Shown one piece after another: positions 1-64,000 of a stretch of 64,000 nucleotides of DNA; position 1 is the first letter of the stretch, and the number at the start of each line of letters is the position of its first letter. The DNA comes from Shinella kummerowiae. GTDB taxonomy: Bacteria > Pseudomonadota > Alphaproteobacteria > Rhizobiales > Rhizobiaceae. The translations under genes and the position numbers were made by a program. The notes below the pieces were generated by a model. That model saw nothing but the letters and a program-made list of their open reading frames with translations. It was not told where the DNA came from and did no database searches. The DNA lies in the NCBI RefSeq assembly GCF_009827055.1, contig NZ_WUMK01000004.1, positions 372,001 through 436,000 on the forward strand. Direction: 5' to 3'.

Positions 1-1311
1 CTCTTCCCAGATCGGGTGAAGGTCAGAGCCCTCAGAAGGCTCTAGCTCCTGCAGGATCGGTTCGGCTCGGAATGGGATGATGACGTGGTTGGCGTCCTTT
101 TCGCAGGAGCCGTAAATGTCCGCGTACTTCGGCCGGCGGCCGATAGCCATCATGTACGTGGACCGGCTCATCTTCCGGTCCTCAATGGCGAACGTGTTCT
201 TCTTGAGCTGCGCCGCGGCGACGATTGGCAGGCGCAACCGGTTCGCAACCATCTTCAGGCGACGCGTGACGAACGGGCCGAACTCGGTCTCCGATAGCTT
301 GCCAGTCTCCCGATCTCGCTCCACGAGGCCGATATGGTCGATTATGGCCATGCCGCCGGGGTGACGCTTGGCGAAGTCCTTCAGGTCTCGCTCGATCTGG
401 GCGAGCGTCATGCTGTCATCACGGATGAAACAGCGGTCCTGCCATGTCTCGGCGTTCCTGCGAGCCGTCTCCAGCTGCTCGTATTCCCGTTCGGAGACCT
501 TACCGCGGATCTGGCGCCATGCCTGGATGTCTGTCACGCGGGATAGCGACCGGTGGGCCAACTCTTCGACGCCCATCTCACCGGAGTAAATCCAGACCGG
601 ATGCCCATTGCAGGCAGCGCCGTGGATGATCTGCTCGATGAGGCTGGACTTGCCCTGCTTGGTTCCGCCGCCGATGACGATCAACTGACCGGGTAGGAAT
701 GGGCCTACCATGTCCATGAGAAAGCGGATTCCGTAGTCGACGCCGGCAACGCCGCTGCCTCTGTAGGCCGTCGCCGTCGATTCCAGCGCTCGCTTAGCAC
801 CTTCCGCGAGGGTCTTGGCCTCTGCCCGCCCGTTCAGCGCCCGTATGATGTCATCCAGCCGGGACCGAAGCGCCTCGATCTCGTCCATGATCTCCATGTC
901 GGTCGAGAAGGCGGCGTCTTCCATCTTGTGGCCGATGGATATCACCGCCCGACGGGCCGCGCAGTCCATGATGGAGTAGGCGAAGTCAGGCACGTTGACG
1001 AGGTTCACGGCATTCACAGCCAAGGACGACACGTACTGCGCCGTCGTCTTGTCGCCGATCATCGTCTCGTCAAGGCGGTTCTTGATCGTGATTGTGGTCG
1101 CAGCCCTGCCCTGCCTGGCGCTCTCTACGATGACGCCGTAGATTTTACCGTGCACTGCTTCGGAGAAATGTTCGGCCTCGAGTGGGAGGCGGATGGCGTC
1201 CAGGGCCGTGTTGTTGACCAGTAGAGCGCCAAGCAAGGCTTGCTCCGCCTCTACGTTCGCTGGCAGTTCCCGCCGTGCCGCGCCATGCATGGACATGTCG
1301 TGGGCGTTCAT
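1..1311 (-). CDS. Phage replicative DNA helicase, DnaB-like (C-terminus off window)
   Basis: Hexameric replicative helicase expected to unwind phage DNA at the fork. The frame is open for 437 codons from the ATG at 1311 to the window edge, so the C-terminal part is missing. Residues 16-27 read LPANVEAEQALL, the typical DnaB N-terminal start. A P-loop (GGGTKQGKSS) lies at about residues 214-223 and the RecA-like core follows, including an AIIDHIGLVERD stretch that fits Walker B. The start codon overlaps the methyltransferase stop as ATGA, so the two are translationally coupled. It is a distal gene of the leftward early operon. A DnaB-type fold is clear; whether it replaces host DnaB or is a primase-helicase cannot be judged from this part. 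Confidence 0.9.
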   Translation of the reverse strand, partial: MNAHDMSMHGAARRELPANVEAEQALLGALLVNNTALDAIRLPLEAEHFSEAVHGKIYGVIVESARQGRAATTITIKNRLDETMIGDKTTAQYVSSLAVNAVNLVNVPDFAYSIMDCAARRAVISIGHKMEDAAFSTDMEIMDEIEALRSRLDDIIRALNGRAEAKTLAEGAKRALESTATAYRGSGVAGVDYGIRFLMDMVGPFLPGQLIVIGGGTKQGKSSLIEQIIHGAACNGHPVWIYSGEMGVEELAHRSLSRVTDIQAWRQIRGKVSEREYEQLETARRNAETWQDRCFIRDDSMTLAQIERDLKDFAKRHPGGMAIIDHIGLVERDRETGKLSETEFGPFVTRRLKMVANRLRLPIVAAAQLKKNTFAIEDRKMSRSTYMMAIGRRPKYADIYGSCEKDANHVIIPFRAEPILQELEPSEGSDLHPIWEE

Positions 1312-2564
1312 GCTGCTTCTCCTTCATCCATCGGGAGAGCCGCCTTTATCCGACGCTCAGCGATATCAGCGTATTCCGGGTTCAGCTCGACGAGGACGCT
1401 GCGAAGTCCAAGCTGCTCGGCAACGAGGCCGACCGTACCGGCGCCGCCGAAGGGGTCGAAGACCAGACCGGGCTCGGTGCCAAACACCTCACAGATCGGT
1501 CCGCATCCCGACGGAGCGCCACAGCATGCGCAGATACGCTTGGGGGTCCCGGCCTTGATGCAGCGCTCGGCGAGTGCCGGCGGGAAAGTGGCGAAGTGGG
1601 CTTCGCGGAATGCCTTCGGCGCGATCGTCCAGACATTGCGGGCGTTCTTAGTTTCTGTGAGGTCCGATGTACCATCGCGAAACGATTGCTTACCCTTGCG
1701 GAAAGGATCGTCCTCAGGCGCGACGTTAGACGTCGCCTCGGTGCGGCCCTTGCGGTTGATCGTGCCGTGGGCGCCCTTCTCGACGTCCCATCCGCCCGGC
1801 ACCTTTACTTTGCGGGATATCGGCACTCGATCGACATTTTGCCTGCTGTTCGGTCCGGGCTTGCGCGCATGGGCGGTCCCGGTCACGGGCTCGCGGATCG
1901 CCTCGTGATCATAGAAATAGTCCTCGCCCTTCGTAAGCAGGAAGACTTTCTCGTGAGCCGTCGTCGGCCGGTCGTAAACCGATTCCGGCATCGGGTTGGG
2001 CTTGTGCCAGATAATCTCGGAGCGAACCCACCAGCCGTCCTCTTGCAAGGCGAACGCCAAGCGGTTCGGGATCATGCAGAGGTCTTTCGGTTTCAGGTAG
2101 CCGCCGGCGACGACGCGCCCACCGGTCTCGACGCGGGACTGGCGATCGCTCACCTGAAAATGCCCGCGTGCGGTGCGATTGTACTTGGGGTCATAGATCG
2201 GGCCGACTGTCGAAAAGGGTTTGTCGCGGAAAGTTCGGTCATCACTTCCATCCGCCTTGTATGCTTCCGCGCTCTTCCCGTTCGGCGTTGATGCATAGCA
2301 ATCGCCATAGTTCAGCCAGAGCGTCCCGTGCGGCTTTAGGATCCGCCAGACCTCGCGGAACACTTCGACCATGATTTGCAGGTGCTCGCCGAGCGTCGGT
2401 TCAAGCCCGATCTGTCCGACCACGCCATAGTCGCGGAGGCCCCAATAGGGCGGAGACGTCACAACGCAGTCGACCGAGTTTGCCGCCAAGGCCTTCATGG
2501 TCTCAATGCAGTCGCCGACATGGATGGTGCACCTGCCGTCGAGAATTGAACGAACTTGGATCAC
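1308..2564 (-). CDS. Phage site-specific DNA methyltransferase, N4/N6 beta class
   Basis: Predicted SAM-dependent methyltransferase (418 aa) acting on an exocyclic amino group of adenine or cytosine. Catalytic motif IV reads TSPPYW at about residues 36-41. The SAM-binding motif FDPFGGAG lies near residue 369, close to the C-terminus. This order, catalysis first and SAM site last, is that of the beta class. I chose the GTG at 2564: it follows a GGGAGGAGG ribosome site and overlaps the upstream stop as GTGA. The frame stays open further upstream, but that stretch is antisense-like and belongs to another gene. No restriction endonuclease is adjacent, so it is probably an orphan phage enzyme for self-protection or regulation. 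Target sequence unknown. Confidence 0.88.
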   Translation of the reverse strand: MIQVRSILDGRCTIHVGDCIETMKALAANSVDCVVTSPPYWGLRDYGVVGQIGLEPTLGEHLQIMVEVFREVWRILKPHGTLWLNYGDCYASTPNGKSAEAYKADGSDDRTFRDKPFSTVGPIYDPKYNRTARGHFQVSDRQSRVETGGRVVAGGYLKPKDLCMIPNRLAFALQEDGWWVRSEIIWHKPNPMPESVYDRPTTAHEKVFLLTKGEDYFYDHEAIREPVTGTAHARKPGPNSRQNVDRVPISRKVKVPGGWDVEKGAHGTINRKGRTEATSNVAPEDDPFRKGKQSFRDGTSDLTETKNARNVWTIAPKAFREAHFATFPPALAERCIKAGTPKRICACCGAPSGCGPICEVFGTEPGLVFDPFGGAGTVGLVAEQLGLRSVLVELNPEYADIAERRIKAALPMDEGEAA

Positions 2565-2680
2565 GCCGCCTCCTCCCGCCGATCGACCGGCTTCGCGCAG
2601 CGCGAGCACCATTTCTCGATCGCCTCGGCGGCGGTCAGCGGTTTGGTGCAGTGAGGGCATAGGGTGATTAGGTTCTTCAT
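2561..2680 (-). CDS. Small zinc-ribbon protein, 39 aa
   Basis: Short protein with two CxxC knuckles (CPHC near residue 8, CSRC near residue 28), a minimal zinc ribbon. Its ATG overlaps the stop of the RuvC-like gene as ATGA and its stop overlaps the GTG of the methyltransferase, so it sits translationally locked between two DNA-processing genes. The arrangement and the four cysteines make it a real gene despite its size. It may bind nucleic acid or a partner protein; nothing more specific can be said. Confidence 0.75.
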   Translation of the reverse strand: MKNLITLCPHCTKPLTAAEAIEKWCSRCAKPVDRREEAA

Positions 2681-3300
2681 GCCGCGGCCTTCCGTTTCTG
2701 GTCGAACGCCCCGGTGCGCAGTTGCATGAACCGCTGCTGCATCCATTTGATTTCCGGGATGGCGCAATTGTGCCAGCAGGTGCAGATGCCGATCGCTTCG
2801 GCCGCGTCGCGCTGCTCGGCTTTGGTCGACGGAAGCGAGATCTGCTCGCGCTCGGCGTACTGGATGGCGAGGTCTTTCCAGTCCTGCTTTTCCTGCGGCT
2901 TGATACCCTTGCCGAAATAGACCGGGCGCCAGCTGGTGGCGGCGATGGTGCCGTAGGGAATGCCGCGGATCTGACAGACGGAAATGATGGCGCCGGCAAT
3001 GCCGGTCAACTGAAGCGCGGCCGGGTTGATGGTTGACACCATCTCCTCCTTGCCGGTCAGGTCAACCTTGACCTTCTTCTTGAACTGGCGGACGCCATGT
3101 TCGGGCCGCTCGATGGCGACGAAGTCAGGGGCGTACTGCTTGGCCAGCTTCCAGAAGATGCCGGCGGCGATCGCGTATTTGGCCTCCCACTCCCAATCCT
3201 TCACCGAGAAGGTGCCGCATTCGATGCTGGAGCGGTGCTTCAGGCTGTCCCTGACAGCCCATCCACTTCTTGTCGCAAGGTCGAGACCCATGATGATCAT
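2677..3300 (-). CDS. RuvC-like Holliday junction resolvase (phage)
   Basis: RNase H-fold endonuclease (207 aa) likely resolving recombination or replication intermediates of the phage. The N-terminus MGLDLATRSGWA supplies the first acidic residue (D7). A second acid is in AIERPEHG (E64), and the C-terminal AEQRDAAEAIG supplies D165 and E168. This spacing matches RuvC/poxvirus-type resolvases. ATG at 3300 has a GAGG site 8 bases upstream. It is followed by the zinc-ribbon, methyltransferase and helicase genes in one overlapping operon. It complements the RecE/RecT pair of the rightward operon. Confidence 0.8.
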   Translation of the reverse strand: MIIMGLDLATRSGWAVRDSLKHRSSIECGTFSVKDWEWEAKYAIAAGIFWKLAKQYAPDFVAIERPEHGVRQFKKKVKVDLTGKEEMVSTINPAALQLTGIAGAIISVCQIRGIPYGTIAATSWRPVYFGKGIKPQEKQDWKDLAIQYAEREQISLPSTKAEQRDAAEAIGICTCWHNCAIPEIKWMQQRFMQLRTGAFDQKRKAAA

Positions 3301-3390
3301 CGTGCAATCCTCGGGAAGAAAAGGTTCTGGCCATTCGCGGCCAGACAGTGAACAGCGCCCTCCGCAGGGAGGAGAGCGGGGCGCTGGAGG

Positions 3391-3933
3391 TCAGGCCGCT
3401 TCGTCTTCGTCGAGGTCCGGCGGCGATTCCACGTCGGCGTCGTCTTCGAGGCGGGCGAGAATGTCAGGGATTTCCGTCTCGTACTCGGCTTTGCCGGCGT
3501 CGTACGAGGCCAGCCACAGCTTGTCGTCCGCGCTGCCGCCGTCGAACATCGACCGGCGCTCCAGACCCAGAAGACCGGCCTTGTATCCCTTGGCCTGGAT
3601 GAGCTGTTCGTTGTCGACCCGGTCAACCTGCGCAAGCAGGTCACCGCCGCTTGTCGACGGGATCAGACCGAGCCATTCGAGGTTTTCACGGTCGGACTTG
3701 AGGCGATCGACCGGCTTCTGGTCGTCCTCGCCGAAGTGGGCCTTGAGGTAGTGGTCGAACTTCTGTCCGGTGAAGGTCGGATCGGCGGCCTTGGCCACCT
3801 TGCGGTTCGCCGTTTTGTCCGCCGCGGCCTCGCGCCGGGCCGTCTCCGCCGCCAGTTCCTTGCGGAAGTGATAGGCGAACAGCTTCTGCCGCTGCCCGTC
3901 ATCCAATTTGCTGTTATGTGCTGCTGTCGTCAT
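3391..3933 (-). CDS. Hypothetical phage protein, 180 aa
   Basis: Not recognised. Charged, mostly helical protein with a very acidic C-terminus (many D/E in the last 25 residues) and no membrane segment or cysteine motif. An HFRKELAAETARREAAADK stretch near residue 22 looks like a long helix. Its ATG overlaps the stop of the gene upstream (3930) as ATGA, so it is a genuine operon member. The position, just upstream of the resolvase, suggests a role in phage DNA metabolism, but that is inference only. Confidence 0.7.
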   Translation of the reverse strand: MTTAAHNSKLDDGQRQKLFAYHFRKELAAETARREAAADKTANRKVAKAADPTFTGQKFDHYLKAHFGEDDQKPVDRLKSDRENLEWLGLIPSTSGGDLLAQVDRVDNEQLIQAKGYKAGLLGLERRSMFDGGSADDKLWLASYDAGKAEYETEIPDILARLEDDADVESPPDLDEDEAA

Positions 3934-4298
3934 GCTCGTACTCCTCGTTTCGCCTTCTCGACTTTCGCCGCCAAAACCTCAGCTTCAGCAGCCAGATCCG
4001 CAAAAGTTTCATCGCTGCCGATCCTCGCTTTCTCGACTTCAATTTCGTGCTGCAGCTCGGCAATCTGCCTAGCGCAGAAGTCGAGGTAGGCCGCCCGAAC
4101 ACGGGCGAAGACCGACACGCCGGGGTCTTTCGTCTCGCCGTTGATCAGCCGGCGGAGAGAGCGGGCCGTCATCCCGCACCGACGACCCACCCGGTCCAAT
4201 GCGTTCAACTGGTCGCCGTTGCCGCGGCTCTCTCGCTCAACCATCTTCCGCGCATACGCTGCGGTCATCTCTGGGGTGAATGCGTCTACAGAACTCAT
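3930..4298 (-). CDS. Hypothetical phage protein with HTH-like segment
   Basis: Unrecognised protein of 122 aa. The middle (RCGMTARSLRRLINGETKDP) resembles a helix-turn-helix, followed by a long amphipathic helix (about residues 75-115). It could be a small DNA-binding or coiled-coil protein. I prefer the ATG at 4298, 8 bases after a GAGG. An upstream in-frame ATG at 4355 would add 19 residues, with an AGGAG about 13 bases away. The stop overlaps the next gene as ATGA. Confidence 0.65.
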   Translation of the reverse strand: MSSVDAFTPEMTAAYARKMVERESRGNGDQLNALDRVGRRCGMTARSLRRLINGETKDPGVSVFARVRAAYLDFCARQIAELQHEIEVEKARIGSDETFADLAAEAEVLAAKVEKAKRGVRA

Positions 4299-4416
4299 CG
4301 CATGCGCCTCTGCTTTGCGGTTTCGGCTATTCGTTGCCGGTCTGAAGTTTGCCATTTTCTGGTCGCCGCTCCTGATAGGTTGAACCCATCAGGACGGAGC
4401 GGCGCGTAGGAAGGAA

Positions 4417-4752
4417 CTAAGCCGCCTCGCTCAGCCCCATGTATCGAACTGCATACGCGTCGGTGATAAGCCCGCCCGTCCGCTCGACCTGCCAGTCGAA
4501 CGAGGAGAGCAACCGAGAGACGCGGATGCGGAGATTGTGAAACTTGATGAGACTTGCCTGATCCCGGCAGATCGTATTGCCGGCCGTATCGCGGGAAATC
4601 GGGACTGCCATCCCAAGAGCCCGCATGATTTCAGAAGCCCTGATTTGTGACGGATAGACCGAGCAGAGCGCGCGGATGAAAGCACGCTCGAGCTCGTCTG
4701 TCGTCGCCAGTTCGAAAGTCGTGACGACAAATGACGGAAGCCCTGCAGCCAT
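4417..4752 (-). CDS. Hypothetical phage protein, possible winged helix
   Basis: Unrecognised, 111 aa. The C-terminal half (LRIRVSRLLSSFDWQVE, then TDAYAVRYMGL) has the rhythm of a winged helix with a beta hairpin, so DNA binding is possible but not shown. The ATG at 4752 overlaps the stop of the 58-aa gene upstream (TGATG). It ends 119 bases before the next gene in the operon. Confidence 0.65.
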   Translation of the reverse strand: MAAGLPSFVVTTFELATTDELERAFIRALCSVYPSQIRASEIMRALGMAVPISRDTAGNTICRDQASLIKFHNLRIRVSRLLSSFDWQVERTGGLITDAYAVRYMGLSEAA

Positions 4753-4928
4753 CACACCACCTCACGGTTTTTGCGGGCGATATGGGCGCGAAGCCGATCA
4801 AGCCGGTTGACGATATCGACGACATAGGGGTCTGCGACCTCATCACTCCGGACTTCCACTTCGTCGTTCTGATCCAGCTTGGATACGAGACCGTGGAACG
4901 CATTGAAGACACGTTGGAGCCGGGTCAT
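4752..4928 (-). CDS. Hypothetical small phage protein, 58 aa
   Basis: Short charged protein starting MTRLQRVFNAFHGLVSK, no cysteines or membrane segment. It is tied to both neighbours: its ATG overlaps the stop of the 114-aa gene (ATGA) and its stop overlaps the start of the next (TGATG). That packing is the main evidence that it is translated. Function unknown. Confidence 0.6.
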   Translation of the reverse strand: MTRLQRVFNAFHGLVSKLDQNDEVEVRSDEVADPYVVDIVNRLDRLRAHIARKNREVV

Positions 4929-5269
4929 GCGTCTTCCCTCACCGGCTGGTTCTGCTTGTTCAGCAGTTCGCGTAGGATCGACATGCCCTTTTCAATGCCG
5001 CGCTCGACGACGGGGCGGAAACGCTTCGGATCGAAGCCCGATTCAAAATATCGGCCGCCGATGAACGAATGCGGTCGCTCTATCTCTTCAAGCAGAACAA
5101 GAGGGATGAGCCATGTGGGGCTAATCATTATCTCTCGGACTGTGTAGACGGCGCCCAATTGCAGCCCGTCGAGATCACCAACAAGCTGGGTACCTTGAGG
5201 CAATTGCTCGTCCCAAAACGCAGCATCGACACAAACGACCTTCTGCCCAACGCGAAATGAGCATTCCAT
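4925..5269 (-). CDS. Hypothetical phage protein, 114 aa
   Basis: Unrecognised. The N-terminal half reads like a small beta-barrel (FRVGQKVVCVD then GAVYTVREIMIS), as in SH3- or KOW-like domains. The C-terminal half holds a conserved-looking GGRYFESGFDPKRFRPV motif and a basic helix. The start is one base after the stop of the previous gene. Part of the leftward early operon. Confidence 0.65.
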   Translation of the reverse strand: MECSFRVGQKVVCVDAAFWDEQLPQGTQLVGDLDGLQLGAVYTVREIMISPTWLIPLVLLEEIERPHSFIGGRYFESGFDPKRFRPVVERGIEKGMSILRELLNKQNQPVREDA

Positions 5270-5270
5270 G

Positions 5271-5540
5271 TCAGCACCCTCCCCCTACGTCTTCGATGAT
5301 CGGGATTGCGTCTGCCGAGACCGGCAACAGATCGGCCGGCGGCATGTGATGCGGGTGGAGCGGGAGTTCGCACCACGCCAGCAACGAGTTCGCGTTTTCA
5401 GGAAAGCCGTCGAAGCGACCGTTCGGGGTGTGCTTCGTCGGCTGCAGCCATTTCGTGATCATTCGCTCGCCCTTGGCCGTGGCCATCAGGATTTGCGAGC
5501 CGTCGCGTGGGGCGTCGGTGAGATTGAGGTTCCAGGTCAT
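5271..5540 (-). CDS. Small phage protein, APRDG family (copy 1)
   Basis: Protein of 89 aa with the pattern of small phage proteins that carry TAPRDG near the start and a tryptophan-rich end. Here LTDAPRDGSQILMA lies near residue 7 and AWCELP near residue 55. It resembles the next gene (5544-5912) and one on the other arm (14198-14455), so the phage holds three divergent copies. Function unknown. It lies between two other small genes with gaps of 1 and 3 bases. Confidence 0.65.
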   Translation of the reverse strand: MTWNLNLTDAPRDGSQILMATAKGERMITKWLQPTKHTPNGRFDGFPENANSLLAWCELPLHPHHMPPADLLPVSADAIPIIEDVGGGC

Positions 5541-5543
5541 GTC

Positions 5544-5912
5544 TCAGCCCTCCGCTTTCGGAGCGGCGGGAAACTCGCACCAAGCATCCGGCGCATCGCC
5601 GGGGCCGAGGTCACGACCGATGGCATGACCAAACGTCATCCAGCGAATGCCGGTGCCCATGTTCACGAGCATCCCGGCATAGACGCCGTTGTTGCCATAG
5701 TAATCGAGGTGCGGAATGTGGATCAGGATGGCGCGGTTTTCGGGCGCCGTTTCAATCTTCCTCCAATCGACGCCTTCGCGCTCGTTTTTCAGCGCCTTGA
5801 TAATGGGCGTGCAATTTGCCACCGAAGACGCGATCCCGAGATCGGTACAGACCTCTCCAGCGGTGACGATTATGTCAGTTGGCGTTTTGTGGATGATGTC
5901 ATCTGCGCTCAT
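5544..5912 (-). CDS. Small phage protein, APRDG family (copy 2)
   Basis: Protein of 122 aa. After an N-terminal extension of about 50 residues it carries DWRKIETAPENRAILIHI, and ends WCEFPAAPK, matching copy 1 in order and spacing. The extension looks helical and has no match I recognise. ATG overlaps the stop of the DUF6197-like gene as ATGA. Confidence 0.65.
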   Translation of the reverse strand: MSADDIIHKTPTDIIVTAGEVCTDLGIASSVANCTPIIKALKNEREGVDWRKIETAPENRAILIHIPHLDYYGNNGVYAGMLVNMGTGIRWMTFGHAIGRDLGPGDAPDAWCEFPAAPKAEG

Positions 5913-6253
5913 GGCTTTTCCTCCGAAGAGGAGGCACGGGCAATGGCGAGATCGAAAGCAGCAAGGACCTCGGCGTGAGTATGGCTGTCGTTGTAAACTC
6001 CAACCTCATCATCGAGCCCTGCCTCAAGAAGCTTGAATGCCGTAGAGCATTCAGCGGCGCTGATGTTGCAGCCGTAGGCCTTGGCTATGGCACCGATGCT
6101 GCAGAAGCAGACAGAGTCTTCGGGGATGTGATCGGACCCACAATTTACGTTATCTACCCCGTCGGTGTCGCGTGCGTACGCCTCCTGCGTCCAGCGCTTC
6201 GGATCGGAGATCAGCTCTCTTGCCTTTTGAAGGGCTTCTTGGGGGGAGGTCAT
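5909..6253 (-). CDS. DUF6197-like phage protein
   Basis: Protein of 114 aa resembling the DUF6197 family found in actinobacterial and proteobacterial phages. The N-terminus has ELISDPKRWTQEAYARDTDG, and a CFCSIGAIAKAYG stretch follows near residue 50. Function of the family is unknown. Its start overlaps the stop of the Cro-like gene (ATGA), making it the second gene of the leftward early transcript. Confidence 0.7.
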   Translation of the reverse strand: MTSPQEALQKARELISDPKRWTQEAYARDTDGVDNVNCGSDHIPEDSVCFCSIGAIAKAYGCNISAAECSTAFKLLEAGLDDEVGVYNDSHTHAEVLAAFDLAIARASSSEEKP

Positions 6254-6450
6254 GCTGCGGTCTCCGGCTGGCCGAAAACGTCCGGGCGAAGCTCGTGACG
6301 AGAAATCCCGGTAAGGCGCTCGATATCCAAGACCCGCTCAGCGGGAACGCGGTTCCACGAATACAGGGCCGTGTGCTTGATGCCGAGTTCGCGCGCCAGC
6401 GTTACAACGCCGCCCGCCTTCTCCGCTGCTCTTTCTACGATCTCTATCAT
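6250..6450 (-). CDS. Cro/YdaS-like phage transcriptional regulator
   Basis: Small helix-turn-helix protein (66 aa) of the Cro/YdaS kind. An AGGVVTLARELGIKHTALYSW helix-turn-helix sits near residues 13-33 and a short tail follows. It is divergent from the CI-like repressor across the operator region and heads the leftward operon, the classic Cro position. I chose the ATG at 6450, which lies about one helical turn below the promoter -10, so the mRNA may be leaderless. An upstream in-frame start at 6486 would lie inside the promoter. The YdaS family includes toxin partners, but no toxin gene is adjacent, so a Cro role is more likely. Confidence 0.8.
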   Translation of the reverse strand: MIEIVERAAEKAGGVVTLARELGIKHTALYSWNRVPAERVLDIERLTGISRHELRPDVFGQPETAA

Positions 6451-6526
6451 GTAGGCAATGTAGGTTATGCCTACGTAATTTGTCAATGCCTACGTAGGTG
6501 CAAATTACGTAATCTCTGCCTACGAT
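6451..6526. promoter_or_regulatory. Phage operator region between cro-like and cI-like genes
   Basis: The 80-base divergent region is filled with variants of one site. CCTACGTAGG is a perfect palindrome at 6489-6498 and ATTACGTAAT another at 6504-6513. TGCCTACG recurs at 6468, 6487 and 6518, and GTAGG occurs inverted at 6451 and 6460. These are the expected binding sites of the CI-like and Cro-like proteins. A possible cI -10 (TACGAT, 6521-6526) would put the start of transcription at or beside the cI ATG (6533). No good -35 is visible for it, as usual for a maintenance promoter. Confidence 0.75.
6457..6486 (-). promoter_or_regulatory. Promoter of the leftward early operon
   Basis: Read on the minus strand: -35 TTGACA (6481-6486), 18-base spacer, -10 TACATT (6457-6462). 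The -10 is identical to that of the rightward promoter at 9435. The spacer contains operator half-sites, so repressor binding would block RNA polymerase. Predicted start of transcription is at about 6450, the A of the cro-like ATG. Confidence 0.7.
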
Positions 6527-6532
6527 TTTGAC

Positions 6533-7336
6533 ATGGAGACATTCGGTGAGCGACTAGCCTTCGCGCGCAGGCAGAAGGGCATGACACAGGACGACGTTGC
6601 GGCTCGGTTTCACATCAACCGGGTCAATATCAGCCAATGGGAAAGCAACACCACGAATCCGGAAACGCCACGTATTCCCGCGCTGGCTGAGATGCTCGAG
6701 ACAACGGTCGACTGGCTTCTGTCCGGCACCGGAACACCTCCCGCAAAGCAGCCAAAGAGGAAAAAGGAAACACTCGTTTCTTCTTACGATCCCGACAAGG
6801 TCGAACGCGATTCGGACCCGGATTGGGACGGGACCGGGGCCGGCGTTATTGATGGCCGGTTGAGTTATTCTCCCAAGCTTCCAGGCGGGATGCCAGAAAC
6901 AGCCGCCTCGCCAGGCATGGGCCTAGGCCGCATTGACGACGGTCGCGCCGCGCGCTTGGTCACTGGGGGTATCGCGACAGGCCATCCTGTTCTTAATGAA
7001 TGGGTGATCCCGCCAAGCTACGTTCGAAACGCCCTAGATGCATCACCATCGCAAGTTATGATCATGCCGGTCATCGGGCACTCTATGGAGCCGATGCTAA
7101 AGGCTAATGATCGTGTTTTGGTCGATATCTCGCAGAACGCTTGGGTTGGTGATGCGGTCTACGTGATTGACGACGGAGATACGGTGCTGCGGGCGAAGAC
7201 CGTCAAAAAAGTGACGGCATCAACCCCTCCACAGTACCGAATTGTATCCGAGGCCGCGCCGGAAGAAGTGGAAATTCTCAACGCCGATCAGTTCAAGATT
7301 GTCGGCCGCGTCGTCGGTCGTTTTACGAGGATGTGA
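6533..7336 (+). CDS. CI/LexA-like phage repressor, HTH plus S24 protease
   Basis: Lysogeny repressor (267 aa). An XRE helix-turn-helix spans about residues 5-62 (MTQDDVAARFHINRVNISQW). A flexible linker follows, then an S24/LexA peptidase domain from about residue 150. The catalytic serine is in GHSMEP (Ser184) and the lysine in VLRAK (Lys222); the spacing of 38 is right for LexA-type autocleavage. AG at 103-104 (TGAGVIDG) is a possible cleavage site. This predicts RecA-stimulated self-cleavage and SOS induction of the prophage. No ribosome-binding site is evident upstream of the ATG, so a leaderless mRNA is possible. Its stop overlaps the next gene (TGATG), so three downstream genes are probably expressed in the lysogen with it. 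Confidence 0.9.
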   Translation: METFGERLAFARRQKGMTQDDVAARFHINRVNISQWESNTTNPETPRIPALAEMLETTVDWLLSGTGTPPAKQPKRKKETLVSSYDPDKVERDSDPDWDGTGAGVIDGRLSYSPKLPGGMPETAASPGMGLGRIDDGRAARLVTGGIATGHPVLNEWVIPPSYVRNALDASPSQVMIMPVIGHSMEPMLKANDRVLVDISQNAWVGDAVYVIDDGDTVLRAKTVKKVTASTPPQYRIVSEAAPEEVEILNADQFKIVGRVVGRFTRM

Positions 7337-8106
7337 TGGGCGACGATCTCCAGCGGTTATCAGCTTTGATCGACCGGCTGGATTCAACGCCAGTGCAAGG
7401 AAGTCTCGAAGCACGCCGTAGGAACAAGGCGTTCAGTCGCGCCGCTATCAGCCGCATGTTTGATGGCGGCGGAACGTTTGGTGAAGCCGCTGGCACGATG
7501 CCCTGGCTGAACGGGCCAGATGCTGTGCAAAATCTTCGCGCCCTCAACGATGACCTCGGCGCGCAAATCGGGATGGTGAACCACATATTGGACACCTGGT
7601 TCAAACATGGGGAGCCCGTCGCCCCGCATTATCCGTTTCGGATCGCCGTCATCCTCCGCAAGATGAAGCGCCCCGACCTCGAATCCGATTTTCTCCGTGC
7701 CTTTGGAAGACATTTCATTTCTCATCACTATGGCGCTCGGAGCGCCGACCTCGGGACGAGGATGGAGAAGGTACTCGGCGAGCAGGTTTGCGATGAACTA
7801 TGGCTCGCGTCTGAAGCGCTCGAAGAAAGGCCTGTGGCCGCTCGCGGCGTCAGAAAGCTCGGTGTGTTCCCGCTCCACTCCGCGCCTGTTGCGGGCAGCG
7901 CCACGGCTCGCAACTTCACATTCGAGTTCTTATGCAAGCGATGCGGCGGCCGAAACATCAATGTTCCTGACGGACCCGATGATGGCGACATGGTGACATG
8001 CTCATCCTGCACGCTGGCTTTCGGCCCGTTTCCTGTCCTCAAAGAATACTGCAACTGGTTGGCGCTGGAGAAGATCAAAGACGACGAGATGGAGGGAATT
8101 CGATGA
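7336..8106 (+). CDS. Unknown cI-linked protein with C-terminal zinc ribbon
   Basis: Unrecognised protein of 256 aa. The N-terminal two thirds are mixed and soluble. Residues from about 205 carry a zinc ribbon (CKRCGG, then CSSC about 20 residues later) followed by a hydrophobic helix-like tail. The start is an ATG overlapping the repressor stop (TGATG), and the stop overlaps the next gene (ATGA). Being locked behind the repressor, it should be made in the lysogen, where phages often keep exclusion or defence genes. That role is inference; no catalytic motif was seen. Confidence 0.7.
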   Translation: MGDDLQRLSALIDRLDSTPVQGSLEARRRNKAFSRAAISRMFDGGGTFGEAAGTMPWLNGPDAVQNLRALNDDLGAQIGMVNHILDTWFKHGEPVAPHYPFRIAVILRKMKRPDLESDFLRAFGRHFISHHYGARSADLGTRMEKVLGEQVCDELWLASEALEERPVAARGVRKLGVFPLHSAPVAGSATARNFTFEFLCKRCGGRNINVPDGPDDGDMVTCSSCTLAFGPFPVLKEYCNWLALEKIKDDEMEGIR

Positions 8107-8294
8107 AAAAGACAAAGCCTCCCCGCGAACGCGCCGCCCGCGCCCTTTGCAGCCACTTCGGCGTACCCGAGAACATTGTGCGCGACAAAAAGCCTATGTG
8201 GACGCAATACCTGGATATGGCTGATGCCGCGCTTCAGGCCGCGTTGTCTCCGGAAGAATGGGAGCGCGTGAAGGCAGAAGGGCCGGAGGAGTGA
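8103..8294 (+). CDS. Small unknown cI-operon protein, 63 aa
   Basis: Basic N-terminus (MKKTKPPRERAARALC), then an acidic C-terminal half with AALSPEEWERVK. No known motif. Its ATG overlaps the stop of the 256-aa gene (ATGA) and its stop overlaps the GTG of the next gene, so it is the third of four coupled genes starting with the repressor. Confidence 0.65.
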   Translation: MKKTKPPRERAARALCSHFGVPENIVRDKKPMWTQYLDMADAALQAALSPEEWERVKAEGPEE

Positions 8295-8866
8295 ACCTCC
8301 TCGCAATCGATAGCCCAGGTACTCTGTGGGCAGCTATCGGCGTGGGCGTGATGATCGTCTTCTACTTTTCGGACAAGATCATTGCCGCTTTGATGGCCTT
8401 GGTTCGCAGGACGAAAGCAGCCAATGTGCCGGTGGTTGAGCGTCTTTCGCACACGAGGAGCGCCGAACATCCGAATTGGGAAATTCTCAATTTTTCGGTC
8501 CGCAATCGAGACGATCTGCGATGGACGATAGAGGCGTTGCGATTTTCATCCCCGCACCATTGTAAAGCGATCAATCAATCGGCCCTCATCGACCACATAG
8601 AGGGCGGCGACCCGAACCCGGATGCCGTTGATTTGGCTAGCCTCTCCAATGAAGTAGCCTTGAACTGGGAACTCGCACCGGCTGGGCAAAAGCGCCCCAC
8701 GCTGATCGCTGGCGATAATGACACCCACTACCTGACGATCTGGGTCTATCTGCCGCGCCGGAGTTCCGAAATCTTCTGTTCAAGCTCGCTTATTTTGCGG
8801 TCGAATCCCCAGAAGCGGGAAATGATAAAAATCGAATTCACGAGCCCCGCGATCACCAGCATATAG
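8291..8866 (+). CDS. Unknown membrane-anchored cI-operon protein
   Basis: Protein of 191 aa, GTG start at 8291 overlapping the upstream stop (GTGA). A single membrane helix lies at about residues 10-34 (TLWAAIGVGVMIVFYF), followed by a basic stretch (RRTK). The soluble domain looks beta-rich (WEILNFSVRNRDDLRW, HYLTIWVYLP), so an N-in single-pass anchor with a cytoplasmic domain is likely. Last gene of the cI operon. Its final 40 codons overlap a small gene on the other strand (8746-8904) by 121 bases. Function unknown; superinfection exclusion would fit the position. Confidence 0.65.
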   Translation: MNLLAIDSPGTLWAAIGVGVMIVFYFSDKIIAALMALVRRTKAANVPVVERLSHTRSAEHPNWEILNFSVRNRDDLRWTIEALRFSSPHHCKAINQSALIDHIEGGDPNPDAVDLASLSNEVALNWELAPAGQKRPTLIAGDNDTHYLTIWVYLPRRSSEIFCSSSLILRSNPQKREMIKIEFTSPAITSI

Positions 8867-8904
8867 ACGATCAGTTCGACATTCAGGCCGGTTACAGTTT
8901 CCAT
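8746..8904 (-). CDS. Membrane microprotein with coiled-coil tail, 52 aa
   Basis: Small protein with one strongly hydrophobic segment (about residues 9-28, LIVYMLVIAGLVNSIFIIS), a basic turn, and a heptad-like tail (RKISELEQKISELRRGR). ATG at 8904 follows AGGAG with good spacing. It is the second of two tandem small membrane genes on this strand, and its last 121 bases overlap the end of the gene on the plus strand. Holin-like, toxin-like or exclusion roles are possible. The clean ribosome site and protein-like composition support it. Confidence 0.6.
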   Translation of the reverse strand: METVTGLNVELIVYMLVIAGLVNSIFIISRFWGFDRKISELEQKISELRRGR

Positions 8905-8905
8905 G

Positions 8906-9067
8906 TCATTCTCCTGCCTGGCGGCTTTCTAGGCGCTTCACGCGAGCAAGCAAAGCATCGATCGTTCGGGATTTGTAGTGCGCCGTTAAGAACGCAGCGA
9001 TCCCAACAATCATCACAGCAGCAGACTGAAAAACGATCAGTCCCACGATCATCGTATCCATCTCCAT
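8906..9067 (-). CDS. Membrane microprotein, 53 aa (tandem partner)
   Basis: Same layout as the gene below it: a hydrophobic helix at about residues 6-28 (MIVGLIVFQSAAVMIVGIAA), then a basic helical tail (RTIDALLARVKRLESRQ). ATG at 9067 is preceded by GGGAG at 8 bases; an alternative ATG lies at 9061. The stop is one base before the next start region. The two share topology but little sequence, so they are either old duplicates or a functional pair. Promoter not identified. Confidence 0.6.
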   Translation of the reverse strand: MEMDTMIVGLIVFQSAAVMIVGIAAFLTAHYKSRTIDALLARVKRLESRQAGE

Positions 9068-9388
9068 CTACCTATCTCCCTCTTGCTGATTTTCGGTTTT
9101 GAAGGCTGGTGAGGGAGGGTTCCGGCCAAAGCTTCCCCCTACCCCATGAACCAAGTTCAAGAGGCGGGGGAAACCTTGGCCATGTCCTGAAGGCCGGAGC
9201 CGGGATGGGACGCGTGCCAGGACGCCTTTCAGCAATCCACCCTCATTTTCTGGCAGCACAGTAGGGCTTTCGCTTCCCGCGCCTCGGGCTTCACCAGCTC
9301 GGGAATTGCACCCGGTCGCCCGTCAAATCGATTTCAGCCCCGGTCGGATCATCCCGCCGGGGCTTTTCTTATGCCATCAGAAAAAATA
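9068..9388. other. Gene-poor interval holding a structured RNA segment
   Basis: No convincing coding region. The plus strand can form a long stem: GGCCAA (9124-9129) with TTGGCC (9176-9181), and TTCCCCC (9133-9139) with GGGGGAA (9166-9172), capped by TGAAC/GTTCA (9147-9159). A second stem pairs GTCCTG (9184-9189) with CAGGAC (9218-9223). It is followed by a terminator (9336-9370), so a non-coding RNA or a long 3' untranslated region of the cI operon is possible. A 63-codon minus-strand frame (9068-9259) is not convincing. Confidence 0.5.
9336..9370 (+). terminator. Rho-independent terminator before the rightward promoter
   Basis: AGCCCCGG (9336-9343) pairs perfectly with CCGGGGCT (9357-9364), followed by TTTTCTT. 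It would stop plus-strand transcripts of the cI operon just upstream of the operator/promoter at 9389-9440. Confidence 0.8.
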
Positions 9389-9440
9389 GTAGGCAATACC
9401 TACTTTCTGAATTGACACCTACGTAGGCTTCACTTACATT
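9389..9440 (+). promoter_or_regulatory. Operator-controlled promoter of the rightward phage operon
   Basis: A near-consensus promoter: TTGACA (9412-9417), 17-base spacer, TACATT (9435-9440). The spacer begins with CCTACGTAGG (9418-9427), the same perfect palindrome as in the cI/cro region. A second inverted site (GTAGG-N5-CCTAC, 9389-9403) lies just upstream. The repressor should therefore silence this promoter in the lysogen. Transcription would start near 9447, leaving a leader of about 175 bases before the first gene. Confidence 0.8.
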
Positions 9441-9566
9441 TCTCCTCGTAGACTTCGATCACGAAGACGCCCCGGCAACTTTAGCCCGAGCCGATCTGGT
9501 CGCGGTGAAACGGATGACAGCCAGTCCAGATGGAGGCGGTCATGTGAAGCGCAGCACGGCAACAAC

Positions 9567-9600
9567 GCGGCGGGGCCCGTGCCTCGAACAACCCCGCCGC
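9567..9600 (+). promoter_or_regulatory. GC-rich leader hairpin ahead of the rightward operon
   Basis: GCGGCGGGG (9567-9575) pairs perfectly with CCCCGCCGC (9592-9600). No T-tract follows, so it is not a simple terminator. It ends 13 bases before the GGGGAAG ribosome site of the first gene (9623) and could act in antitermination or translation control. Confidence 0.4.
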
Positions 9601-9622
9601 AACAGCCTACCGGGGAAGACAG

Positions 9623-10051
9623 ATGGCAACGAACGCAACAGCAATCGACCAGATCAAGACACTCAAGAATGACGCGGCCAAACTCGGCACCTTTCATGAG
9701 TGGTTCGCAGAGACTTTCGCGGACAAAGCCCACCACGACAAACAGGCGTTCGGCTTCGGCGTTGGCACTGGCGAATACTTCGCCTTCAAATCCAGCGTCT
9801 GGTTCTACGCCTACTGTGGGCAGTACGGCAGCTCATCGGTCTATAGCCAGCTCTCGGTTCAGGACAGCAAGGCAGTCAACGCCGCGTTCACTAAGGCGCT
9901 GAACCGGCATCAGAAGCTGATCTTTCAGACCATGGCTGAGATCATGACGGACGAAGCAACCAAGCTCCGCGATCAGGCGCAGAAGGAAGTCAGCGCCCTG
10001 CAGTCGATGCTGCACGATCTCGACACCCCGCAGACCTCCGAAGCCACCTGA
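9623..10051 (+). CDS. Unknown first gene of the rightward phage operon
   Basis: Unrecognised 142-aa protein. N-terminal helix, a glycine/aromatic-rich middle (FGFGVGTGEYFAFKSSVWFYAY), and a long C-terminal helix (LIFQTMAEIMTDEATKLRDQAQKEVSAL) with coiled-coil character. GGGGAAG ribosome site just upstream. As the first gene after the repressor-controlled promoter it is expected to be made immediately on induction. Confidence 0.7.
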   Translation: MATNATAIDQIKTLKNDAAKLGTFHEWFAETFADKAHHDKQAFGFGVGTGEYFAFKSSVWFYAYCGQYGSSSVYSQLSVQDSKAVNAAFTKALNRHQKLIFQTMAEIMTDEATKLRDQAQKEVSALQSMLHDLDTPQTSEAT

Positions 10052-10165
10052 TCCCCTTCGGCATCCCGCACACAGTGGCGGGATATCGAAAGTGACCAAC
10101 AGCCTACCGACTGATGCTCCCGAGGGACGACGAAACGGTACGGCGCCGAACATGAGGATGGGGCA

Positions 10166-10504
10166 ATGTCAGCATTCAGCATCGATTACGATTTCGAGGA
10201 AATGCACCTCTGCGGCGACGGCCTGATGGCATGGGGCACCGCAACGCTGGTGCACGACGGGGACGGCGAGTTCTACGTGTCGGCCATCATGATCGGTGGG
10301 AAGAAGTTCACCCGCAACGGCTACGGCTCGGATCAGTTCTTCTCGACGACGAACAAGGACATCTTCCTCACGATCGCCAAGCAGCTCGAGGAAAGCAAAC
10401 ACACTCAGGAGACTTGGGGCGAGGCCCTGCGTGAAGATCGCGCCGGTGATCCCGACCGCGCCTATGACGAGCGCCGTGACCATCAGGCGATGGGGTGGGT
10501 GTGA
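10166..10504 (+). CDS. Hypothetical phage protein, 112 aa
   Basis: Unrecognised. Acidic, beta-rich N-terminal half (EFYVSAIMIGGKKFTRNG) and a charged helical C-terminal half. Preceded by GAGGATGGGG. Its stop overlaps the next ATG (TGATG-type). No domain seen. Confidence 0.65.
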   Translation: MSAFSIDYDFEEMHLCGDGLMAWGTATLVHDGDGEFYVSAIMIGGKKFTRNGYGSDQFFSTTNKDIFLTIAKQLEESKHTQETWGEALREDRAGDPDRAYDERRDHQAMGWV

Positions 10505-10923
10505 TGACGAACATCCAGAAGAACTGCGCGGCCTGCGGCAAGCCGATCACTGTTCGCCTTGCCGACCATAAGCGAGGTTGGGGCAAGTTCTGCGGAAAGG
10601 CCTGCGCCGCTGGCTACAAATGCGGGATGCGGCCGCGCGACGTCAACAAGCGGCACGCCAAGCAGAGCGCATGGGCTTCCGAAGCTCTCGCGGCCCGCGA
10701 TGCTGCCGGCGTAAACGAATGGCCAAAGGCGCCTTCGGTCAAGGAGCAGCTTGGCCATCGCGTGAAGGTTCGCCCGATCTATCATTCGCCGTCTGAATGC
10801 CGCGAATGTGGCAAGCGCGTAAATGGCCCCGGCCTTTGCTGGGAATGCGAGGCCGAAAACGAGGCCAATGACGCCATGGAAGCCGGTTGGGATGGCCACA
10901 AGACCGGAGGCGCACATGCTTGA
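10504..10923 (+). CDS. Zinc-ribbon phage protein, 139 aa
   Basis: Two pairs of metal-binding knuckles: CAACGK near residue 8 with FCGKAC near residue 32, and CRECGK near residue 99 with CWEC near residue 112. This suggests two zinc ribbons joined by a basic linker. Likely a nucleic-acid-binding accessory protein. ATG at 10504 overlaps the previous stop; the stop lies a few bases into the next gene. Confidence 0.7.
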   Translation: MTNIQKNCAACGKPITVRLADHKRGWGKFCGKACAAGYKCGMRPRDVNKRHAKQSAWASEALAARDAAGVNEWPKAPSVKEQLGHRVKVRPIYHSPSECRECGKRVNGPGLCWECEAENEANDAMEAGWDGHKTGGAHA

Positions 10924-11128
10924 CCGCTGCGGCCTCGCCGCCCATCGCGAATGCTCGTGCGAGCCATCGGCCGTTCCGTGCCGCGCTCATCCGGAGCCCA
11001 TCGACATCATCGAAGACGCCAATACCGGCATCGCGACCCACGGCCCGATCTGCTTGGCCGCCCTCGCCGCGATCGTTTGGGCCATCACCTTTTACGCCGC
11101 GACCAAGTTCGGCACGGCCGCGATTTAG
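10916..11128 (+). CDS. Small cysteine-rich membrane protein, 70 aa
   Basis: N-terminal soluble part with four cysteines (CGLAAHRECSCEPSAVPC, residues 5-22) and a C-terminal membrane helix (about residues 45-66, ICLAALAAIVWAITFY). ATG at 10916 follows GGAGG. It overlaps the upstream gene by 8 bases. Function unknown. Confidence 0.6.
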   Translation: MLDRCGLAAHRECSCEPSAVPCRAHPEPIDIIEDANTGIATHGPICLAALAAIVWAITFYAATKFGTAAI

Positions 11129-11137
11129 GAGCAACTT

Positions 11138-12151
11138 ATGAACCGCAATGTTGATATCGACCGCGACGCTTCGCAAAGCATTGGCTCCATCGTCGGGAAT
11201 ATGATCAAGGGCTTCAGCCGCGAGAAGGTCTACGCCAGCGGCAAGATCTCCGCACCGGGCGTTTGGACGGCTGTTCCGATCGACGCCTACCACGGCGACA
11301 CGAAGCTGTTCGACGGGTTTTCCATTTCCAGCTCTGGCCTTCGCGCCGTGCTCCGCCGTCCGTCCGAGTACTGGGGCTTCTCCCCCTACAATCCGAAGCC
11401 GTTCGAGAAGGAGGAAAAGACCTCTCTTGAGTTCGGCAAGGCGGCACACATGCTGTTGCTCGGGGAAGACGGTTTCAAGGAACGGTATGCGCTCCGCCCG
11501 GAGAAATACCCTGCTGAAAAGGGCGAGATGAAGCCCTGGAACGGGAATGCCAACTGGTGCAAGGGCTGGCTGGCCGACCAGAAGAACGCTGGCCGCACAG
11601 TCATCACAGATACCGAAATCGGGCATATCCGGCATATGGCCGACGCTCTCTCCCGGAAAGAGCCTATCCGGCTCGGCATCCTCAATGGCCGTATCGAGCG
11701 TTCGATCTTCACCAAGCACGGCAATATCTGGCTGAAGGCCCGTCCCGACGTCGTGCCGAACGATAGCGGCGACTTCGTCGACCTGAAGACTGCAGCGTCC
11801 GTCGATGACGAAAGCCTGTCCAAGGCAATCTACCAGCACGGCTACCATGTGCAGGCCGGCTTGCTCCGCATGATCGTCCGCGAAGTGCTTGGCGCCGATG
11901 CCTTCACCTCGTTCACCTTCGTCTTCGTCGAGAAGGCCCCGCCCTACGACGTCCGCGTCATGCAGTTGAAGGATGAGGACATCGACCTCGGCGAGCGCCA
12001 GGCACGCAAAGCCATCGCGACGGTGCAGGAATGCCTGAAGCGTAAGCGCTGGCCCGGTTTCGACGGTTTCGACCGCGAATTTTCCTACACCGAAATGCCG
12101 TCGTGGGCTCGCACCCGAATTGAGAACGAACTCAACCGTGAGGCCGCATAG
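11138..12151 (+). CDS. RecE-like PD-(D/E)XK exonuclease
   Basis: Predicted 5'-3' double-strand exonuclease (337 aa) of the RecE/exonuclease VIII group. The nuclease core shows H104 in FGKAAHMLL, D204 in ARPDVVP and the D-x-K pair in FVDLKTA (D215, K217). Followed two bases later by RecT, the single-strand annealing partner. Together they form a Red-like recombination system for replication or repair of phage ends. AGGAG lies upstream of the ATG. Confidence 0.85.
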   Translation: MNRNVDIDRDASQSIGSIVGNMIKGFSREKVYASGKISAPGVWTAVPIDAYHGDTKLFDGFSISSSGLRAVLRRPSEYWGFSPYNPKPFEKEEKTSLEFGKAAHMLLLGEDGFKERYALRPEKYPAEKGEMKPWNGNANWCKGWLADQKNAGRTVITDTEIGHIRHMADALSRKEPIRLGILNGRIERSIFTKHGNIWLKARPDVVPNDSGDFVDLKTAASVDDESLSKAIYQHGYHVQAGLLRMIVREVLGADAFTSFTFVFVEKAPPYDVRVMQLKDEDIDLGERQARKAIATVQECLKRKRWPGFDGFDREFSYTEMPSWARTRIENELNREAA

Positions 12152-12153
12152 CC

Positions 12154-13299
12154 ATGAATCAGCTCGCAACGCAGCAGGAACGCCTGCCCATGGATTCCGT
12201 CGGCATCTCCAACGGATCGGCCGGTGCCAAGATCGCCCCGCAGAACCTTGCTGAGGTCGTGAAGTTCGCCGAGGTCATGTGCCGGGCCGATATCGCGCTC
12301 CCGAAGCACCTTCGCGGCAATGCCGGCGCCTGCATGGCTGTCGCTCTCCAGGCTCTGGAATGGCAGCTCTCGCCGTTCGCCGTTGCCAGCAAATCCTACG
12401 CGGTCAACGGCGCGATTGCCTATGAGGCGCAGCTTATCGCCGCCGTCGTAAACACCCGATCCGGCATCAAGGGCCGCCTGCGCTATCGCTACGAAGGTGA
12501 AGGCGACAAACTCACCTGCACCGTGACCGGCATCCTTGATGACGAGGAGTGCTCCTACACCACGCCGACGATCGGCAGCATCACGACGAAAAACTCCCCT
12601 CTCTGGAAGTCAGACCCGCAACAGCAGCTCGGCTATTTCGCCGCCCGGTCTTGGGCTCGCCGGCACTGCCCGGAAGTTATCCTTGGCGTTTACGACCGTG
12701 ACGAGGCGGAGCAGTTCCGTGGACCGGAGAATGCGAAGGACGTCACCCCGTCCGTCATGGATCGCTTGAAGGCCCAGAGCGCCACGCAGGAGCCGCAGGG
12801 CGATCGCGAGGGATTTAGCCGAGCATTCATCGCCGACCAGACGGAAGAACATTCTGACGCCATTACCGGCGAAATCATCGACAACCAGAATACCGACACG
12901 GCGGACCAGTCCCCCTCGGGTCATGTGTCGGTAGACGACGAGACCGCCCCTGTCTCGTCGCAAGAGGACGGAGGCGAGGCATTACCCCCGTCCGCTTCGT
13001 CTCCGTCCTCGTCCATTCTGACCGACGCCGACCGGGCGTTGTTCATTGAGTGCGCGTTCAAACTGTTCGCCATCACGGTTCAGGAAGATCTTGATGGGCC
13101 GGCGAAGCGCGGCGTGCTCGCGTCGGCAAAGGACAACTGGAAAGAGGCTATCCGGTCCGAGCATCATCCGAAGCTCGCCAGCATCTTCCTCGCGGCCGAT
13201 TCCGTCATCACCGGGAAGAACAAGGACCGGGCCGGCGCCATTCGTGAGGTGGCGGGCTGGCTGGAGTGTGCTCCCGAAGAGATCGGCGGTGCGGCATGA
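12154..13299 (+). CDS. recT: RecT-family single-strand annealing protein
   Basis: Recombinase (381 aa) that anneals complementary strands exposed by the RecE-like nuclease encoded just upstream. The conserved RecT core spans about residues 35-200 (ALPKHLRGNAGACMAVALQA, then WKSDPQQQLGYFAARSWARR). A long acidic, serine-rich linker follows, then a C-terminal helical domain (about 290-375) that is not part of the core. Stop overlaps the pentapeptide gene (ATGA). Confidence 0.88.
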   Translation: MNQLATQQERLPMDSVGISNGSAGAKIAPQNLAEVVKFAEVMCRADIALPKHLRGNAGACMAVALQALEWQLSPFAVASKSYAVNGAIAYEAQLIAAVVNTRSGIKGRLRYRYEGEGDKLTCTVTGILDDEECSYTTPTIGSITTKNSPLWKSDPQQQLGYFAARSWARRHCPEVILGVYDRDEAEQFRGPENAKDVTPSVMDRLKAQSATQEPQGDREGFSRAFIADQTEEHSDAITGEIIDNQNTDTADQSPSGHVSVDDETAPVSSQEDGGEALPPSASSPSSSILTDADRALFIECAFKLFAITVQEDLDGPAKRGVLASAKDNWKEAIRSEHHPKLASIFLAADSVITGKNKDRAGAIREVAGWLECAPEEIGGAA

Positions 13300-13580
13300 C
13301 TATCGAACTCGACGCCGACGACAAGGCATTGATGAAAGCCCTGATGGACGCTGAAACCGACAACTTCGTCGAACTCGGCACTCTGGTTGGGCTGGACCCA
13401 GCCAAGGACTACCGCTTTGCCGATTTGCGCGGCTCAAACTTCTCGGATTGCGATCTGCGCGGCTTCGATTTCACAGGCGCCGACCTCACAAACTCGACCG
13501 GCACGGAAACGATCTGGGACGAAACCACCATCCTGACGGACGCCGATATCGAGGGCTCCATCTTTGAGGTGAAGGCATGA
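13296..13580 (+). CDS. Short pentapeptide-repeat protein
   Basis: Protein of 94 aa. From about residue 40 it has a run of A(D/N)LXX-type repeats (FADLRGSNFSDCDLRGFDFT), forming about one and a half to two coils of a right-handed beta helix. Known larger members mimic DNA or inhibit gyrase; this one is too short to infer that. ATG overlaps the RecT stop. Confidence 0.75.
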   Translation: MTIELDADDKALMKALMDAETDNFVELGTLVGLDPAKDYRFADLRGSNFSDCDLRGFDFTGADLTNSTGTETIWDETTILTDADIEGSIFEVKA

Positions 13581-13771
13581 CCAAGTCCCAAACCGACCGC
13601 CAGCACCTCATGACGGCACGCCTCCGCCAGGAACTCGCCGTAGCCGAAGCGCTGCGCCGGCTGAACCAATACCGCGACGCCGCAGGCTGGAAGCAGCACC
13701 GCACCCCGTCCCAGACGGAAACACTCTCCTCCCTCCCTCCTATCACTGCCTTCATGGGCATGGGAGGGTGA
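13577..13771 (+). CDS. Hypothetical small phage protein, 64 aa
   Basis: Mostly helical basic N-terminal part (HLMTARLRQELAVAEALRRL) and a proline-rich tail. Starts by ATGA overlap with the pentapeptide gene. Unrecognised. Confidence 0.6.
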   Translation: MTKSQTDRQHLMTARLRQELAVAEALRRLNQYRDAAGWKQHRTPSQTETLSSLPPITAFMGMGG

Positions 13772-13772
13772 G

Positions 13773-14201
13773 ATGAGTTGGCGTATCAACACAGCAGCCT
13801 TTCGCGATGAAGCCGAGCCACCGCGCCGTAGGCCGAAGAAGCGCGCCGACTATCTGTCGTTCCTTCACCAGCTTCCGTGTGTCGTCACGGGCCGTATGGG
13901 CGTTCAGGCCGCGCACCTCTCCTACGCCAATGTCTTTCACGGCCATTTCGGCCGCGGCAAAGGCACCAAGGCGCCCGACCGGTTCGCCCTGCCCCTATGC
14001 CCCGAGGAACACGCCGCCCAGCACGCCATGAACGAGCGCGCCTATTGGGAAGCCAAGGGCATCGACCCTCACGCGCTCGCCAACACGCTCTTTGGCCTCT
14101 GGAACGACTACGACGAGCCTGAGGCCATCACCTACTGCACCAACCGCATCATGCAGGGCCTGGCTGTTGCCGGCCGTCTGCCTTCGAGGGATTTGGCATG
14201 A
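13773..14201 (+). CDS. HNH-like nuclease, DUF968/Ref type
   Basis: Protein of 142 aa with the pattern of phage DUF968/Ref proteins: LPCVVTG near residue 34, QAAHLSY near 45, and LCPEEHAAQHAMNE near 75. The histidines and the cysteine pair fit a metal-bound HNH fold. Ref of phage P1 is a RecA-dependent nuclease, so a recombination role fits the RecE/RecT context. Assignment is by pattern and is moderate. Confidence 0.65.
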   Translation: MSWRINTAAFRDEAEPPRRRPKKRADYLSFLHQLPCVVTGRMGVQAAHLSYANVFHGHFGRGKGTKAPDRFALPLCPEEHAAQHAMNERAYWEAKGIDPHALANTLFGLWNDYDEPEAITYCTNRIMQGLAVAGRLPSRDLA

Positions 14202-14455
14202 CCGACAGCAAGAAGATAGACGACGGCGGGCCGGCTTGGAGCCCGATTGCCACGGCCGACAAGGATGCAGACCGCATGCTGCTCGGCATCGTCAGAAATG
14301 ACGTGCTCGAAGAAGTGCATATCGGCGGGTATCGCTATGCCATCAACGATGACGAGGTGTCTTGCTGGTGGAGTGATCAGGCCGATGACGAGGTCGTCCC
14401 GACCCATTGGGCTCCGATGATCCCGTTTGCCGCCCGGAAGGCAGGTGCCCAGTGA
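14198..14455 (+). CDS. Small phage protein, APRDG family (copy 3)
   Basis: Protein of 85 aa with WSPIATADKDADRMLLGI near residue 14 and THWAPMIPF near the end, the same layout as the two copies in the leftward operon. ATGA overlap with the HNH-like gene; its stop overlaps the next GTG. Confidence 0.6.
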   Translation: MTDSKKIDDGGPAWSPIATADKDADRMLLGIVRNDVLEEVHIGGYRYAINDDEVSCWWSDQADDEVVPTHWAPMIPFAARKAGAQ

Positions 14456-14865
14456 CCTCCTCCCCCTCAGAGACCATAGCTAAGGCACTTGAAGGCGAAT
14501 TCCGCCGTGCGGCCGTCAACTTGGTTGATACGCTCGTTCTTGAGCGCGAGACCAACGGCCAATCCAAAGAGTTCATGGACTGGGCGGTATTCATGACCGT
14601 CCGTGCATTCGAGGAGCAGACCGCCGCCCTCGCCCTCCAGTTAGAGGCGATGAAGCGGGAGATGGCAGAGAAGGACGAGCGGATTGCTGTGCTCACTGGC
14701 ATCGACAGTGCGCAAGACCTCGTCTCCGATTGGCTCAGCGAAGGAACGGACGATCTTCCCGATGACACTCCGGTTCGGATCGAGATCGGAAGCCGCACTG
14801 TTATCGGCGACAGGCTCTGCTCGCTCCGCCGCGCCCGCACCCTCGTCCAGGGAGAGAAGCCATGA
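14452..14865 (+). CDS. Hypothetical coiled-coil phage protein, 137 aa
   Basis: Unrecognised. A long helix (about residues 40-82, AFEEQTAALALQLEAMKREM) with heptad spacing is followed by a small mixed domain. GTG start at 14452 overlaps the previous stop (GTGA). Its last codon region overlaps the tnpB start (ATGA). Confidence 0.65.
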   Translation: MTSSPSETIAKALEGEFRRAAVNLVDTLVLERETNGQSKEFMDWAVFMTVRAFEEQTAALALQLEAMKREMAEKDERIAVLTGIDSAQDLVSDWLSEGTDDLPDDTPVRIEIGSRTVIGDRLCSLRRARTLVQGEKP

Positions 14866-16199
14866 GGATCAGCCGAGGCCACAAGTTCAAGCTCGACCCG
14901 ACTGACGCGCAGGCGGAAGCCTTCGCTCGTAACGTCGGCGTCTGCCGCGTGGTCTACAATCTCGCGCTGGAGCAACGCCGCGACCACTACCGTCAGTTCC
15001 GCCGCGCCACCGGATACGGCATTTCCTTCGCCTCCCAGTGCCGCGAACTGACCGAACTGCGCGCCGACGTCGAGTGGATCGCCGACGGATCGCTGACCGC
15101 CCAGCAACAGGCGCTCCGCGACCTGGCCGCAGCGTACTCCAACTTCTTTTCCGGCCGCGCCGAATACCCGACCTTCCGCCGAAAAGGCGTCAACGAAAGC
15201 TTCCGCTTCCAAGGGCGGGAGGTGACGTTCAGGCGATTGAACAAGTCGTGGGGTCTGGTGAAACTACCCAAGATCGGCGAGGTCCGCTTCCGCTGGACCC
15301 GCGACATTCCGAGCAAGTTGAAGAACGCCACCATCAGCCTCAATCCTCTCGGCTGGCACATCAGCTTCTCGACCGAGGTAGAGGTAGAGATCGGTCGCAA
15401 CTTCGGTCCTGCGGTCGGCGTGGACCGCGGCATCGTCGAAGCTGTCGCCTATTCCGACGGCACCTTTGCCGACTTCCCCAAGGCTCGGATAAAGGGCCTC
15501 GACAAGAAGGCGAGACGCGCCGCACGGGCGCTGTCGCGCTGCCGCAAAGGATCGAACCGCCGTAAGGTGGCCAAGGCGCGTGTCGCGGCACTTCGGGCGA
15601 AGGCGGCGCGGGTGCGAAAGCACTTCCACCACGTCGAGACGGCGCGCCTCGCGCGCAAGTTCGGCGTGGTGTGCATCGAGGCATTGAAGACGAGGGACAT
15701 GACGGCCTCGGCCAAGGGAACGGTCGCTGAACCAGGCCGCAACGTCCGCCAGAAGGCGGGGCTGAACCGGGCTATCTTGGAACGAGGCTGGCATCAGTTC
15801 GAGACCTTTCTATCCTACAAGATCGCCGCAAATGGCGGCACGCTCATCAAAGTTCCTGCCGCGTACACGAGCCAGACGTGCTCGGGGTGCGGCTCTATTT
15901 CCAAACACCACCGCAAGAGCCAAGCGGTGTTTGAGTGTTCCGATTGCGGGCATTCGGCTAATGCCGACACCAACGCCGCAATAAACATACTCAGGGCCGG
16001 AACGCGGCCTTCGGGGAGGGAGCCGGTCACGGCCCCGATGAACCGTAAATCTCCTCTGGAGGCGCCGGCTTCGTGGCCTGACGCCAGACAGGAAATCACC
16101 GTCCTTCAGGTCGGGGAAGACGTTAACCGTAAGGGCTCATCCGAGGGGGACGGCTCCGCCACTATCACATCTGACAACTCGAAAGGACGCGTCGAATGA
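14862..16199 (+). CDS. tnpB: TnpB, RNA-guided nuclease of the IS200/IS605 type
   Basis: Full-length TnpB (445 aa). The RuvC residues are intact: D188 in GVDRGI, E273 in VVCIEALK, D369 in NADTNAAI. The zinc knuckle is complete (CSGCGS, C340/C343; CSDCGH, C359/C362). A 65-residue tail follows RuvC-III. No TnpA transposase is nearby. The start overlaps the previous stop (ATGA) and the stop overlaps the next start (ATGA), so the gene is built into the phage operon as if native. TnpB normally uses a guide RNA made from the 3' end of its own gene and cuts DNA next to a short motif. Here it may still act as an RNA-guided nuclease. Codon use looks like its neighbours. Confidence 0.92.
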   Translation: MRISRGHKFKLDPTDAQAEAFARNVGVCRVVYNLALEQRRDHYRQFRRATGYGISFASQCRELTELRADVEWIADGSLTAQQQALRDLAAAYSNFFSGRAEYPTFRRKGVNESFRFQGREVTFRRLNKSWGLVKLPKIGEVRFRWTRDIPSKLKNATISLNPLGWHISFSTEVEVEIGRNFGPAVGVDRGIVEAVAYSDGTFADFPKARIKGLDKKARRAARALSRCRKGSNRRKVAKARVAALRAKAARVRKHFHHVETARLARKFGVVCIEALKTRDMTASAKGTVAEPGRNVRQKAGLNRAILERGWHQFETFLSYKIAANGGTLIKVPAAYTSQTCSGCGSISKHHRKSQAVFECSDCGHSANADTNAAINILRAGTRPSGREPVTAPMNRKSPLEAPASWPDARQEITVLQVGEDVNRKGSSEGDGSATITSDNSKGRVE

Positions 16200-16999
16200 A
16201 GATCGACAGCAGCTTGAAGATCCTTCGCGAAGCGATCGATCAGTTCAACCCGACGCATATCGTTTCGATGGTCTCAGGCGGCCAGGATAGCGCCGCATCC
16301 GACCAGGTGGCCGAAGAGCTAGACGTCAAGATCGACTTCCGCATCCACGGATTCACCCGCACAGGGATCAAAGAGACGACGGATCACGTCCGCGAGGTCT
16401 ATGGGCGGAAGGGCGAATATGTTGAAGCCGACGCCGGCACAGCCTATGAGGACTATGTGCTGCGCAAAGGCTTCTTCGGCAAGGGCATCGATGCGCATGG
16501 GTTCGCCTACCGGGTTCTGAAGGCTACGCCGTTCCGGAAGGCCGTCTCTCGCGAGATCAGACAGGGCAAGCGCGGCGTTCGCGTCCTTCTGCTTAATGGA
16601 GCCCGCAAGGACGAGAGCGAAAACCGCAAAAAGCACCTTCAGACCTACCGAGCCGATCCCGCATCGCCGGGCAACATCTGGGTCAACATCATCCACGACT
16701 GGACGCAAGACGACCGGGACGAATACCTCAAGCGTTGCCAGACGCCGATTAACCCGGTTGCCAAGGCCCTTTGCCGCTCTGGGGAGTGCATGTGCGGCAC
16801 GATGCAGACGCAGGCAGAACGCGTCGAAGCGGCGGCCCTCTACCCCAAATGGGGCGAGTGGCTGACCGAACTGGAGAAAGAGGCGATGCGCCTGCACGGC
16901 TTCGGCTGGGGGCAGAAATCGCCAAAGCCAGCGAAAGGCCAAGGCGATCTTTTCGCCCCCATGTGCAAGGACTGCATGACGAGGGGTGGCCAGGAATGA
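16196..16999 (+). CDS. PAPS-reductase/DndC-like ATP-pyrophosphatase family protein
   Basis: Protein of 267 aa with the PP-loop VSGGQDS at residues 26-32, which binds and cleaves ATP between alpha and beta phosphates. NGARKDESENR at about 134-144 matches the second conserved motif of the PAPS-reductase superfamily. Cysteines C193, C198 and C200 (CRSGECMC), with C181 nearby, could hold an iron-sulfur cluster as in DndC. A second CKDC pair is at 257-260. Phage members are common but mostly of unknown function; DNA or nucleotide modification is possible. No other dnd gene is present. Start overlaps the tnpB stop. Confidence 0.75.
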   Translation: MKIDSSLKILREAIDQFNPTHIVSMVSGGQDSAASDQVAEELDVKIDFRIHGFTRTGIKETTDHVREVYGRKGEYVEADAGTAYEDYVLRKGFFGKGIDAHGFAYRVLKATPFRKAVSREIRQGKRGVRVLLLNGARKDESENRKKHLQTYRADPASPGNIWVNIIHDWTQDDRDEYLKRCQTPINPVAKALCRSGECMCGTMQTQAERVEAAALYPKWGEWLTELEKEAMRLHGFGWGQKSPKPAKGQGDLFAPMCKDCMTRGGQE

Positions 17000-17799
17000 T
17001 CGAGAGAATAGTCCCGTCATTCAATGTCGACATTCACATGGCAGGAGACATTGCCGCAGTGGCTCACGTTCTCCAGCAGGAAGCCGCCCGGAAAGGTATG
17101 TGCGTAACGCTCACGCCGCAGACCTTTATTTACAGCGGCGGTCGAGAAGATGGCTTCCGCGTTGGTCTGATAAACTACCCACGGTTCCCAAAAACACCAG
17201 ACGACATAGTCGTCGAAGCCCGCGTCTTGGCCGACTGGCTGCGGGCCTACCTCGGCCAGGTAAGTTACAGCATCACAACGCCGACCGAGACTATCTGGAT
17301 GTCAGTGCGGAACGAGGATCCCGACATTAAGGCCGAACTATTGGCGGTCGCCGAACGCATGGCGGCGCTTGAAGATGGTGACGGCATGCGGTTTCCGACA
17401 AGAGCAGAGACCGCGTGGGCTCGCGAGGTCATCGAAAAAGCCAAACAGGAAGGTCATGCGGGGAGCACATCCTCCACCAGCACAAGTGGAACCGCCCCCT
17501 CTCTGGATAAGGAGAGAGGGGATGGCAATCCGGTCGGTTGTGGTATTCTCTCTAGAAATGCTTACGGAGATGGCCATGACAGTGCATTTCACCCCGCCGA
17601 GCGAACCGCCGAAGAACCCGCTACAGATGGCGATCGAGGCGCTGAAGGCGCAGGGCAAGGACGTCGCACCGGCGGACATTCCGGGCCTCTTCTGGGTGAA
17701 CGGGCAAGAGCTTACGATCAATCAGGTGATACAGGTGTCAGGAATTCGCTGACCGCAAACGCCTCTCGCTCCGCTCTGTCGAAGGAGACCGGAGAATGA
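16996..17799 (+). CDS. Unknown phage protein with unusual C-terminal extension
   Basis: Frame of 267 codons. The first 150 residues look like a normal protein (MIERIVPSFNVDIHMAGD; TETIWMSVRNEDPDIK). From about residue 155 the composition turns to Gly/Ser/Arg/Glu-rich, as in a frame read in the wrong phase, while another frame (17576-17752) looks protein-like there. Both ends overlap neighbours as ATGA, which favours the full length. A lost stop or frameshift is the alternative. Function unknown. Confidence 0.55.
   Translation: MIERIVPSFNVDIHMAGDIAAVAHVLQQEAARKGMCVTLTPQTFIYSGGREDGFRVGLINYPRFPKTPDDIVVEARVLADWLRAYLGQVSYSITTPTETIWMSVRNEDPDIKAELLAVAERMAALEDGDGMRFPTRAETAWAREVIEKAKQEGHAGSTSSTSTSGTAPSLDKERGDGNPVGCGILSRNAYGDGHDSAFHPAERTAEEPATDGDRGAEGAGQGRRTGGHSGPLLGERARAYDQSGDTGVRNSLTANASRSALSKETGE
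17496..17521 (+). promoter_or_regulatory. Hairpin covering a ribosome-binding site
   Basis: CCCCTCTC (17496-17503) pairs perfectly with GAGAGGGG (17514-17521). The right arm contains the GGAGAG ribosome site directly ahead of an ATG at 17522, which is in frame with the nested small gene. The stem would hide that site. Confidence 0.4.
17576..17752 (+). CDS. Nested small phage protein, 58 aa
   Basis: Lies inside the 16996-17799 frame in another phase. It reads MTVHFTPPSEPPKNPLQ, then AIEALKAQGKDVAPADIPG and a WVNGQELT ending, typical of a real small phage protein. ACGGAG lies 7 bases before the ATG. An upstream ATG at 17522 with GGAGAG would extend it to 76 aa. One of the two overlapping frames is probably the true one here, or both are translated. 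Confidence 0.5.
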   Translation: MTVHFTPPSEPPKNPLQMAIEALKAQGKDVAPADIPGLFWVNGQELTINQVIQVSGIR

Positions 17800-18113
17800 C
17801 AGCGCCGGCTGAACTTACCGATATCCAGTGGTGCGTCCTTGATCTGCTCTTGCGGGCAAAGAACAAGGGGGTGCCTCGCGTCAACCGGATGGAGCTTCTG
17901 CGTTCATCGTCGGTTCTCGACGGCGTCAAGGTGAAACTCGTGTTCGCCGCTCTAGGCATGTGCAATGGCGATTATGTCGAGTTGCACGGCCAGCACGATT
18001 TCGAAATTACGGCGGCCGGCGAGCAACTGTTCCTGGCGAGATATGCCAAACCGACGTCGGTCGCAGATATCGTTATTGCTCTGCCTGATAGGTCAAGGGA
18101 GGTGCTACAATGA
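17796..18113 (+). CDS. Hypothetical phage protein, 105 aa, MTAPA start
   Basis: Winged-helix-like pattern (DIQWCVLDLLLRAKNKGVPRV, then KVKLVFAALGMCNGDYVEL), so DNA binding is possible. First of three genes in a row that begin with the same 15 bases (AATGACAGCGCCGGC). AAGGAG upstream; ATGA overlap on both sides. Confidence 0.65.
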   Translation: MTAPAELTDIQWCVLDLLLRAKNKGVPRVNRMELLRSSSVLDGVKVKLVFAALGMCNGDYVELHGQHDFEITAAGEQLFLARYAKPTSVADIVIALPDRSREVLQ

Positions 18114-18295
18114 CAGCGCCGGCCCTGCCCTACATCTACCGCTGGAATCGCCAGGACCGCAAAGGCCAGCCCTGCGAGGTTCTTGCCCGCGGAACCATGA
18201 ATTCCTGCGCCGTCCGATTTGCAGACGGATACAGCATGGTCACGAGCCGCAATGCCTTGAAGAAGAATAAGGCGATCGACGAGGTGCGCAAATGA
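18110..18295 (+). CDS. Hypothetical small phage protein, 61 aa, MTAPA start
   Basis: Compact beta-rich protein (YIYRWNRQDRKGQPCEVLAR; RFADGYSMVTSRNALKK), similar in feel to small phage SH3-like proteins. Second of three genes with identical start sequence. GGGAGG ribosome site; ATGA overlaps at both ends. Confidence 0.65.
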   Translation: MTAPALPYIYRWNRQDRKGQPCEVLARGTMNSCAVRFADGYSMVTSRNALKKNKAIDEVRK

Positions 18296-18492
18296 CAGCG
18301 CCGGCTCTCGTCCAACCAGCGAAGCGAGTCCGCGCCAGTGAGCGCGCGTTGCGCATTGCCTTGAAGGTAATTCAGGACGCGGGGTTGCCTGTGGATAAGC
18401 TGTGCGTAACCGGTGGACAAATCGAAATCCATTGCGGCCACGTTGATGAAGCGGCGCCCTCACCCGACCATGGAGGCCTCAAGGATTGGTGA
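18292..18492 (+). CDS. Hypothetical small phage protein, 66 aa, MTAPA start
   Basis: Basic N-terminus (KRVRASERALRIALKVIQ) followed by LCVTGGQIEIHCGH, a short beta hairpin. Could be an excisionase-like or other small regulator next to the integrase, but no clear helix-turn-helix is visible. Third of the MTAPA set. Confidence 0.6.
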   Translation: MTAPALVQPAKRVRASERALRIALKVIQDAGLPVDKLCVTGGQIEIHCGHVDEAAPSPDHGGLKDW

Positions 18493-18500
18493 GGGATTCC

Positions 18501-19568
18501 ATGAAGGTCGACTATCCCGGCCTGATACGGCAAACGTTGCCGTCAGGCACGGTCATCTATCGCGTGCGCCCAAAGGGCCAACATGCGAAACGGATCCAAA
18601 TTGACGGGATACCGGGCACGGAAGAATTCAGTCGGCAATACAACCTTGCCCGCCGGGGCGTGAAGCCAGACCCGCAGAAGAAGCCGTCGGAGGAGGCTCT
18701 TCCTCAATCGATCGGCTGGCTCGTCCATACCTATCTCGAATACCTGGAAGAGCGGGTAAAGGCTGGGAACACCAGCGCAAAGACCGTCAAAAAGAAGCGC
18801 AATCTGCTGGCCAAGCTCATCGTAGACCCTGATCGGAAGATGCAGGTCCCGCGTGAGAAGCTGATTGAGATGCAGGACAAAATGGCTGCATCCCCGGCTC
18901 AAGCCGACGCCTTCATCGAGGCGGTAGCCGTCCTTTTTGATTGGGCGATCGAGCGTAAGCACATCAAGGAAAACACGGCACGCGGCATCAAGTCGGTCTA
19001 TAAAAAGGGCGATGGCGCCAAGCCTTGGAAGGCCGCAGACGTGACGGCATTCTTTGCCAGGCACAAGGCCGGGACCACGCCGCATGTTGCCATGTCGGTG
19101 CTCTTATGGACCGGATGCCGGATTGAGGACCTGACGATCCTCGGCCGCGACCATGAATGCGTCATTGATGGCATTGAGGCCCTTCGGTGGGTTCCGCTCA
19201 AGAAAGGCTCGGCCGAGGTCTGCATCCCACTCCTTGACCCGCTGAAGGCCGCTGTGCGCGCTCCCAAGGTTTTGCCGACGACGTATGTCGCGAAACGGGG
19301 CGGGAGCACCTATGCCAGTGGGGATGCCATGTCGGCCATGTTCAAGCGCTGGTGCCAGGATGCGGGGCTCGGGCACCTGTCTGCCCATGGCGTCCGAAAG
19401 GGCTTGGCAGAGGTGCTGGCTGAGATGGGGAGTTCGCAGTACGACATCATGGCCATCTTGGGCCATTCAGAAGCCAAAACGAGCGAGGTTTACACTCGTC
19501 GCGTCGAGCGCTGGAACCTTGCCAAGGCCGCGCTGGCGAAGGTCGGCAAGATGGGGCTCTGGGGATGA
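18501..19568 (+). CDS. int: Tyrosine recombinase, phage integrase
   Basis: Site-specific recombinase (355 aa) that inserts and excises the prophage. All catalytic residues are visible: R207 in TGCRIEDL, K234/235 in VPLKKGS, H296 and R299 in HGVRKG, H322 in LGHSEAK and the nucleophile Y331 in SEVYTRR. The core-binding helical domain spans about residues 70-165. ATG at 18501 follows GGTGAGGG; an upstream TTG (18486) is less likely. It ends 88 bases from the 3' end of tRNA-Leu, the expected attachment site. Confidence 0.92.
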   Translation: MKVDYPGLIRQTLPSGTVIYRVRPKGQHAKRIQIDGIPGTEEFSRQYNLARRGVKPDPQKKPSEEALPQSIGWLVHTYLEYLEERVKAGNTSAKTVKKKRNLLAKLIVDPDRKMQVPREKLIEMQDKMAASPAQADAFIEAVAVLFDWAIERKHIKENTARGIKSVYKKGDGAKPWKAADVTAFFARHKAGTTPHVAMSVLLWTGCRIEDLTILGRDHECVIDGIEALRWVPLKKGSAEVCIPLLDPLKAAVRAPKVLPTTYVAKRGGSTYASGDAMSAMFKRWCQDAGLGHLSAHGVRKGLAEVLAEMGSSQYDIMAILGHSEAKTSEVYTRRVERWNLAKAALAKVGKMGLWG

Positions 19569-19569
19569 T

Positions 19570-19598
19570 TGGTCCAACGGGTCGAAAACGTTGGACCA
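19570..19598. repeat. Perfect palindrome after the integrase
   Basis: TGGTCCAACG (19570-19579) pairs perfectly with CGTTGGACCA (19589-19598), nine-base loop. No T-tract follows on either strand, so it is a poor terminator. Its position between integrase and tRNA suggests an integrase or excisionase arm site, or a hairpin protecting the integrase mRNA end. Confidence 0.5.
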
Positions 19599-19621
19599 TA
19601 AAAAAGTCTATGTAATTGAAT

Positions 19622-19653
19622 ACAAAAAGAAAAACCCGGCACTAGGCCGGGTT
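19622..19653 (-). terminator. Terminator of tRNA-Leu
   Basis: On the minus strand AACCCGGC and GCCGGGTT form an 8-base stem (plus positions 19646-19653 and 19633-19640), followed by TTTTTCTTTTTG. It starts three bases after the tRNA CCA end. Confidence 0.85.
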
Positions 19654-19655
19654 CT

Positions 19656-19740
19656 TGGTGCGGTCGAGAAGACTCGAACTTCCACGGGTTGCCCCACAGC
19701 GACCTCAACGCTGCGCGTCTACCAATTCCGCCACGACCGC
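19656..19740 (-). tRNA. tRNA-Leu (GAG anticodon), probable phage attachment site
   Basis: 85 bases including an encoded CCA. Acceptor stem GCGGTCG/CGACCGC, anticodon stem CAGCG/CGCTG with loop TTGAGGT (anticodon GAG, reading CUC), T-arm GGAAG-TTCGAGT-CTTCT, and a long variable arm as expected for leucine. The phage integrase ends just beyond its 3' side, so the core attachment site is likely within the 3' half of the tRNA, the usual target of tyrosine integrases. Confidence 0.95.
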
Positions 19741-19775
19741 ATCGTGGTAGGCGTCGTCTTGCGGCGACGGGGGTG

Positions 19776-19804
19776 CATGTAGCAAAAGCATTTGGGGTGC
19801 ACAA
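19776..19804 (-). promoter_or_regulatory. Possible promoter of tRNA-Leu
   Basis: Minus strand: TTGTGC (19799-19804), 17-base spacer, TACATG (19776-19781). Transcription would start near 19769, about 29 bases upstream of the mature tRNA. Only moderate match. Confidence 0.4.
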
Positions 19805-19936
19805 GGCCGATACGAAAGAAAAATGACGGAAAGCGGAACAATTTCAACAGGTCCTTCGCAAGGCCCCGGAAACCCCTGAAATCCTTGCATGATCGCCCCT
19901 ATATCTGGCAGAACGAAACCAAAAGGACGGCCCTTC

Positions 19937-20683
19937 ATGCAGCGTCAGGACATTTCGACATCCTTCCTCGCGATTCCCGGCTCGCCGCCGGTACGCTGGC
20001 GCATCGCGCGCGATCTCGTCTCCTATGACGAGGCCGTCGAAACCATGGAAAACGAGGCGGCGGCGATTGCCCGCGGCGAGGCGGACGAACTTGCCTGGCT
20101 TGTCGAACATCCGCCACTCTATACGGCCGGCACGAGCGCAAACGCGGACGACCTGGTGGCGCCGGATCGCTTTCCGGTTTTTTCCACAGGCCGCGGCGGG
20201 GAATACACCTATCATGGCCCAGGCCAGCGCGTGGTCTACGTCATGCTGGACCTTAAACGGCGGCGGCAGGACGTGCGCGCCTTCGTGGCGGCGCTCGAAG
20301 CCGTGGTGATCGACACGCTCGGCTCCATGAATGTCCGTGGCGAGCGGCGCGAGGACCGCGTCGGCGTGTGGGTGCGCCGGCCCGAGCGTCCGCCCCTGCC
20401 CGATGGTTCGCCCGCCGAGGACAAGATCGCCGCGATCGGCATCCGCCTGCGGCGCTGGGTGAGCTTTCACGGCCTGTCGCTCAACGTCGATCCGGATCTC
20501 GAGCATTTTTCCGGCATCGTGCCGTGCGGAATCCGCGGCTATGGCGTGACCAGCCTGGTCGATCTCGGCCTGCCGGTGATGATGAGCGATGTGGATATCC
20601 GCATCCGTGATTCGTTCGAGCGGGTGTTCGGCCCCACCATTTCCGAAGCGGACTGTCAGCCGAAAAGCCTGTCGCAAGCATAG
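19937..20683 (+). CDS. lipB: Octanoyl-[acyl-carrier-protein]:protein octanoyltransferase LipB
   Basis: Transfers octanoate from ACP to lipoyl domains, the first step of lipoate synthesis; substrates include GcvH encoded in this window. 248 aa. Signature [12 protein letters not shown] at 86-97, catalytic K163 (EDKIAAIG) and C197 ([13 protein letters not shown]). ATG at 19937 follows AAGGACGG; an upstream ATG (19889) lacks a good ribosome site. Its last 28 bases overlap the convergent protease gene. Confidence 0.95.
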
Positions 20684-21900
20684 ATGATCGCATAGCCGTG
20701 CAGCACGACGGCCGAATAGAGGCCGAAGCCGGCAAGCAGCCGCTGCGGCGGCGTCATCGGATCGAGCGCCCGGCGCGGCTTGACGCCGCCGGCACCGATG
20801 AGGCTGAGCACCGTGAAGACGGCGAGGCCGGCGATCAGCATTTGCGCCGGCAAGCCGATTCGCCAGCCGACCCCGAGGATGACCAGCGTCACGAGGAAAC
20901 TTGCGACAAGCAGGCTCGACCGGGTCGAAAAAACCTGACGCATGACCTGCCCGCCATCGAAACGGTGCATGGGCAGCAGGTTCAGCAGGTTGAAGGCACC
21001 GAGAATCAGCAGGAAAACCAGCAGCGCGATACCGGCCATATGGCCGGAGGCCTCGTGCACCGCGATGATGGGCGGCACGAGAAAAGCCGACATGCCTGCC
21101 CCCATGAGGGCGCAGACCGCCACCTCGAAGCGGGAATTGTACGGCCTGCCGCCGACGGCAATGCCGCCGAGCAGTGGCACGAAGATCATGCGCACGCGCT
21201 GATGCCCGAAAGCCCGGTAGGCGGCCATGTGGCCGAATTCGTGTAGCACGATCACCACGGTGAGCATCGAAGACAGCAACAACCCGCGCAGACCCAGCCC
21301 GAAGAACGGCCAGAGCAGCAGGGTGGACAGCACCGCCAGCCCCACCTGCATCAGCGGGCGTTCCAGAACGCCCCGCACCTCGCCGTCTCCTGTCGCCAGC
21401 CATTGGTCGAGCGCCTTCATCTCCCGACGAAGCTGGATGTAGCGAAACAAGAGAAAGGCGATGCCGCGATATTTGTCGGTCTGCTCGACCGTCAGCGCCG
21501 TGCCGCCGGAGACTGGGCGCAGGAAACGCCGCTCGACATAGTTTTTCCAGAAGGACGCGTCGAGCGCGCTGTCCTCGACAACGCGGGTCTCGCAGGCCAG
21601 GCCCGCGGCATCGGAGGTCTCGTTCACGGCGAGTGTGCGCGTGATCGGCTCGCCGCGACGGTCGGGATAGGAAAAGGTCTGCCTGACGCGATTGTCGGCC
21701 AACCGGTCGCTGGAGAGAACCGAGGGATGCCAGTCCGCCTCGGCGCCAAGCGGGTTGACGAGCGCTGCGATGCGGCCCGGCGGCGCGCGGAAGACGCGTG
21801 TGAGCCGGAGCGTACGGCGCCCGACCGGCGCGGCGATCAAAAGCCAGATCAGGCCGAGATTGATCGCCAGAAGCAAAAGCACCGAAAACGAGGTCGACAT
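20656..21900 (-). CDS. Membrane metalloprotease, M50 (site-2 protease) family
   Basis: 414-aa protein with an N-terminal membrane helix, a soluble region of about 130 residues that looks like a START/SRPBCC-type domain, then at least six membrane helices. Zinc motif HEFGH at about 220-224 and a second motif HRFDGG at about 312-317, where many M50 proteins have NPDG. Intramembrane proteolysis of an unknown substrate is predicted. ATG at 21900 has GGAGG six bases upstream; the ATG at 21906 is too close to it. Confidence 0.8.
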
Positions 21901-21977
21901 GCCCATCCTCCCTGTCCGTCATGGCAGGCAGGATGCAGGCTAACGATAACTTCCTAACAAACGTTAAGAACCCCGAA

Positions 21978-23930
21978 TCAGGCGAACTCCATGATCACCG
22001 CATCGACGGCCAGGCTTTCGCCCGGCTTGGCATGGATGGAGCCGACCGTCAGGTCGCGCTCGGCGCGCAGCACGTTTTCCATCTTCATCGCCTCGACGAC
22101 GGCGAGCGTTTCGCCTGCCTTGACCTCCTGCCCCTCGCTGACGGCGATGGAAACGACGAGGCCCGGCATCGGGCACAGCAGCATTTTCGACGTGTCCGGC
22201 GGCAGCTTTACCGGCATCAGGGCGTCGAGTTCGGCAAGGCGCGGCGTGAAGACACGGCTGCGCACGGACAGCCCTTGCCAGTCGATGCGCATGCCGTTCG
22301 GGAAGGGCCGCAGCTGCGCGGTCACGTCCACACCAGCGACCGTGCCATGCCAGACCGCATCGCCGGGCCGCCAGTCGCTCACGACAGCGTCGCCCGTGGC
22401 AAGCGTGTGATAGGCATCGCCGATCTTCACCGCCCAGTCCTTGCGCTGCACAGAGCCCGGGCGCAACCGGTCGAGATGATGCGCGCGGCGTTCGGCATCG
22501 ACGAGATGGGCCGACAGCGCAATGCGCGCCAGAATGGCGGCCTGCTCGGCATCCGGTTCCATCGGCGCGAACCCGTCCGGATATTCCTCCGCGATGAAGC
22601 CGGTGGAAAGCCGTCCCTCGCGCCAACGCGGATGGCGCATCAGGGCGGCAAGGAACGGCACGTTGTGCTCGATCCCGTCCACCACGAAACCATCGAGCGC
22701 ATCGCTCATGGCGTCGATCGCCTGCAGGCGCGTCGGCGCCCAGGTGCAGAGCTTCGCGACCATCGGGTCGTAATACATCGAGATTTCCGCGCCTTCGTAG
22801 ACGCCGGTATCGTTGCGCACCACCGCCGCACCGTTGCTGCCTTCTGCCGGCGGGCGGTAACGCGTCAACCGGCCGATGGAGGGCAGGAAGTTGCGGTAGG
22901 GATCCTCGGCATAAAGCCGGCTTTCGACGGCCCAGCCGTTCAGCTTGATATCCGCCTGCGCCAGCGCCAGCTTTTCACCGGCGGCAACGCGGATCATCTG
23001 CTCGACAAGATCAATGCCTGTCACGAGTTCCGTCACGGGATGTTCGACCTGCAGGCGCGTGTTCATTTCGAGGAAGTAAAAATTGCGGTCGCGATCGACG
23101 ATGAACTCCACCGTGCCGGCGCTCTGGTAGTCGACGGCTTTGGCGAGTGCGACGGATTGCTCGCCCATCGCGCGCCGCGTCGCCTCGTCGAGGAAGGGCG
23201 AAGGGGCCTCTTCGACGACCTTCTGGTTTCGCCGCTGGATGGAGCATTCGCGCTCGCCGAGATAGAGCGCCGTGCCATGTGCGTCGGCCAGCACCTGGAT
23301 TTCGATGTGACGCGGATCGACGATGTATTTTTCGATGAAGACGCGGTCGTCGCCAAACGAGCTTTTCGCCTCCGAGCGCGCACGGTCGAAACCATCGCGC
23401 ACCTCCGCCTCGCTCCAGGCGATGCGCATGCCCTTGCCGCCACCGCCGGCCGAGGCCTTGATCATGACGGGATAACCGATCTCGCCGGCGATGCGCTCGG
23501 CATGGGCCACATCTTCGATGATGCCGAGGAAGCCCGGAACGGTCGAGACATTGGCGGCGTTTGCGAATTTCTTCGATTCGATCTTGTCGCCCATTGCGCG
23601 GATCGCCTTTGGCTTCGGACCGATGAAGGTGATGCCCTCGGCTTCCAGCGCCTCGCAGAAGCTGGCGCGCTCCGAGAGGAAACCGTAGCCGGGGTGCACG
23701 GCTTCGGCGCCCGTCTCCTTGCAGGCGGCGATGATCTTTTCCGCGATGAGATAACTTTCCGCCGCCGGCGCCGGGCCGATGTGCACGGCCTCGTCCGCCA
23801 TCTCGACATGCAGGGCGTCCCGGTCGGCATCGGAATAGACGGCGACGGTGGCAATGCCCATCCTGCGTGCCGTCTTGATGACGCGGCAGGCGATCTCGCC
23901 GCGATTGGCAATCAGGATTTTCTTGAACAT
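21978..23930 (-). CDS. pccA: Propionyl-CoA carboxylase alpha subunit (biotin carboxylase plus BCCP)
   Basis: 650 aa. Carboxylates its own biotin using ATP and bicarbonate; the beta subunit PccB (30072-31604) then carboxylates propionyl-CoA to methylmalonyl-CoA. Biotin carboxylase domain at about 1-445 (KILIANRGEIACRVI start, ATP-grasp GGGGKGMR), a BT-type linker, and a C-terminal biotinyl domain with EAMKMEN (K616). Starts at ATG 23930 after GGAGG. Acetyl- or methylcrotonyl-CoA specificity cannot be fully excluded, but the length and the linked pccB favour propionyl-CoA. Confidence 0.88.
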   Translation of the reverse strand: MFKKILIANRGEIACRVIKTARRMGIATVAVYSDADRDALHVEMADEAVHIGPAPAAESYLIAEKIIAACKETGAEAVHPGYGFLSERASFCEALEAEGITFIGPKPKAIRAMGDKIESKKFANAANVSTVPGFLGIIEDVAHAERIAGEIGYPVMIKASAGGGGKGMRIAWSEAEVRDGFDRARSEAKSSFGDDRVFIEKYIVDPRHIEIQVLADAHGTALYLGERECSIQRRNQKVVEEAPSPFLDEATRRAMGEQSVALAKAVDYQSAGTVEFIVDRDRNFYFLEMNTRLQVEHPVTELVTGIDLVEQMIRVAAGEKLALAQADIKLNGWAVESRLYAEDPYRNFLPSIGRLTRYRPPAEGSNGAAVVRNDTGVYEGAEISMYYDPMVAKLCTWAPTRLQAIDAMSDALDGFVVDGIEHNVPFLAALMRHPRWREGRLSTGFIAEEYPDGFAPMEPDAEQAAILARIALSAHLVDAERRAHHLDRLRPGSVQRKDWAVKIGDAYHTLATGDAVVSDWRPGDAVWHGTVAGVDVTAQLRPFPNGMRIDWQGLSVRSRVFTPRLAELDALMPVKLPPDTSKMLLCPMPGLVVSIAVSEGQEVKAGETLAVVEAMKMENVLRAERDLTVGSIHAKPGESLAVDAVIMEFA

Positions 23931-24027
23931 GCTTTCCTCCCGGCACTCTCAGAGGGGAGTTGTAGCCACAAATACCCTGTCCATACAACGGCATCGCAAC
24001 GGCAATTCGCCCGTTGCGCCAGGCACT

Positions 24028-24969
24028 TTAGTCGAAGGCGATATCGGCCGAAGCCTTGCGGTTCTTGTGTTCGCGCCAGATGATGAACAGGCCGGAGGCG
24101 ACGATGATGGCAATGCCGAGCCATTTCGACGGTGTGGGAAAGTCGCCGAAGATCGCGTAGCCGAGCACGGTTGCCGAGATGATCTCGAAATACTGGAATG
24201 GCGCAAGCAGCGAGAGCGGCGCCATGCGGAAGGCGCGCACGACCAGCATATGCGCATAGCCCGACAGCGCGCCGAGGATGATGAGCAGCATCAGGGCAAA
24301 GACCGACGTCGGCAGGGATGGCGCAAAGTCGCCGATGCCGGCCGAATGGCCGGCGAAAAGTGCTGCGCCCATGAAGAGCGTGCCGCCGAAACCGGCGATC
24401 GTCTGCATGGTCAGCGGTGAATCGGCGTCACCGATCGCGCGGTTCATGAAGAGATAGATCGAATAGAGGAACGCGCAGGCGACCGGCAGCAGGGCGGTCC
24501 AGCCGAACAGTATGAAGCTTGGCTGGATGACGATGAGCGCGCCGCCGAAGCCGACGATGATGGCAAGCCAGCGCCGCCAGCCGACCTTGTCGCCGAGGAA
24601 GGCGGCGGACATGGCCGTGAGGATGAAGGGCTCGACGAAGTAGATCGCGAACACGTCGGCGAGCGGCATGTATTTGACCGCCGCGAAGAACAGCAGGCTG
24701 GCCGCACCGTGGATGGCGCCGCGCAACAGGTTCAGCCAGGGCCGCTTCGGCCGCAGCGTCGCGGCACCGGCGGCGGTGAAGATCAGCGGGATCGTGCAGA
24801 CGACCTGGAAGAAGAAACGGTAGAACGTCACCTGCCCCGGCGACATGTCCGCAAATGTCGCCATATATTTGGCAATCGCATCCATGCAGGGCAGAAGCAG
24901 CATGGCGATGGCCATCAGCATGACGCCCCGCATGAGGTTTCCGTCCTGTCGGTCCGTCGTGGCGTTCAT
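24028..24969 (-). CDS. EamA-family drug/metabolite transporter
   Basis: 313 aa, about ten membrane helices in two EamA repeats (about 20-150 and 165-300). Probable inner-membrane exporter or permease of small metabolites; substrate unknown. ATG at 24969 follows TAGGGAG. Lies between pccA and the divergent XRE regulator. Confidence 0.85.
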   Translation of the reverse strand: MNATTDRQDGNLMRGVMLMAIAMLLLPCMDAIAKYMATFADMSPGQVTFYRFFFQVVCTIPLIFTAAGAATLRPKRPWLNLLRGAIHGAASLLFFAAVKYMPLADVFAIYFVEPFILTAMSAAFLGDKVGWRRWLAIIVGFGGALIVIQPSFILFGWTALLPVACAFLYSIYLFMNRAIGDADSPLTMQTIAGFGGTLFMGAALFAGHSAGIGDFAPSLPTSVFALMLLIILGALSGYAHMLVVRAFRMAPLSLLAPFQYFEIISATVLGYAIFGDFPTPSKWLGIAIIVASGLFIIWREHKNRKASADIAFD

Positions 24970-25126
24970 GATGCGACTCCCTAGATCGCCCCTGCATAGC
25001 CCTTTTCCGCGCTGCCGCAATGCCGGAAATCCTGTCCTTCACGCAGGCGTCGCGAAGCGGCGCATTTGAGGTAGAAGGCGATCCCGGATTGCCTGTAAGC
25101 TCGCCGGGAAGACAATGGAGGCCGCG

Positions 25127-25531
25127 ATGACGTTTCCCGGCGAAAACAACACGATCCCCTTCCCTTCCGGCCGCGCCGACGGCGACACGCTTGGCGGCCG
25201 CATCTGGCGGGCGCGCGACGCACTGGGCCTGTCGCTGGCCGATCTCGCCTCGCGCCTCGGCCTGCCGGAAGAAACGGTAAGCGGCTGGGAACGCGACCAC
25301 GCCGAACCGGATAGCAAGGCACTGTTCATGCTCGCCGGCGTGCTCTCCGCTTCGCCCTCCTGGCTGATCGCCGGCATCGGCGAGGCGCCAGCAGGCCCGG
25401 TCGGTGACGATCCCCTGCACCCGCTGCTGCGCCAGCTTCGTGAAATCCACCAGCTGCACGACCAGACGGGCAAGGCGATCGCCGCGCTCGAGGCTGAGAT
25501 CGCCAAATTGATCAAATCAGATCAGGGCTGA
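25127..25531 (+). CDS. XRE-family transcriptional regulator
   Basis: 134 aa. Helix-turn-helix at about 24-80 (LGLSLADLASRLGLPEETVSGW), then a C-terminal helix (HQLHDQTGKAIAALEAEIAK) likely for dimerisation. Divergent from the EamA gene and upstream of the formaldehyde block; it could regulate either. GGAGG lies 6 bases before the ATG at 25127. Confidence 0.8.
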   Translation: MTFPGENNTIPFPSGRADGDTLGGRIWRARDALGLSLADLASRLGLPEETVSGWERDHAEPDSKALFMLAGVLSASPSWLIAGIGEAPAGPVGDDPLHPLLRQLREIHQLHDQTGKAIAALEAEIAKLIKSDQG

Positions 25532-25616
25532 CATTTTTGCACCGAGCGGACTTGAGACGCCGGACGGCCTCTGCAATGGTCCGCCCGAACAGAGAATCCG
25601 TATAGGGAGATAGAAG

Positions 25617-26740
<1,124 letters not shown>

Positions 26741-26744
<4 letters not shown>

Positions 26745-27205
26745 CGTCCACGCACCCCTACAGCGTCGATGTGCGGAGACTGCATGCATTCTCCGCCGTC
26801 GAACTCTATGCGCTGCTGAAGCTGCGCGTGGACGTCTTCGTCGTGGAGCAGGCCTGCGCCTATCCCGAACTCGACGGCAAGGATCCGGAAGCGCTTCACC
26901 TCCGTCTGCTGATCAACGGTGAAACCGCCGCCTATGCACGGCTCTGGCGGCCGGCGGATGCGCCGCCACGGATCGGCCGGGTCCTCGTCGCACCTGATCA
27001 TCGTGGCAAACGCCTTGGCGACGCCGTGATGCAGGAGGCCATCCGCGTCTGCGCGCTGCATTTTCCCGGCGAACCGATTGCGCTCTCTGCGCAAAGCCAC
27101 CTGGAACGCTTCTACCGATCGCTCGGTTTCACGCCGACATCGGCGGAATATGTCGAGGACGACATCCCGCATATCGACATGCAGCGCCCCGCCGGCCATT
27201 CTTGA
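26741..27205 (+). CDS. GNAT acetyltransferase, ElaA type
   Basis: 154 aa. ElaA-like start ([19 protein letters not shown]), acetyl-CoA motif [15 protein letters not shown] near residue 87. Substrate unknown. TTG start overlaps the frmA stop (TTGA), so co-translated. Confidence 0.8.
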
Positions 27206-27208
27206 GCC

Positions 27209-27688
27209 ATGCAAAAGAACAGCACCATGATCTATGTCGACGCCGATGCCTGCCCGGTAAAGGCCGAAATCCTGAAGGTTGCCGAACGGCACGAGATGGA
27301 AGTGACCTTCGTCGCCAATTCCGGCCTGCGCCCGTCGCGGGACCCGATGGTGAAGAACATCATCGTGTCCGGCGCCTTCGACGCCGCGGACAACTGGATC
27401 GCCGACCATGTCGGTGACGACGACATCGTGGTGACGGCCGACGTGCCGCTTGCGGTGCGCTGTGTCGAGAAAGGCGCGCATGTGACCGGCCCGACCGGCC
27501 GCCTCTTCGACAAGACCAATATCGGCATGGCGAGCGCCATGCGTGACCTTGGCGCCCATCTGCGCGAGACCGGAGAAAGCAAGGGCTACAACGCCGCCTT
27601 TTCGCCGCGCGACCGCTCGGCCTTCCTTGAAACGCTCGACCGCCTCTGCCGCCGCGCGAAGAATGCGCGCACGGGACCCGCGCCATGA
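27209..27688 (+). CDS. DUF188 / YaiI-YqxD family protein
   Basis: 159 aa. Typical start IYVDADACPVKAEI and a PIN-like acidic pattern (VTADVPLA). Function of the family is not settled. An internal ATG at 27227 matches the usual family start better than 27209. Stop overlaps the next gene (ATGA). Confidence 0.85.
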   Translation: MQKNSTMIYVDADACPVKAEILKVAERHEMEVTFVANSGLRPSRDPMVKNIIVSGAFDAADNWIADHVGDDDIVVTADVPLAVRCVEKGAHVTGPTGRLFDKTNIGMASAMRDLGAHLRETGESKGYNAAFSPRDRSAFLETLDRLCRRAKNARTGPAP

Positions 27689-28341
27689 CGACGGATCCGG
27701 GGCAAAGGATTTTTGGCCGCCACCTGCCCTTCTATGTCGGCATCGGTGCGGCCGCGCTCGGGCTTGCCGCCGCACTCTGGCTGAAGCCGGATTTCGCCAT
27801 CGAAATCGCGGCGGTGGCCTTCTTCCTCTGTTACCTGCTGCTGACCGCCTGGCGCGTGCCCTATCTCACGGCCGCCCATCTCGAACACTATGCGACGGAC
27901 AGCGACGAGCCGGTGGCCATCATTTTCGGCGTGACCTTCGCTGCCGCCGCCGTCTCGACGGGCTCGCTCTTCGTGGTGCTGAACCGGCCGGCGGCATCGC
28001 TTGCGGAATTCGTCCTCGCCTTCGCCTCCGTCGCGCTCGGCTGGCTCACCATCCACACGATGGCGGCGATGCATTACGCCCATCTCTACTGGCGGCCCGG
28101 CGCTACGGAAACCAGCCCCGACGCCGGTCGCAGCCTCGATTTCCCGGGGGATGCCGCGCCCGGCGCCTATGATTTCCTCTACTTCGCCTTCGTCATCGGC
28201 ATGACGGCGCAGACCTCGGATGTCGCGATCACCTCCACGGCAATGCGCAAGGTCAACCTGCTGCACGCCGTCGTTTCCTTCTTCTTCAACACGGTGCTGG
28301 TCGCCGCCGCCGTCAATGCGGCCGTGTCGCTGGCCTCCTGA
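27685..28341 (+). CDS. DUF1345 membrane protein
   Basis: 218 aa with five to six membrane helices. Conserved ending DFLYFAFVIGMTAQTSDV and SFFFNTVLVA is typical of DUF1345. Function unknown. Between DUF188 and S-formylglutathione hydrolase, coupled by ATGA to the former. Confidence 0.85.
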   Translation: MTTDPGQRIFGRHLPFYVGIGAAALGLAAALWLKPDFAIEIAAVAFFLCYLLLTAWRVPYLTAAHLEHYATDSDEPVAIIFGVTFAAAAVSTGSLFVVLNRPAASLAEFVLAFASVALGWLTIHTMAAMHYAHLYWRPGATETSPDAGRSLDFPGDAAPGAYDFLYFAFVIGMTAQTSDVAITSTAMRKVNLLHAVVSFFFNTVLVAAAVNAAVSLAS

Positions 28342-28359
28342 CTTAACCGGAGTTTCCTG

Positions 28360-29193
28360 ATGAAAGTGCTGTCCCAGAACACCGCCTTCGGCGGCATGCA
28401 GGGCGTCTTCGCCCACGATTCCGAGGCCTGCAAGGGCGAGATGACCTTTGCCGTCTTCGTGCCGCCGCAGGCGATCAAGGAGCCGCGCCCCGTGCTCTGG
28501 TATCTCTCCGGCCTCACCTGCAGCCATGCAAACGTGATGGAAAAGGGTGAATATCGCCGCATGGCCGCCGAACTCGGCCTCATCGTCGTCTGCCCGGATA
28601 CCAGCCCGCGCGGCAACGACGTGCCGGACGAAATCACCAACTGGCAGATGGGCAAGGGCGCCGGCTTCTATCTCGACGCCACCGAGCAGCCCTGGGCCGA
28701 AAACTTCCAGATGTACAGCTATGTGACGGAAGAGCTGCCCAACTTCGTCAGCCAGCATTTCCGCATGGACATGAGCCGCCAGGGCATTTTCGGTCACTCG
28801 ATGGGCGGCCATGGCGCCATGACGATCGCGCTGAAGAATCCGGAACGCTTCAAGAGCTGCTCGGCCTTCGCGCCGATCGTCGAGCCCTCGACTGCCGACT
28901 GGTCGATGCCCGCCTTCGAAAAGTATCTCGGGGCCGACAAGGCCGCCTGGCGCGAATATGACGCGTGCGCGCTTGTTGCGGACGGCGCGCGGTTTCCGGA
29001 ATTCCTGATCGACCAGGGCAAGGCCGACGGCTTCCTGGATAACGGCCTGCGCCCCTGGCTCTTCGAGGAGGCGATCAAGGGCACGGATATCGGGCTGACG
29101 CTGCGCATGCACGAGCGTTACGACCATTCCTACTATTTCATCTCGACCTTCATGGACGATCACCTGAAGTGGCACGCCGAGCGTCTCGGCTGA
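28360..29193 (+). CDS. fghA: S-formylglutathione hydrolase
   Basis: 277 aa alpha/beta hydrolase. Cleaves S-formylglutathione to formate and glutathione, the step after FrmA. LSGLTCSHANVMEKGEYRR near residue 44, nucleophile in GHSMGGHGA (near residue 146), catalytic His in HYDHSYYF-like stretch near 255. Ends the formaldehyde block. Confidence 0.95.
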   Translation: MKVLSQNTAFGGMQGVFAHDSEACKGEMTFAVFVPPQAIKEPRPVLWYLSGLTCSHANVMEKGEYRRMAAELGLIVVCPDTSPRGNDVPDEITNWQMGKGAGFYLDATEQPWAENFQMYSYVTEELPNFVSQHFRMDMSRQGIFGHSMGGHGAMTIALKNPERFKSCSAFAPIVEPSTADWSMPAFEKYLGADKAAWREYDACALVADGARFPEFLIDQGKADGFLDNGLRPWLFEEAIKGTDIGLTLRMHERYDHSYYFISTFMDDHLKWHAERLG

Positions 29194-29273
29194 GGAAGAG
29201 ATATGGCGGGGGTGCATGGCTGACATGTCACCCCTGCCCTTGCCCTTCCCGTCCGGATCGGCAATAGTCCGCC

Positions 29274-29330
29274 CGGTAGACGACTACCGCCGGATTCTTC
29301 GTCCGGTCACGATCGCGGGGACGGCCTCGC
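29274..29330 (+). promoter_or_regulatory. Guanidine-II (mini-ykkC) riboswitch
   Basis: Two hairpins with the diagnostic ACGR loops: CGGTAG-ACGA-CTACCG (29274-29289) and GCGGGG-ACGG-CCTCGC (29315-29330), joined by 25 bases. The second ends 12 bases before the GGAG ribosome site of sugE (ATG 29354). Binding of guanidinium should stabilise the hairpins and open the ribosome site. The downstream gene is the expected guanidinium exporter. Confidence 0.88.
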
Positions 29331-29353
29331 TCCTTTGAAACGGAGTAGGCATC

Positions 29354-29668
29354 ATGCCCTGGATCCTTCTTACCCTCGCCGGCCTCTTTGAAATCGGCTG
29401 GGCGATCGGCCTCAAATATACCGACGGCTTCACCAAACCGCTTCCGACCGCACTCACCGCCGGCTCAATGGTCATCTCGATCGTGCTGCTCGGCCTTGCC
29501 GTGAAGACGCTGCCGATCGGCACGGCCTATGCGATCTGGACCGGTATCGGCACGGTCGGCACGGTGATGCTCGGCATCTTCCTCTTCGCCGAACCGGTGA
29601 CGGCGATCCGCATGGGCTGCATCACGCTCATCGTCACCGGCATCCTCGGCCTGAAGTTCGCGGCCTAA
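29354..29668 (+). CDS. sugE: SMR exporter SugE/Gdx, guanidinium export
   Basis: 104 aa, four membrane helices, small multidrug resistance family. Key glutamate in LFEIGWAIGLK (E13). The Gdx subtype exports guanidinium in exchange for protons, which fits the riboswitch upstream. Stop overlaps the convergent DoxX gene by four bases. Confidence 0.9.
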   Translation: MPWILLTLAGLFEIGWAIGLKYTDGFTKPLPTALTAGSMVISIVLLGLAVKTLPIGTAYAIWTGIGTVGTVMLGIFLFAEPVTAIRMGCITLIVTGILGLKFAA

Positions 29669-30048
29669 CGACGGTTATCGAGGGCGAAAGCCCCCGGCCC
29701 TGCCGCGGTAATGTAGAGAAAGATGAAGCAGAACAGCACCGCGGCATCGCCGCGGTTGTTGATCGGGAAAAAGCTCTGCGGCGCATGCGCCATGAAATAG
29801 GCGACCGCCGTGAAGCCGCAGAGCACGAAGGCCACAGGCCGCGTGAAGAGACCCACCAGAATCAGCAGTCCGCCGACAATCTCCAGCACGCCCGCCAAGC
29901 CGATCAGGTTCATGAGATCGCCAAAGGGCTGCTCTGCCGGCGGAAAATTGAAGAATTTCTGCGTGCCGTGCTCGATGAGCAGCAGCGCCGTCATGATTCG
30001 AAGCGCTGCGAGCGCCTGCGGACGGTAAGCGGATAGTCGGTCGAACAT
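29665..30048 (-). CDS. DoxX-family membrane protein
   Basis: 127 aa, four membrane helices, DoxX pattern (ALRIMTALLLIEHGTQKFF; GVLEIVGGLLILVGLFTRP). Role uncertain; some members act in redox or thiosulfate metabolism. Downstream of pccB on the same strand, 23 bases away. Confidence 0.88.
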   Translation of the reverse strand: MFDRLSAYRPQALAALRIMTALLLIEHGTQKFFNFPPAEQPFGDLMNLIGLAGVLEIVGGLLILVGLFTRPVAFVLCGFTAVAYFMAHAPQSFFPINNRGDAAVLFCFIFLYITAAGPGAFALDNRR

Positions 30049-30071
30049 GCTCTAACTCCCTGCCGGTTCAC

Positions 30072-31604
30072 TCACAGGGGAATGTTATCGTGTTTCTTCC
30101 ACGGATTTTCCAGATCCTTGTTGCGCAGCATGCGCAGCGCCCGCGCGATACGCTTGCGGGTCGAATGCGGCATGATCACCTCATCGATATACCCGCGCTC
30201 CGCCGCGACGAAGGGCGAGAGGAAACGGTCCTCGTACATCTTAGTATGCGCAGCGATCTTCTCCGGCTCGTTGATATCCTTGCGGAAGATGATCTCGACC
30301 GCCCCCCTGGCGCCCATCACGGCGATCTGCGCCGTCGGCCAGGCATAGTTGATATCGCCACGCAGGTGTTTTGACGCCATCACGTCATAGGCGCCGCCAT
30401 AGGCTTTTCGCGTGATCAGCGTCACCTTGGGAACGGTCGCCTCGGCAAAGGCAAAGAGCAACTTGGCGCCGTGCTTGATGAGGCCGCCATATTCCTGTGC
30501 GGTGCCCGGCAGGAAGCCCGGCACGTCGACGAAGGTGACGACGGGAATGCTGAAGCAGTCGCAGGACCGCACGAAACGCGCCGCCTTGCGGCTGGCGTCC
30601 GAATCGAGCACGCCAGCCAGCACCATCGGCTGGTTGGCGACAAAGCCGACCGTCGAGCCTTCGATGCGGCCGAAGCCGCAGACGATGTTTTTGGCGAAAC
30701 TCTCCTGAATCTCGAAGAAATCGCCCTCGTCGACAGTCTTGAGGATCAACTCTTTGATGTCATAGGGCTTGTTGGCATTGGCCGGGATCAGGGTATCGAG
30801 CGATTCGTCCACATCCTCGACTGACTGGAAGCACTCGATCTCCGGCACGGGAGATGTGTTCGACTGCGGCAGGAAATCGACGAGGCGCCGGACCTGCAAC
30901 AGCGCATCGACGTCGTTGTCATAGGCGCCATCGGCGATCGAGGATTTCGTCGTGTGCACGGAGGCACCGCCAAGTTCCTCCGCGGTAACGGTCTCGTTCG
31001 TCACCGTTTTTACCACATCCGGCCCGGTCACGAACATGTACGACGTGTCACGCACCATGAAGATGAAATCCGTCATGGCCGGCGAGTAGACGTCACCGCC
31101 GGCACATGGCCCCATGATAACCGAAATCTGCGGGATGACGCCGGAGGCCAGCACGTTGCGCTGGAAGACCTCGGCGTAGCCGCCGAGTGCGGCCACGCCC
31201 TCCTGGATGCGCGCGCCGCCCGCATCGTACAGCCCGATGATCGGCGCGCGGTTCTTCAGCGCCATGTCCTGGACCTTCATGATCTTCTGGGCATGGGTTT
31301 CGGAAAGCGAGCCGCCGAAGACGGTGAAGTCCTTGGCGAAGACGAAGACGGTGCGGCCGTTGACGGTGCCCCAGCCGGTGACGACACCGTCGCCGGCGAT
31401 CTTCGATTTCTCCATGCCGAAATCCGTCGAACGGTGTTCGACGAACATGTCGAACTCCTCGAACGAGCCTTCGTCCAGGAACACGTCGATACGCTCGCGC
31501 GCCGTCAGCTTGCCGCGCTTGTGCTGCGCATCGATGCGCGCCGGACCGCCGCCCATGCGGGCGCGCTCGCGCCGGACTTCGAGCTCGTGGAGAATTTCCT
31601 TCAT
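30072..31604 (-). CDS. pccB: Propionyl-CoA carboxylase beta subunit
   Basis: 510 aa carboxyltransferase. Two crotonase-like halves: acyl-CoA side about 30-250 ([27 protein letters not shown]) and carboxybiotin side about 270-500 ([24 protein letters not shown]). Pairs with PccA (21978-23930) to make methylmalonyl-CoA. Confidence 0.93.
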
Positions 31605-31691
31605 GCCTTCGGTTCCTCCCGTTTCACCAATGGCTTAGCATGCGGGATCGGGAGCTTGAAGGGGCGTTTTCTAGATCGAAGGTCTTAGAAT

Positions 31692-32345
31692 TCACTCGCA
31701 ACTGATCGTCTGGGTGACGACGCAGGGCGCGATCTTCTTCTTGGAACCCTCGGGCAGCGCACGCGAACGCACCGTCAGTGCCGCTTCGGTCGGGATGACG
31801 ACCGGGCGCGCATCCCGGCGCGAATGGTCCTGGACGGTCTGGCGCGATGCCGGCTTGCGCTGGCCACCCGCATGTTTGCGTCCCTTGCCGGGGCGCTTGC
31901 CGACAGAGGTCTTTCCGGTCGAAACCGGCGCCAGATGGTAGGCAAGCGCCACCCGCTTGGCGATCGCGTCGGCGAGCGCCGTTTCGCGGCCCTTGCGGCC
32001 CGGCATGTAGCTGTTGACGGTCATGGCCTGGCGGGACGACGTCCCGCCTTTCAGGTCGGAGAGCGTGACCGTGACACTGGCCGAACTCTGGCCACCGGCA
32101 GACTGCGTAACCGCGGAGACCCGGACATCCAGGGCGGCGCGGTCGATCTGTATTGCGCGACGGGTGGCCTTTGCGGCGCGCTTTAGGTGCTCGCCGGTCC
32201 GTTTCAGCACGGTCGATGGCACACTTTCATCGCCACTCACCACGACTTTGCGGATATCCCGCACGGGAAATCCTTCTGCGGCAGCGCCAAGCGGCGCGGA
32301 AAGGAGGAGGCAGGCGGAGAGAAACGAGCGGAGAAGGAACTGCAT
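31692..32345 (-). CDS. Secreted hypothetical protein, 217 aa
   Basis: Signal peptide at 1-23 (MQFLLRSFLSACLLLSA, cleavage after AAA/EG). A mixed region follows (VRVSAVTQSAGGQSSASVTVT), then a basic, proline/lysine-rich tail and two C-terminal cysteines (CVVTQTISCE). Periplasmic; function unknown. The frame is open further upstream, but the signal peptide sets the start at 32345. Confidence 0.75.
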   Translation of the reverse strand: MQFLLRSFLSACLLLSAPLGAAAEGFPVRDIRKVVVSGDESVPSTVLKRTGEHLKRAAKATRRAIQIDRAALDVRVSAVTQSAGGQSSASVTVTLSDLKGGTSSRQAMTVNSYMPGRKGRETALADAIAKRVALAYHLAPVSTGKTSVGKRPGKGRKHAGGQRKPASRQTVQDHSRRDARPVVIPTEAALTVRSRALPEGSKKKIAPCVVTQTISCE

Positions 32346-32418
32346 AAACGAATACCGGTAGGCGATGTCGATGATCGGTGGCGTGCCAAAATGGTCCGAA
32401 AATCTTAACGAAGTCTCA

Positions 32419-33204
32419 TCAGCACGGAACCTCGGCGAGCACGGACGCCGCGACATCCATTTCCTCGCGCCGGAGTTCCCGGCGTTGGAAGGCTTCCTCG
32501 TCGGTGCCCCAATGTTCGATCTGCCAGTCCTCGTCGAGATGGGCGAGCGCCCAGGCCTTGTCGGCGTCGATCTCGCCTTCGGCGAGCGCCAGCGCCAGCA
32601 GCGCCGAGCCGGTGAGCGTCGTCACCGTGTGCAGGCAGGCGAGCGCAAGCGGGTGGCGGTAGGCGGAGAGTGCGGCCGAAAACGCCTCGATTGCCGGCAC
32701 CGGCTGTTCCTGGTGCATGACACCTTCGACGAGAATGAAACGAGCACCCTTGGCGTCGGCAGCCCAGCGGATGATCGGATCCCAGCCGTCGCGCTGGCGA
32801 TCGACCAGACCGGCCGGCGAATCCGCGCGGTAGCAGAGAAGATCCGTGCCGGAAAAGCGCACGATCTCGTCGAAGACAGCATCAAAATTGTCGGCGACGC
32901 CATCGACGGCGGTGTTGACGAGACGCGTCACCGGCATTTTTGCGGGATCGATCTCTTCGGCCTGTCCATCCCATTCGGCGCGCAGGCGATCGGCGATCGG
33001 CTGGGTCGGCACGGCGAGCAGCTTCTTGCCGGGCGTGCGCACCGGGCGCCCATCGAGCAGGATGCGAAACCCTTCGTCGGCGGTGTCCGTCGAAACCTCT
33101 TTGTAAAACCGCTTCGGCGGCGGGCGCTTCATCTGGATCTGCGCGCGACGCACCGGATCGGGATCGCTCATCGCATCGGAAAGGTCGCTCAGAATGTCAC
33201 GCAT
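32419..33204 (-). CDS. ATP12-family F1-ATPase assembly chaperone
   Basis: 261 aa. ATP12 pattern: KRFYKEV near residue 30, LLDGRPVRTPGKK, then RLVNTAVDGV and HWGTDEEA near the end. Helps assemble the F1 alpha subunit; found in alphaproteobacteria and mitochondria. Start overlaps the HAD gene by eight bases. Confidence 0.9.
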   Translation of the reverse strand: MRDILSDLSDAMSDPDPVRRAQIQMKRPPPKRFYKEVSTDTADEGFRILLDGRPVRTPGKKLLAVPTQPIADRLRAEWDGQAEEIDPAKMPVTRLVNTAVDGVADNFDAVFDEIVRFSGTDLLCYRADSPAGLVDRQRDGWDPIIRWAADAKGARFILVEGVMHQEQPVPAIEAFSAALSAYRHPLALACLHTVTTLTGSALLALALAEGEIDADKAWALAHLDEDWQIEHWGTDEEAFQRRELRREEMDVAASVLAEVPC

Positions 33205-33862
33205 CGGAAATCTCCAACCATTCGAGAAGGTCGGCGGGCGTGCGCAGGATGTGATCCGCCCCCGCCTCGACCAGTTCGGGCACGCTGGCATAGCCCCAGG
33301 AAACGCCGATCGCCGCAGCACCGGCCGCCTTCGCCATCTGCATATCGTAGATCGCGTCGCCGATAACAACCGTCCTGGCGGCGTCAATGCCCGCTTCGTC
33401 ACAGCATTCGGTCACCATGGCCGGATGCGGCTTGGACGGGCAATCGTCCGCCGTGCGCGAAACGAAGAAGGTCTTGTCGAAACCATGGGTCGCGCGGATG
33501 AGATCGAGGCCGCGGCGCGACTTGCCGGTGACCGCGCCGAGGATCAGGTCGTCCTCCCGCTCCAGCCGCGCCATCATGGCCGCGATGCCGGGGAAAAGAG
33601 GCTCCTGGAAGCCCGGTTCGCCGCGCACGCCCATATAGGTCGCCTTGTAGTGCGCGGTCATCGCCAGGGCCTCGTCGTCGACATGCGGCTTGCCCTGCAT
33701 GCGGGCAATCGCGATATCGAGCGTCAGGCCGATGATGGCCTTGGTCTCGGAAACGTCCGGCCGGGCATGGCCGAAATCGACGAAGGTGCGGGCCATGACC
33801 TCATGGATCAAGCCGACGCTGTCGACCAGCGTGCCGTCGCAATCGAAAAGAACGAGCCGCAT
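33197..33862 (-). CDS. HAD-family phosphatase, phosphoglycolate-phosphatase-like
   Basis: 221 aa. HAD motifs LFDCDGTLVDS (D7, D9), VTGKSRRG, SKPHPAM and IGDAIYDMQMAK. Substrate unknown; sugar or glycolate phosphate likely. Overlaps rluC (TGATG) and the ATP12 gene, so three genes form one operon. Confidence 0.85.
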   Translation of the reverse strand: MRLVLFDCDGTLVDSVGLIHEVMARTFVDFGHARPDVSETKAIIGLTLDIAIARMQGKPHVDDEALAMTAHYKATYMGVRGEPGFQEPLFPGIAAMMARLEREDDLILGAVTGKSRRGLDLIRATHGFDKTFFVSRTADDCPSKPHPAMVTECCDEAGIDAARTVVIGDAIYDMQMAKAAGAAAIGVSWGYASVPELVEAGADHILRTPADLLEWLEISDA

Positions 33863-34854
33863 CAGTCTTCCTCGTCCGCCATGCTCTGGTCGAAGCCGAA
33901 GAGGTTCCAGGTCTGCACCATATGCGCAGGCATGGGCGCCGTCACACGCAGCCGCCCACCGGAAGGGTGCGGGACGTCGATGCGGCGGGCGTGGAGATGC
34001 AGCTTGTTCTGTACGCCGCCGGGGAAGGCCCAGTTGAATTCGGCCTCGAAATATTTTGGGTCGCCGATAATGGGATGGCCGATATGGGCGGCGTGCACGC
34101 GAAGCTGGTGCGTGCGGCCGGTATAGGGCTCCATCTCCAGCCAGGCGAAATTCTGCGCGGCCTGTTCGATGATGCGGTAGAAGGACACCGCGTGGTCGGC
34201 GCCGTCCTCGCCGTGCTTGGCGATGCGCATGCGGTCGCCATCGGGCGTCTGCTCCTTGACGAGCCAGGTGGAAATCTTGTCCTCGCGCTTCTTCGGCACG
34301 CCCATCACCAGCGACCAATAGGTCTTCTTGGTGTCGCGCTCGCGGAAGGCTGCGGTCAGTTTCTGCGCGGCGCCACGCGTGCGGGCGATGACGAGCACGC
34401 CGGACGTATCGCGGTCAAGCCGGTGCACGAGGCGCGGCTTCTCGCCCTTCGGGCTCGTCCAGGCTTCGAGCATCTGGTCGATATGCCGGTTGATGCCCGA
34501 TCCGCCCTGCACGGCGATGCCGGGGGGCTTGTTCAGCACGATGACCTTGTCATCCTCGTGCAGCAGCATGCGGGAGAGCAGTTCGTGATCCGAGGAATGC
34601 TTCAGATCGCGGCCGGCAATCGGCCCGGCCTTCGCAGCCTTGGCGTCGACATCCATCGGCGGGATACGGATCATCTGGCCGGGCTGCACGCGCGTGTCGC
34701 TCTTGGCGCGGCCGCCATCGATGCGGACCTGGCCGGAGCGCAGCAGTTTCTGCAGCGGGCCGAAGCCGAGGCCTGGATAATGGGTCTTGAACCACCGGTC
34801 CAGGCGCATGCCCGCCTCGTCGTTCTCCACCTGCCTGTGTTCAATGCCTGCCAT
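33862..34854 (-). CDS. rluC: RluA-family 23S rRNA pseudouridine synthase, RluC-like
   Basis: 330 aa. N-terminal S4 RNA-binding domain (about 15-80), catalytic HRLDRDTSGVLV near residue 144 (Asp in the DRDTSG motif) and GRTHQLRVH near 245. RluC makes three pseudouridines in 23S rRNA; RluD is an alternative. Confidence 0.88.
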   Translation of the reverse strand: MAGIEHRQVENDEAGMRLDRWFKTHYPGLGFGPLQKLLRSGQVRIDGGRAKSDTRVQPGQMIRIPPMDVDAKAAKAGPIAGRDLKHSSDHELLSRMLLHEDDKVIVLNKPPGIAVQGGSGINRHIDQMLEAWTSPKGEKPRLVHRLDRDTSGVLVIARTRGAAQKLTAAFRERDTKKTYWSLVMGVPKKREDKISTWLVKEQTPDGDRMRIAKHGEDGADHAVSFYRIIEQAAQNFAWLEMEPYTGRTHQLRVHAAHIGHPIIGDPKYFEAEFNWAFPGGVQNKLHLHARRIDVPHPSGGRLRVTAPMPAHMVQTWNLFGFDQSMADEED

Positions 34855-34909
34855 CTTCGCCTTCTTTCGTTGCGCGTGCTTTAACGCAAGAACGGGCGAA
34901 GGGGAACAG

Positions 34910-35146
34910 CTAGAAGGCGCGGAACGTCAGCGTGGTCAGCGAACGCACGATGCCGGGAATGGAGGCGACGTGATCGTTGATGAACTTGCCGATATCCTCC
35001 TCGCTGTCGACATAGATCTTCAGGAGCAGGTCGTAGTCGCCGCTGGTGGAATAAAGCTCCGAGATGAGTTCCGTAGCGTAAAGCGCATCGGCCACCTCAT
35101 AGGTCTTGCCCGGAGCGCATTGCAATTGCACGAAAATCGGCTTCAT
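34910..35146 (-). CDS. Stand-alone Lrp/AsnC ligand-binding (RAM) protein
   Basis: 78 aa consisting only of the ligand-binding domain (VQLQCAPGKTYEVADAL; SGDYDLLLKIYVDS), with no helix-turn-helix. Stand-alone RAM proteins may bind amino acids or pair with full Lrp proteins. ATG at 35146 has GGAGG upstream. Confidence 0.88.
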   Translation of the reverse strand: MKPIFVQLQCAPGKTYEVADALYATELISELYSTSGDYDLLLKIYVDSEEDIGKFINDHVASIPGIVRSLTTLTFRAF

Positions 35147-35360
35147 CGGTCCTCCCGCGCCATCGGCGGCATGCTGAACAGCCGCCGATTCCGGCGGCAT
35201 TTCCAACTCTCTTATGACGGATTTCGCCGGACAAAGGCAAGGCCGACCGAAATTCGCACAGACTGTTAAAATTCGATGAAAATGCAACCACGGCGTTTCA
35301 CACCCGCGAAAGACGCAACTGCTAACTTACTTGGACGCAACCTAACTTTGTTGATCGCCC
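35147..35360. other. Intergenic, promoters not resolved
   Basis: 214 bases between divergent genes. AT-rich segment near 35260-35360 probably holds both promoters. No clear hairpin or operator was identified. Confidence 0.4.
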
Positions 35361-35648
35361 ATGACCCAGATCGTGACAGTCTCGCCGACCACAGCCGCCT
35401 ATGCATCGCAGGGCACGCGAACGCAGACACGCGCGAACACATTGTTCGAGGAGCGCATCCACGTCTGGAGCGAGGACGCGAAGATCCGCGGCGATGCCCG
35501 CACGGTCGCGATGCTCAATGTCATCCAGCCGCCAGCCCTTGCCCTCGCCCTCATCACCGCGACCAGCGGCACGCCGCAAGTGACCGTCGCCGAGGCACAG
35601 CGTGTCTATGACGAAAACGGAGCGCTTGTACCGCAAGAGCCCGCCTGA
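35361..35648 (+). CDS. Hypothetical protein, 95 aa
   Basis: Unrecognised. Polar N-terminus (TVSPTTAAYASQGTRTQT), then a mixed region with ERIHVWSEDAKIRGDART. No motif or signal peptide. Followed by a terminator. Ribosome site is weak, so the start is uncertain. Confidence 0.55.
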   Translation: MTQIVTVSPTTAAYASQGTRTQTRANTLFEERIHVWSEDAKIRGDARTVAMLNVIQPPALALALITATSGTPQVTVAEAQRVYDENGALVPQEPA

Positions 35649-35682
35649 TCCTCCCTCAAGAAACAGCCGTCCTCCAATACCT

Positions 35683-35709
35683 TGGCCCCGTTTTCGGGGC
35701 CATTCTTTT
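35683..35709 (+). terminator. Rho-independent terminator
   Basis: TGGCCCCG-TTTT-CGGGGCCA followed by TTCTTTT. Ends the 95-aa gene and isolates the gcv leader. Confidence 0.85.
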
Positions 35710-35799
35710 GGCTCCTTCCCTCAACGACAAAAAATTGCTCGTGAGCGACGCCGCCTCTTGCCAAAACACAGGCAAGGTCGTTATCTGAAGCCGACCTCG

Positions 35800-35968
35800 C
35801 TGGGAGAAGCTGGCCGCCTGAACAGGGTATGGCCGGTGCCGAAGGAGCAACCGCCCCGGAAACTCTCAGGCAAAAGGACCAGCAAGGTGCCGTCGGAACT
35901 CTGGAGAGAAGCGTTTTAGCAGCGCTCGCCGAAGGGATAACAATCTCAGGCGAAGGGACAGAGGGGGC
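35800..35968 (+). promoter_or_regulatory. Tandem glycine riboswitch (gcvT element)
   Basis: Two aptamers in a row. The first carries GCCGAAGGAGCAA, then AACTCTCAGGCAAAAGGAC (about 35839-35882). The second carries CGGAACTCTGGAGAGA, CGCCGAAGGG and ATCTCAGGCGAAGGGACAGA (about 35897-35963). These are the hallmark glycine-aptamer segments. Located directly upstream of gcvTHP, which it should switch on when glycine is high. Confidence 0.93.
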
Positions 35969-36005
35969 TCAGGAGAACGGCGCGACTGCGCCTGGATTGT
36001 GAGCC

Positions 36006-36050
36006 GGCGCCCGGAGGAATCGTGGGCGCCCAAGGACTGGAGGGCGCCTT
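36006..36050 (+). promoter_or_regulatory. Expression platform of the glycine riboswitch
   Basis: Self-complementary GGCGCC occurs three times (36006-36011, 36025-36030, 36043-36048), so mutually exclusive hairpins can form. The last pair encloses the GGAGGG ribosome site of gcvT and is followed by TTTT, allowing either translational or transcriptional control. Confidence 0.6.
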
Positions 36051-37190
36051 TTGGACGGATCGTCTGAACTCAAGAAAACCCCGCTTCATGCGCTGAACCT
36101 GTCGCTCGGCGGCCGCATGGTGCCGTTTGCCGGCTACGAGATGCCGGTGCAATATGCCGCCGGCGTGATGAAGGAACATCTCCACACCCGCGCGGCCGCC
36201 GGCCTGTTCGACGTGTCCCATATGGGCCAGGTGACGGTGCGTGCCCGCTCCGGCGACAATGCCGACGCCGCCCGCGCGCTGGAAACCCTGGTGCCGGTCG
36301 ATGTGCTCGGCCTCGGCGAAGGCCGCCAGCGTTATGCGCTGTTTACAAACAACGACGGCGGCATCCTCGACGACCTGATGATCGCCAATCGCGGCGACCA
36401 TTTCTACGTCGTCGTCAACGCGGCCTGCAAGGACGCGGACTTCGCCCATATGCAGGCGGCGATCGGCGACGTCTGCGAACTGACGCTGCACGACGACCGC
36501 GCGCTGGTCGCCCTTCAAGGGCCGCATGCGGAATCGGTACTTGCCGAGCTCTGGGCCGATGTCTCCTCCATGCGCTTTATGGACGTGCGCGCCTGCGACC
36601 TGCACGACGCCGACTGCATCGTCTCGCGCTCCGGCTATACCGGCGAAGACGGGTTCGAGATTTCCATTCCGGCGGATCTTGCCGAAGCGGTCTGTCGCCG
36701 CCTGCTCGACCATCCGGACGTGCTGCCGATCGGTCTCGGCGCCCGCGATTCGCTGCGCCTCGAAGCCGGCCTCTGCCTCTATGGCAACGACATCGACACC
36801 ACCACGACGCCCGTCGAAGGCGCGCTCGAATGGGCGATCCAGAAGGTTCGCCGCACGGGTGGCGACCGCACCGGCGGCTTCCCTGGTGCCGAGATCATCC
36901 TCGACCAGCTCGAAAATGGTGCGGAGCGCCGCCGCGTCGGCCTGAAGGCCGAAGGCCGCGCGCCCATCCGTGGTGGCGCGGTACTGGCAACCGATGCCGA
37001 GGGCGAGGATGTCGTGGGAACCGTCACCTCCGGCGGTTTCGGCCCGAATGTCGATGGCCCCGTCGCCATGGGCTACGTCACCAAATCCGCAGCAACGCCC
37101 GGCACGCAGCTCTATGCCGGCGTGCGCGGCAAATTCCTGCCGATCACCGTGGCGACCCTGCCCTTCGTCAAGAACACCTTCAAACGATGA
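36051..37190 (+). CDS. gcvT: Glycine cleavage system T protein (aminomethyltransferase)
   Basis: 379 aa. Takes the aminomethyl group from lipoyl-GcvH, releases ammonia and makes methylene-THF. [23 protein letters not shown] start, [12 protein letters not shown] near 190, catalytic Asp in [11 protein letters not shown] region near residue 228. TTG start at 36051 with GGAGGG six bases upstream; no in-frame ATG gives a full N-terminus. Confidence 0.93.
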
Positions 37191-37233
37191 GCGGGCTGCG
37201 CCTGCACCGTTACTTTTTCAGAGAGGAACAAAC

Positions 37234-37595
37234 ATGTTGAAATTCACAGAAGAACACGAGTGGCTGAAGATCGAGGGCGGTGTTGCGACCGTCGGCATCA
37301 CCACGCACGCGGCCGAACAGCTCGGCGACCTCGTCTTCGTCGAACTGCCGGAAGTCGGCGCGACCTTCTCGAAGGGCGGCGATGCGTCGACCGTCGAATC
37401 GGTCAAGGCTGCCTCCGACGTCTACTGCCCGCTTGATGGCGAAATCGTCGAGGTGAACGAGGCCATCGTTGCCGATCCGTCCCTCGTCAACAGCGATCCG
37501 CAGGGCGCCGGCTGGTTCTTCAAGCTGAAGCTTGCCAACCCGGCCGATGCTGATGCCCTGATGGACGAAGCCGCCTACAAGGAGCTTGTCGGCTG

Positions 37596-37596
<1 letters not shown>
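37234..37596 (+). CDS. gcvH: Glycine cleavage system H protein
   Basis: 120 aa lipoyl carrier. Lipoylated lysine K58 in [10 protein letters not shown]. Shuttles the aminomethyl group between GcvP, GcvT and the L protein. AGAGAGGA ribosome site. Stop overlaps gcvP (TGATG). Confidence 0.97.
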
Positions 37597-40457
<2,861 letters not shown>

Positions 40458-40463
40458 CACTTG

Positions 40464-40492
40464 ATCCGGCCGATCCCGTCGGCCGGATTTTC
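40464..40492 (+). terminator. Terminator of gcvTHP
   Basis: ATCCGGCCGA and TCGGCCGGAT form a perfect 10-base stem with a five-base loop, followed by TTTTC. Confidence 0.88.
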
Positions 40493-40508
40493 GCTCGTAC
40501 CTCTCCTG

Positions 40509-40597
40509 CGTCATCCTCGGGCTCGACCCGAGGATCCACGCACGAACTCACGGCGTGCCGCGGGACTTGGATCCTCGGGGCGAGCCCGAGGATGACG
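40509..40597. repeat. Long intergenic inverted repeat, rhizobial type
   Basis: Arms of 30 bases (40509-40538 and 40568-40597) match at 29 positions and each holds the smaller palindrome CCTCGGG...CCCGAGG. The segment CGTCATCCTCGGGCT is a widespread intergenic repeat in Rhizobiales genomes. Can form a cruciform or very stable mRNA hairpin. Confidence 0.8.
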
Positions 40598-40633
40598 AAG
40601 GTGGGTGGGGCGCCGTTACCGAAAACCGATGAA

Positions 40634-40663
40634 CCCCGGCCGATCCTATCGGCCGGGGCTTTT
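40634..40663 (+). terminator. Second hairpin terminator, possibly bidirectional
   Basis: CCCCGGCCGAT and ATCGGCCGGGG form an 11-base stem (40634-40644, 40648-40658) followed by CTTTT. It resembles the gcv terminator 170 bases upstream and may also serve the response regulator gene that ends at 40686 on the other strand. Confidence 0.7.
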
Positions 40664-40685
40664 CATTTTCGGGCAGGGAGGAGGA

Positions 40686-41093
40686 TCAGGGGGCGACGGC
40701 GACGTCCAACCAGAAACGGGTAAAGCCCTCTGCGAAATCGCGGTAGCCGCTGACGGTCGAGGGTTTGACGGCATAGGCATTGGCGCCGTTTTGATAGGCG
40801 CGGTTCACGTCGACGGAATTCGAGGAGGAAGAGAGCATGATCACCGGGGTGACGGCCGTGCGCGTGCGTGCGCGCAACCGCTTGAGCAGGTCCATGCCGC
40901 TCGTTCCGGGCATGTTGATGTCGAGCAGGATATAGTCGAACGCTTCGCTGTCGAGCCGGTCGCTCGCCTGTTCCGCATCGGCGACGTGGGTGATTTCGAT
41001 CAGGCTGCCGGCATCGCTGAAGGCACGCATGACGAAGCGTACATCGACGGGATCGTCATCGACGACGATCAGCTTTCTAGCCGAGCCTGCCAC
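40686..41093 (-). CDS. Single-domain response regulator (CheY/Rcp1-like)
   Basis: 135 aa receiver only. Acidic pocket VDDDP near residue 11, phospho-acceptor D58 in ILLDINMPG, K109 in AVKPST. No output domain, so it probably works by protein binding or phosphotransfer. Overlaps the histidine kinase by 17 bases. Confidence 0.9.
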   Translation of the reverse strand: MAGSARKLIVVDDDPVDVRFVMRAFSDAGSLIEITHVADAEQASDRLDSEAFDYILLDINMPGTSGMDLLKRLRARTRTAVTPVIMLSSSSNSVDVNRAYQNGANAYAVKPSTVSGYRDFAEGFTRFWLDVAVAP

Positions 41094-42942
41094 GTTCGTT
41101 CCCCCTTGATTTTACGGGTTGCGGAAACGTCACCACGAAGCGTGCGCCCGGACCATAGCTGGTGTCAAGCGCTATCACGCCGTTGTGGCTCTCGACGATC
41201 CGCCGCGCCAGCGCCAGGCCGACGCCGGTGCCCTGATAGACCGTTTCGTCCCGGTGAAGTCTCTGGAAAACCTCGAAAATCCGTTCGACATGCTGGGGAT
41301 CGATGCCAATGCCGTCATCTTCAACGATGAAAGCAATGCCATCGTCGTTCTCTCTTGAATAGACGCGCACCACGGGGGCCTTATCCGGGTGGCGGTATTT
41401 CAGAGCGTTACCGATGAGATTCTGCGCCAGGCGCTTGAGAAGCTCCGGGTCGCCCATCACGTCCGGCAGCGGCCGGACATCGATCCGCCCGCTGGTTTCC
41501 TGCACATGGGTTTCAAGCAGCACCAGTGCATCGCGCACCACATCGGAGAGCGCGACCGGCTTTGGCGATGTGATGCGGTAGGCGATCTGGGAAAATTCGA
41601 GCAGGCTGTCGATAATGCGGCGCATGCGCGCGGCACTTTTGCGCACATGGTCCGAATAATGCGCCAGTTCGGCAAATTCACCGCGGTGCAGGTCTTCCGA
41701 AATCATCTCGGCGAACATGGAGAGATGGCGTAGCGGCGCCTTCAGATCGTGCGACACCGTCGCCGTGAACTGGTCGAGCGCCTCGTTCTTGCGGCGCAGT
41801 TCGTTCGTCTGTGCCTCCACCTGCTGCTGCTGGCGCTTGGCTTCAGTAATGTCCCGCCCGACGCTGACGACCTCGGTGACGCCGTCTTCATCGAAGATTG
41901 CGACGGCCGTCCAGAACATCCAGTCTTCCTTGCCGTCCGGCCCCTCGGTGCAGACTTCGAGCGAGCGCACGGGCGCTTCGCGCGTGTAGTTTTCGATGTT
42001 CATCAGGTCGGCGGTCTGTTCCGGCGCGCAGGCGACATCCGGCAGGTAGCGGCCGACAAGCTCGTCGGTGGTCGAGCCGACATGCGCGGCATATTTGTCG
42101 TTGGCAAAACGGATGGTGAGGTTCCTGTCGAAGCGCAGGATCATATCCGGCAGGATCTGCAGCAGCGAGAGATAGTCGCGACGCTTCTCCTCAAGCGCCG
42201 CCTCGGCGCGCTTCAATTCCGACACATCGACGCGCAACGCCACGATGTCGCCGGTTTCGGCCACATGGCTCTCGCCGCGAATCCACCGGTCCTTGCCGAA
42301 CTGGAAGACGCTTCCGCCGCTGTCGGTGTTCCTGTGGCTTTCAAGGCGCTCTCGCACCGTCTCCTCGGCCTCCGGCGTACCCTCCCGGACGCCGGGAAAC
42401 ATGCCGACGCGCAGGCTGGCGCGGGCGATACTCTCAAGGGTCGCGCCGACACGCACGGCGTCGCGCGCCTGCCCGCACCGCTCCTTGTAGGAACGGTTGA
42501 ACATGATCAGGCGTTCCTCCTGGTCGAAGATCGCAAAGCCTTCGGTCATGGTGTCGAGTGCTGCGGCAATACGCTGGCCAAGCAGGATCTGCTCGCCGTG
42601 GCTGCCGCCGCTGACAAGGCTGCGCAGGATCAGCGCGTAAGATGGGACCTCATTCTCCTCCGGAACGGCAATCACATGGGCCGTCGCATCGAAGGTCGTG
42701 CCGTTGTCGTGGCGAAAGCTGAAGACATGCGTGTTTTCCCGCCCGGCCGCAACGCAGCGGGCAAGCGTCGCAGTCGCGTCGTCGCTGTCGAAGATGAGCC
42801 TACTGGCCGGTGCGCTGCCCTCGCGATTCCAGCCGAAGGCCCGGCCGGCCGCATCATTGTGCGACACCAGCCGCGCTTGCGCGTCGACGATGACGGCAGG
42901 AAACGGCAGGTTCTGGTAAAGTGCCGCGGCAAAGCCGGTCAT
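41077..42942 (-). CDS. PAS-domain sensor histidine kinase
   Basis: 621 aa, no clear membrane segment, so cytoplasmic. Three PAS-like modules (about 5-120, 130-245, 255-370), HisKA with ATVSHDLKAPLRHLS (His near residue 395) and an HATPase domain (NLIGNALKY, DDGIGID, GTGVGLAL). Likely partner is the overlapping receiver protein. Signal unknown. Confidence 0.9.
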   Translation of the reverse strand: MTGFAAALYQNLPFPAVIVDAQARLVSHNDAAGRAFGWNREGSAPASRLIFDSDDATATLARCVAAGRENTHVFSFRHDNGTTFDATAHVIAVPEENEVPSYALILRSLVSGGSHGEQILLGQRIAAALDTMTEGFAIFDQEERLIMFNRSYKERCGQARDAVRVGATLESIARASLRVGMFPGVREGTPEAEETVRERLESHRNTDSGGSVFQFGKDRWIRGESHVAETGDIVALRVDVSELKRAEAALEEKRRDYLSLLQILPDMILRFDRNLTIRFANDKYAAHVGSTTDELVGRYLPDVACAPEQTADLMNIENYTREAPVRSLEVCTEGPDGKEDWMFWTAVAIFDEDGVTEVVSVGRDITEAKRQQQQVEAQTNELRRKNEALDQFTATVSHDLKAPLRHLSMFAEMISEDLHRGEFAELAHYSDHVRKSAARMRRIIDSLLEFSQIAYRITSPKPVALSDVVRDALVLLETHVQETSGRIDVRPLPDVMGDPELLKRLAQNLIGNALKYRHPDKAPVVRVYSRENDDGIAFIVEDDGIGIDPQHVERIFEVFQRLHRDETVYQGTGVGLALARRIVESHNGVIALDTSYGPGARFVVTFPQPVKSRGNERGRLG

Positions 42943-43064
42943 CGCTCGCGCCCCTCTCCCTGGCGATCACGCCGGCTGGCGAATACCGGCCGGGACCACG
43001 AGACTAGGCAAAACCATCAGCGAAGGAAAGGTGCAAGGATTAAGGGGGCTTGCACCCGCCGATT

Positions 43065-43454
43065 TCAGGCGCGCACCGTCGGCTGGCCGGCGGCAGCGAG
43101 TGCCGCAAGGTCTGCCGGCTTCAGTTCGACCGATTCGCCGCAGCCGCAGGCCGACGTCTGGTTCGGGTTGTGGAAGGTGAAACCGGAGCGCAGCGTCGTC
43201 ACCTCGAAGCCCATCTCGGTGCCGAGCAGGTAGAGCACGGCTTCCGGTGCTACCCAGACTCGGGCGCCGTTCCGCTCGATCAGGTCATCCTTGGCGTTGG
43301 GGTCGGTGACGAGGTCGATGGAATATTCCATGCCCGCGCAACCGCCCTTCTTGATACCGACGCGAATGCCCTTGGCCTCGCCGCCGGCATTGTCGACGAT
43401 CGCCTTGACGCGGTCTGCCGCCGCATCGGTGAGCTTCATAACTGCAAAGGCCAT
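43065..43454 (-). CDS. sufA: A-type iron-sulfur carrier SufA/IscA
   Basis: 129 aa. Three cluster ligands C39 (KKGGCAG), C103 and C105 (SACGCGE). Receives clusters from the SufBCD scaffold and passes them to target enzymes. Last gene of the suf operon; a possible start at M6 would shorten it slightly. Confidence 0.92.
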   Translation of the reverse strand: MAFAVMKLTDAAADRVKAIVDNAGGEAKGIRVGIKKGGCAGMEYSIDLVTDPNAKDDLIERNGARVWVAPEAVLYLLGTEMGFEVTTLRSGFTFHNPNQTSACGCGESVELKPADLAALAAAGQPTVRA

Positions 43455-43548
43455 GGGCCATTTCTCCTTCGACCTGCCGGGTTCAAGGCCCGACGGTTTC
43501 CGAATCCGAATCTAGTGACCCCACGTTAAGGGATCAATACTGTCTGCC

Positions 43549-43591
43549 GCGTGATCTTGTCCGAAAAGCCTGCAACTTTTCGCGATCACGC
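43549..43591. repeat. Intergenic palindrome between sufT and sufA
   Basis: Outer arms GCGTGATC/GATCACGC and inner arms CGAAAAG/CTTTTCG form a two-part hairpin that ends at the sufT stop. Similar palindromes are dispersed in rhizobial genomes. It may act on mRNA stability within the operon. Confidence 0.65.
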
Positions 43592-43971
43592 TAGTACCAG
43601 CCGACGGCGACCTGGGCTTCTTCCGACATGCGATCCGGCGTCCACGGTGGATCGAAGGTCATCTTGACCTCGACGCCGGACACGCCTTCCACCGCACCGA
43701 CCGCGTTCTCCACCCAGCCGGGCATTTCGCCCGCCACCGGGCAACCGGGCGCCGTCAGCGTCATGTCGATCTTGACCATGCGGTCGTCTTCGATGTCGAT
43801 CTTGTAGATCAGGCCGAGTTCGAAGATGTCGGCCGGGATTTCCGGGTCATAGACCGTCTTCAGCGCGGAAATGACGTCATCGCTGAGACGTGCCAGTTCG
43901 TCGGCCGGGATTGCCGAATGAACGATGCCGTCGCGGACATCCACCTTGTCTTCCGTTGCGTCGAGGGACAT
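43591..43971 (-). CDS. sufT: SufT/MIP18-type iron-sulfur maturation protein (DUF59)
   Basis: 126 aa. DUF59 signature VYDPEIPADIFELGLIY, then TLTAPGCPVAGEMP with the conserved cysteine, and TFDPPWTPDRMSEEA at the end. Auxiliary maturation factor, named SufX/SufT in alphaproteobacteria. Confidence 0.9.
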   Translation of the reverse strand: MSLDATEDKVDVRDGIVHSAIPADELARLSDDVISALKTVYDPEIPADIFELGLIYKIDIEDDRMVKIDMTLTAPGCPVAGEMPGWVENAVGAVEGVSGVEVKMTFDPPWTPDRMSEEAQVAVGWY

Positions 43972-43982
43972 GGGTTTACTCC

Positions 43983-45221
43983 TCAGGCAAAAAACTTGCG
44001 GGCATGATCAAGCGCGTCGGCGAGAGCATCCACCTCGGCGCGCGTGTTGTACATGCCGAACGATGCACGGCATGTGGAGGTGACGCCGAAGCGTTTCAAG
44101 AGCGGCTGGGCACAATGGGTGCCGGCGCGCACCGCAACCCCAGCCCGGTCGATGACCATCGACACGTCATGGGCATGGATGCCTTCCAGTTCGAAGGAGA
44201 AGATCGAGCCCTTGCCCGGCGCCGTGCCGAAAATCTTCAGCGAATTGATCGAGGACAGCCGTTCATGGGCATAATCGCGCAGATCCGCCTCATGGGTCGA
44301 AATCGCCGCGCGGCCGATCTTTTCCATGTAATCCAGCGCATGGCCAAGACCGATCGCCTGCACGATCGGCGGCGTGCCGGCCTCGAAGCGGTGCGGCGGG
44401 TCATTGTAGGTGACGATATCTTCCGTCACGTCGACGATCATCTCGCCACCGCCCTGGAAGGGCCGCATCTCTTTCAAGCGATCCATCTTGCCGTAGAGCA
44501 CGCCGATGCCGGATGGGCCATAGAGTTTGTGGCCGGTCATCACGTACCAGTCGCAATCGATGTCGCGCACGTCGACCGGCATGTGCACGGCGCCCTGCGA
44601 GCCATCGACCAGCACCGGAATGCCGCGCTCGCGGGCGATGCGGCAGATTTCCTTGACCGGAACGATGGTGCCGAGTGCATTCGACATATGCGTGATGGCG
44701 ATGAGCTTGGTGCGCTCCGTCAGGCACTTTTCGAACTCTTCGATATGGAACGCACCCGCCTCGTCCACCGGCGCCCAGACCAGCTTGGCGCCCTGCCGCT
44801 CGCGGATGAAATGCCACGGCACGATGTTGGAGTGGTGCTCCATGATCGAGAGCACGATCTCGTCGCCCTCGCCGATCTTCGGCATGCCATAGCCGTAGGC
44901 AACCGTGTTGATCGCCTCGGTCGAGGATTTCGTGAAGATGATCTCGTCGACCGAGGATGCATTCAGGAAACGGCGCACCTTTTCGCGCGCCGCCTCATAG
45001 GCATCCGTCGCAGCATTCGACAGGAAGTGCAGGCCGCGATGCACATTGGCATATTCGTTCGAATAGGCATGCGCGATCGCATCGATCACAACTTGAGGCT
45101 TCTGCGCCGAGGCGCCATTGTCGAGATAGACCAGCGGCTTGCCATAGACCGTCTTCGACAGGATCGGGAAATCCTTGCGGATCGCCTCGACGTCATAGGC
45201 CTTTGCGGGGGCGTGTTCCAT
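43983..45221 (-). CDS. sufS: Cysteine desulfurase SufS
   Basis: 412 aa PLP enzyme, group II. PLP lysine near 230 in MTGHKLYGPSG and active cysteine near 368 in GTHCAQP. Gives persulfide sulfur to the SufBCD scaffold. Start at ATG 45221 matches the family N-terminus (FPILSKTVYGKPLVYLDN). Confidence 0.95.
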   Translation of the reverse strand: MEHAPAKAYDVEAIRKDFPILSKTVYGKPLVYLDNGASAQKPQVVIDAIAHAYSNEYANVHRGLHFLSNAATDAYEAAREKVRRFLNASSVDEIIFTKSSTEAINTVAYGYGMPKIGEGDEIVLSIMEHHSNIVPWHFIRERQGAKLVWAPVDEAGAFHIEEFEKCLTERTKLIAITHMSNALGTIVPVKEICRIARERGIPVLVDGSQGAVHMPVDVRDIDCDWYVMTGHKLYGPSGIGVLYGKMDRLKEMRPFQGGGEMIVDVTEDIVTYNDPPHRFEAGTPPIVQAIGLGHALDYMEKIGRAAISTHEADLRDYAHERLSSINSLKIFGTAPGKGSIFSFELEGIHAHDVSMVIDRAGVAVRAGTHCAQPLLKRFGVTSTCRASFGMYNTRAEVDALADALDHARKFFA

Positions 45222-45288
45222 CTCGACTTCCTTGTCTACGCAATCCCGGACGCAAAACCGCTGCACACTTTTGCGGGGATTGCTCCTG

Positions 45289-46563
45289 TTACGCGTGCTT
45301 TTCGAGCCAGGCGGCGATGACACCTTCCAGCGCTTCGACCAGCGGCTCGTCTTCCAGCTCCTCGACGATCTCGGCGACGAAGGCGTTGACCAGCATGGCG
45401 CGCGCCTTGTTCTCCGGAATGCCGCGCGCCATCAGATAGAAGAGCTGGACATGGTCGATATCGATCACGGTGGCGCCATGGCCGCACTGCACGTCGTCGG
45501 CGAAGATTTCCAGTTCGGGCTTGGCGGAGAAATCCGCCTCGTCCGACAGGAGCAGCGTGTTGCACGACATCTTCGCGTCGGTCTTCTGCGCGTCGGGAGC
45601 GACGCGGATCTGGCCCTGGAAGACGCCGCGCGCGCGATCGAAAATCACGTTGCGGATGACTTCTGTCGACGTCGTGTGCGGCACGTTGTGGCCGACCGTG
45701 AAGGTCACGTCATTGTGCGTCTCGCCGCCGAGCAGGTTGATGCCGCGCAGCTTGAGATCGGAGCCCTCGCCGGAGACGACGACATGGATTTCCTGCCGCA
45801 CGAGCTTGCCGCCGGCATTGATTACGTAGAGCCGCAGCTTGGCGTCCGTGCCGAGCGTGACGCGGATCTGGCCGAGATGCGTATCGGCGGCACCCTGGCC
45901 CTGGAGGATGACCCAGGTGATGTCCGCGCCATCCGAAAGCGAGATATCGCTGACCGTCGTCACGAAGGCTGGATTTTCACCGGTCGCCACGTGGCGCTCG
46001 ATGACGGTCGCCTTGACGTTTGCGCCGAAGGTTGCCGGGAAGCGCGTATGCGTCTGGCCGGCATTCTGCGTCGTCTGGATTTCGAGCGGTGCGGCAAGGT
46101 CGGTGCCGGCCGGGAAATCCAGCACGAAACCGTCGCGCACGAAGGCGCCGTTGATGCGGCCGATCGTGTCGTCGCTGTCGCGGGCGGTCAGGCCTTCGGC
46201 ACCGCTGCCATCGGCAAGCGCTTCCGAGAAGGTGCGCAGCGTCACGCCCTCCACCGAACCGCGTGTATCGGCAACGCCGTTGACGACCGAAAGCACCGTC
46301 GAGCCTTCCACCAGCGGCGCGAGCTTGGCCGCGGAGGCCGCCGGATCGAAGGCGGGCACGGCGCGCAGCAGCGCCTTGAGGTCCGTGTAATGCCACGCCT
46401 CGACGCGGCGCGTCGGAAGGCCGGCTTCCTTGAAGTCGCTGATGAGAATGTCGCGGGCTGCGAGCACAGCGCCATCGCCCGGCAGTTCGCCGATCGCGTG
46501 GTCGTAGGCTTCGCAGAGCGCGGTCTCGGCGACCGAGAGCTTCATGCCTGTCTGCATGTTCAT
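45289..46563 (-). CDS. sufD: Fe-S assembly scaffold subunit SufD
   Basis: 424 aa. Beta-helix protein; conserved ending includes LLLSDEADFSAKPELEIFAD and CGHGATV. Forms the SufBC2D complex and helps iron entry. Confidence 0.94.
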   Translation of the reverse strand: MNMQTGMKLSVAETALCEAYDHAIGELPGDGAVLAARDILISDFKEAGLPTRRVEAWHYTDLKALLRAVPAFDPAASAAKLAPLVEGSTVLSVVNGVADTRGSVEGVTLRTFSEALADGSGAEGLTARDSDDTIGRINGAFVRDGFVLDFPAGTDLAAPLEIQTTQNAGQTHTRFPATFGANVKATVIERHVATGENPAFVTTVSDISLSDGADITWVILQGQGAADTHLGQIRVTLGTDAKLRLYVINAGGKLVRQEIHVVVSGEGSDLKLRGINLLGGETHNDVTFTVGHNVPHTTSTEVIRNVIFDRARGVFQGQIRVAPDAQKTDAKMSCNTLLLSDEADFSAKPELEIFADDVQCGHGATVIDIDHVQLFYLMARGIPENKARAMLVNAFVAEIVEELEDEPLVEALEGVIAAWLEKHA

Positions 46564-46584
46564 GAGATTACTCCTTCACCGTGC

Positions 46585-47340
46585 TCAGGCAGCAGCACCG
46601 ATGATGTCGGCATAGCCATTTGCTTCCAGCTCATGCGCCAGCGTCTTGTCGCCGGACTTGATGACCTGGCCCTTGTAGAGAACGTGAACCGTGTCCGGCA
46701 CGATATAATCGAGCAGACGCTGGTAGTGCGTGATGACGATCACGGCGCGGTCGGGCGAACGCAGCGCGTTGACGCCATCGGCGACGATCTTCAGCGCATC
46801 GATGTCGAGACCGGAATCGGTTTCGTCGAGAACGCACAGCTTCGGCTCAAGCAGCGACATCTGCAGGATTTCCGCACGCTTCTTCTCACCGCCGGAGAAA
46901 CCGACGTTCAGCGGACGGCGCAGCATTTCCGGCGCGATCTTCAGTTCCGCGGCGGCGTCCTTGACGCGGCGCATGAAGTCCGGTGTAGTCAGTTCGGCCT
47001 CGCCGCGCGCCTTGCGCTGCTCGTTCATCGCGACCTTGAGGAACTGCATGGTGGCGACGCCCGGGATTTCGACCGGGTACTGGAAGGCCAGGAAGATGCC
47101 CTTGGCGGCGCGCTCGGCCGGGTCGAGCTCCAGAATGCTCTCGCCGTTGTAGAGGATATCGCCTTCGGTGACTTCGTAGTCTTCGCGGCCGGACAGGATG
47201 TAGGAGAGCGTCGACTTGCCCGAGCCGTTCGGCCCCATGATGGCGGCAACTTCGCCGGCCTTCACGGTGAGGTTCAGGCCACGGATGATCTCGGTGCCGT
47301 CTTCGGCGATGCGAGCGTGCAGATTCTTGATTTCAAGCAT
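46585..47340 (-). CDS. sufC: Fe-S assembly ATPase SufC
   Basis: 251 aa ABC-type ATPase without membrane partner. Walker A GPNGSGKST, signature FSGGEKKRAEI, Walker B CVLDETDSGLD. Drives SufBC2D. Start at ATG 47340 (MLEIKNLHARI). Confidence 0.96.
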   Translation of the reverse strand: MLEIKNLHARIAEDGTEIIRGLNLTVKAGEVAAIMGPNGSGKSTLSYILSGREDYEVTEGDILYNGESILELDPAERAAKGIFLAFQYPVEIPGVATMQFLKVAMNEQRKARGEAELTTPDFMRRVKDAAAELKIAPEMLRRPLNVGFSGGEKKRAEILQMSLLEPKLCVLDETDSGLDIDALKIVADGVNALRSPDRAVIVITHYQRLLDYIVPDTVHVLYKGQVIKSGDKTLAHELEANGYADIIGAAA

Positions 47341-47388
47341 GGTTTCTCGGTCCTGCGTTTGGAGCACATCGGCGCTCCCGTCTTGGTT

Positions 47389-47550
47389 TCAGAAGCCGAG
47401 GAAGAAATGGACCACCGGGAGCATCATGGCGGATAAACCGCCGAGGCCGAGCCCCACCACCGTGCGTACCGCCAAATTTCGAAGGTTGGGCGCATACGCT
47501 GCAAGTCCACCGCAAACCACGGCATAATATGTCAGATTGACCGGATCCAT
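47389..47550 (-). CDS. Small membrane protein between sufB and sufC, 53 aa
   Basis: Hydrophobic 53-residue protein with two short membrane segments (about 8-22 and 31-52) and a basic turn (PNLRNLAVR). GGGAG before the ATG at 47550. A real operon gene by position, strand and composition; function unknown. Confidence 0.7.
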   Translation of the reverse strand: MDPVNLTYYAVVCGGLAAYAPNLRNLAVRTVVGLGLGGLSAMMLPVVHFFLGF

Positions 47551-47664
47551 GTCGTCTCTCCCGATGAGAACCGTACCCGTCTAGTATAACGGATCACGCG
47601 AAAACTTCATCGGAAGGCCAGTCCGGCCACCCGGCGGAAAACCGCCGGGGCACTCTTCATTCGA

Positions 47665-49137
<1,473 letters not shown>

Positions 49138-49272
49138 GTTCTCCAATCTCGCCGGATCCAAGGTCCGGCAGTTTGTCAACGTGTGGCGGGTGTTCCGCCG
49201 GTTATGTAAGCGCCAAAGGGCGGTTTTCCCACCTTTTGGCAAGCGAAAACTTGAGTTTCCGCAAGATTCCGC

Positions 49273-50430
49273 TCAGGCCGCGCGCCGCCGCGAGACGACA
49301 CGCGAGAAGGCGGCCAGAAAGCGTTCCACATCGGCCTCCGTCGAGCCCGGGCCGAGCGAGATACGCAGCCCGCCAAGCGCAGCATCAAGCCCCATCGCCG
49401 TCAGCACATGGCTCTGGCCGACCTTGCCGGAGGAGCAGGCCGACCCCGCCGACAGCGCGATGCCTTCGAGATCGAAGGCGATCTGCCCCGTCTCCGATTT
49501 GAGGCCCGGCAGGCTGAAGAACGAGGTGTTGGCGACACGCTCGCCGTCGGCGCCATGAATGATGACGTCGTTCGTCGCCGTCCGCATGCCGGCTTCCAGC
49601 GCATCCCGCAGGCCGGCGATCCGGGCATTGCGCTCCGCCAGATCCGCCACGGCCGCGCGGGCGGCGGCGGCAAAGCCGGCCAGTGCGGCCGGGTTCTCCG
49701 TGCCGGAACGGTGGCCCTTCTCCTGCCCGCCACCGCGGATCAGCGGCACCGGCATCAACACTTCGCCACGCGAGACAAGCGCGCCAACGCCCTTCGGACC
49801 GCCGAGCTTGTGCGAGGAGACGATCAAAAAATCCGCGTCGAACGCTTCGATATCCACCGGCATGCGGCCAACGGCCTGAACGGCATCGACCACCAGCAGG
49901 CCGCCGTGACGGCGAACGATCTCTGCCGCGGCCTTGACCGGCTGCACGATGCCCGTCTCGTTGTTGGCGAGCATAACGGCGACCATCGGCAGGCCCTTGG
50001 CCTTGTCGTGGGCCTGAAGGCGCGCGTCCAGGGCGTCGAGATCGACGATACCGGCACGGGTGACCGGAATGGTCGTGACGTCTTCGCGCGCAAAACGACC
50101 ACCTTCGCGGACCGCCGGATGCTCGATTTCGGAGACATAGAGGTGGCCGATCGTCAGCAGCGTGCGGCCCATGCGATAGTGCGGCGTCAGGACGAGGTTT
50201 GCGGCTTCCGTGGCACCACTGGTGAAGATGACATGGGCAGGCGCGGTATTGACGAGGGCGGCCACGTCGCGGCGCGCGGCTTCCACCAGCATGCGCAGCG
50301 CCCGGCCCTCGCCATGCACCGACGACGGATTGCCGACCATGTCGAGCGCCGCGACACAGGCCTCGCGCGCCGCCGGCAACAGGGGTGCCGTGGCGTTCCA
50401 GTCCAGGTAGGTGCGATCGATCTTCGTCAT
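49273..50430 (-). CDS. Cysteine desulfurase, IscS/NifS group (SufS2)
   Basis: 385 aa, group I desulfurase. PLP lysine near 205 in IVSSHKLGGPKG, active cysteine near 332 in SAGSACSSGK. Heads the operon; rhizobial suf operons commonly hold two desulfurases (sufS2BCDS1XA). No IscR-type regulator lies beside it. Confidence 0.92.
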   Translation of the reverse strand: MTKIDRTYLDWNATAPLLPAAREACVAALDMVGNPSSVHGEGRALRMLVEAARRDVAALVNTAPAHVIFTSGATEAANLVLTPHYRMGRTLLTIGHLYVSEIEHPAVREGGRFAREDVTTIPVTRAGIVDLDALDARLQAHDKAKGLPMVAVMLANNETGIVQPVKAAAEIVRRHGGLLVVDAVQAVGRMPVDIEAFDADFLIVSSHKLGGPKGVGALVSRGEVLMPVPLIRGGGQEKGHRSGTENPAALAGFAAAARAAVADLAERNARIAGLRDALEAGMRTATNDVIIHGADGERVANTSFFSLPGLKSETGQIAFDLEGIALSAGSACSSGKVGQSHVLTAMGLDAALGGLRISLGPGSTEADVERFLAAFSRVVSRRRAA

Positions 50431-50541
50431 CCGTTTTCCGTGCCCGCCTAGCCAAGTTCCATGCGACGTGCATTTTTCTTGAAATTGCCGTCTGGCTTGC
50501 CTTATGACACCAAGCTCACGGCGCCCGATGCGCCCATACAG

Positions 50542-50558
50542 TTTCGAATTGTTCTAAA
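50542..50558. promoter_or_regulatory. Iron control element (Irr box) of the suf operon
   Basis: TTTCGAA-TTG-TTCTAAA, 13 of 14 positions of the rhizobial ICE consensus TTTAGAA-N3-TTCTAAA. It lies at the expected transcription start of the suf promoter, where Irr would repress under low iron. Confidence 0.78.
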
Positions 50559-50562
50559 CTAG

Positions 50563-50591
50563 GTTCTAGAAAAGCTGACTGCTTTCGTCAA
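50563..50591 (-). promoter_or_regulatory. Promoter of the suf operon
   Basis: Minus strand TTGACG (50586-50591), 17-base spacer, TAGAAC (50563-50568). Start near 50556 falls inside the ICE box. Leader of about 125 bases. Confidence 0.55.
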
Positions 50592-50642
50592 GACTTCAGT
50601 TGACAAGAATCCGGTCCCGAACGCGAACTTGCCGGAGTAAGA

Positions 50643-51320
50643 ATGCCCGAAATCATCTTCAACGGACCCGCCGGTCGCCTCGAAGGCCGTTACCAGCCGT
50701 CCAAGCAGAAGAACGCCCCCATCGCCATCGTGCTGCATCCGCACCCGCAGTTCGGCGGCACGATGAACAACCAGATCGTCTACCAGCTCTTCTACATGTT
50801 CCAGAAGCGCGGTTTCACGACACTGCGCTTCAATTTCCGCAGCATCGGCCGCAGCCAGGGCGAATTCGACCATGGCGCCGGCGAACTGTCCGACGCGGCT
50901 TCGGCGCTCGACTGGGTACAGAGCCTGCATCCCGATTCGAAGAGCTGCTGGGTCGCCGGTTATTCCTTCGGTGCGTGGATCGGCATGCAGCTTCTGATGC
51001 GCCGCCCGGAAATCGAAGGTTTCATGTCGATTGCACCGCAGCCGAACATCTATGACTTCTCGTTCCTCGCCCCCTGCCCGTCCTCCGGCCTGATCATCAA
51101 CGGTGACGCCGACAAGGTGGCACCGGAGAAGGACGTCAACGGCCTGGTGGAAAAGCTGAAGACGCAGAAGGGCATCCTGATCACCCACCGCGTGGTGCCG
51201 GGCGCAAACCACTTCTTCAACGGCCAGACCGAAACGCTGATGGCGGAATGCGAGGACTATCTCGACCGCCGTCTTGCCGGCGAACTGACCCCGGAACCGG
51301 CCGCCAAGCGCATCCGCTGA
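50643..51320 (+). CDS. Alpha/beta hydrolase
   Basis: 225 aa. Oxyanion segment LHPHPQFGGTMNN near 33, nucleophile in GYSFGA (Ser near 110), His in GANHFF near 190. Belongs to the group of small bacterial hydrolases of unknown substrate. Divergent from suf, followed by a terminator. Confidence 0.85.
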   Translation: MPEIIFNGPAGRLEGRYQPSKQKNAPIAIVLHPHPQFGGTMNNQIVYQLFYMFQKRGFTTLRFNFRSIGRSQGEFDHGAGELSDAASALDWVQSLHPDSKSCWVAGYSFGAWIGMQLLMRRPEIEGFMSIAPQPNIYDFSFLAPCPSSGLIINGDADKVAPEKDVNGLVEKLKTQKGILITHRVVPGANHFFNGQTETLMAECEDYLDRRLAGELTPEPAAKRIR

Positions 51321-51341
51321 CCGGCCGCCCCGAGTACAATG

Positions 51342-51370
51342 AGCCCGATGGCCCGCCATCGGGCTTTTTC
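51342..51370 (+). terminator. Rho-independent terminator
   Basis: AGCCCGATGG-CCCG-CCATCGGGCT, perfect 10-base stem followed by TTTTC. Ends the hydrolase gene. Confidence 0.9.
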
Positions 51371-51381
51371 TTTGCCGTTTT

Positions 51382-52560
51382 TCAGTTGACGATCTTGAAG
51401 GCCTCGACCACCACGGCCGGCGGCTCCGCCTCATGCACGCGGTCACGCCCCGCGGCCTTGGCCGCATAAAGCGCATCGTCGGCCCGGCGCATGGCAAAGC
51501 GCAGCGGCTCGATCTGGCCGATTTCCGCAACACCAAAACTCGATGTGACCCGCACGCCCGGCGGCAGGCCCGGAATGGGAGACACAGCGCGTGTCGCGCG
51601 CAGCGCATGCGCAAAGAGCAGGGCGGCGTCCCTGCCGGTGCGCGGCAGGAACAGCACGAACTCTTCGCCGCCGATACGCGCCACCAGCGCGCCCTGCGGA
51701 GCGGCCGCATGCAACATCTCGCCGAACGCGCGAATGGCGGCATCGCCGCCCTGGTGGCCGTGGGTATCGTTGACCGACTTGAAGTGATCGAGGTCGCAGA
51801 GCACGATGCTGTGCGGCCCCTGCTCGATCATCAGACCGTCGACACGATTGTCGAAGCCACGGCGGTTGAGCAGGCCGGAGAGCGGATCGATCTCGGCATT
51901 CACCTTTTCTTCGGCCACGATCTCCAGCACGAGTACGCAGAGCAGCATCAGGCCAACGGCAACGATCAGCACCGCGCCCATGCTTTGCGAAACGAGGGCG
52001 AACTGGCTGGCGAGATAGTCCTTCGCCGTAGTGCCCGAACCCGCGAGCACGGCCGCGAAGCCCTTCACGATGAAATGCGCGCTCGTCACCGCCAAAAGCA
52101 CGATGAGCGCCCTGTCGACGAAGGACTTTACCCGCGCCTGCCAGACGGCCCACGCGCACATGCCGAGCGCCACCGCAAACGGCGTCTGGTACGGCAGCGC
52201 ATGCTCCAGCGTGCCGCGCGGCAGATCATAGATCATGACATCGAGCGCTACGAAGGCGCTGAAGATGGCGACCAGAGCCGCACGGTTGGTTTTCAGGCCG
52301 TAGAGGTGCCCGATGCCGACGCGCAGCATGAACATGCCGCCGAGCATCGAGGCGAAGGCGAGGATCGCCCAGGGTTTCGGCGGCGGCACATAGGCGACAA
52401 GCAGTTCGAAGATGGTGGCGAGAGAGGCGACGGCAAAGGCGCCGGCAAACCAGCGGGCGGCAACACGATTGCGGCTCCGGGCAGAGACTGCCAGGAAAAA
52501 CATGCAGAAACACTGCGCGATGAGAAAGTTCACCGTGAGCAGGAAGCCTGCACCACTCAT
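51382..52560 (-). CDS. Membrane diguanylate cyclase (GGDEF)
   Basis: 392 aa. Six to seven membrane helices (about 1-215, MASE-like sensor), then a GGDEF domain with RIGGEEFVLFLP. Makes cyclic di-GMP. No RxxD inhibitory site is visible five residues upstream of the signature. Start at ATG 52560. Confidence 0.9.
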   Translation of the reverse strand: MSGAGFLLTVNFLIAQCFCMFFLAVSARSRNRVAARWFAGAFAVASLATIFELLVAYVPPPKPWAILAFASMLGGMFMLRVGIGHLYGLKTNRAALVAIFSAFVALDVMIYDLPRGTLEHALPYQTPFAVALGMCAWAVWQARVKSFVDRALIVLLAVTSAHFIVKGFAAVLAGSGTTAKDYLASQFALVSQSMGAVLIVAVGLMLLCVLVLEIVAEEKVNAEIDPLSGLLNRRGFDNRVDGLMIEQGPHSIVLCDLDHFKSVNDTHGHQGGDAAIRAFGEMLHAAAPQGALVARIGGEEFVLFLPRTGRDAALLFAHALRATRAVSPIPGLPPGVRVTSSFGVAEIGQIEPLRFAMRRADDALYAAKAAGRDRVHEAEPPAVVVEAFKIVN

Positions 52561-52649
52561 TGGCCACCCTACGCAAAACTCGACCGTCGGCCCGTGCAAA
52601 GCCCCGGGCCGATCCGCATCGATGCTAGAGAATGGCTGCGAAAAAAGCG

Positions 52650-53783
52650 TTAATCGCCAAGGCCGGTTTTCCGGAGGATACCGCCTGTCACAGGGGCTTT
52701 GACGCCCGTCGTGGCCGGGAATGTGAGCGGCAGGCCGCGCAGCGACCGCACGGCGAGATAGGCCCAGGCTTCGGCCTCCATGCTGTCGCCGTTGAGATCG
52801 ACCGCCTCGGCCGCGACGACCTCCGCCCTCTCCGCTTCAGCAAGGGCTGCAAGGTCGCCCATGATGATCCGGTTCAACCGGCCGCCGCCACAGACGACAT
52901 AGAGTTTCGGCCGCTCCGGCAGATGGCGGGCCGAGCGCAGGATCGCCGCCGCCGTGACATGCGCGAGCGTGCGCGCACCGTCCTCGAGGCTGGCATCCCT
53001 GCCCTCCGGCGGGCGGAAATCGTTGCGGTCCAGCGACCGGCGCACCGGATCGGTGAAAAAGGCGTGGTTCAGGTAGCGATGGGCAAGGTCCGGATCGACG
53101 CGACCCTCGGAGGCGATCATGCCGCCCTGATCGAAAGGGATGCCGGCATGGGCCTCGACCCACTGGTCGATCAGCGTGTTGCCCGGCCCGCTGTCATAGG
53201 CGACGATCGCGCCGTCGCCGCCGATGAAGGTGAGATTGGAAATCCCGCCGATATTGACGAAGACGACGGCCTTGTCGGCCGCACTCGAAAGGCTCGCGGC
53301 GAGTGCGGCGTGATAGACGGGGATGAGCGGCGCCCCCTGCCCGCCATGCGCCATGTCGTTTGCCCGCATGTCATAGACGACGTCGATGCCGGTCTCGCGC
53401 GCCAGCAGCCCGCCGTCACCGAGCTGCACCGTCAGCGCCGCATCGGGACGGTGCAGGACGGTCTGGCCGTGAAAGCCGATAACGTCGATATCGGCTGACG
53501 TCAGGTCATTTTCGGCGAGGAAGGTCCGGACGGCCTCGGCGTGGCGCAGCGTCAGGTCCCGCTCGATTTCGGCCAGCTCGCCCGGCCGCTCGCTGCGATC
53601 GCCGATCGCCTTGGCGGTTTCCAATGCACCTTGCAGGCGTCGCCGGAAGGCGGGATCGTAGGACAGCCCTATGGACGGGCCGCGCTCGACCACGGCCTCC
53701 CCGTCCGTGCGCACCAGCGCGACATCGATGCCGTCAAGGCTCGTGCCGCTCATCAGACCGATCGCCGTCCGCAGTGCCGTCAT
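52650..53783 (-). CDS. anmK: Anhydro-N-acetylmuramic acid kinase
   Basis: 377 aa. Phosphorylates and hydrolyses 1,6-anhydro-MurNAc in cell-wall recycling. [12 protein letters not shown] start is diagnostic; [13 protein letters not shown] and GGGRLNR follow. Divergent from tyrS, a common arrangement. Confidence 0.95.
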
Positions 53784-53912
53784 CCCATAACTCCAGAATC
53801 ACTTTTGAAGTGATTATGCGGTGAAACAGTGTTAAACGCCCGGCGGTTCGCCGGAAAATTCCATCCGGCCGCAAACATCCCGCCCAAAGCATTCCGGCAA
53901 GAGAGACAGGCC

Positions 53913-55166
53913 ATGTCCGAATTCAAATCCGATTTCCTTCGCACGCTGAAAGAGCGCGGCTTCATCCACCAGATTTCCGATGAAACCGGCCTCGACGATC
54001 TTCTCGCCAAGGAAACCGTGACGGCCTATATCGGCTTCGACCCGACGGCGCCCAGTCTGCATGCCGGCGGCCTCATCCAGATCATGCTGCTGCACTGGTT
54101 CCAGAAGACCGGCCACCGCCCGGTTTCCCTGATGGGCGGCGGCACCGGCATGGTCGGCGACCCGTCCTTCAAGGACGAGGCGCGCCAGTTGATGACGCCG
54201 GAAACCATCGACAGCAACATTGCGAGCATCAAGAAGGTCTTCTCCAATTACCTGACCTATGGAAATGGCCCGAAGGACGCGTTGATGATCAACAATGCCG
54301 ACTGGCTGCTCGGCATCAACTACCTGGAATTCCTGCGCGATGTCGGCCGCCATTTCTCGGTCAACCGCATGCTCGCCTTCGACAGCGTGAAGATGCGCCT
54401 CGAGCGCGAACAGTCGCTGTCCTTCCTCGAGTTCAACTACATGATCCTGCAGGCCTACGACTTCGTGGAGCTCAACAAGCGCCACGACGTGCGCCTGCAG
54501 ATGGGCGGCTCCGACCAGTGGGGCAACATCATCAACGGCATCGACCTCGGCCACCGCATGGGCACGCCGCAGCTCTACGCGATGACCTCGCCGCTGTTGA
54601 CGACCGCATCGGGCGCCAAGATGGGCAAGTCGCTGTCCGGCGCCGTGTGGCTCAACCCGGACATGCTGTCGGCCTATGATTTCTGGCAGTACTGGCGCAA
54701 CACGGAAGACGCGGACGTCTCGCGCTTCCTGAAACTCTACACGACCCTGCCGATGGACGAGATCGCCCGCCTCTCTGCGCTCGGCGGTGCCGAGATCAAC
54801 GAGGTGAAGAAGATCCTCGCGACGGAAGTGACGGCCATGCTGCACGGCCGCGCCGACGCCGAACAGGCGGCCGAGACGGCGCGGAAAACCTTCGAGGAAG
54901 GCGCGATTGCCGAAAACCTGCCATCGGTCGATGTCGCCACAAGCGAACTCGACGCTGGCATTGGCCTGCTCTCGCTCATTGTCAAGGCTGGTCTTGCCGC
55001 CTCCAACGGCGAAGCCCGCCGCCATGTGCAGGGGGGTGCCGTGCGCATCAACGACGCTGCCGTTTCCGACGAGCGCCGTCTCATCGGCACGGCGGACGTT
55101 TCGGCCGACGGCGTCATAAAGCTTTCGCTTGGCAAGAAGAAGCACATCCTCGTCCGCCCTGCCTGA
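53913..55166 (+). CDS. tyrS: Tyrosyl-tRNA synthetase
   Basis: 417 aa class I synthetase. HIGH-like HAGGL near residue 47, KMGKS near 233 (KMSKS type), tyrosine-binding YDFVEL and [10 protein letters not shown] stretches, and a C-terminal S4 domain (about 350-415). Start at ATG 53913. Confidence 0.97.
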
Positions 55167-55189
55167 AAAGGCGCGATAGACCGACGATC

Positions 55190-55217
55190 AAGGCCGCCTC
55201 CGGGCGGCCTTTTTATT
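55190..55217 (+). terminator. Terminator of tyrS
   Basis: AAGGCCGCC-TCCG-GGCGGCCTT followed by TTTATT. Overlaps the end of the convergent gene by five bases. Confidence 0.88.
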
Positions 55218-58200
55218 GGAACTCGAAAATGTTGCGGAAGACGCCCGGTGCGATGATCGACAGCGGGTTGATGGTGAGGTGCGGCTTGTCGAGCGGGCCG
55301 GACAGCTTGAAGGTGATGCCAATCAGCCCGCGGTCGTTGCCGTTGCCGAGAAGGATGCCGATGATCGGCAGTTCGGCGAAAAGCCGGTTGAGACCATAGG
55401 CCGGCATGAAGGTGCCGGTCATGTCGGTCCGGCCCTTGGCATCGCGGACGGTTCCGCGGAAGGTCGCGCCCACCATGTCGCCGCGCACCACGCCGTTGTC
55501 GAGGCTGAGCGCCCCCCCGCCGGTGCGCACCTGCGCAAAGCCGCGGGAGAATTGCACCGCGCTCACGTCGATCTCGCGCCGGACGGCATCGTTGAGGCTG
55601 CGCCCGTCGTCGCCGGACGGCGTCGAGACGAGAGAGCGCAGGCGCTCCTCACCGACGAGGGCGAAGTTGCGGATATCGACGGAACCGAGCCAGCCGTCGT
55701 TGGCTGTTGCGCGCAGGCGGAGGTTCAGGAGACCACCGCGCATGTTGCGGTAGATATCGGCAAAACGCGCGACGGCACCGGCATCGCCACTGGTGAGCTG
55801 AAGGGCGTCCGAGCCGCCGGTTTTCGCCAATTGCGCAACGACCGGCGCGCCCCCGGCCGTCACGGCCGAAAGATCGACGGCGGAAATGCGGCTGCCCGCC
55901 TTGCTAAAGCGGAAGTTGACGTTGGAGAGCGCCTCGCCGTTGAAGCCGATGGCGCGCGACAGGTTGGCGGTGACGCTGATACCCTGTTTTTCACCGGCGG
56001 CACTGCCGTTCCCGCTGCCCTTCAGCCGCGCCAGCACGGCGCGCACGTCGGCCGTTTCGCCATCCGCGACGACGGCGTAGCCGGATTTGCCGCGCGTCAC
56101 CTTCAGGCGGTACCGATCGTCGGCGGACAACCGAACGGTCGAGAAATCGGCCGCATCCAGCGCCGAGCCACGGAACGTCAGGTTGCCGGCCACATTGAAA
56201 CCATCGCCGGCAAAACGGAAATCGGAGACCCGCGTCACGCCGTCCTTGGTTTCCGCCGTCAGCTTGACCGTACCGCCGATCCCGGCCCCCTTGGTCCAGC
56301 CGATCCACGGAATGGACACCGCAGCAGCGCCGACATCCGCCTCCACCATACGTGGCCCGTCGCCATCCTGTTCCATCCTGATGCCGATCGGGCCTTCCAG
56401 CACCTCCTCGAACCCAGGCAGCAGCTTGCGACGATCCTTGTTGCCGAGCGTGCCGGAGAGGATTGTCTTGCGCGGAATGTTGGCAGCCTTGTTGACCGGC
56501 TCGATCAGTTCGAGATCGAATGTCACGCCGTCGATATCGGCCTTGGCCTTGAGGTCGGCCTTCTGCGGATCGATGGCGAGCAGCCCGCGTAGCCCCGTCA
56601 CGGCACGACCCGCGACGGGCTTTGCGACGTCGACGTCATCGAGGGTCAAAGCGGCCGTCCATTGCGGCGGCGGCGGCTTGTGGGCGGCGATGATGCCGAA
56701 ATGCGCCTTGACGTTCGCCTTTACCTGGCCGGAAAAATCCTCCGGTTTGAAGCCGGTTGCCGGCAGAGCACGGATCGGCCGATAGGTCACCAGTTCGGCG
56801 ATCGCATCGGCATTGCCGGCCACGTCGATGTCCATGTCCGCCATCAGCGGCTTGGTATAATTGTCCGGCAGCACGAAGGTGCCGCCGGTCAATGCGACGG
56901 AGCGGCCGGACGGGAAATAGGCAGCGCCGCCGGTGATGGCGATTTCGGTGCGCGGCCCACGCAGGCGGAACTTGCCGGATGTGTCGCGCAGCGGCGGGAT
57001 ATCGCCGGCGACATTCATGCGCGCACCTTCGATGTCGAAATCGATCTTCAGTTCGTCTGCGCCGAGATGCATCGGCACGCCGGGCTTACGCTCGCGGCCT
57101 TCGGCAAGGTAGAACTCGATACGGCCATTGGTGACGGTGCCGCCGAAAATGTTCTTGATCACCCAGTTGCGCGCCGTCTTGGCCATCCAGAACGGCCAGA
57201 ACTGCTTGACGGCGGCCGAGTCGAGCTTGCTCGCGATCATGACGAAACTGACTTCCGGCTCACGCTCGCCAAAGCGCATCGCCAGCGATCCCGCAACATT
57301 GCCCTTTTCGCTGGAGACGGCCATCTCCTCGAACAACAGGTTTTTCGTCTTCGGCAGGTAAAATCCGTTGACCTTCGCATCGAAGCGGATCGGCGTCTCG
57401 GTGGAATCGACCGGCCGGCTGATCGCATCGCTGAAGACCAGATCGATGGCGAAACCCTTGTCCGGCCGATCGGAAACGCGGTCGAGATCGATCAGTCCAC
57501 CGGTAAAGGGAAAATGCGACAGGCCGACGCTGGCATTCTTCGAGGCAAGCTCGATCGACCCCTTGTCGAAATTGTAGACGGCCTTGAGGGTGGATGGACG
57601 CAGTTGCGCGGCGATGCCATCGCCATAGACGCTGCCTGCCGCCAGGCTGATATCGAGGCCGAGCACCGGTTTCGTGTTGGCGGTTTCGCGTACGGCATTG
57701 ACGGAAATATCGGCCGACGTATCGATACCGGCATGAACATTGCCGTCCACGTCGTTGCCGAGCAGGAATTTTCCAAGCGCGACGTTGCGGATAGAGCCGT
57801 CCAATGTCTGGACGACATCCTTCGCACCGGTCGCGGTCAGGTCGATTTCGCCCTGGGCGCCATCCATGGCGAAATGGCCGTCGATCGACATGGTGCCGTC
57901 GCCGTCGCGGGAGAATTCGAGGCTGGCAATGGCAAGCGTCACCGGCTTGCCGCCCGGCCCCTGGAAGGTCGCGCCGAGATCGGCGATCCTGACGGTCTGC
58001 ATGTTGTTGGCGTCGATCAGGCGATGAATGGCGTCCAGCCGCTCGAAGGTGGTTTCCAGATAATCGGGCACGTCGGAGATGCGCAGCGCGGCGAGATCAA
58101 GCGGCTTGCTCTTGGGCAGGAGTGCCGCGTTGAACATGGCGCCATCCACATCGAGCCGCGACACGGCGATACGTCCGGTGGCCAGCGCGAGCGGATCGAG

Positions 58201-58605
58201 CACGATGCCGACCGCCTCAATCGTCGCCAGTTCCCGTTCCGATTCGACCTCGATGACCCGGGCGTTCTCCGCCTTGAGGGCAAAGCCGTCGAGGCCGGCG
58301 AGACGCAGGACGGTGTGATCGACGGAGGCGCGGTAGCGCGGGCCGAGCGCCTGGTTGAGCGCGGTGACGGCGCGGGCATTCAGGGTGCTGTCGAAGACGC
58401 CCATTTCGACCAGGCCGATCAGCACGGCGCCGAGGAACAGGACGAGCGAAACGGTGGCGGCGATGACGCGGCAGGCAATCCCGGTGCGGCTCGCCTGCCG
58501 GGTGTGCAGGACGATCGGCTCATGCGCCTGTGCGGACGGCAGCTCGTGTAGCGGAACGATGTCCTGCTTGCGGAACACGACTTTCTCGCCGCGGATTTCT
58601 CCCAT
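55213..58605 (-). CDS. Large AsmA/DUF3971-type membrane-anchored protein
   Basis: 1130 aa. One membrane helix near residues 45-70 (VIAATVSLVLFLGAVLIG), then a very long periplasmic beta-rich region with a DUF3971-like middle and an AsmA-like C-terminus (LNRLFAELPIIGILLGN; GITFKLSGPLDKPHLTINPL). Proteins of this group are thought to bridge the envelope and move lipids. Start at ATG 58605; the frame is open upstream without protein-like composition. Confidence 0.82.
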   Translation of the reverse strand: MGEIRGEKVVFRKQDIVPLHELPSAQAHEPIVLHTRQASRTGIACRVIAATVSLVLFLGAVLIGLVEMGVFDSTLNARAVTALNQALGPRYRASVDHTVLRLAGLDGFALKAENARVIEVESERELATIEAVGIVLDPLALATGRIAVSRLDVDGAMFNAALLPKSKPLDLAALRISDVPDYLETTFERLDAIHRLIDANNMQTVRIADLGATFQGPGGKPVTLAIASLEFSRDGDGTMSIDGHFAMDGAQGEIDLTATGAKDVVQTLDGSIRNVALGKFLLGNDVDGNVHAGIDTSADISVNAVRETANTKPVLGLDISLAAGSVYGDGIAAQLRPSTLKAVYNFDKGSIELASKNASVGLSHFPFTGGLIDLDRVSDRPDKGFAIDLVFSDAISRPVDSTETPIRFDAKVNGFYLPKTKNLLFEEMAVSSEKGNVAGSLAMRFGEREPEVSFVMIASKLDSAAVKQFWPFWMAKTARNWVIKNIFGGTVTNGRIEFYLAEGRERKPGVPMHLGADELKIDFDIEGARMNVAGDIPPLRDTSGKFRLRGPRTEIAITGGAAYFPSGRSVALTGGTFVLPDNYTKPLMADMDIDVAGNADAIAELVTYRPIRALPATGFKPEDFSGQVKANVKAHFGIIAAHKPPPPQWTAALTLDDVDVAKPVAGRAVTGLRGLLAIDPQKADLKAKADIDGVTFDLELIEPVNKAANIPRKTILSGTLGNKDRRKLLPGFEEVLEGPIGIRMEQDGDGPRMVEADVGAAAVSIPWIGWTKGAGIGGTVKLTAETKDGVTRVSDFRFAGDGFNVAGNLTFRGSALDAADFSTVRLSADDRYRLKVTRGKSGYAVVADGETADVRAVLARLKGSGNGSAAGEKQGISVTANLSRAIGFNGEALSNVNFRFSKAGSRISAVDLSAVTAGGAPVVAQLAKTGGSDALQLTSGDAGAVARFADIYRNMRGGLLNLRLRATANDGWLGSVDIRNFALVGEERLRSLVSTPSGDDGRSLNDAVRREIDVSAVQFSRGFAQVRTGGGALSLDNGVVRGDMVGATFRGTVRDAKGRTDMTGTFMPAYGLNRLFAELPIIGILLGNGNDRGLIGITFKLSGPLDKPHLTINPLSIIAPGVFRNIFEFQ

Positions 58606-58753
58606 CGTGCGCTGGTTTCCTTTGCCCCTGGCGCAGCCTATTCCATGGAATCGGTGCGCATCGTCCGCTGGCCGCTGGACGATTCTGCCTGCCACTATAT
58701 ATGCGGGAGGCCGGGTCCTTGACTCAAAAAGCCGGCCAAAGAAAGGAAATCCC

Positions 58754-59221
58754 ATGGCAGAATTGATCCCGGGCGCAAACGCTCCGGATTTCACCCTCCC
58801 GCGCGACGGCGGGGGTACCATTTCCCTTTCGCAATTCCGCGGCCGGCCGGTCGTTCTCTTCTTCTACCCCAAGGACGATACGCAGGCCTGCACGGTGGAA
58901 GCCAAGGATTTCACCGCCGCCAAGGCCGACTTCGATGCCGCTGGTGTCGCGCTTGTCGGCCTTTCGCCGGATCCGGTGAAGAAGCACGACAAGTTCGTCA
59001 AGAAACACGAGCTGGGTGTCGCGCTCGCCTCGGATGAAAGCCTTCAGACGCTGGAAGCCTATGGCGTGTGGAAGGAAAAGAGCATGTACGGTCGCACTTA
59101 TATGGGCGTCGAGCGCACGACGGTGCTGGTCGATGCCGCCGGCAAGATTGCCGAAGTCTGGCCGAAGGTGAAGGTCAACGGCCATGTCGATGCGGTGCTC
59201 GAAGCCGCCAAGAAACTTTAG
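58754..59221 (+). CDS. bcp: Peroxiredoxin Bcp, one-cysteine form
   Basis: 155 aa thiol peroxidase that reduces hydroperoxides. Peroxidatic C46 in TQACTVEAKDF. The second cysteine five residues later, present in E. coli Bcp, is replaced by Lys and no other Cys exists, so recycling must use an external thiol. Divergent from the AsmA-like gene. Confidence 0.9.
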   Translation: MAELIPGANAPDFTLPRDGGGTISLSQFRGRPVVLFFYPKDDTQACTVEAKDFTAAKADFDAAGVALVGLSPDPVKKHDKFVKKHELGVALASDESLQTLEAYGVWKEKSMYGRTYMGVERTTVLVDAAGKIAEVWPKVKVNGHVDAVLEAAKKL

Positions 59222-59243
59222 CATATCTATACAAGGCACTGGA

Positions 59244-60071
59244 ATGATTGAAATTCCACACATAGAAAGCCTTCGCGGCGGGGCGACGGCGGCCATCAGC
59301 GCCGCCGATCTCGACGTGAAGACGGAACTGGCGCAGGAGACCGCGCGGCGCTGGTTTGCCCGCACGCTTTCGATGCGCTCGCCGCTGGATCCGGCGCTGC
59401 CGGCCCGTCCCGGCCGGCCGGAAAAACCCGCGCTGATCCCGCCCAAGCATATGGAAAAACGCTCGCTGCATACCGAGAAGGGCCGCATCGCCCTCCTCCA
59501 TGCGCTCGCCCATATCGAACTCAACGCGGTCGATCTTGCGCTCGACATCGTTGCCCGCTTCACCACGGAGCGCGTGCCGCATTCCTTCTTCGACGGCTGG
59601 ATGCAGGTGGCCTTCGAGGAGGCGAAACATTTTCGCCTGATCCGCGATCGCCTGCGCGCGCTCGGCGCGGATTATGGTGACCTGCCGGCGCATGACGGCC
59701 TGTGGCAGGCCGCGCACGACACCCGCAACGACCTGACGGCGCGCCTTGCCGTGGTCCCTCTCATCCTTGAGGCCCGCGGCCTCGACGTGACGCCGCCGCT
59801 CCAGGCCAAGATGCGCGAGACCGGTGACCACGCGAGCGCCGACATTCTCGACATCATCTACAACGACGAGAAAGGCCATGTCGCGGTCGGCGCCAAGTGG
59901 TTCCGCTTTCTGTGCGCCCGGGAGAAGAAGGACCCGTCCGCCACCTTCAGGGAGCTGGTGCGGACGAACTTTCGTGGGCCGCTGAAACCGCCGTTCAACG
60001 ATGTCGCGCGTGCCGAGGCGGGCCTTACCCCTTCCTTCTACCGCTCGCTCGTTTCCGTCAGCCAGAGCTAA
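59244..60071 (+). CDS. DUF455 ferritin-like protein
   Basis: 275 aa. Helical, with possible di-iron ligands: HIELNA near 92, FEEAKHF near 127, ARGLD near 178 and NDEKGHVA near 212. The family is related to ferritin-like oxygenases; function unsettled. Close behind bcp. Confidence 0.85.
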   Translation: MIEIPHIESLRGGATAAISAADLDVKTELAQETARRWFARTLSMRSPLDPALPARPGRPEKPALIPPKHMEKRSLHTEKGRIALLHALAHIELNAVDLALDIVARFTTERVPHSFFDGWMQVAFEEAKHFRLIRDRLRALGADYGDLPAHDGLWQAAHDTRNDLTARLAVVPLILEARGLDVTPPLQAKMRETGDHASADILDIIYNDEKGHVAVGAKWFRFLCAREKKDPSATFRELVRTNFRGPLKPPFNDVARAEAGLTPSFYRSLVSVSQS

Positions 60072-60169
60072 TATCTTGATGTAAAAAACCCGCCGGGAAA
60101 GCCTTTATTAACCCTAACAATGTGTAATCCCCGCACGAGACCAGCATCAAACGGTCGGGGAGTAAACGG

Positions 60170-61459
60170 GTGGCGGAGCGTCCTGAAAACCGCGTCTTCG
60201 GAAAACGCGCCGAGCAGCATGTCGTTATCCTGGCAAGCGGCGACAAAATCCGTCACATGACGATCCGCCCCTGGATGGCGGCCGTCACCTTCTGTTTTGC
60301 CGGCATGTTCACGGTCGGTTATCTCGCCGCCACCTCCTATCTCGTGCTGCGCGACGACCTGATCGGCGCCACCATGGCGCGGCAGGCCCGCATGCAGCAC
60401 GACTACGAAGACCGCATCTCGTCGCTGCGCGCCCAGGTCGACCGCGTCACCAGCCGCCAGCTTCTCGACCAGCAGGTCGTCGAGGAGAAGGTCGAAAAGC
60501 TCATGCAGCAGCAGCTTGCGCTGTCCGAGCGTCACGGCAAGCTCAACGCGCTGCTCAACCGGGCCGAAGGCAGCGGCGTGCGGGCAACGGAAGACGTTCC
60601 GCTTCCCGATGAAAAGCCGCTGACCGATGGACGCCGCGCCGACGCCGCCGGCGCAATCCATGCCATCATGGGCATGGCTGGCGACACGCAGCCGAAGACG
60701 ACGCAGCTCGCCTATGCCGCGATCGGCGAATCGGTTGCCGACCGCTCCGACCGGCTTTTCTCCAAGGTCACGCTTTCGCTGAAAGACCTCGAGCACGAAC
60801 AGATGGGTCGCATCCAGTCCCTGACGGCCGGCGCCTCCGAGACGGCCGACGCCATCCAGACCATTCTGCGCCGGACGGGCTTCGACATTGCCGAGGCCGC
60901 CCCGGCGGAAACCGACGCGGAGTCGGGCATCGGCGGCCCCTTCGTCGAACCGGCGAGCTTCACCGATCCGTTCGAAGATTCGATCAATGACCTCGACAGC
61001 GCCCTGGAACGCCTCGACAGCGCACGCCGCACTGCGAAAATGCTGCCCTTCGGCAATCCCTCGCCGGGCAGCAACATCACCAGCCGCTTCGGCAACCGCA
61101 CCGATCCGTTCTTTGGCCGCCTCGCGCTTCACGCCGGCATAGATTTCCGCGCCAGCACCGGCACGGAAATCCGCTCCACCGGCGCCGGCACAATCACCGT
61201 CGCCGGCCGCAACGGCGGCTATGGCAACATGGTCGAAATCGATCACGGCAATGGACTGACGACGCGCTACGCGCATCTCTCGCGCGTGCTCGTCAAGGTT
61301 GGTGATCATGTGGAAGCGGCGGATCCGGTCGGGCTTTCCGGCACCACGGGCCGCTCCACCGGGCCGCACCTGCACTATGAAGTTCGCCGCGATGGCAAGG
61401 CGATCGACCCCATGCGTTTCCTCACCGCCGGCATGAAGTTGACGGCCTATATGGATTGA
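60170..61459 (+). CDS. M23-family (LytM) peptidoglycan peptidase
   Basis: 429 aa. One N-terminal membrane helix (about 33-57), long coiled coil (about 70-130), C-terminal M23 domain with HAGIDF and HLHYEVR zinc ligands. Cleaves or regulates cleavage of peptidoglycan cross-links. GTG start at 60170 with GGGGAG upstream. Confidence 0.9.
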   Translation: MAERPENRVFGKRAEQHVVILASGDKIRHMTIRPWMAAVTFCFAGMFTVGYLAATSYLVLRDDLIGATMARQARMQHDYEDRISSLRAQVDRVTSRQLLDQQVVEEKVEKLMQQQLALSERHGKLNALLNRAEGSGVRATEDVPLPDEKPLTDGRRADAAGAIHAIMGMAGDTQPKTTQLAYAAIGESVADRSDRLFSKVTLSLKDLEHEQMGRIQSLTAGASETADAIQTILRRTGFDIAEAAPAETDAESGIGGPFVEPASFTDPFEDSINDLDSALERLDSARRTAKMLPFGNPSPGSNITSRFGNRTDPFFGRLALHAGIDFRASTGTEIRSTGAGTITVAGRNGGYGNMVEIDHGNGLTTRYAHLSRVLVKVGDHVEAADPVGLSGTTGRSTGPHLHYEVRRDGKAIDPMRFLTAGMKLTAYMD

Positions 61460-61652
61460 CGTACCGCAAGGCGAGACGCCTTCGTATGACAAATTTGTCT
61501 GCCATGAACTTCAAATTGCTCGCGGATTTACCAAATTCGCTGAATTCCTTGACTTTCCGGCACTTTCGGCATATCTGCGCTGCATCCTCGCGGCACGATG
61601 CCCGCTGAAACCCATTGCGTTCGCAAGAACCGGAACGGAAACTGTTTTCCCT
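61460..61652. other. Intergenic leader of the DEAD-box helicase gene
   Basis: 193 bases without coding content. AT-rich near 61490-61550, likely promoter. A long 5' leader would be typical for a helicase gene under cold-shock or autoregulatory control, but no specific element was recognised. Confidence 0.4.
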
Positions 61653-63155
61653 TTGACCACTTTTGCTGATCTTGGCCTGAGCCCGAAAGTCCTGTCCGCC
61701 GTCACAGATTCGGGCTACACGATCCCGACACCGATCCAGGCTGGCGCCATTCCGCCGGCCCTTTCGCGGCGCGACATCCTCGGGATAGCCCAGACAGGCA
61801 CCGGCAAGACGGCGTCCTTCGTGCTGCCGATGCTGACGCTGCTGGAAAAGGGCCGCGCCCGGGCACGCATGCCGCGCACGCTGATTCTCGAGCCGACGCG
61901 CGAACTGGCGGCCCAGGTTGCCGAGAACTTCGAAAAGTACGGCAAAAATCACAAGCTCAACGTCGCGCTGCTCATCGGCGGTGTTTCCTTCGATGAACAG
62001 GACCGCAAGCTCGAGCGCGGCGCCGACGTGCTGATCTGCACCCCCGGCCGCCTGCTCGACCATTGCGAGCGCGGCAAACTCCTGATGACGGGCGTCGAAA
62101 TCCTCGTCATCGACGAAGCCGACCGCATGCTCGACATGGGCTTCATCCCGGATATCGAGCGCATCGCCAAGCTCATCCCCTTCACCCGCCAGACGCTGTT
62201 CTTCTCGGCCACCATGCCGCCGGAAATCCAGAAGCTCGCGGACAAGTTCCTGCAGAACCCGGAACGCGTCGAAGTATCGACCCGCTCCTCGACCGCCACG
62301 ACCGTGACGCAGCGCCTCGTCGCCACCCACGGCAAGGATTACGAGAAGCGCGCCACGCTGCGCGACCTCATTCGCGCGCAGGAAGACCTGAAGAACGCCA
62401 TCATCTTCTGCAACCGCAAGGTCGATGTCGCGGATCTCTTCCGCTCGCTCGACCGCCACGGCTTCTCCGTCGGCGCGCTGCATGGCGACATGGATCAGCG
62501 GTCGCGCACGACCATGCTGGCCAATTTCAAGGAAAACAAGCTCACGCTTCTCGTGGCATCCGATGTCGCTGCCCGCGGCCTCGATATCCCGGACGTCAGC
62601 CATGTCTTCAATTTCGACGTCCCGATCCACGCCGAGGACTATGTCCACCGCATTGGCCGCACCGGCCGTGCCGGCCGTTCGGGCGCCGCCTTCACCCTCG
62701 TCTCCAAGCGCGACGGTAAGTTCCTCGATGCCATCGAAAAGCTGATCGACAAGAAGATCGATTGGCTGAGCGGCGGCCTCGAAGACCTGCCGCAAGCCGC
62801 CGAGAGCGAGGAGCGCGAACGGCCCCGCAACGGGCGCGATCGCGGTGGTCGTGACCGCGACCGTGATCGTTCCCGTGGACGCAACAAGGGCGAAGCCCGC
62901 GCCACGGAAACCCGCATCGAGACCGTTGAGACCGAAGAGAAGGTGGAAGTCGTGAAAGCTGAACGCAAGGCGGAAGGGCGGCCGCAGAATCCCGCTCGCA
63001 ATCCGCGGGCTGCAAACCATGCCGCGCCGCGTCCGGCCAATGACGACAGCCGCGATCGCCGTAACCGCTATCGTCGCGATGAAGACGACGGCCCGACGCC
63101 GCTCGGCTTCGGCGACGAGGTCCCGGCCTTCATGCTGGTCGCCGGCAAGGCCTGA
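61653..63155 (+). CDS. rhlE: DEAD-box ATP-dependent RNA helicase, RhlE-like
   Basis: 500 aa. Q motif (TPIQ), AQTGTGKT, VIDEADRMLD, FFSATMP and HRIGRTGRAGR all present. C-terminal tail from about 385 is rich in Arg/Asp/Glu and likely binds RNA. Roles in RNA degradation and ribosome assembly. TTG start at 61653; no better in-frame start seen. Confidence 0.92.
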   Translation: MTTFADLGLSPKVLSAVTDSGYTIPTPIQAGAIPPALSRRDILGIAQTGTGKTASFVLPMLTLLEKGRARARMPRTLILEPTRELAAQVAENFEKYGKNHKLNVALLIGGVSFDEQDRKLERGADVLICTPGRLLDHCERGKLLMTGVEILVIDEADRMLDMGFIPDIERIAKLIPFTRQTLFFSATMPPEIQKLADKFLQNPERVEVSTRSSTATTVTQRLVATHGKDYEKRATLRDLIRAQEDLKNAIIFCNRKVDVADLFRSLDRHGFSVGALHGDMDQRSRTTMLANFKENKLTLLVASDVAARGLDIPDVSHVFNFDVPIHAEDYVHRIGRTGRAGRSGAAFTLVSKRDGKFLDAIEKLIDKKIDWLSGGLEDLPQAAESEERERPRNGRDRGGRDRDRDRSRGRNKGEARATETRIETVETEEKVEVVKAERKAEGRPQNPARNPRAANHAAPRPANDDSRDRRNRYRRDEDDGPTPLGFGDEVPAFMLVAGKA

Positions 63156-63164
63156 TTTCTAAAA

Positions 63165-63578
63165 ATGCCTGTTCCCGGCATCGATGTGCCAGGCCTCGGT
63201 TGCGGCCTGGCCATTTTGCGTGAGGGCAAGCTTTTGCTCTACCGGCGCCGCAATGCGCCGGAAGCCGGTTGCTGGAGCATTGTCGGCGGCAAGGTCGACC
63301 ATATGGAACGGGCAATCGATTCCGCCCGCCGCGAGGCGCAGGAGGAATCGGGACTGACCATCGGCACGGTCGAGTTCCTGTGCATTTCCGAACAGATCAT
63401 CGAGGAAGAGCGCCAGCACTGGCTGTCGCTCATCTATGTGACGGAGGATTTTGCCGGGGAGGCCCGCGTCATGGAGCCGGAAAAGCTGCCGGAGTTCGGC
63501 TGGTTCCCGCTCGATGCCCTGCCCGTGCCCCTTTCGCGCTTTGCCTCGGACGCCGTCAAGGCGCTCCGCGTGCGTTAA
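63165..63578 (+). CDS. Nudix hydrolase
   Basis: 137 aa. Nudix box GGKVDHMERAIDSARREAQE...EESG is complete (GX5EX7REUXEEXGU). Hydrolyses nucleoside diphosphate derivatives; substrate unknown. Starts nine bases after rhlE. Confidence 0.9.
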   Translation: MPVPGIDVPGLGCGLAILREGKLLLYRRRNAPEAGCWSIVGGKVDHMERAIDSARREAQEESGLTIGTVEFLCISEQIIEEERQHWLSLIYVTEDFAGEARVMEPEKLPEFGWFPLDALPVPLSRFASDAVKALRVR

Positions 63579-63595
63579 GCACTGGCGGTTCTGTC

Positions 63596-64000
63596 TCAGA
63601 ACCGCGCGGTGGCGCCGAAGATGAAGGTGCGACCACGGCCGTTGTTGATGCCGGCGAGGTTGTCGGAAAGCCCGGAATTCGCCTTCATATAGGCCTTGTC
63701 GAAAACATTCTCCACGTTGAAGAAGACCTTGGCGTTTTCGTTGATCTGCCAGGAGGCGTGCACGTCGAACAGCGTGTAGGCGTCGACCTTGTAGGCATCG
63801 GGTTTCCCGAGGAATGCCTGTTTGCTTTCCCCGACATAGCGCATGCGCCCACCGACCGTCAGCGCCTCTTCGAGGAAGCGCATGCCGACGTCGACGGTTG
63901 CGAAATCGTCCGGCAACTGGCCGGTATCGCTCGTGGTGCCCGAGGAAGAGCCCTGCGGCTGATCGGTATCGGCAAGCGTCAGCGAGAAGCCAGCATAATA
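63596..64000 (-). CDS. TonB-dependent outer-membrane receptor, C-terminal fragment
   Basis: Open to the right window edge, 134 residues visible. Typical end of a beta-barrel receptor: alternating strands (VGGRMRYVG; YTLFDVHASWQINENAKVF), FNVENVFDKAYM and a final GATARF with C-terminal Phe. Probably a siderophore or heme receptor; the plug domain lies outside the window. Confidence 0.88.
   Translation of the reverse strand, partial: YYAGFSLTLADTDQPQGSSSGTTSDTGQLPDDFATVDVGMRFLEEALTVGGRMRYVGESKQAFLGKPDAYKVDAYTLFDVHASWQINENAKVFFNVENVFDKAYMKANSGLSDNLAGINNGRGRTFIFGATARF

What the first reader, a model, noticed from the sequence alone, without database searches (positions are those of the whole stretch)
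14862..16199. Intact TnpB locked into a phage early operon by ATGA overlaps
The sequence shows a full TnpB with all RuvC and zinc residues, no TnpA, and four-base overlaps with both neighbours. An inserted IS element would normally carry its own ends and break the overlap chain. TnpB proteins are known RNA-guided nucleases. Inference: the phage has adopted it, perhaps for superinfection exclusion, anti-plasmid defence, or cutting of an empty attachment site.
Basis: partly seen in the sequence, partly recalled or inferred. Interest (0 to 1): 0.75.

Follow-up and report, generated by a model that had tools for sequence, protein, structure and literature searches.

The report
Stranded TnpB replacing a phage gene
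An RNA-guided DNA-cutting gene left behind by a small transposon has taken over the start signal and the tail of a prophage gene, and the guide next to it still largely matches the intact version of that gene in sibling phages.

Summary
In detail: 14862-16199 encodes an intact TnpB with ATGA overlaps on both sides and no adjacent tnpA. The inference that it lacks IS ends is wrong. A conserved IS200/IS605 right end (hairpin plus GAAGACGTTAA, 16093-16126) lies inside the ORF, which runs through it into phage DNA. That DNA (16127-16199) is the tail of a native phage gene, here called X. Three sibling prophages of the genus carry X, without tnpB, at this operon position; two of them also share the upstream junction with its start-codon context. 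No left end was found. Best reading: a TnpB element inserted near the 3' end of X after TCCAC (a plausible TAM), then a deletion removed the left end and nearly all of X and joined X's start to tnpB in frame. Both overlaps are thus inherited from X. Without a left end or an intact TnpA the element looks immobile. The default guide matches sibling X genes beside TCCAC in 16, 16 and 17 of 20 bases, so a homing or anti-sibling role is a testable hypothesis. Catalytic residues are intact. The guide-RNA scaffold breaks 5 of 28 consensus pairs, within the range of relatives (0-7). Activity is untested.

The parts
14862..16199 (+). chimeric tnpB ORF: first codons in the start context of phage gene X, then TnpB core, right end, X tail
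14862..14870 (+). start ATGAGGATC, like the native ATGAAGATC that follows the same upstream gene end in the G010 and G013 prophages (35 of 39 bases across the junction in each)
15985..16126 (+). predicted reRNA (omegaRNA) scaffold overlapping the tnpB 3' end
   Evidence: boundaries inferred by alignment
16093..16126 (+). IS200/IS605 right end: subterminal hairpin plus GAAGACGTTAA (10 of 15 relatives GAAGATGTTAA)
16127..16146 (+). default guide (first 20 nt after the right end), inside the retained X tail
   Evidence: guide role inferred from known TnpB biology
16127..16199 (+). retained 3' end of displaced phage gene X (RKGSSEGDGSAT...KGRVE stop), in the same frame as tnpB, with the leader of and overlap with the next gene
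14452..14865 (+). upstream phage gene with a 3' end (..RTLVQGEKP) shared with sibling prophages
16196..16999 (+). PAPS-reductase-like phage gene downstream
13773..14201 (+). DUF968 phage gene used to find the operon in relatives
11138..13299 (+). phage recombination genes: exonuclease (DUF3799) and RecT
18486..19568 (+). phage integrase beside a tRNA-Leu gene (19656-19740, minus strand)

Best explanation
A TnpB-bearing IS200/IS605 element inserted, in the orientation of the operon, near the 3' end of a phage early-operon gene (X), directly after TCCAC, and so acquired a guide beginning CCGTAAGGGCTC. A later deletion removed the element's left end and nearly all of X, joining the start of X in frame to about the third codon of tnpB. 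The chimeric gene now uses X's start and stop, which explains both ATGA overlaps. It should be unable to transpose: no left end was found, no tnpA is adjacent, and the only TnpA trace in the genome is broken. It would be translated with the early operon, and its mRNA is expected to be trimmed to a guide RNA. The predicted target is the intact X gene of sibling phages, where TCCAC lies beside the seed; the own locus should be spared because its copy is preceded by GTTAA. Shown: the right end, the X tail, the upstream junction and the target site in siblings. Inferred: order of events, exact 5' join, TAM, expression, cleavage.
For: Right end: 12 of 15 relatives have GAAGANGTTAA after a hairpin, 3 have a GTCAG type; distance from the zinc motif is 115-126 nt in ten relatives and 137 in the window, which has an extra stretch. 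Two copies in different replicons (phiKX1 and an Acetobacter plasmid) are 88% identical over 1,321 bp and stop at GTTAA. X tail: homology to three sibling prophages begins at the first base after GTTAA; local scores 28, 32 and 37, none of 2000 single-base shuffles reaching each; the same tails score 10-20 against the DNA after the right end of nine other elements. Synteny: in G001/L096, X lies between a homolog of the upstream gene and a PAPS-like gene, followed by a homolog of the window's next gene. Upstream junction: 35 of 39 bases match in G010 and in G013. Bases before the left end, read by eye in six relatives where a hairpin was found (of 11 scanned): TTCAT (3), TTCAC, TCCAC, GTCAT. Own genome: one TnpA relic, one TnpB, no X.
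Against: No genome was found with X interrupted by a complete element; insertion then deletion is reconstructed, not seen. X is mosaic, so the displaced version is unknown. The three siblings were picked because they carry the tail motif, and shuffles do not correct for that: of 15 other genomes with a relative of the DUF968 gene, the motif was found in 3 (for 11 of the rest only about 1.5 kb of flank was scanned, for G003 11 kb). G001 does not share the upstream junction. The 5' join rests on short similarity; tnpB may itself have begun ATGAGGATC. The left-end pattern sought came from relatives only about 50% identical in protein. TCCAC ends in CCAC, one base off the TCAC measured for AmaTnpB, and matches exactly one relative's flank (L052).
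Confidence: 0.7

Rival explanations
1. Functional add-on to the best explanation: a phage-adopted RNA-guided homing or exclusion nuclease. Selection keeps tnpB because it cuts the intact X gene of co-infecting or resident sibling phages, destroying them or converting them to the tnpB allele by RecT-aided recombination.
For: TCCAC plus the 12-base seed occurs in 2 siblings and with one seed mismatch in a third. Catalytic residues intact. 3 of 73 positions invariant in the other 12 sequences are changed, against 0-6 for those others. The scaffold breaks 5 of 28 consensus pairs, relatives 0-7. RecT and an exonuclease are in the operon. TnpB acts as a gene drive for IS elements in plasmids (PMC11870625, abstract and discussion).
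Against: Mismatches to the sibling sites (3-4 of 20); TnpB can be mismatch-sensitive, depending on the TAM (PMC11043419, passages). Only one phage carries it. 2 of 5 genus genomes with X relatives lack the site. The lone scaffold fold is no better than shuffles. No expression or selection data.
Confidence: 0.32
2. Decaying passenger: a recent insertion-deletion scar without benefit, on the way to loss; the intact ORF only means that it is young.
For: No other copy at E <= 1e-30 in 394 family and 397 order genomes (own genome included in both; only the best few candidates per genome were scored). Right-end hairpin has two mismatched pairs (138-155, 142-151). Left end is missing.
Against: Full-length ORF with catalytic and zinc residues and open frame at both joins. 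The GACG in the right end, which I first took as decay, also occurs in a Bradyrhizobium element (L043), and broken scaffold pairs are no more frequent than in relatives.
Confidence: 0.42
3. RNA-guided repressor of the TldR kind, acting on a host or phage promoter without cutting.
For: Prophage location, as in reported TldR cases (PMC13418256, passages).
Against: TldRs have an inactivated RuvC; all three catalytic residues are present here. The guide matches the tail of a coding gene. In the own genome TAM-plus-seed matches with up to 2 mismatches (8, one being the locus) do not exceed the reversed control (16).
Confidence: 0.04
4. The overlaps arose gradually by selection for translational coupling of an adopted tnpB.
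For: Overlaps exist on both sides.
Against: The upstream junction sequence (G010, G013) and an X tail that overlaps the next gene (G001) occur in siblings without tnpB; overlaps are the rule in this operon.
Confidence: 0.05

Closest known systems
TnpB of IS200/IS605 elements (ISDra2, AmaTnpB)
   Same: Same domains and catalytic residues; scaffold overlaps the tnpB 3' end; guide begins after the right end; flank motif YCAY is like the AmaTnpB TAM TCAC (PMC10278001, passages)
   Different: No left end, no tnpA; ORF reads through right end and guide and ends with a phage gene tail
TnpB-only element in Komagataeibacter phages phiKX1/phiKX2
   Same: 49% identical TnpB, right end of the same kind, inside a phage
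   Different: The 1,321-bp unit shared with an Acetobacter plasmid has both ends, and its tnpB stops before the right end
Azospirillum ramasamyi plasmid IS200/IS605 element
   Same: Best TnpB match in the plasmid and phage collections (58%), same kind of right end
   Different: tnpA lies directly upstream
Bradyrhizobium iriomotense tnpB fragments (L041, L043)
   Same: 62% and 65% identical over the C-terminal part; L043 shares the GAAGACGTTAA right end
   Different: Cut by contig ends, so not comparable in full
TldR prophage repressors
   Same: TnpB relatives retained in prophages
   Different: RuvC inactivated in TldR; intact here
Phage homing endonuclease genes
   Same: Would cut the allele that lacks the gene
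   Different: RNA-guided by adjacent sequence; homing not shown

Membership tests
TnpB (IS200/IS605) | HTH, OrfB and zinc TNB domains | tested here: met
TnpB (IS200/IS605) | RuvC D-E-D triad and CxxC...CxxC zinc site | tested here: met
   D188, E273, D369; C340, C343, C359, C362
TnpB (IS200/IS605) | reRNA scaffold at the 3' end with subterminal hairpin | tested here: inconclusive
   Aligns with 10 relatives; 18 of 28 consensus pairs have two-sided changes; window breaks 5 of 28, relatives 0-7; lone fold z -0.16, 79 of 200 shuffles at least as good
TnpB (IS200/IS605) | RNA-guided DNA cleavage next to a TAM | not testable with these tools
   needs biochemistry
Mobile IS200/IS605 or IS1341-like element | right end | tested here: met
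Mobile IS200/IS605 or IS1341-like element | left end with hairpin upstream of tnpB | tested here: not met
   no match to the phiKX1/Acetobacter left-end hairpin (25 nt, up to 8 substitutions) in 14001-14900; native gene sequence runs into the tnpB start
Mobile IS200/IS605 or IS1341-like element | TnpA in cis or trans | tested here: not met
   in the own genome only two Y1 transposase fragments at one place, the first with two stops
TldR | inactivated RuvC | tested here: not met
Homing endonuclease gene | cuts the allele lacking it and is copied in | not testable with these tools
   candidate site after TCCAC present in 3 siblings; activity untested

The most novel reading that the evidence does not exclude
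A transposon nuclease that has lost transposition and become a phage-operon gene: an RNA-guided homing or exclusion nuclease whose guide is the tail of the very gene it replaced, aimed at sibling phages that still carry that gene.
Probability: 0.3. Interest if true: 0.7.

Novelty: new variant of a known kind. Interest (0 to 1): 0.42.

Why it matters
It shows by sequence how a TnpB can become a fixed, translationally coupled phage gene: one insertion and one deletion, with start, stop and guide all taken from the displaced gene. That is a concrete intermediate between a mobile IS nuclease and a possibly domesticated one, and it makes a sharp prediction about the target. It also warns that neat ATGA overlaps do not by themselves show long adoption.

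Tried and rejected
Relatives of TnpB, of the upstream gene and of X in viral contigs: none confirmed. Family and order searches for TnpB at E <= 1e-30 found only the own genome among 394 and 397 genomes, but in the rows shown at most four candidates per genome were scored, and Rhizobium plasmids with about 50% identical TnpB exist, so this is not absence from the order. The pattern CACCCGTAAGGGCTC hit 24 viral contigs, none with the CTCTC context of X; I judge these chance. Eight weak DNA hits to the tail in the genus (that is apart from the own locus and the G020 leader) were read and are not X tails. PAPS-gene relatives (33 loci apart from the own ones) show no tnpB in the stretches fetched, but several have little upstream sequence (L005 31 bases, L022 481) and many are not the same operon; I rely on the three syntenic siblings. 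Scaffold decay as an argument against activity was dropped after recount. A second att copy was sought in the window and not found (best outside repeat 14 bases). For searches the gene at 16996 was cut to its first 145 codons (its frame is open to 17799).

Full report
What is there. The ORF 14862-16199 is a complete TnpB. It aligns over residues 9-385 with ISDra2 TnpB of known structure (8h1j and 8bf8, E 1.7e-36); RuvC residues D188, E273, D369 and the four zinc cysteines are present. Against 12 alphaproteobacterial relatives it changes 3 of 73 positions that are invariant in the others; for those others the number is 0 to 6. I see no sign of protein decay. It lies in a prophage operon with an exonuclease, RecT, DUF968, a PAPS-reductase-like gene and an integrase next to a tRNA-Leu gene. 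By my gene starts, all 8 junctions between 13773 and 18492 are four-base overlaps.

Right end. Aligning the 3' ends of 15 related loci with the window shows one inside the ORF: AAATC, a hairpin, then GAAGACGTTAA, 16093-16126. Of the 15, ten have GAAGATGTTAA, L041 has GAAGAAGTTAA, L043 has GAAGACGTTAA like the window, and three (L055, L056, L057) have a different end of the GTCAG type. phiKX1 and an Acetobacter plasmid element are 88% identical over 1,321 bp in different contexts and end exactly at GTTAA. The 12 relatives translated stop at or before the right end; the window ORF continues. Between zinc motif and GTTAA the ten GATG relatives have 115-126 nt and the window 137.

What follows the right end. 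From 16127 on, the window DNA is the end of a phage gene, X. Three sibling prophages of the genus carry CCCTCTCCAC followed by CCGTAARGGCTC: G010 (L068), G013 (L069) and G001 (L113, identical over 8,259 bases to viral contig L096). Window protein tail RKGSSEGDGSATITSDNSKGRVE corresponds to RKGSADGSASGTKGVE in G001 and RKGSAGDGSATGTTGG in G013. Local alignment beats all 2000 single-base shuffles in each comparison (28, 32, 37; largest shuffled score 25-27); nine other IS right flanks score 10-20 against the same tails. The siblings were chosen by this motif, so the shuffles do not measure the whole search. Of 15 other genomes with a DUF968 relative, 3 showed the motif; for 11 of the other 12 only about 1.5 kb of flank was scanned, for G003 11 kb. 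In the genus the exact 15-mer CACCCGTAAGGGCTC occurs in 2 of 21 genomes, G010 and G013. The last bases before the next gene, AAAGGACGCGTCGA, are its own leader, found with one change in G004 and G020.

Synteny. In G001/L096 the order is homolog of the upstream gene (33% over part), X (7325-7987, start chosen by me), PAPS-like gene (7984-8877), homolog of the window gene at 16996. Both PAPS-like proteins match phrog_424, though tblastn at 0.01 does not pair them. TnpB thus sits where X sits. X is mosaic: the three copies share a C-terminal half, 37-39% identical, with different N-termini, Lar-like in G013 (phrog_599, E 1e-7). In G010 another short gene lies between the upstream gene and X. Of 5 genus genomes with X relatives, 3 carry the tail with the site and 2 (G007, G014) do not. 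G000 itself has no X.

Left side. The end of the upstream gene and the start context, CACCCTCRTCCAGGGAGAGAAG.. ATGARGATC, are shared with G010 and G013, 35 of 39 bases in each; G001 does not share them. There is no room for a left end, and the left-end hairpin of phiKX1 and the Acetobacter element was not found in 14001-14900 within 8 substitutions of 25. Several TnpB relatives begin one residue later than window MRISR, others at the same place. I infer that ATGARGATC belongs to the displaced gene and that tnpB joins at about codon 3; this is the weakest link of the anatomy.

TAM and guide. Before the left end, read by eye in the six of 11 scanned relatives in which a hairpin was found, stand TTCAT (L044, L048, L053), TTCAC (L050), TCCAC (L052) and GTCAT (L051): YCAY. 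Siblings have TCCAC before the junction point. AmaTnpB has TAM TCAC (PMC10278001, passages); TCCAC is one base off that. The same paper reports that TnpB trims its own mRNA into guide RNA. The default guide agrees with sibling X sites in 17/20 (G001, one mismatch in the first 12), 16/20 (G010) and 16/20 (G013), the latter two with the first 12 bases identical. The own copy of the target is preceded by GTTAA, so it should be spared. In the own genome, 8 places match YCAYCCGTAAGGGCTC with up to 2 mismatches, one of them the locus itself, against 16 for the reversed control: no sign of a host target.

Does it work? For: an intact protein and a scaffold that aligns with relatives. In the 28-pair consensus of 11 sequences the window breaks 5 pairs, relatives 0 to 7, gaps counted as breaks. 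Among the window's breaks, 13-161 and 138-155 are unique among the 11, but the base behind the first (GACG) also occurs in L043, outside that set. The lone fold is no better than shuffles (z -0.16, 79 of 200). TnpB mismatch tolerance depends on the TAM (PMC11043419, passages). I keep activity below even odds. Recounting removed my earlier argument from scaffold decay, so I moved the passenger reading down by three points and the homing reading and the novel case up by two each.

Mobility. No left end and no adjacent tnpA; the only Y1 transposase matches in the genome are two fragments at one place on contig 3, the first with two stops. The element looks stranded.

Literature. Searches pairing TnpB with prophage and domestication, phage homing, superinfection, TldR, IS1341 and prophage, guide mismatch, homing endonuclease with gene conversion, and in-frame chimeras listed, by title and start of abstract, no description of an RuvC-intact TnpB replacing a phage gene in frame. 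Some lists were cut (20 of 29, 8 of 24, 10 of 31), and the library holds open-licence papers only, so this is no proof of absence. Related work seen: TldR in prophages (PMC13418256, passages), IS gene drive by TnpB in plasmids (PMC11870625, abstract and discussion), and TnpB-like genes beside CRISPR arrays in Thermus phages (PMC11437467, passages). That subscription papers on TnpB and selfish spread exist is my recollection and was not checked.

Verdict. Adoption is not shown. The site-specific prediction is what makes it worth a test.

Noticed in passing
35791-35891 (+): Glycine riboswitch, 58 bits against a gathering score of 32.
   Followed up: no
G000 contig 3, 214553-214896 (L123, L124): Broken Y1 (TnpA-type) transposase in two fragments, the first with two stops; the only TnpA trace found in the genome.
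   Followed up: partly
L096 and L113: Viral contig IMGVR_UViG_2891339218_000001 and the G001 prophage stretch are identical over 8,259 bases.
   Followed up: yes
L040:788-1501, L096:7325-7987, L039:2330-3148: Mosaic phage gene X: shared C-terminal half with swapped N-termini, Lar-like (restriction alleviation) in G013.
   Followed up: partly
L044:3896-5216: Komagataeibacter phage phiKX1 carries a 1,321-bp TnpB-only element, 88% identical to one on an Acetobacter plasmid, upstream of the terminase genes.
   Followed up: partly
13773-18492: By my gene starts all 8 gene junctions of this stretch are four-base ATGA or GTGA overlaps, so such overlaps are the local rule.
   Followed up: partly
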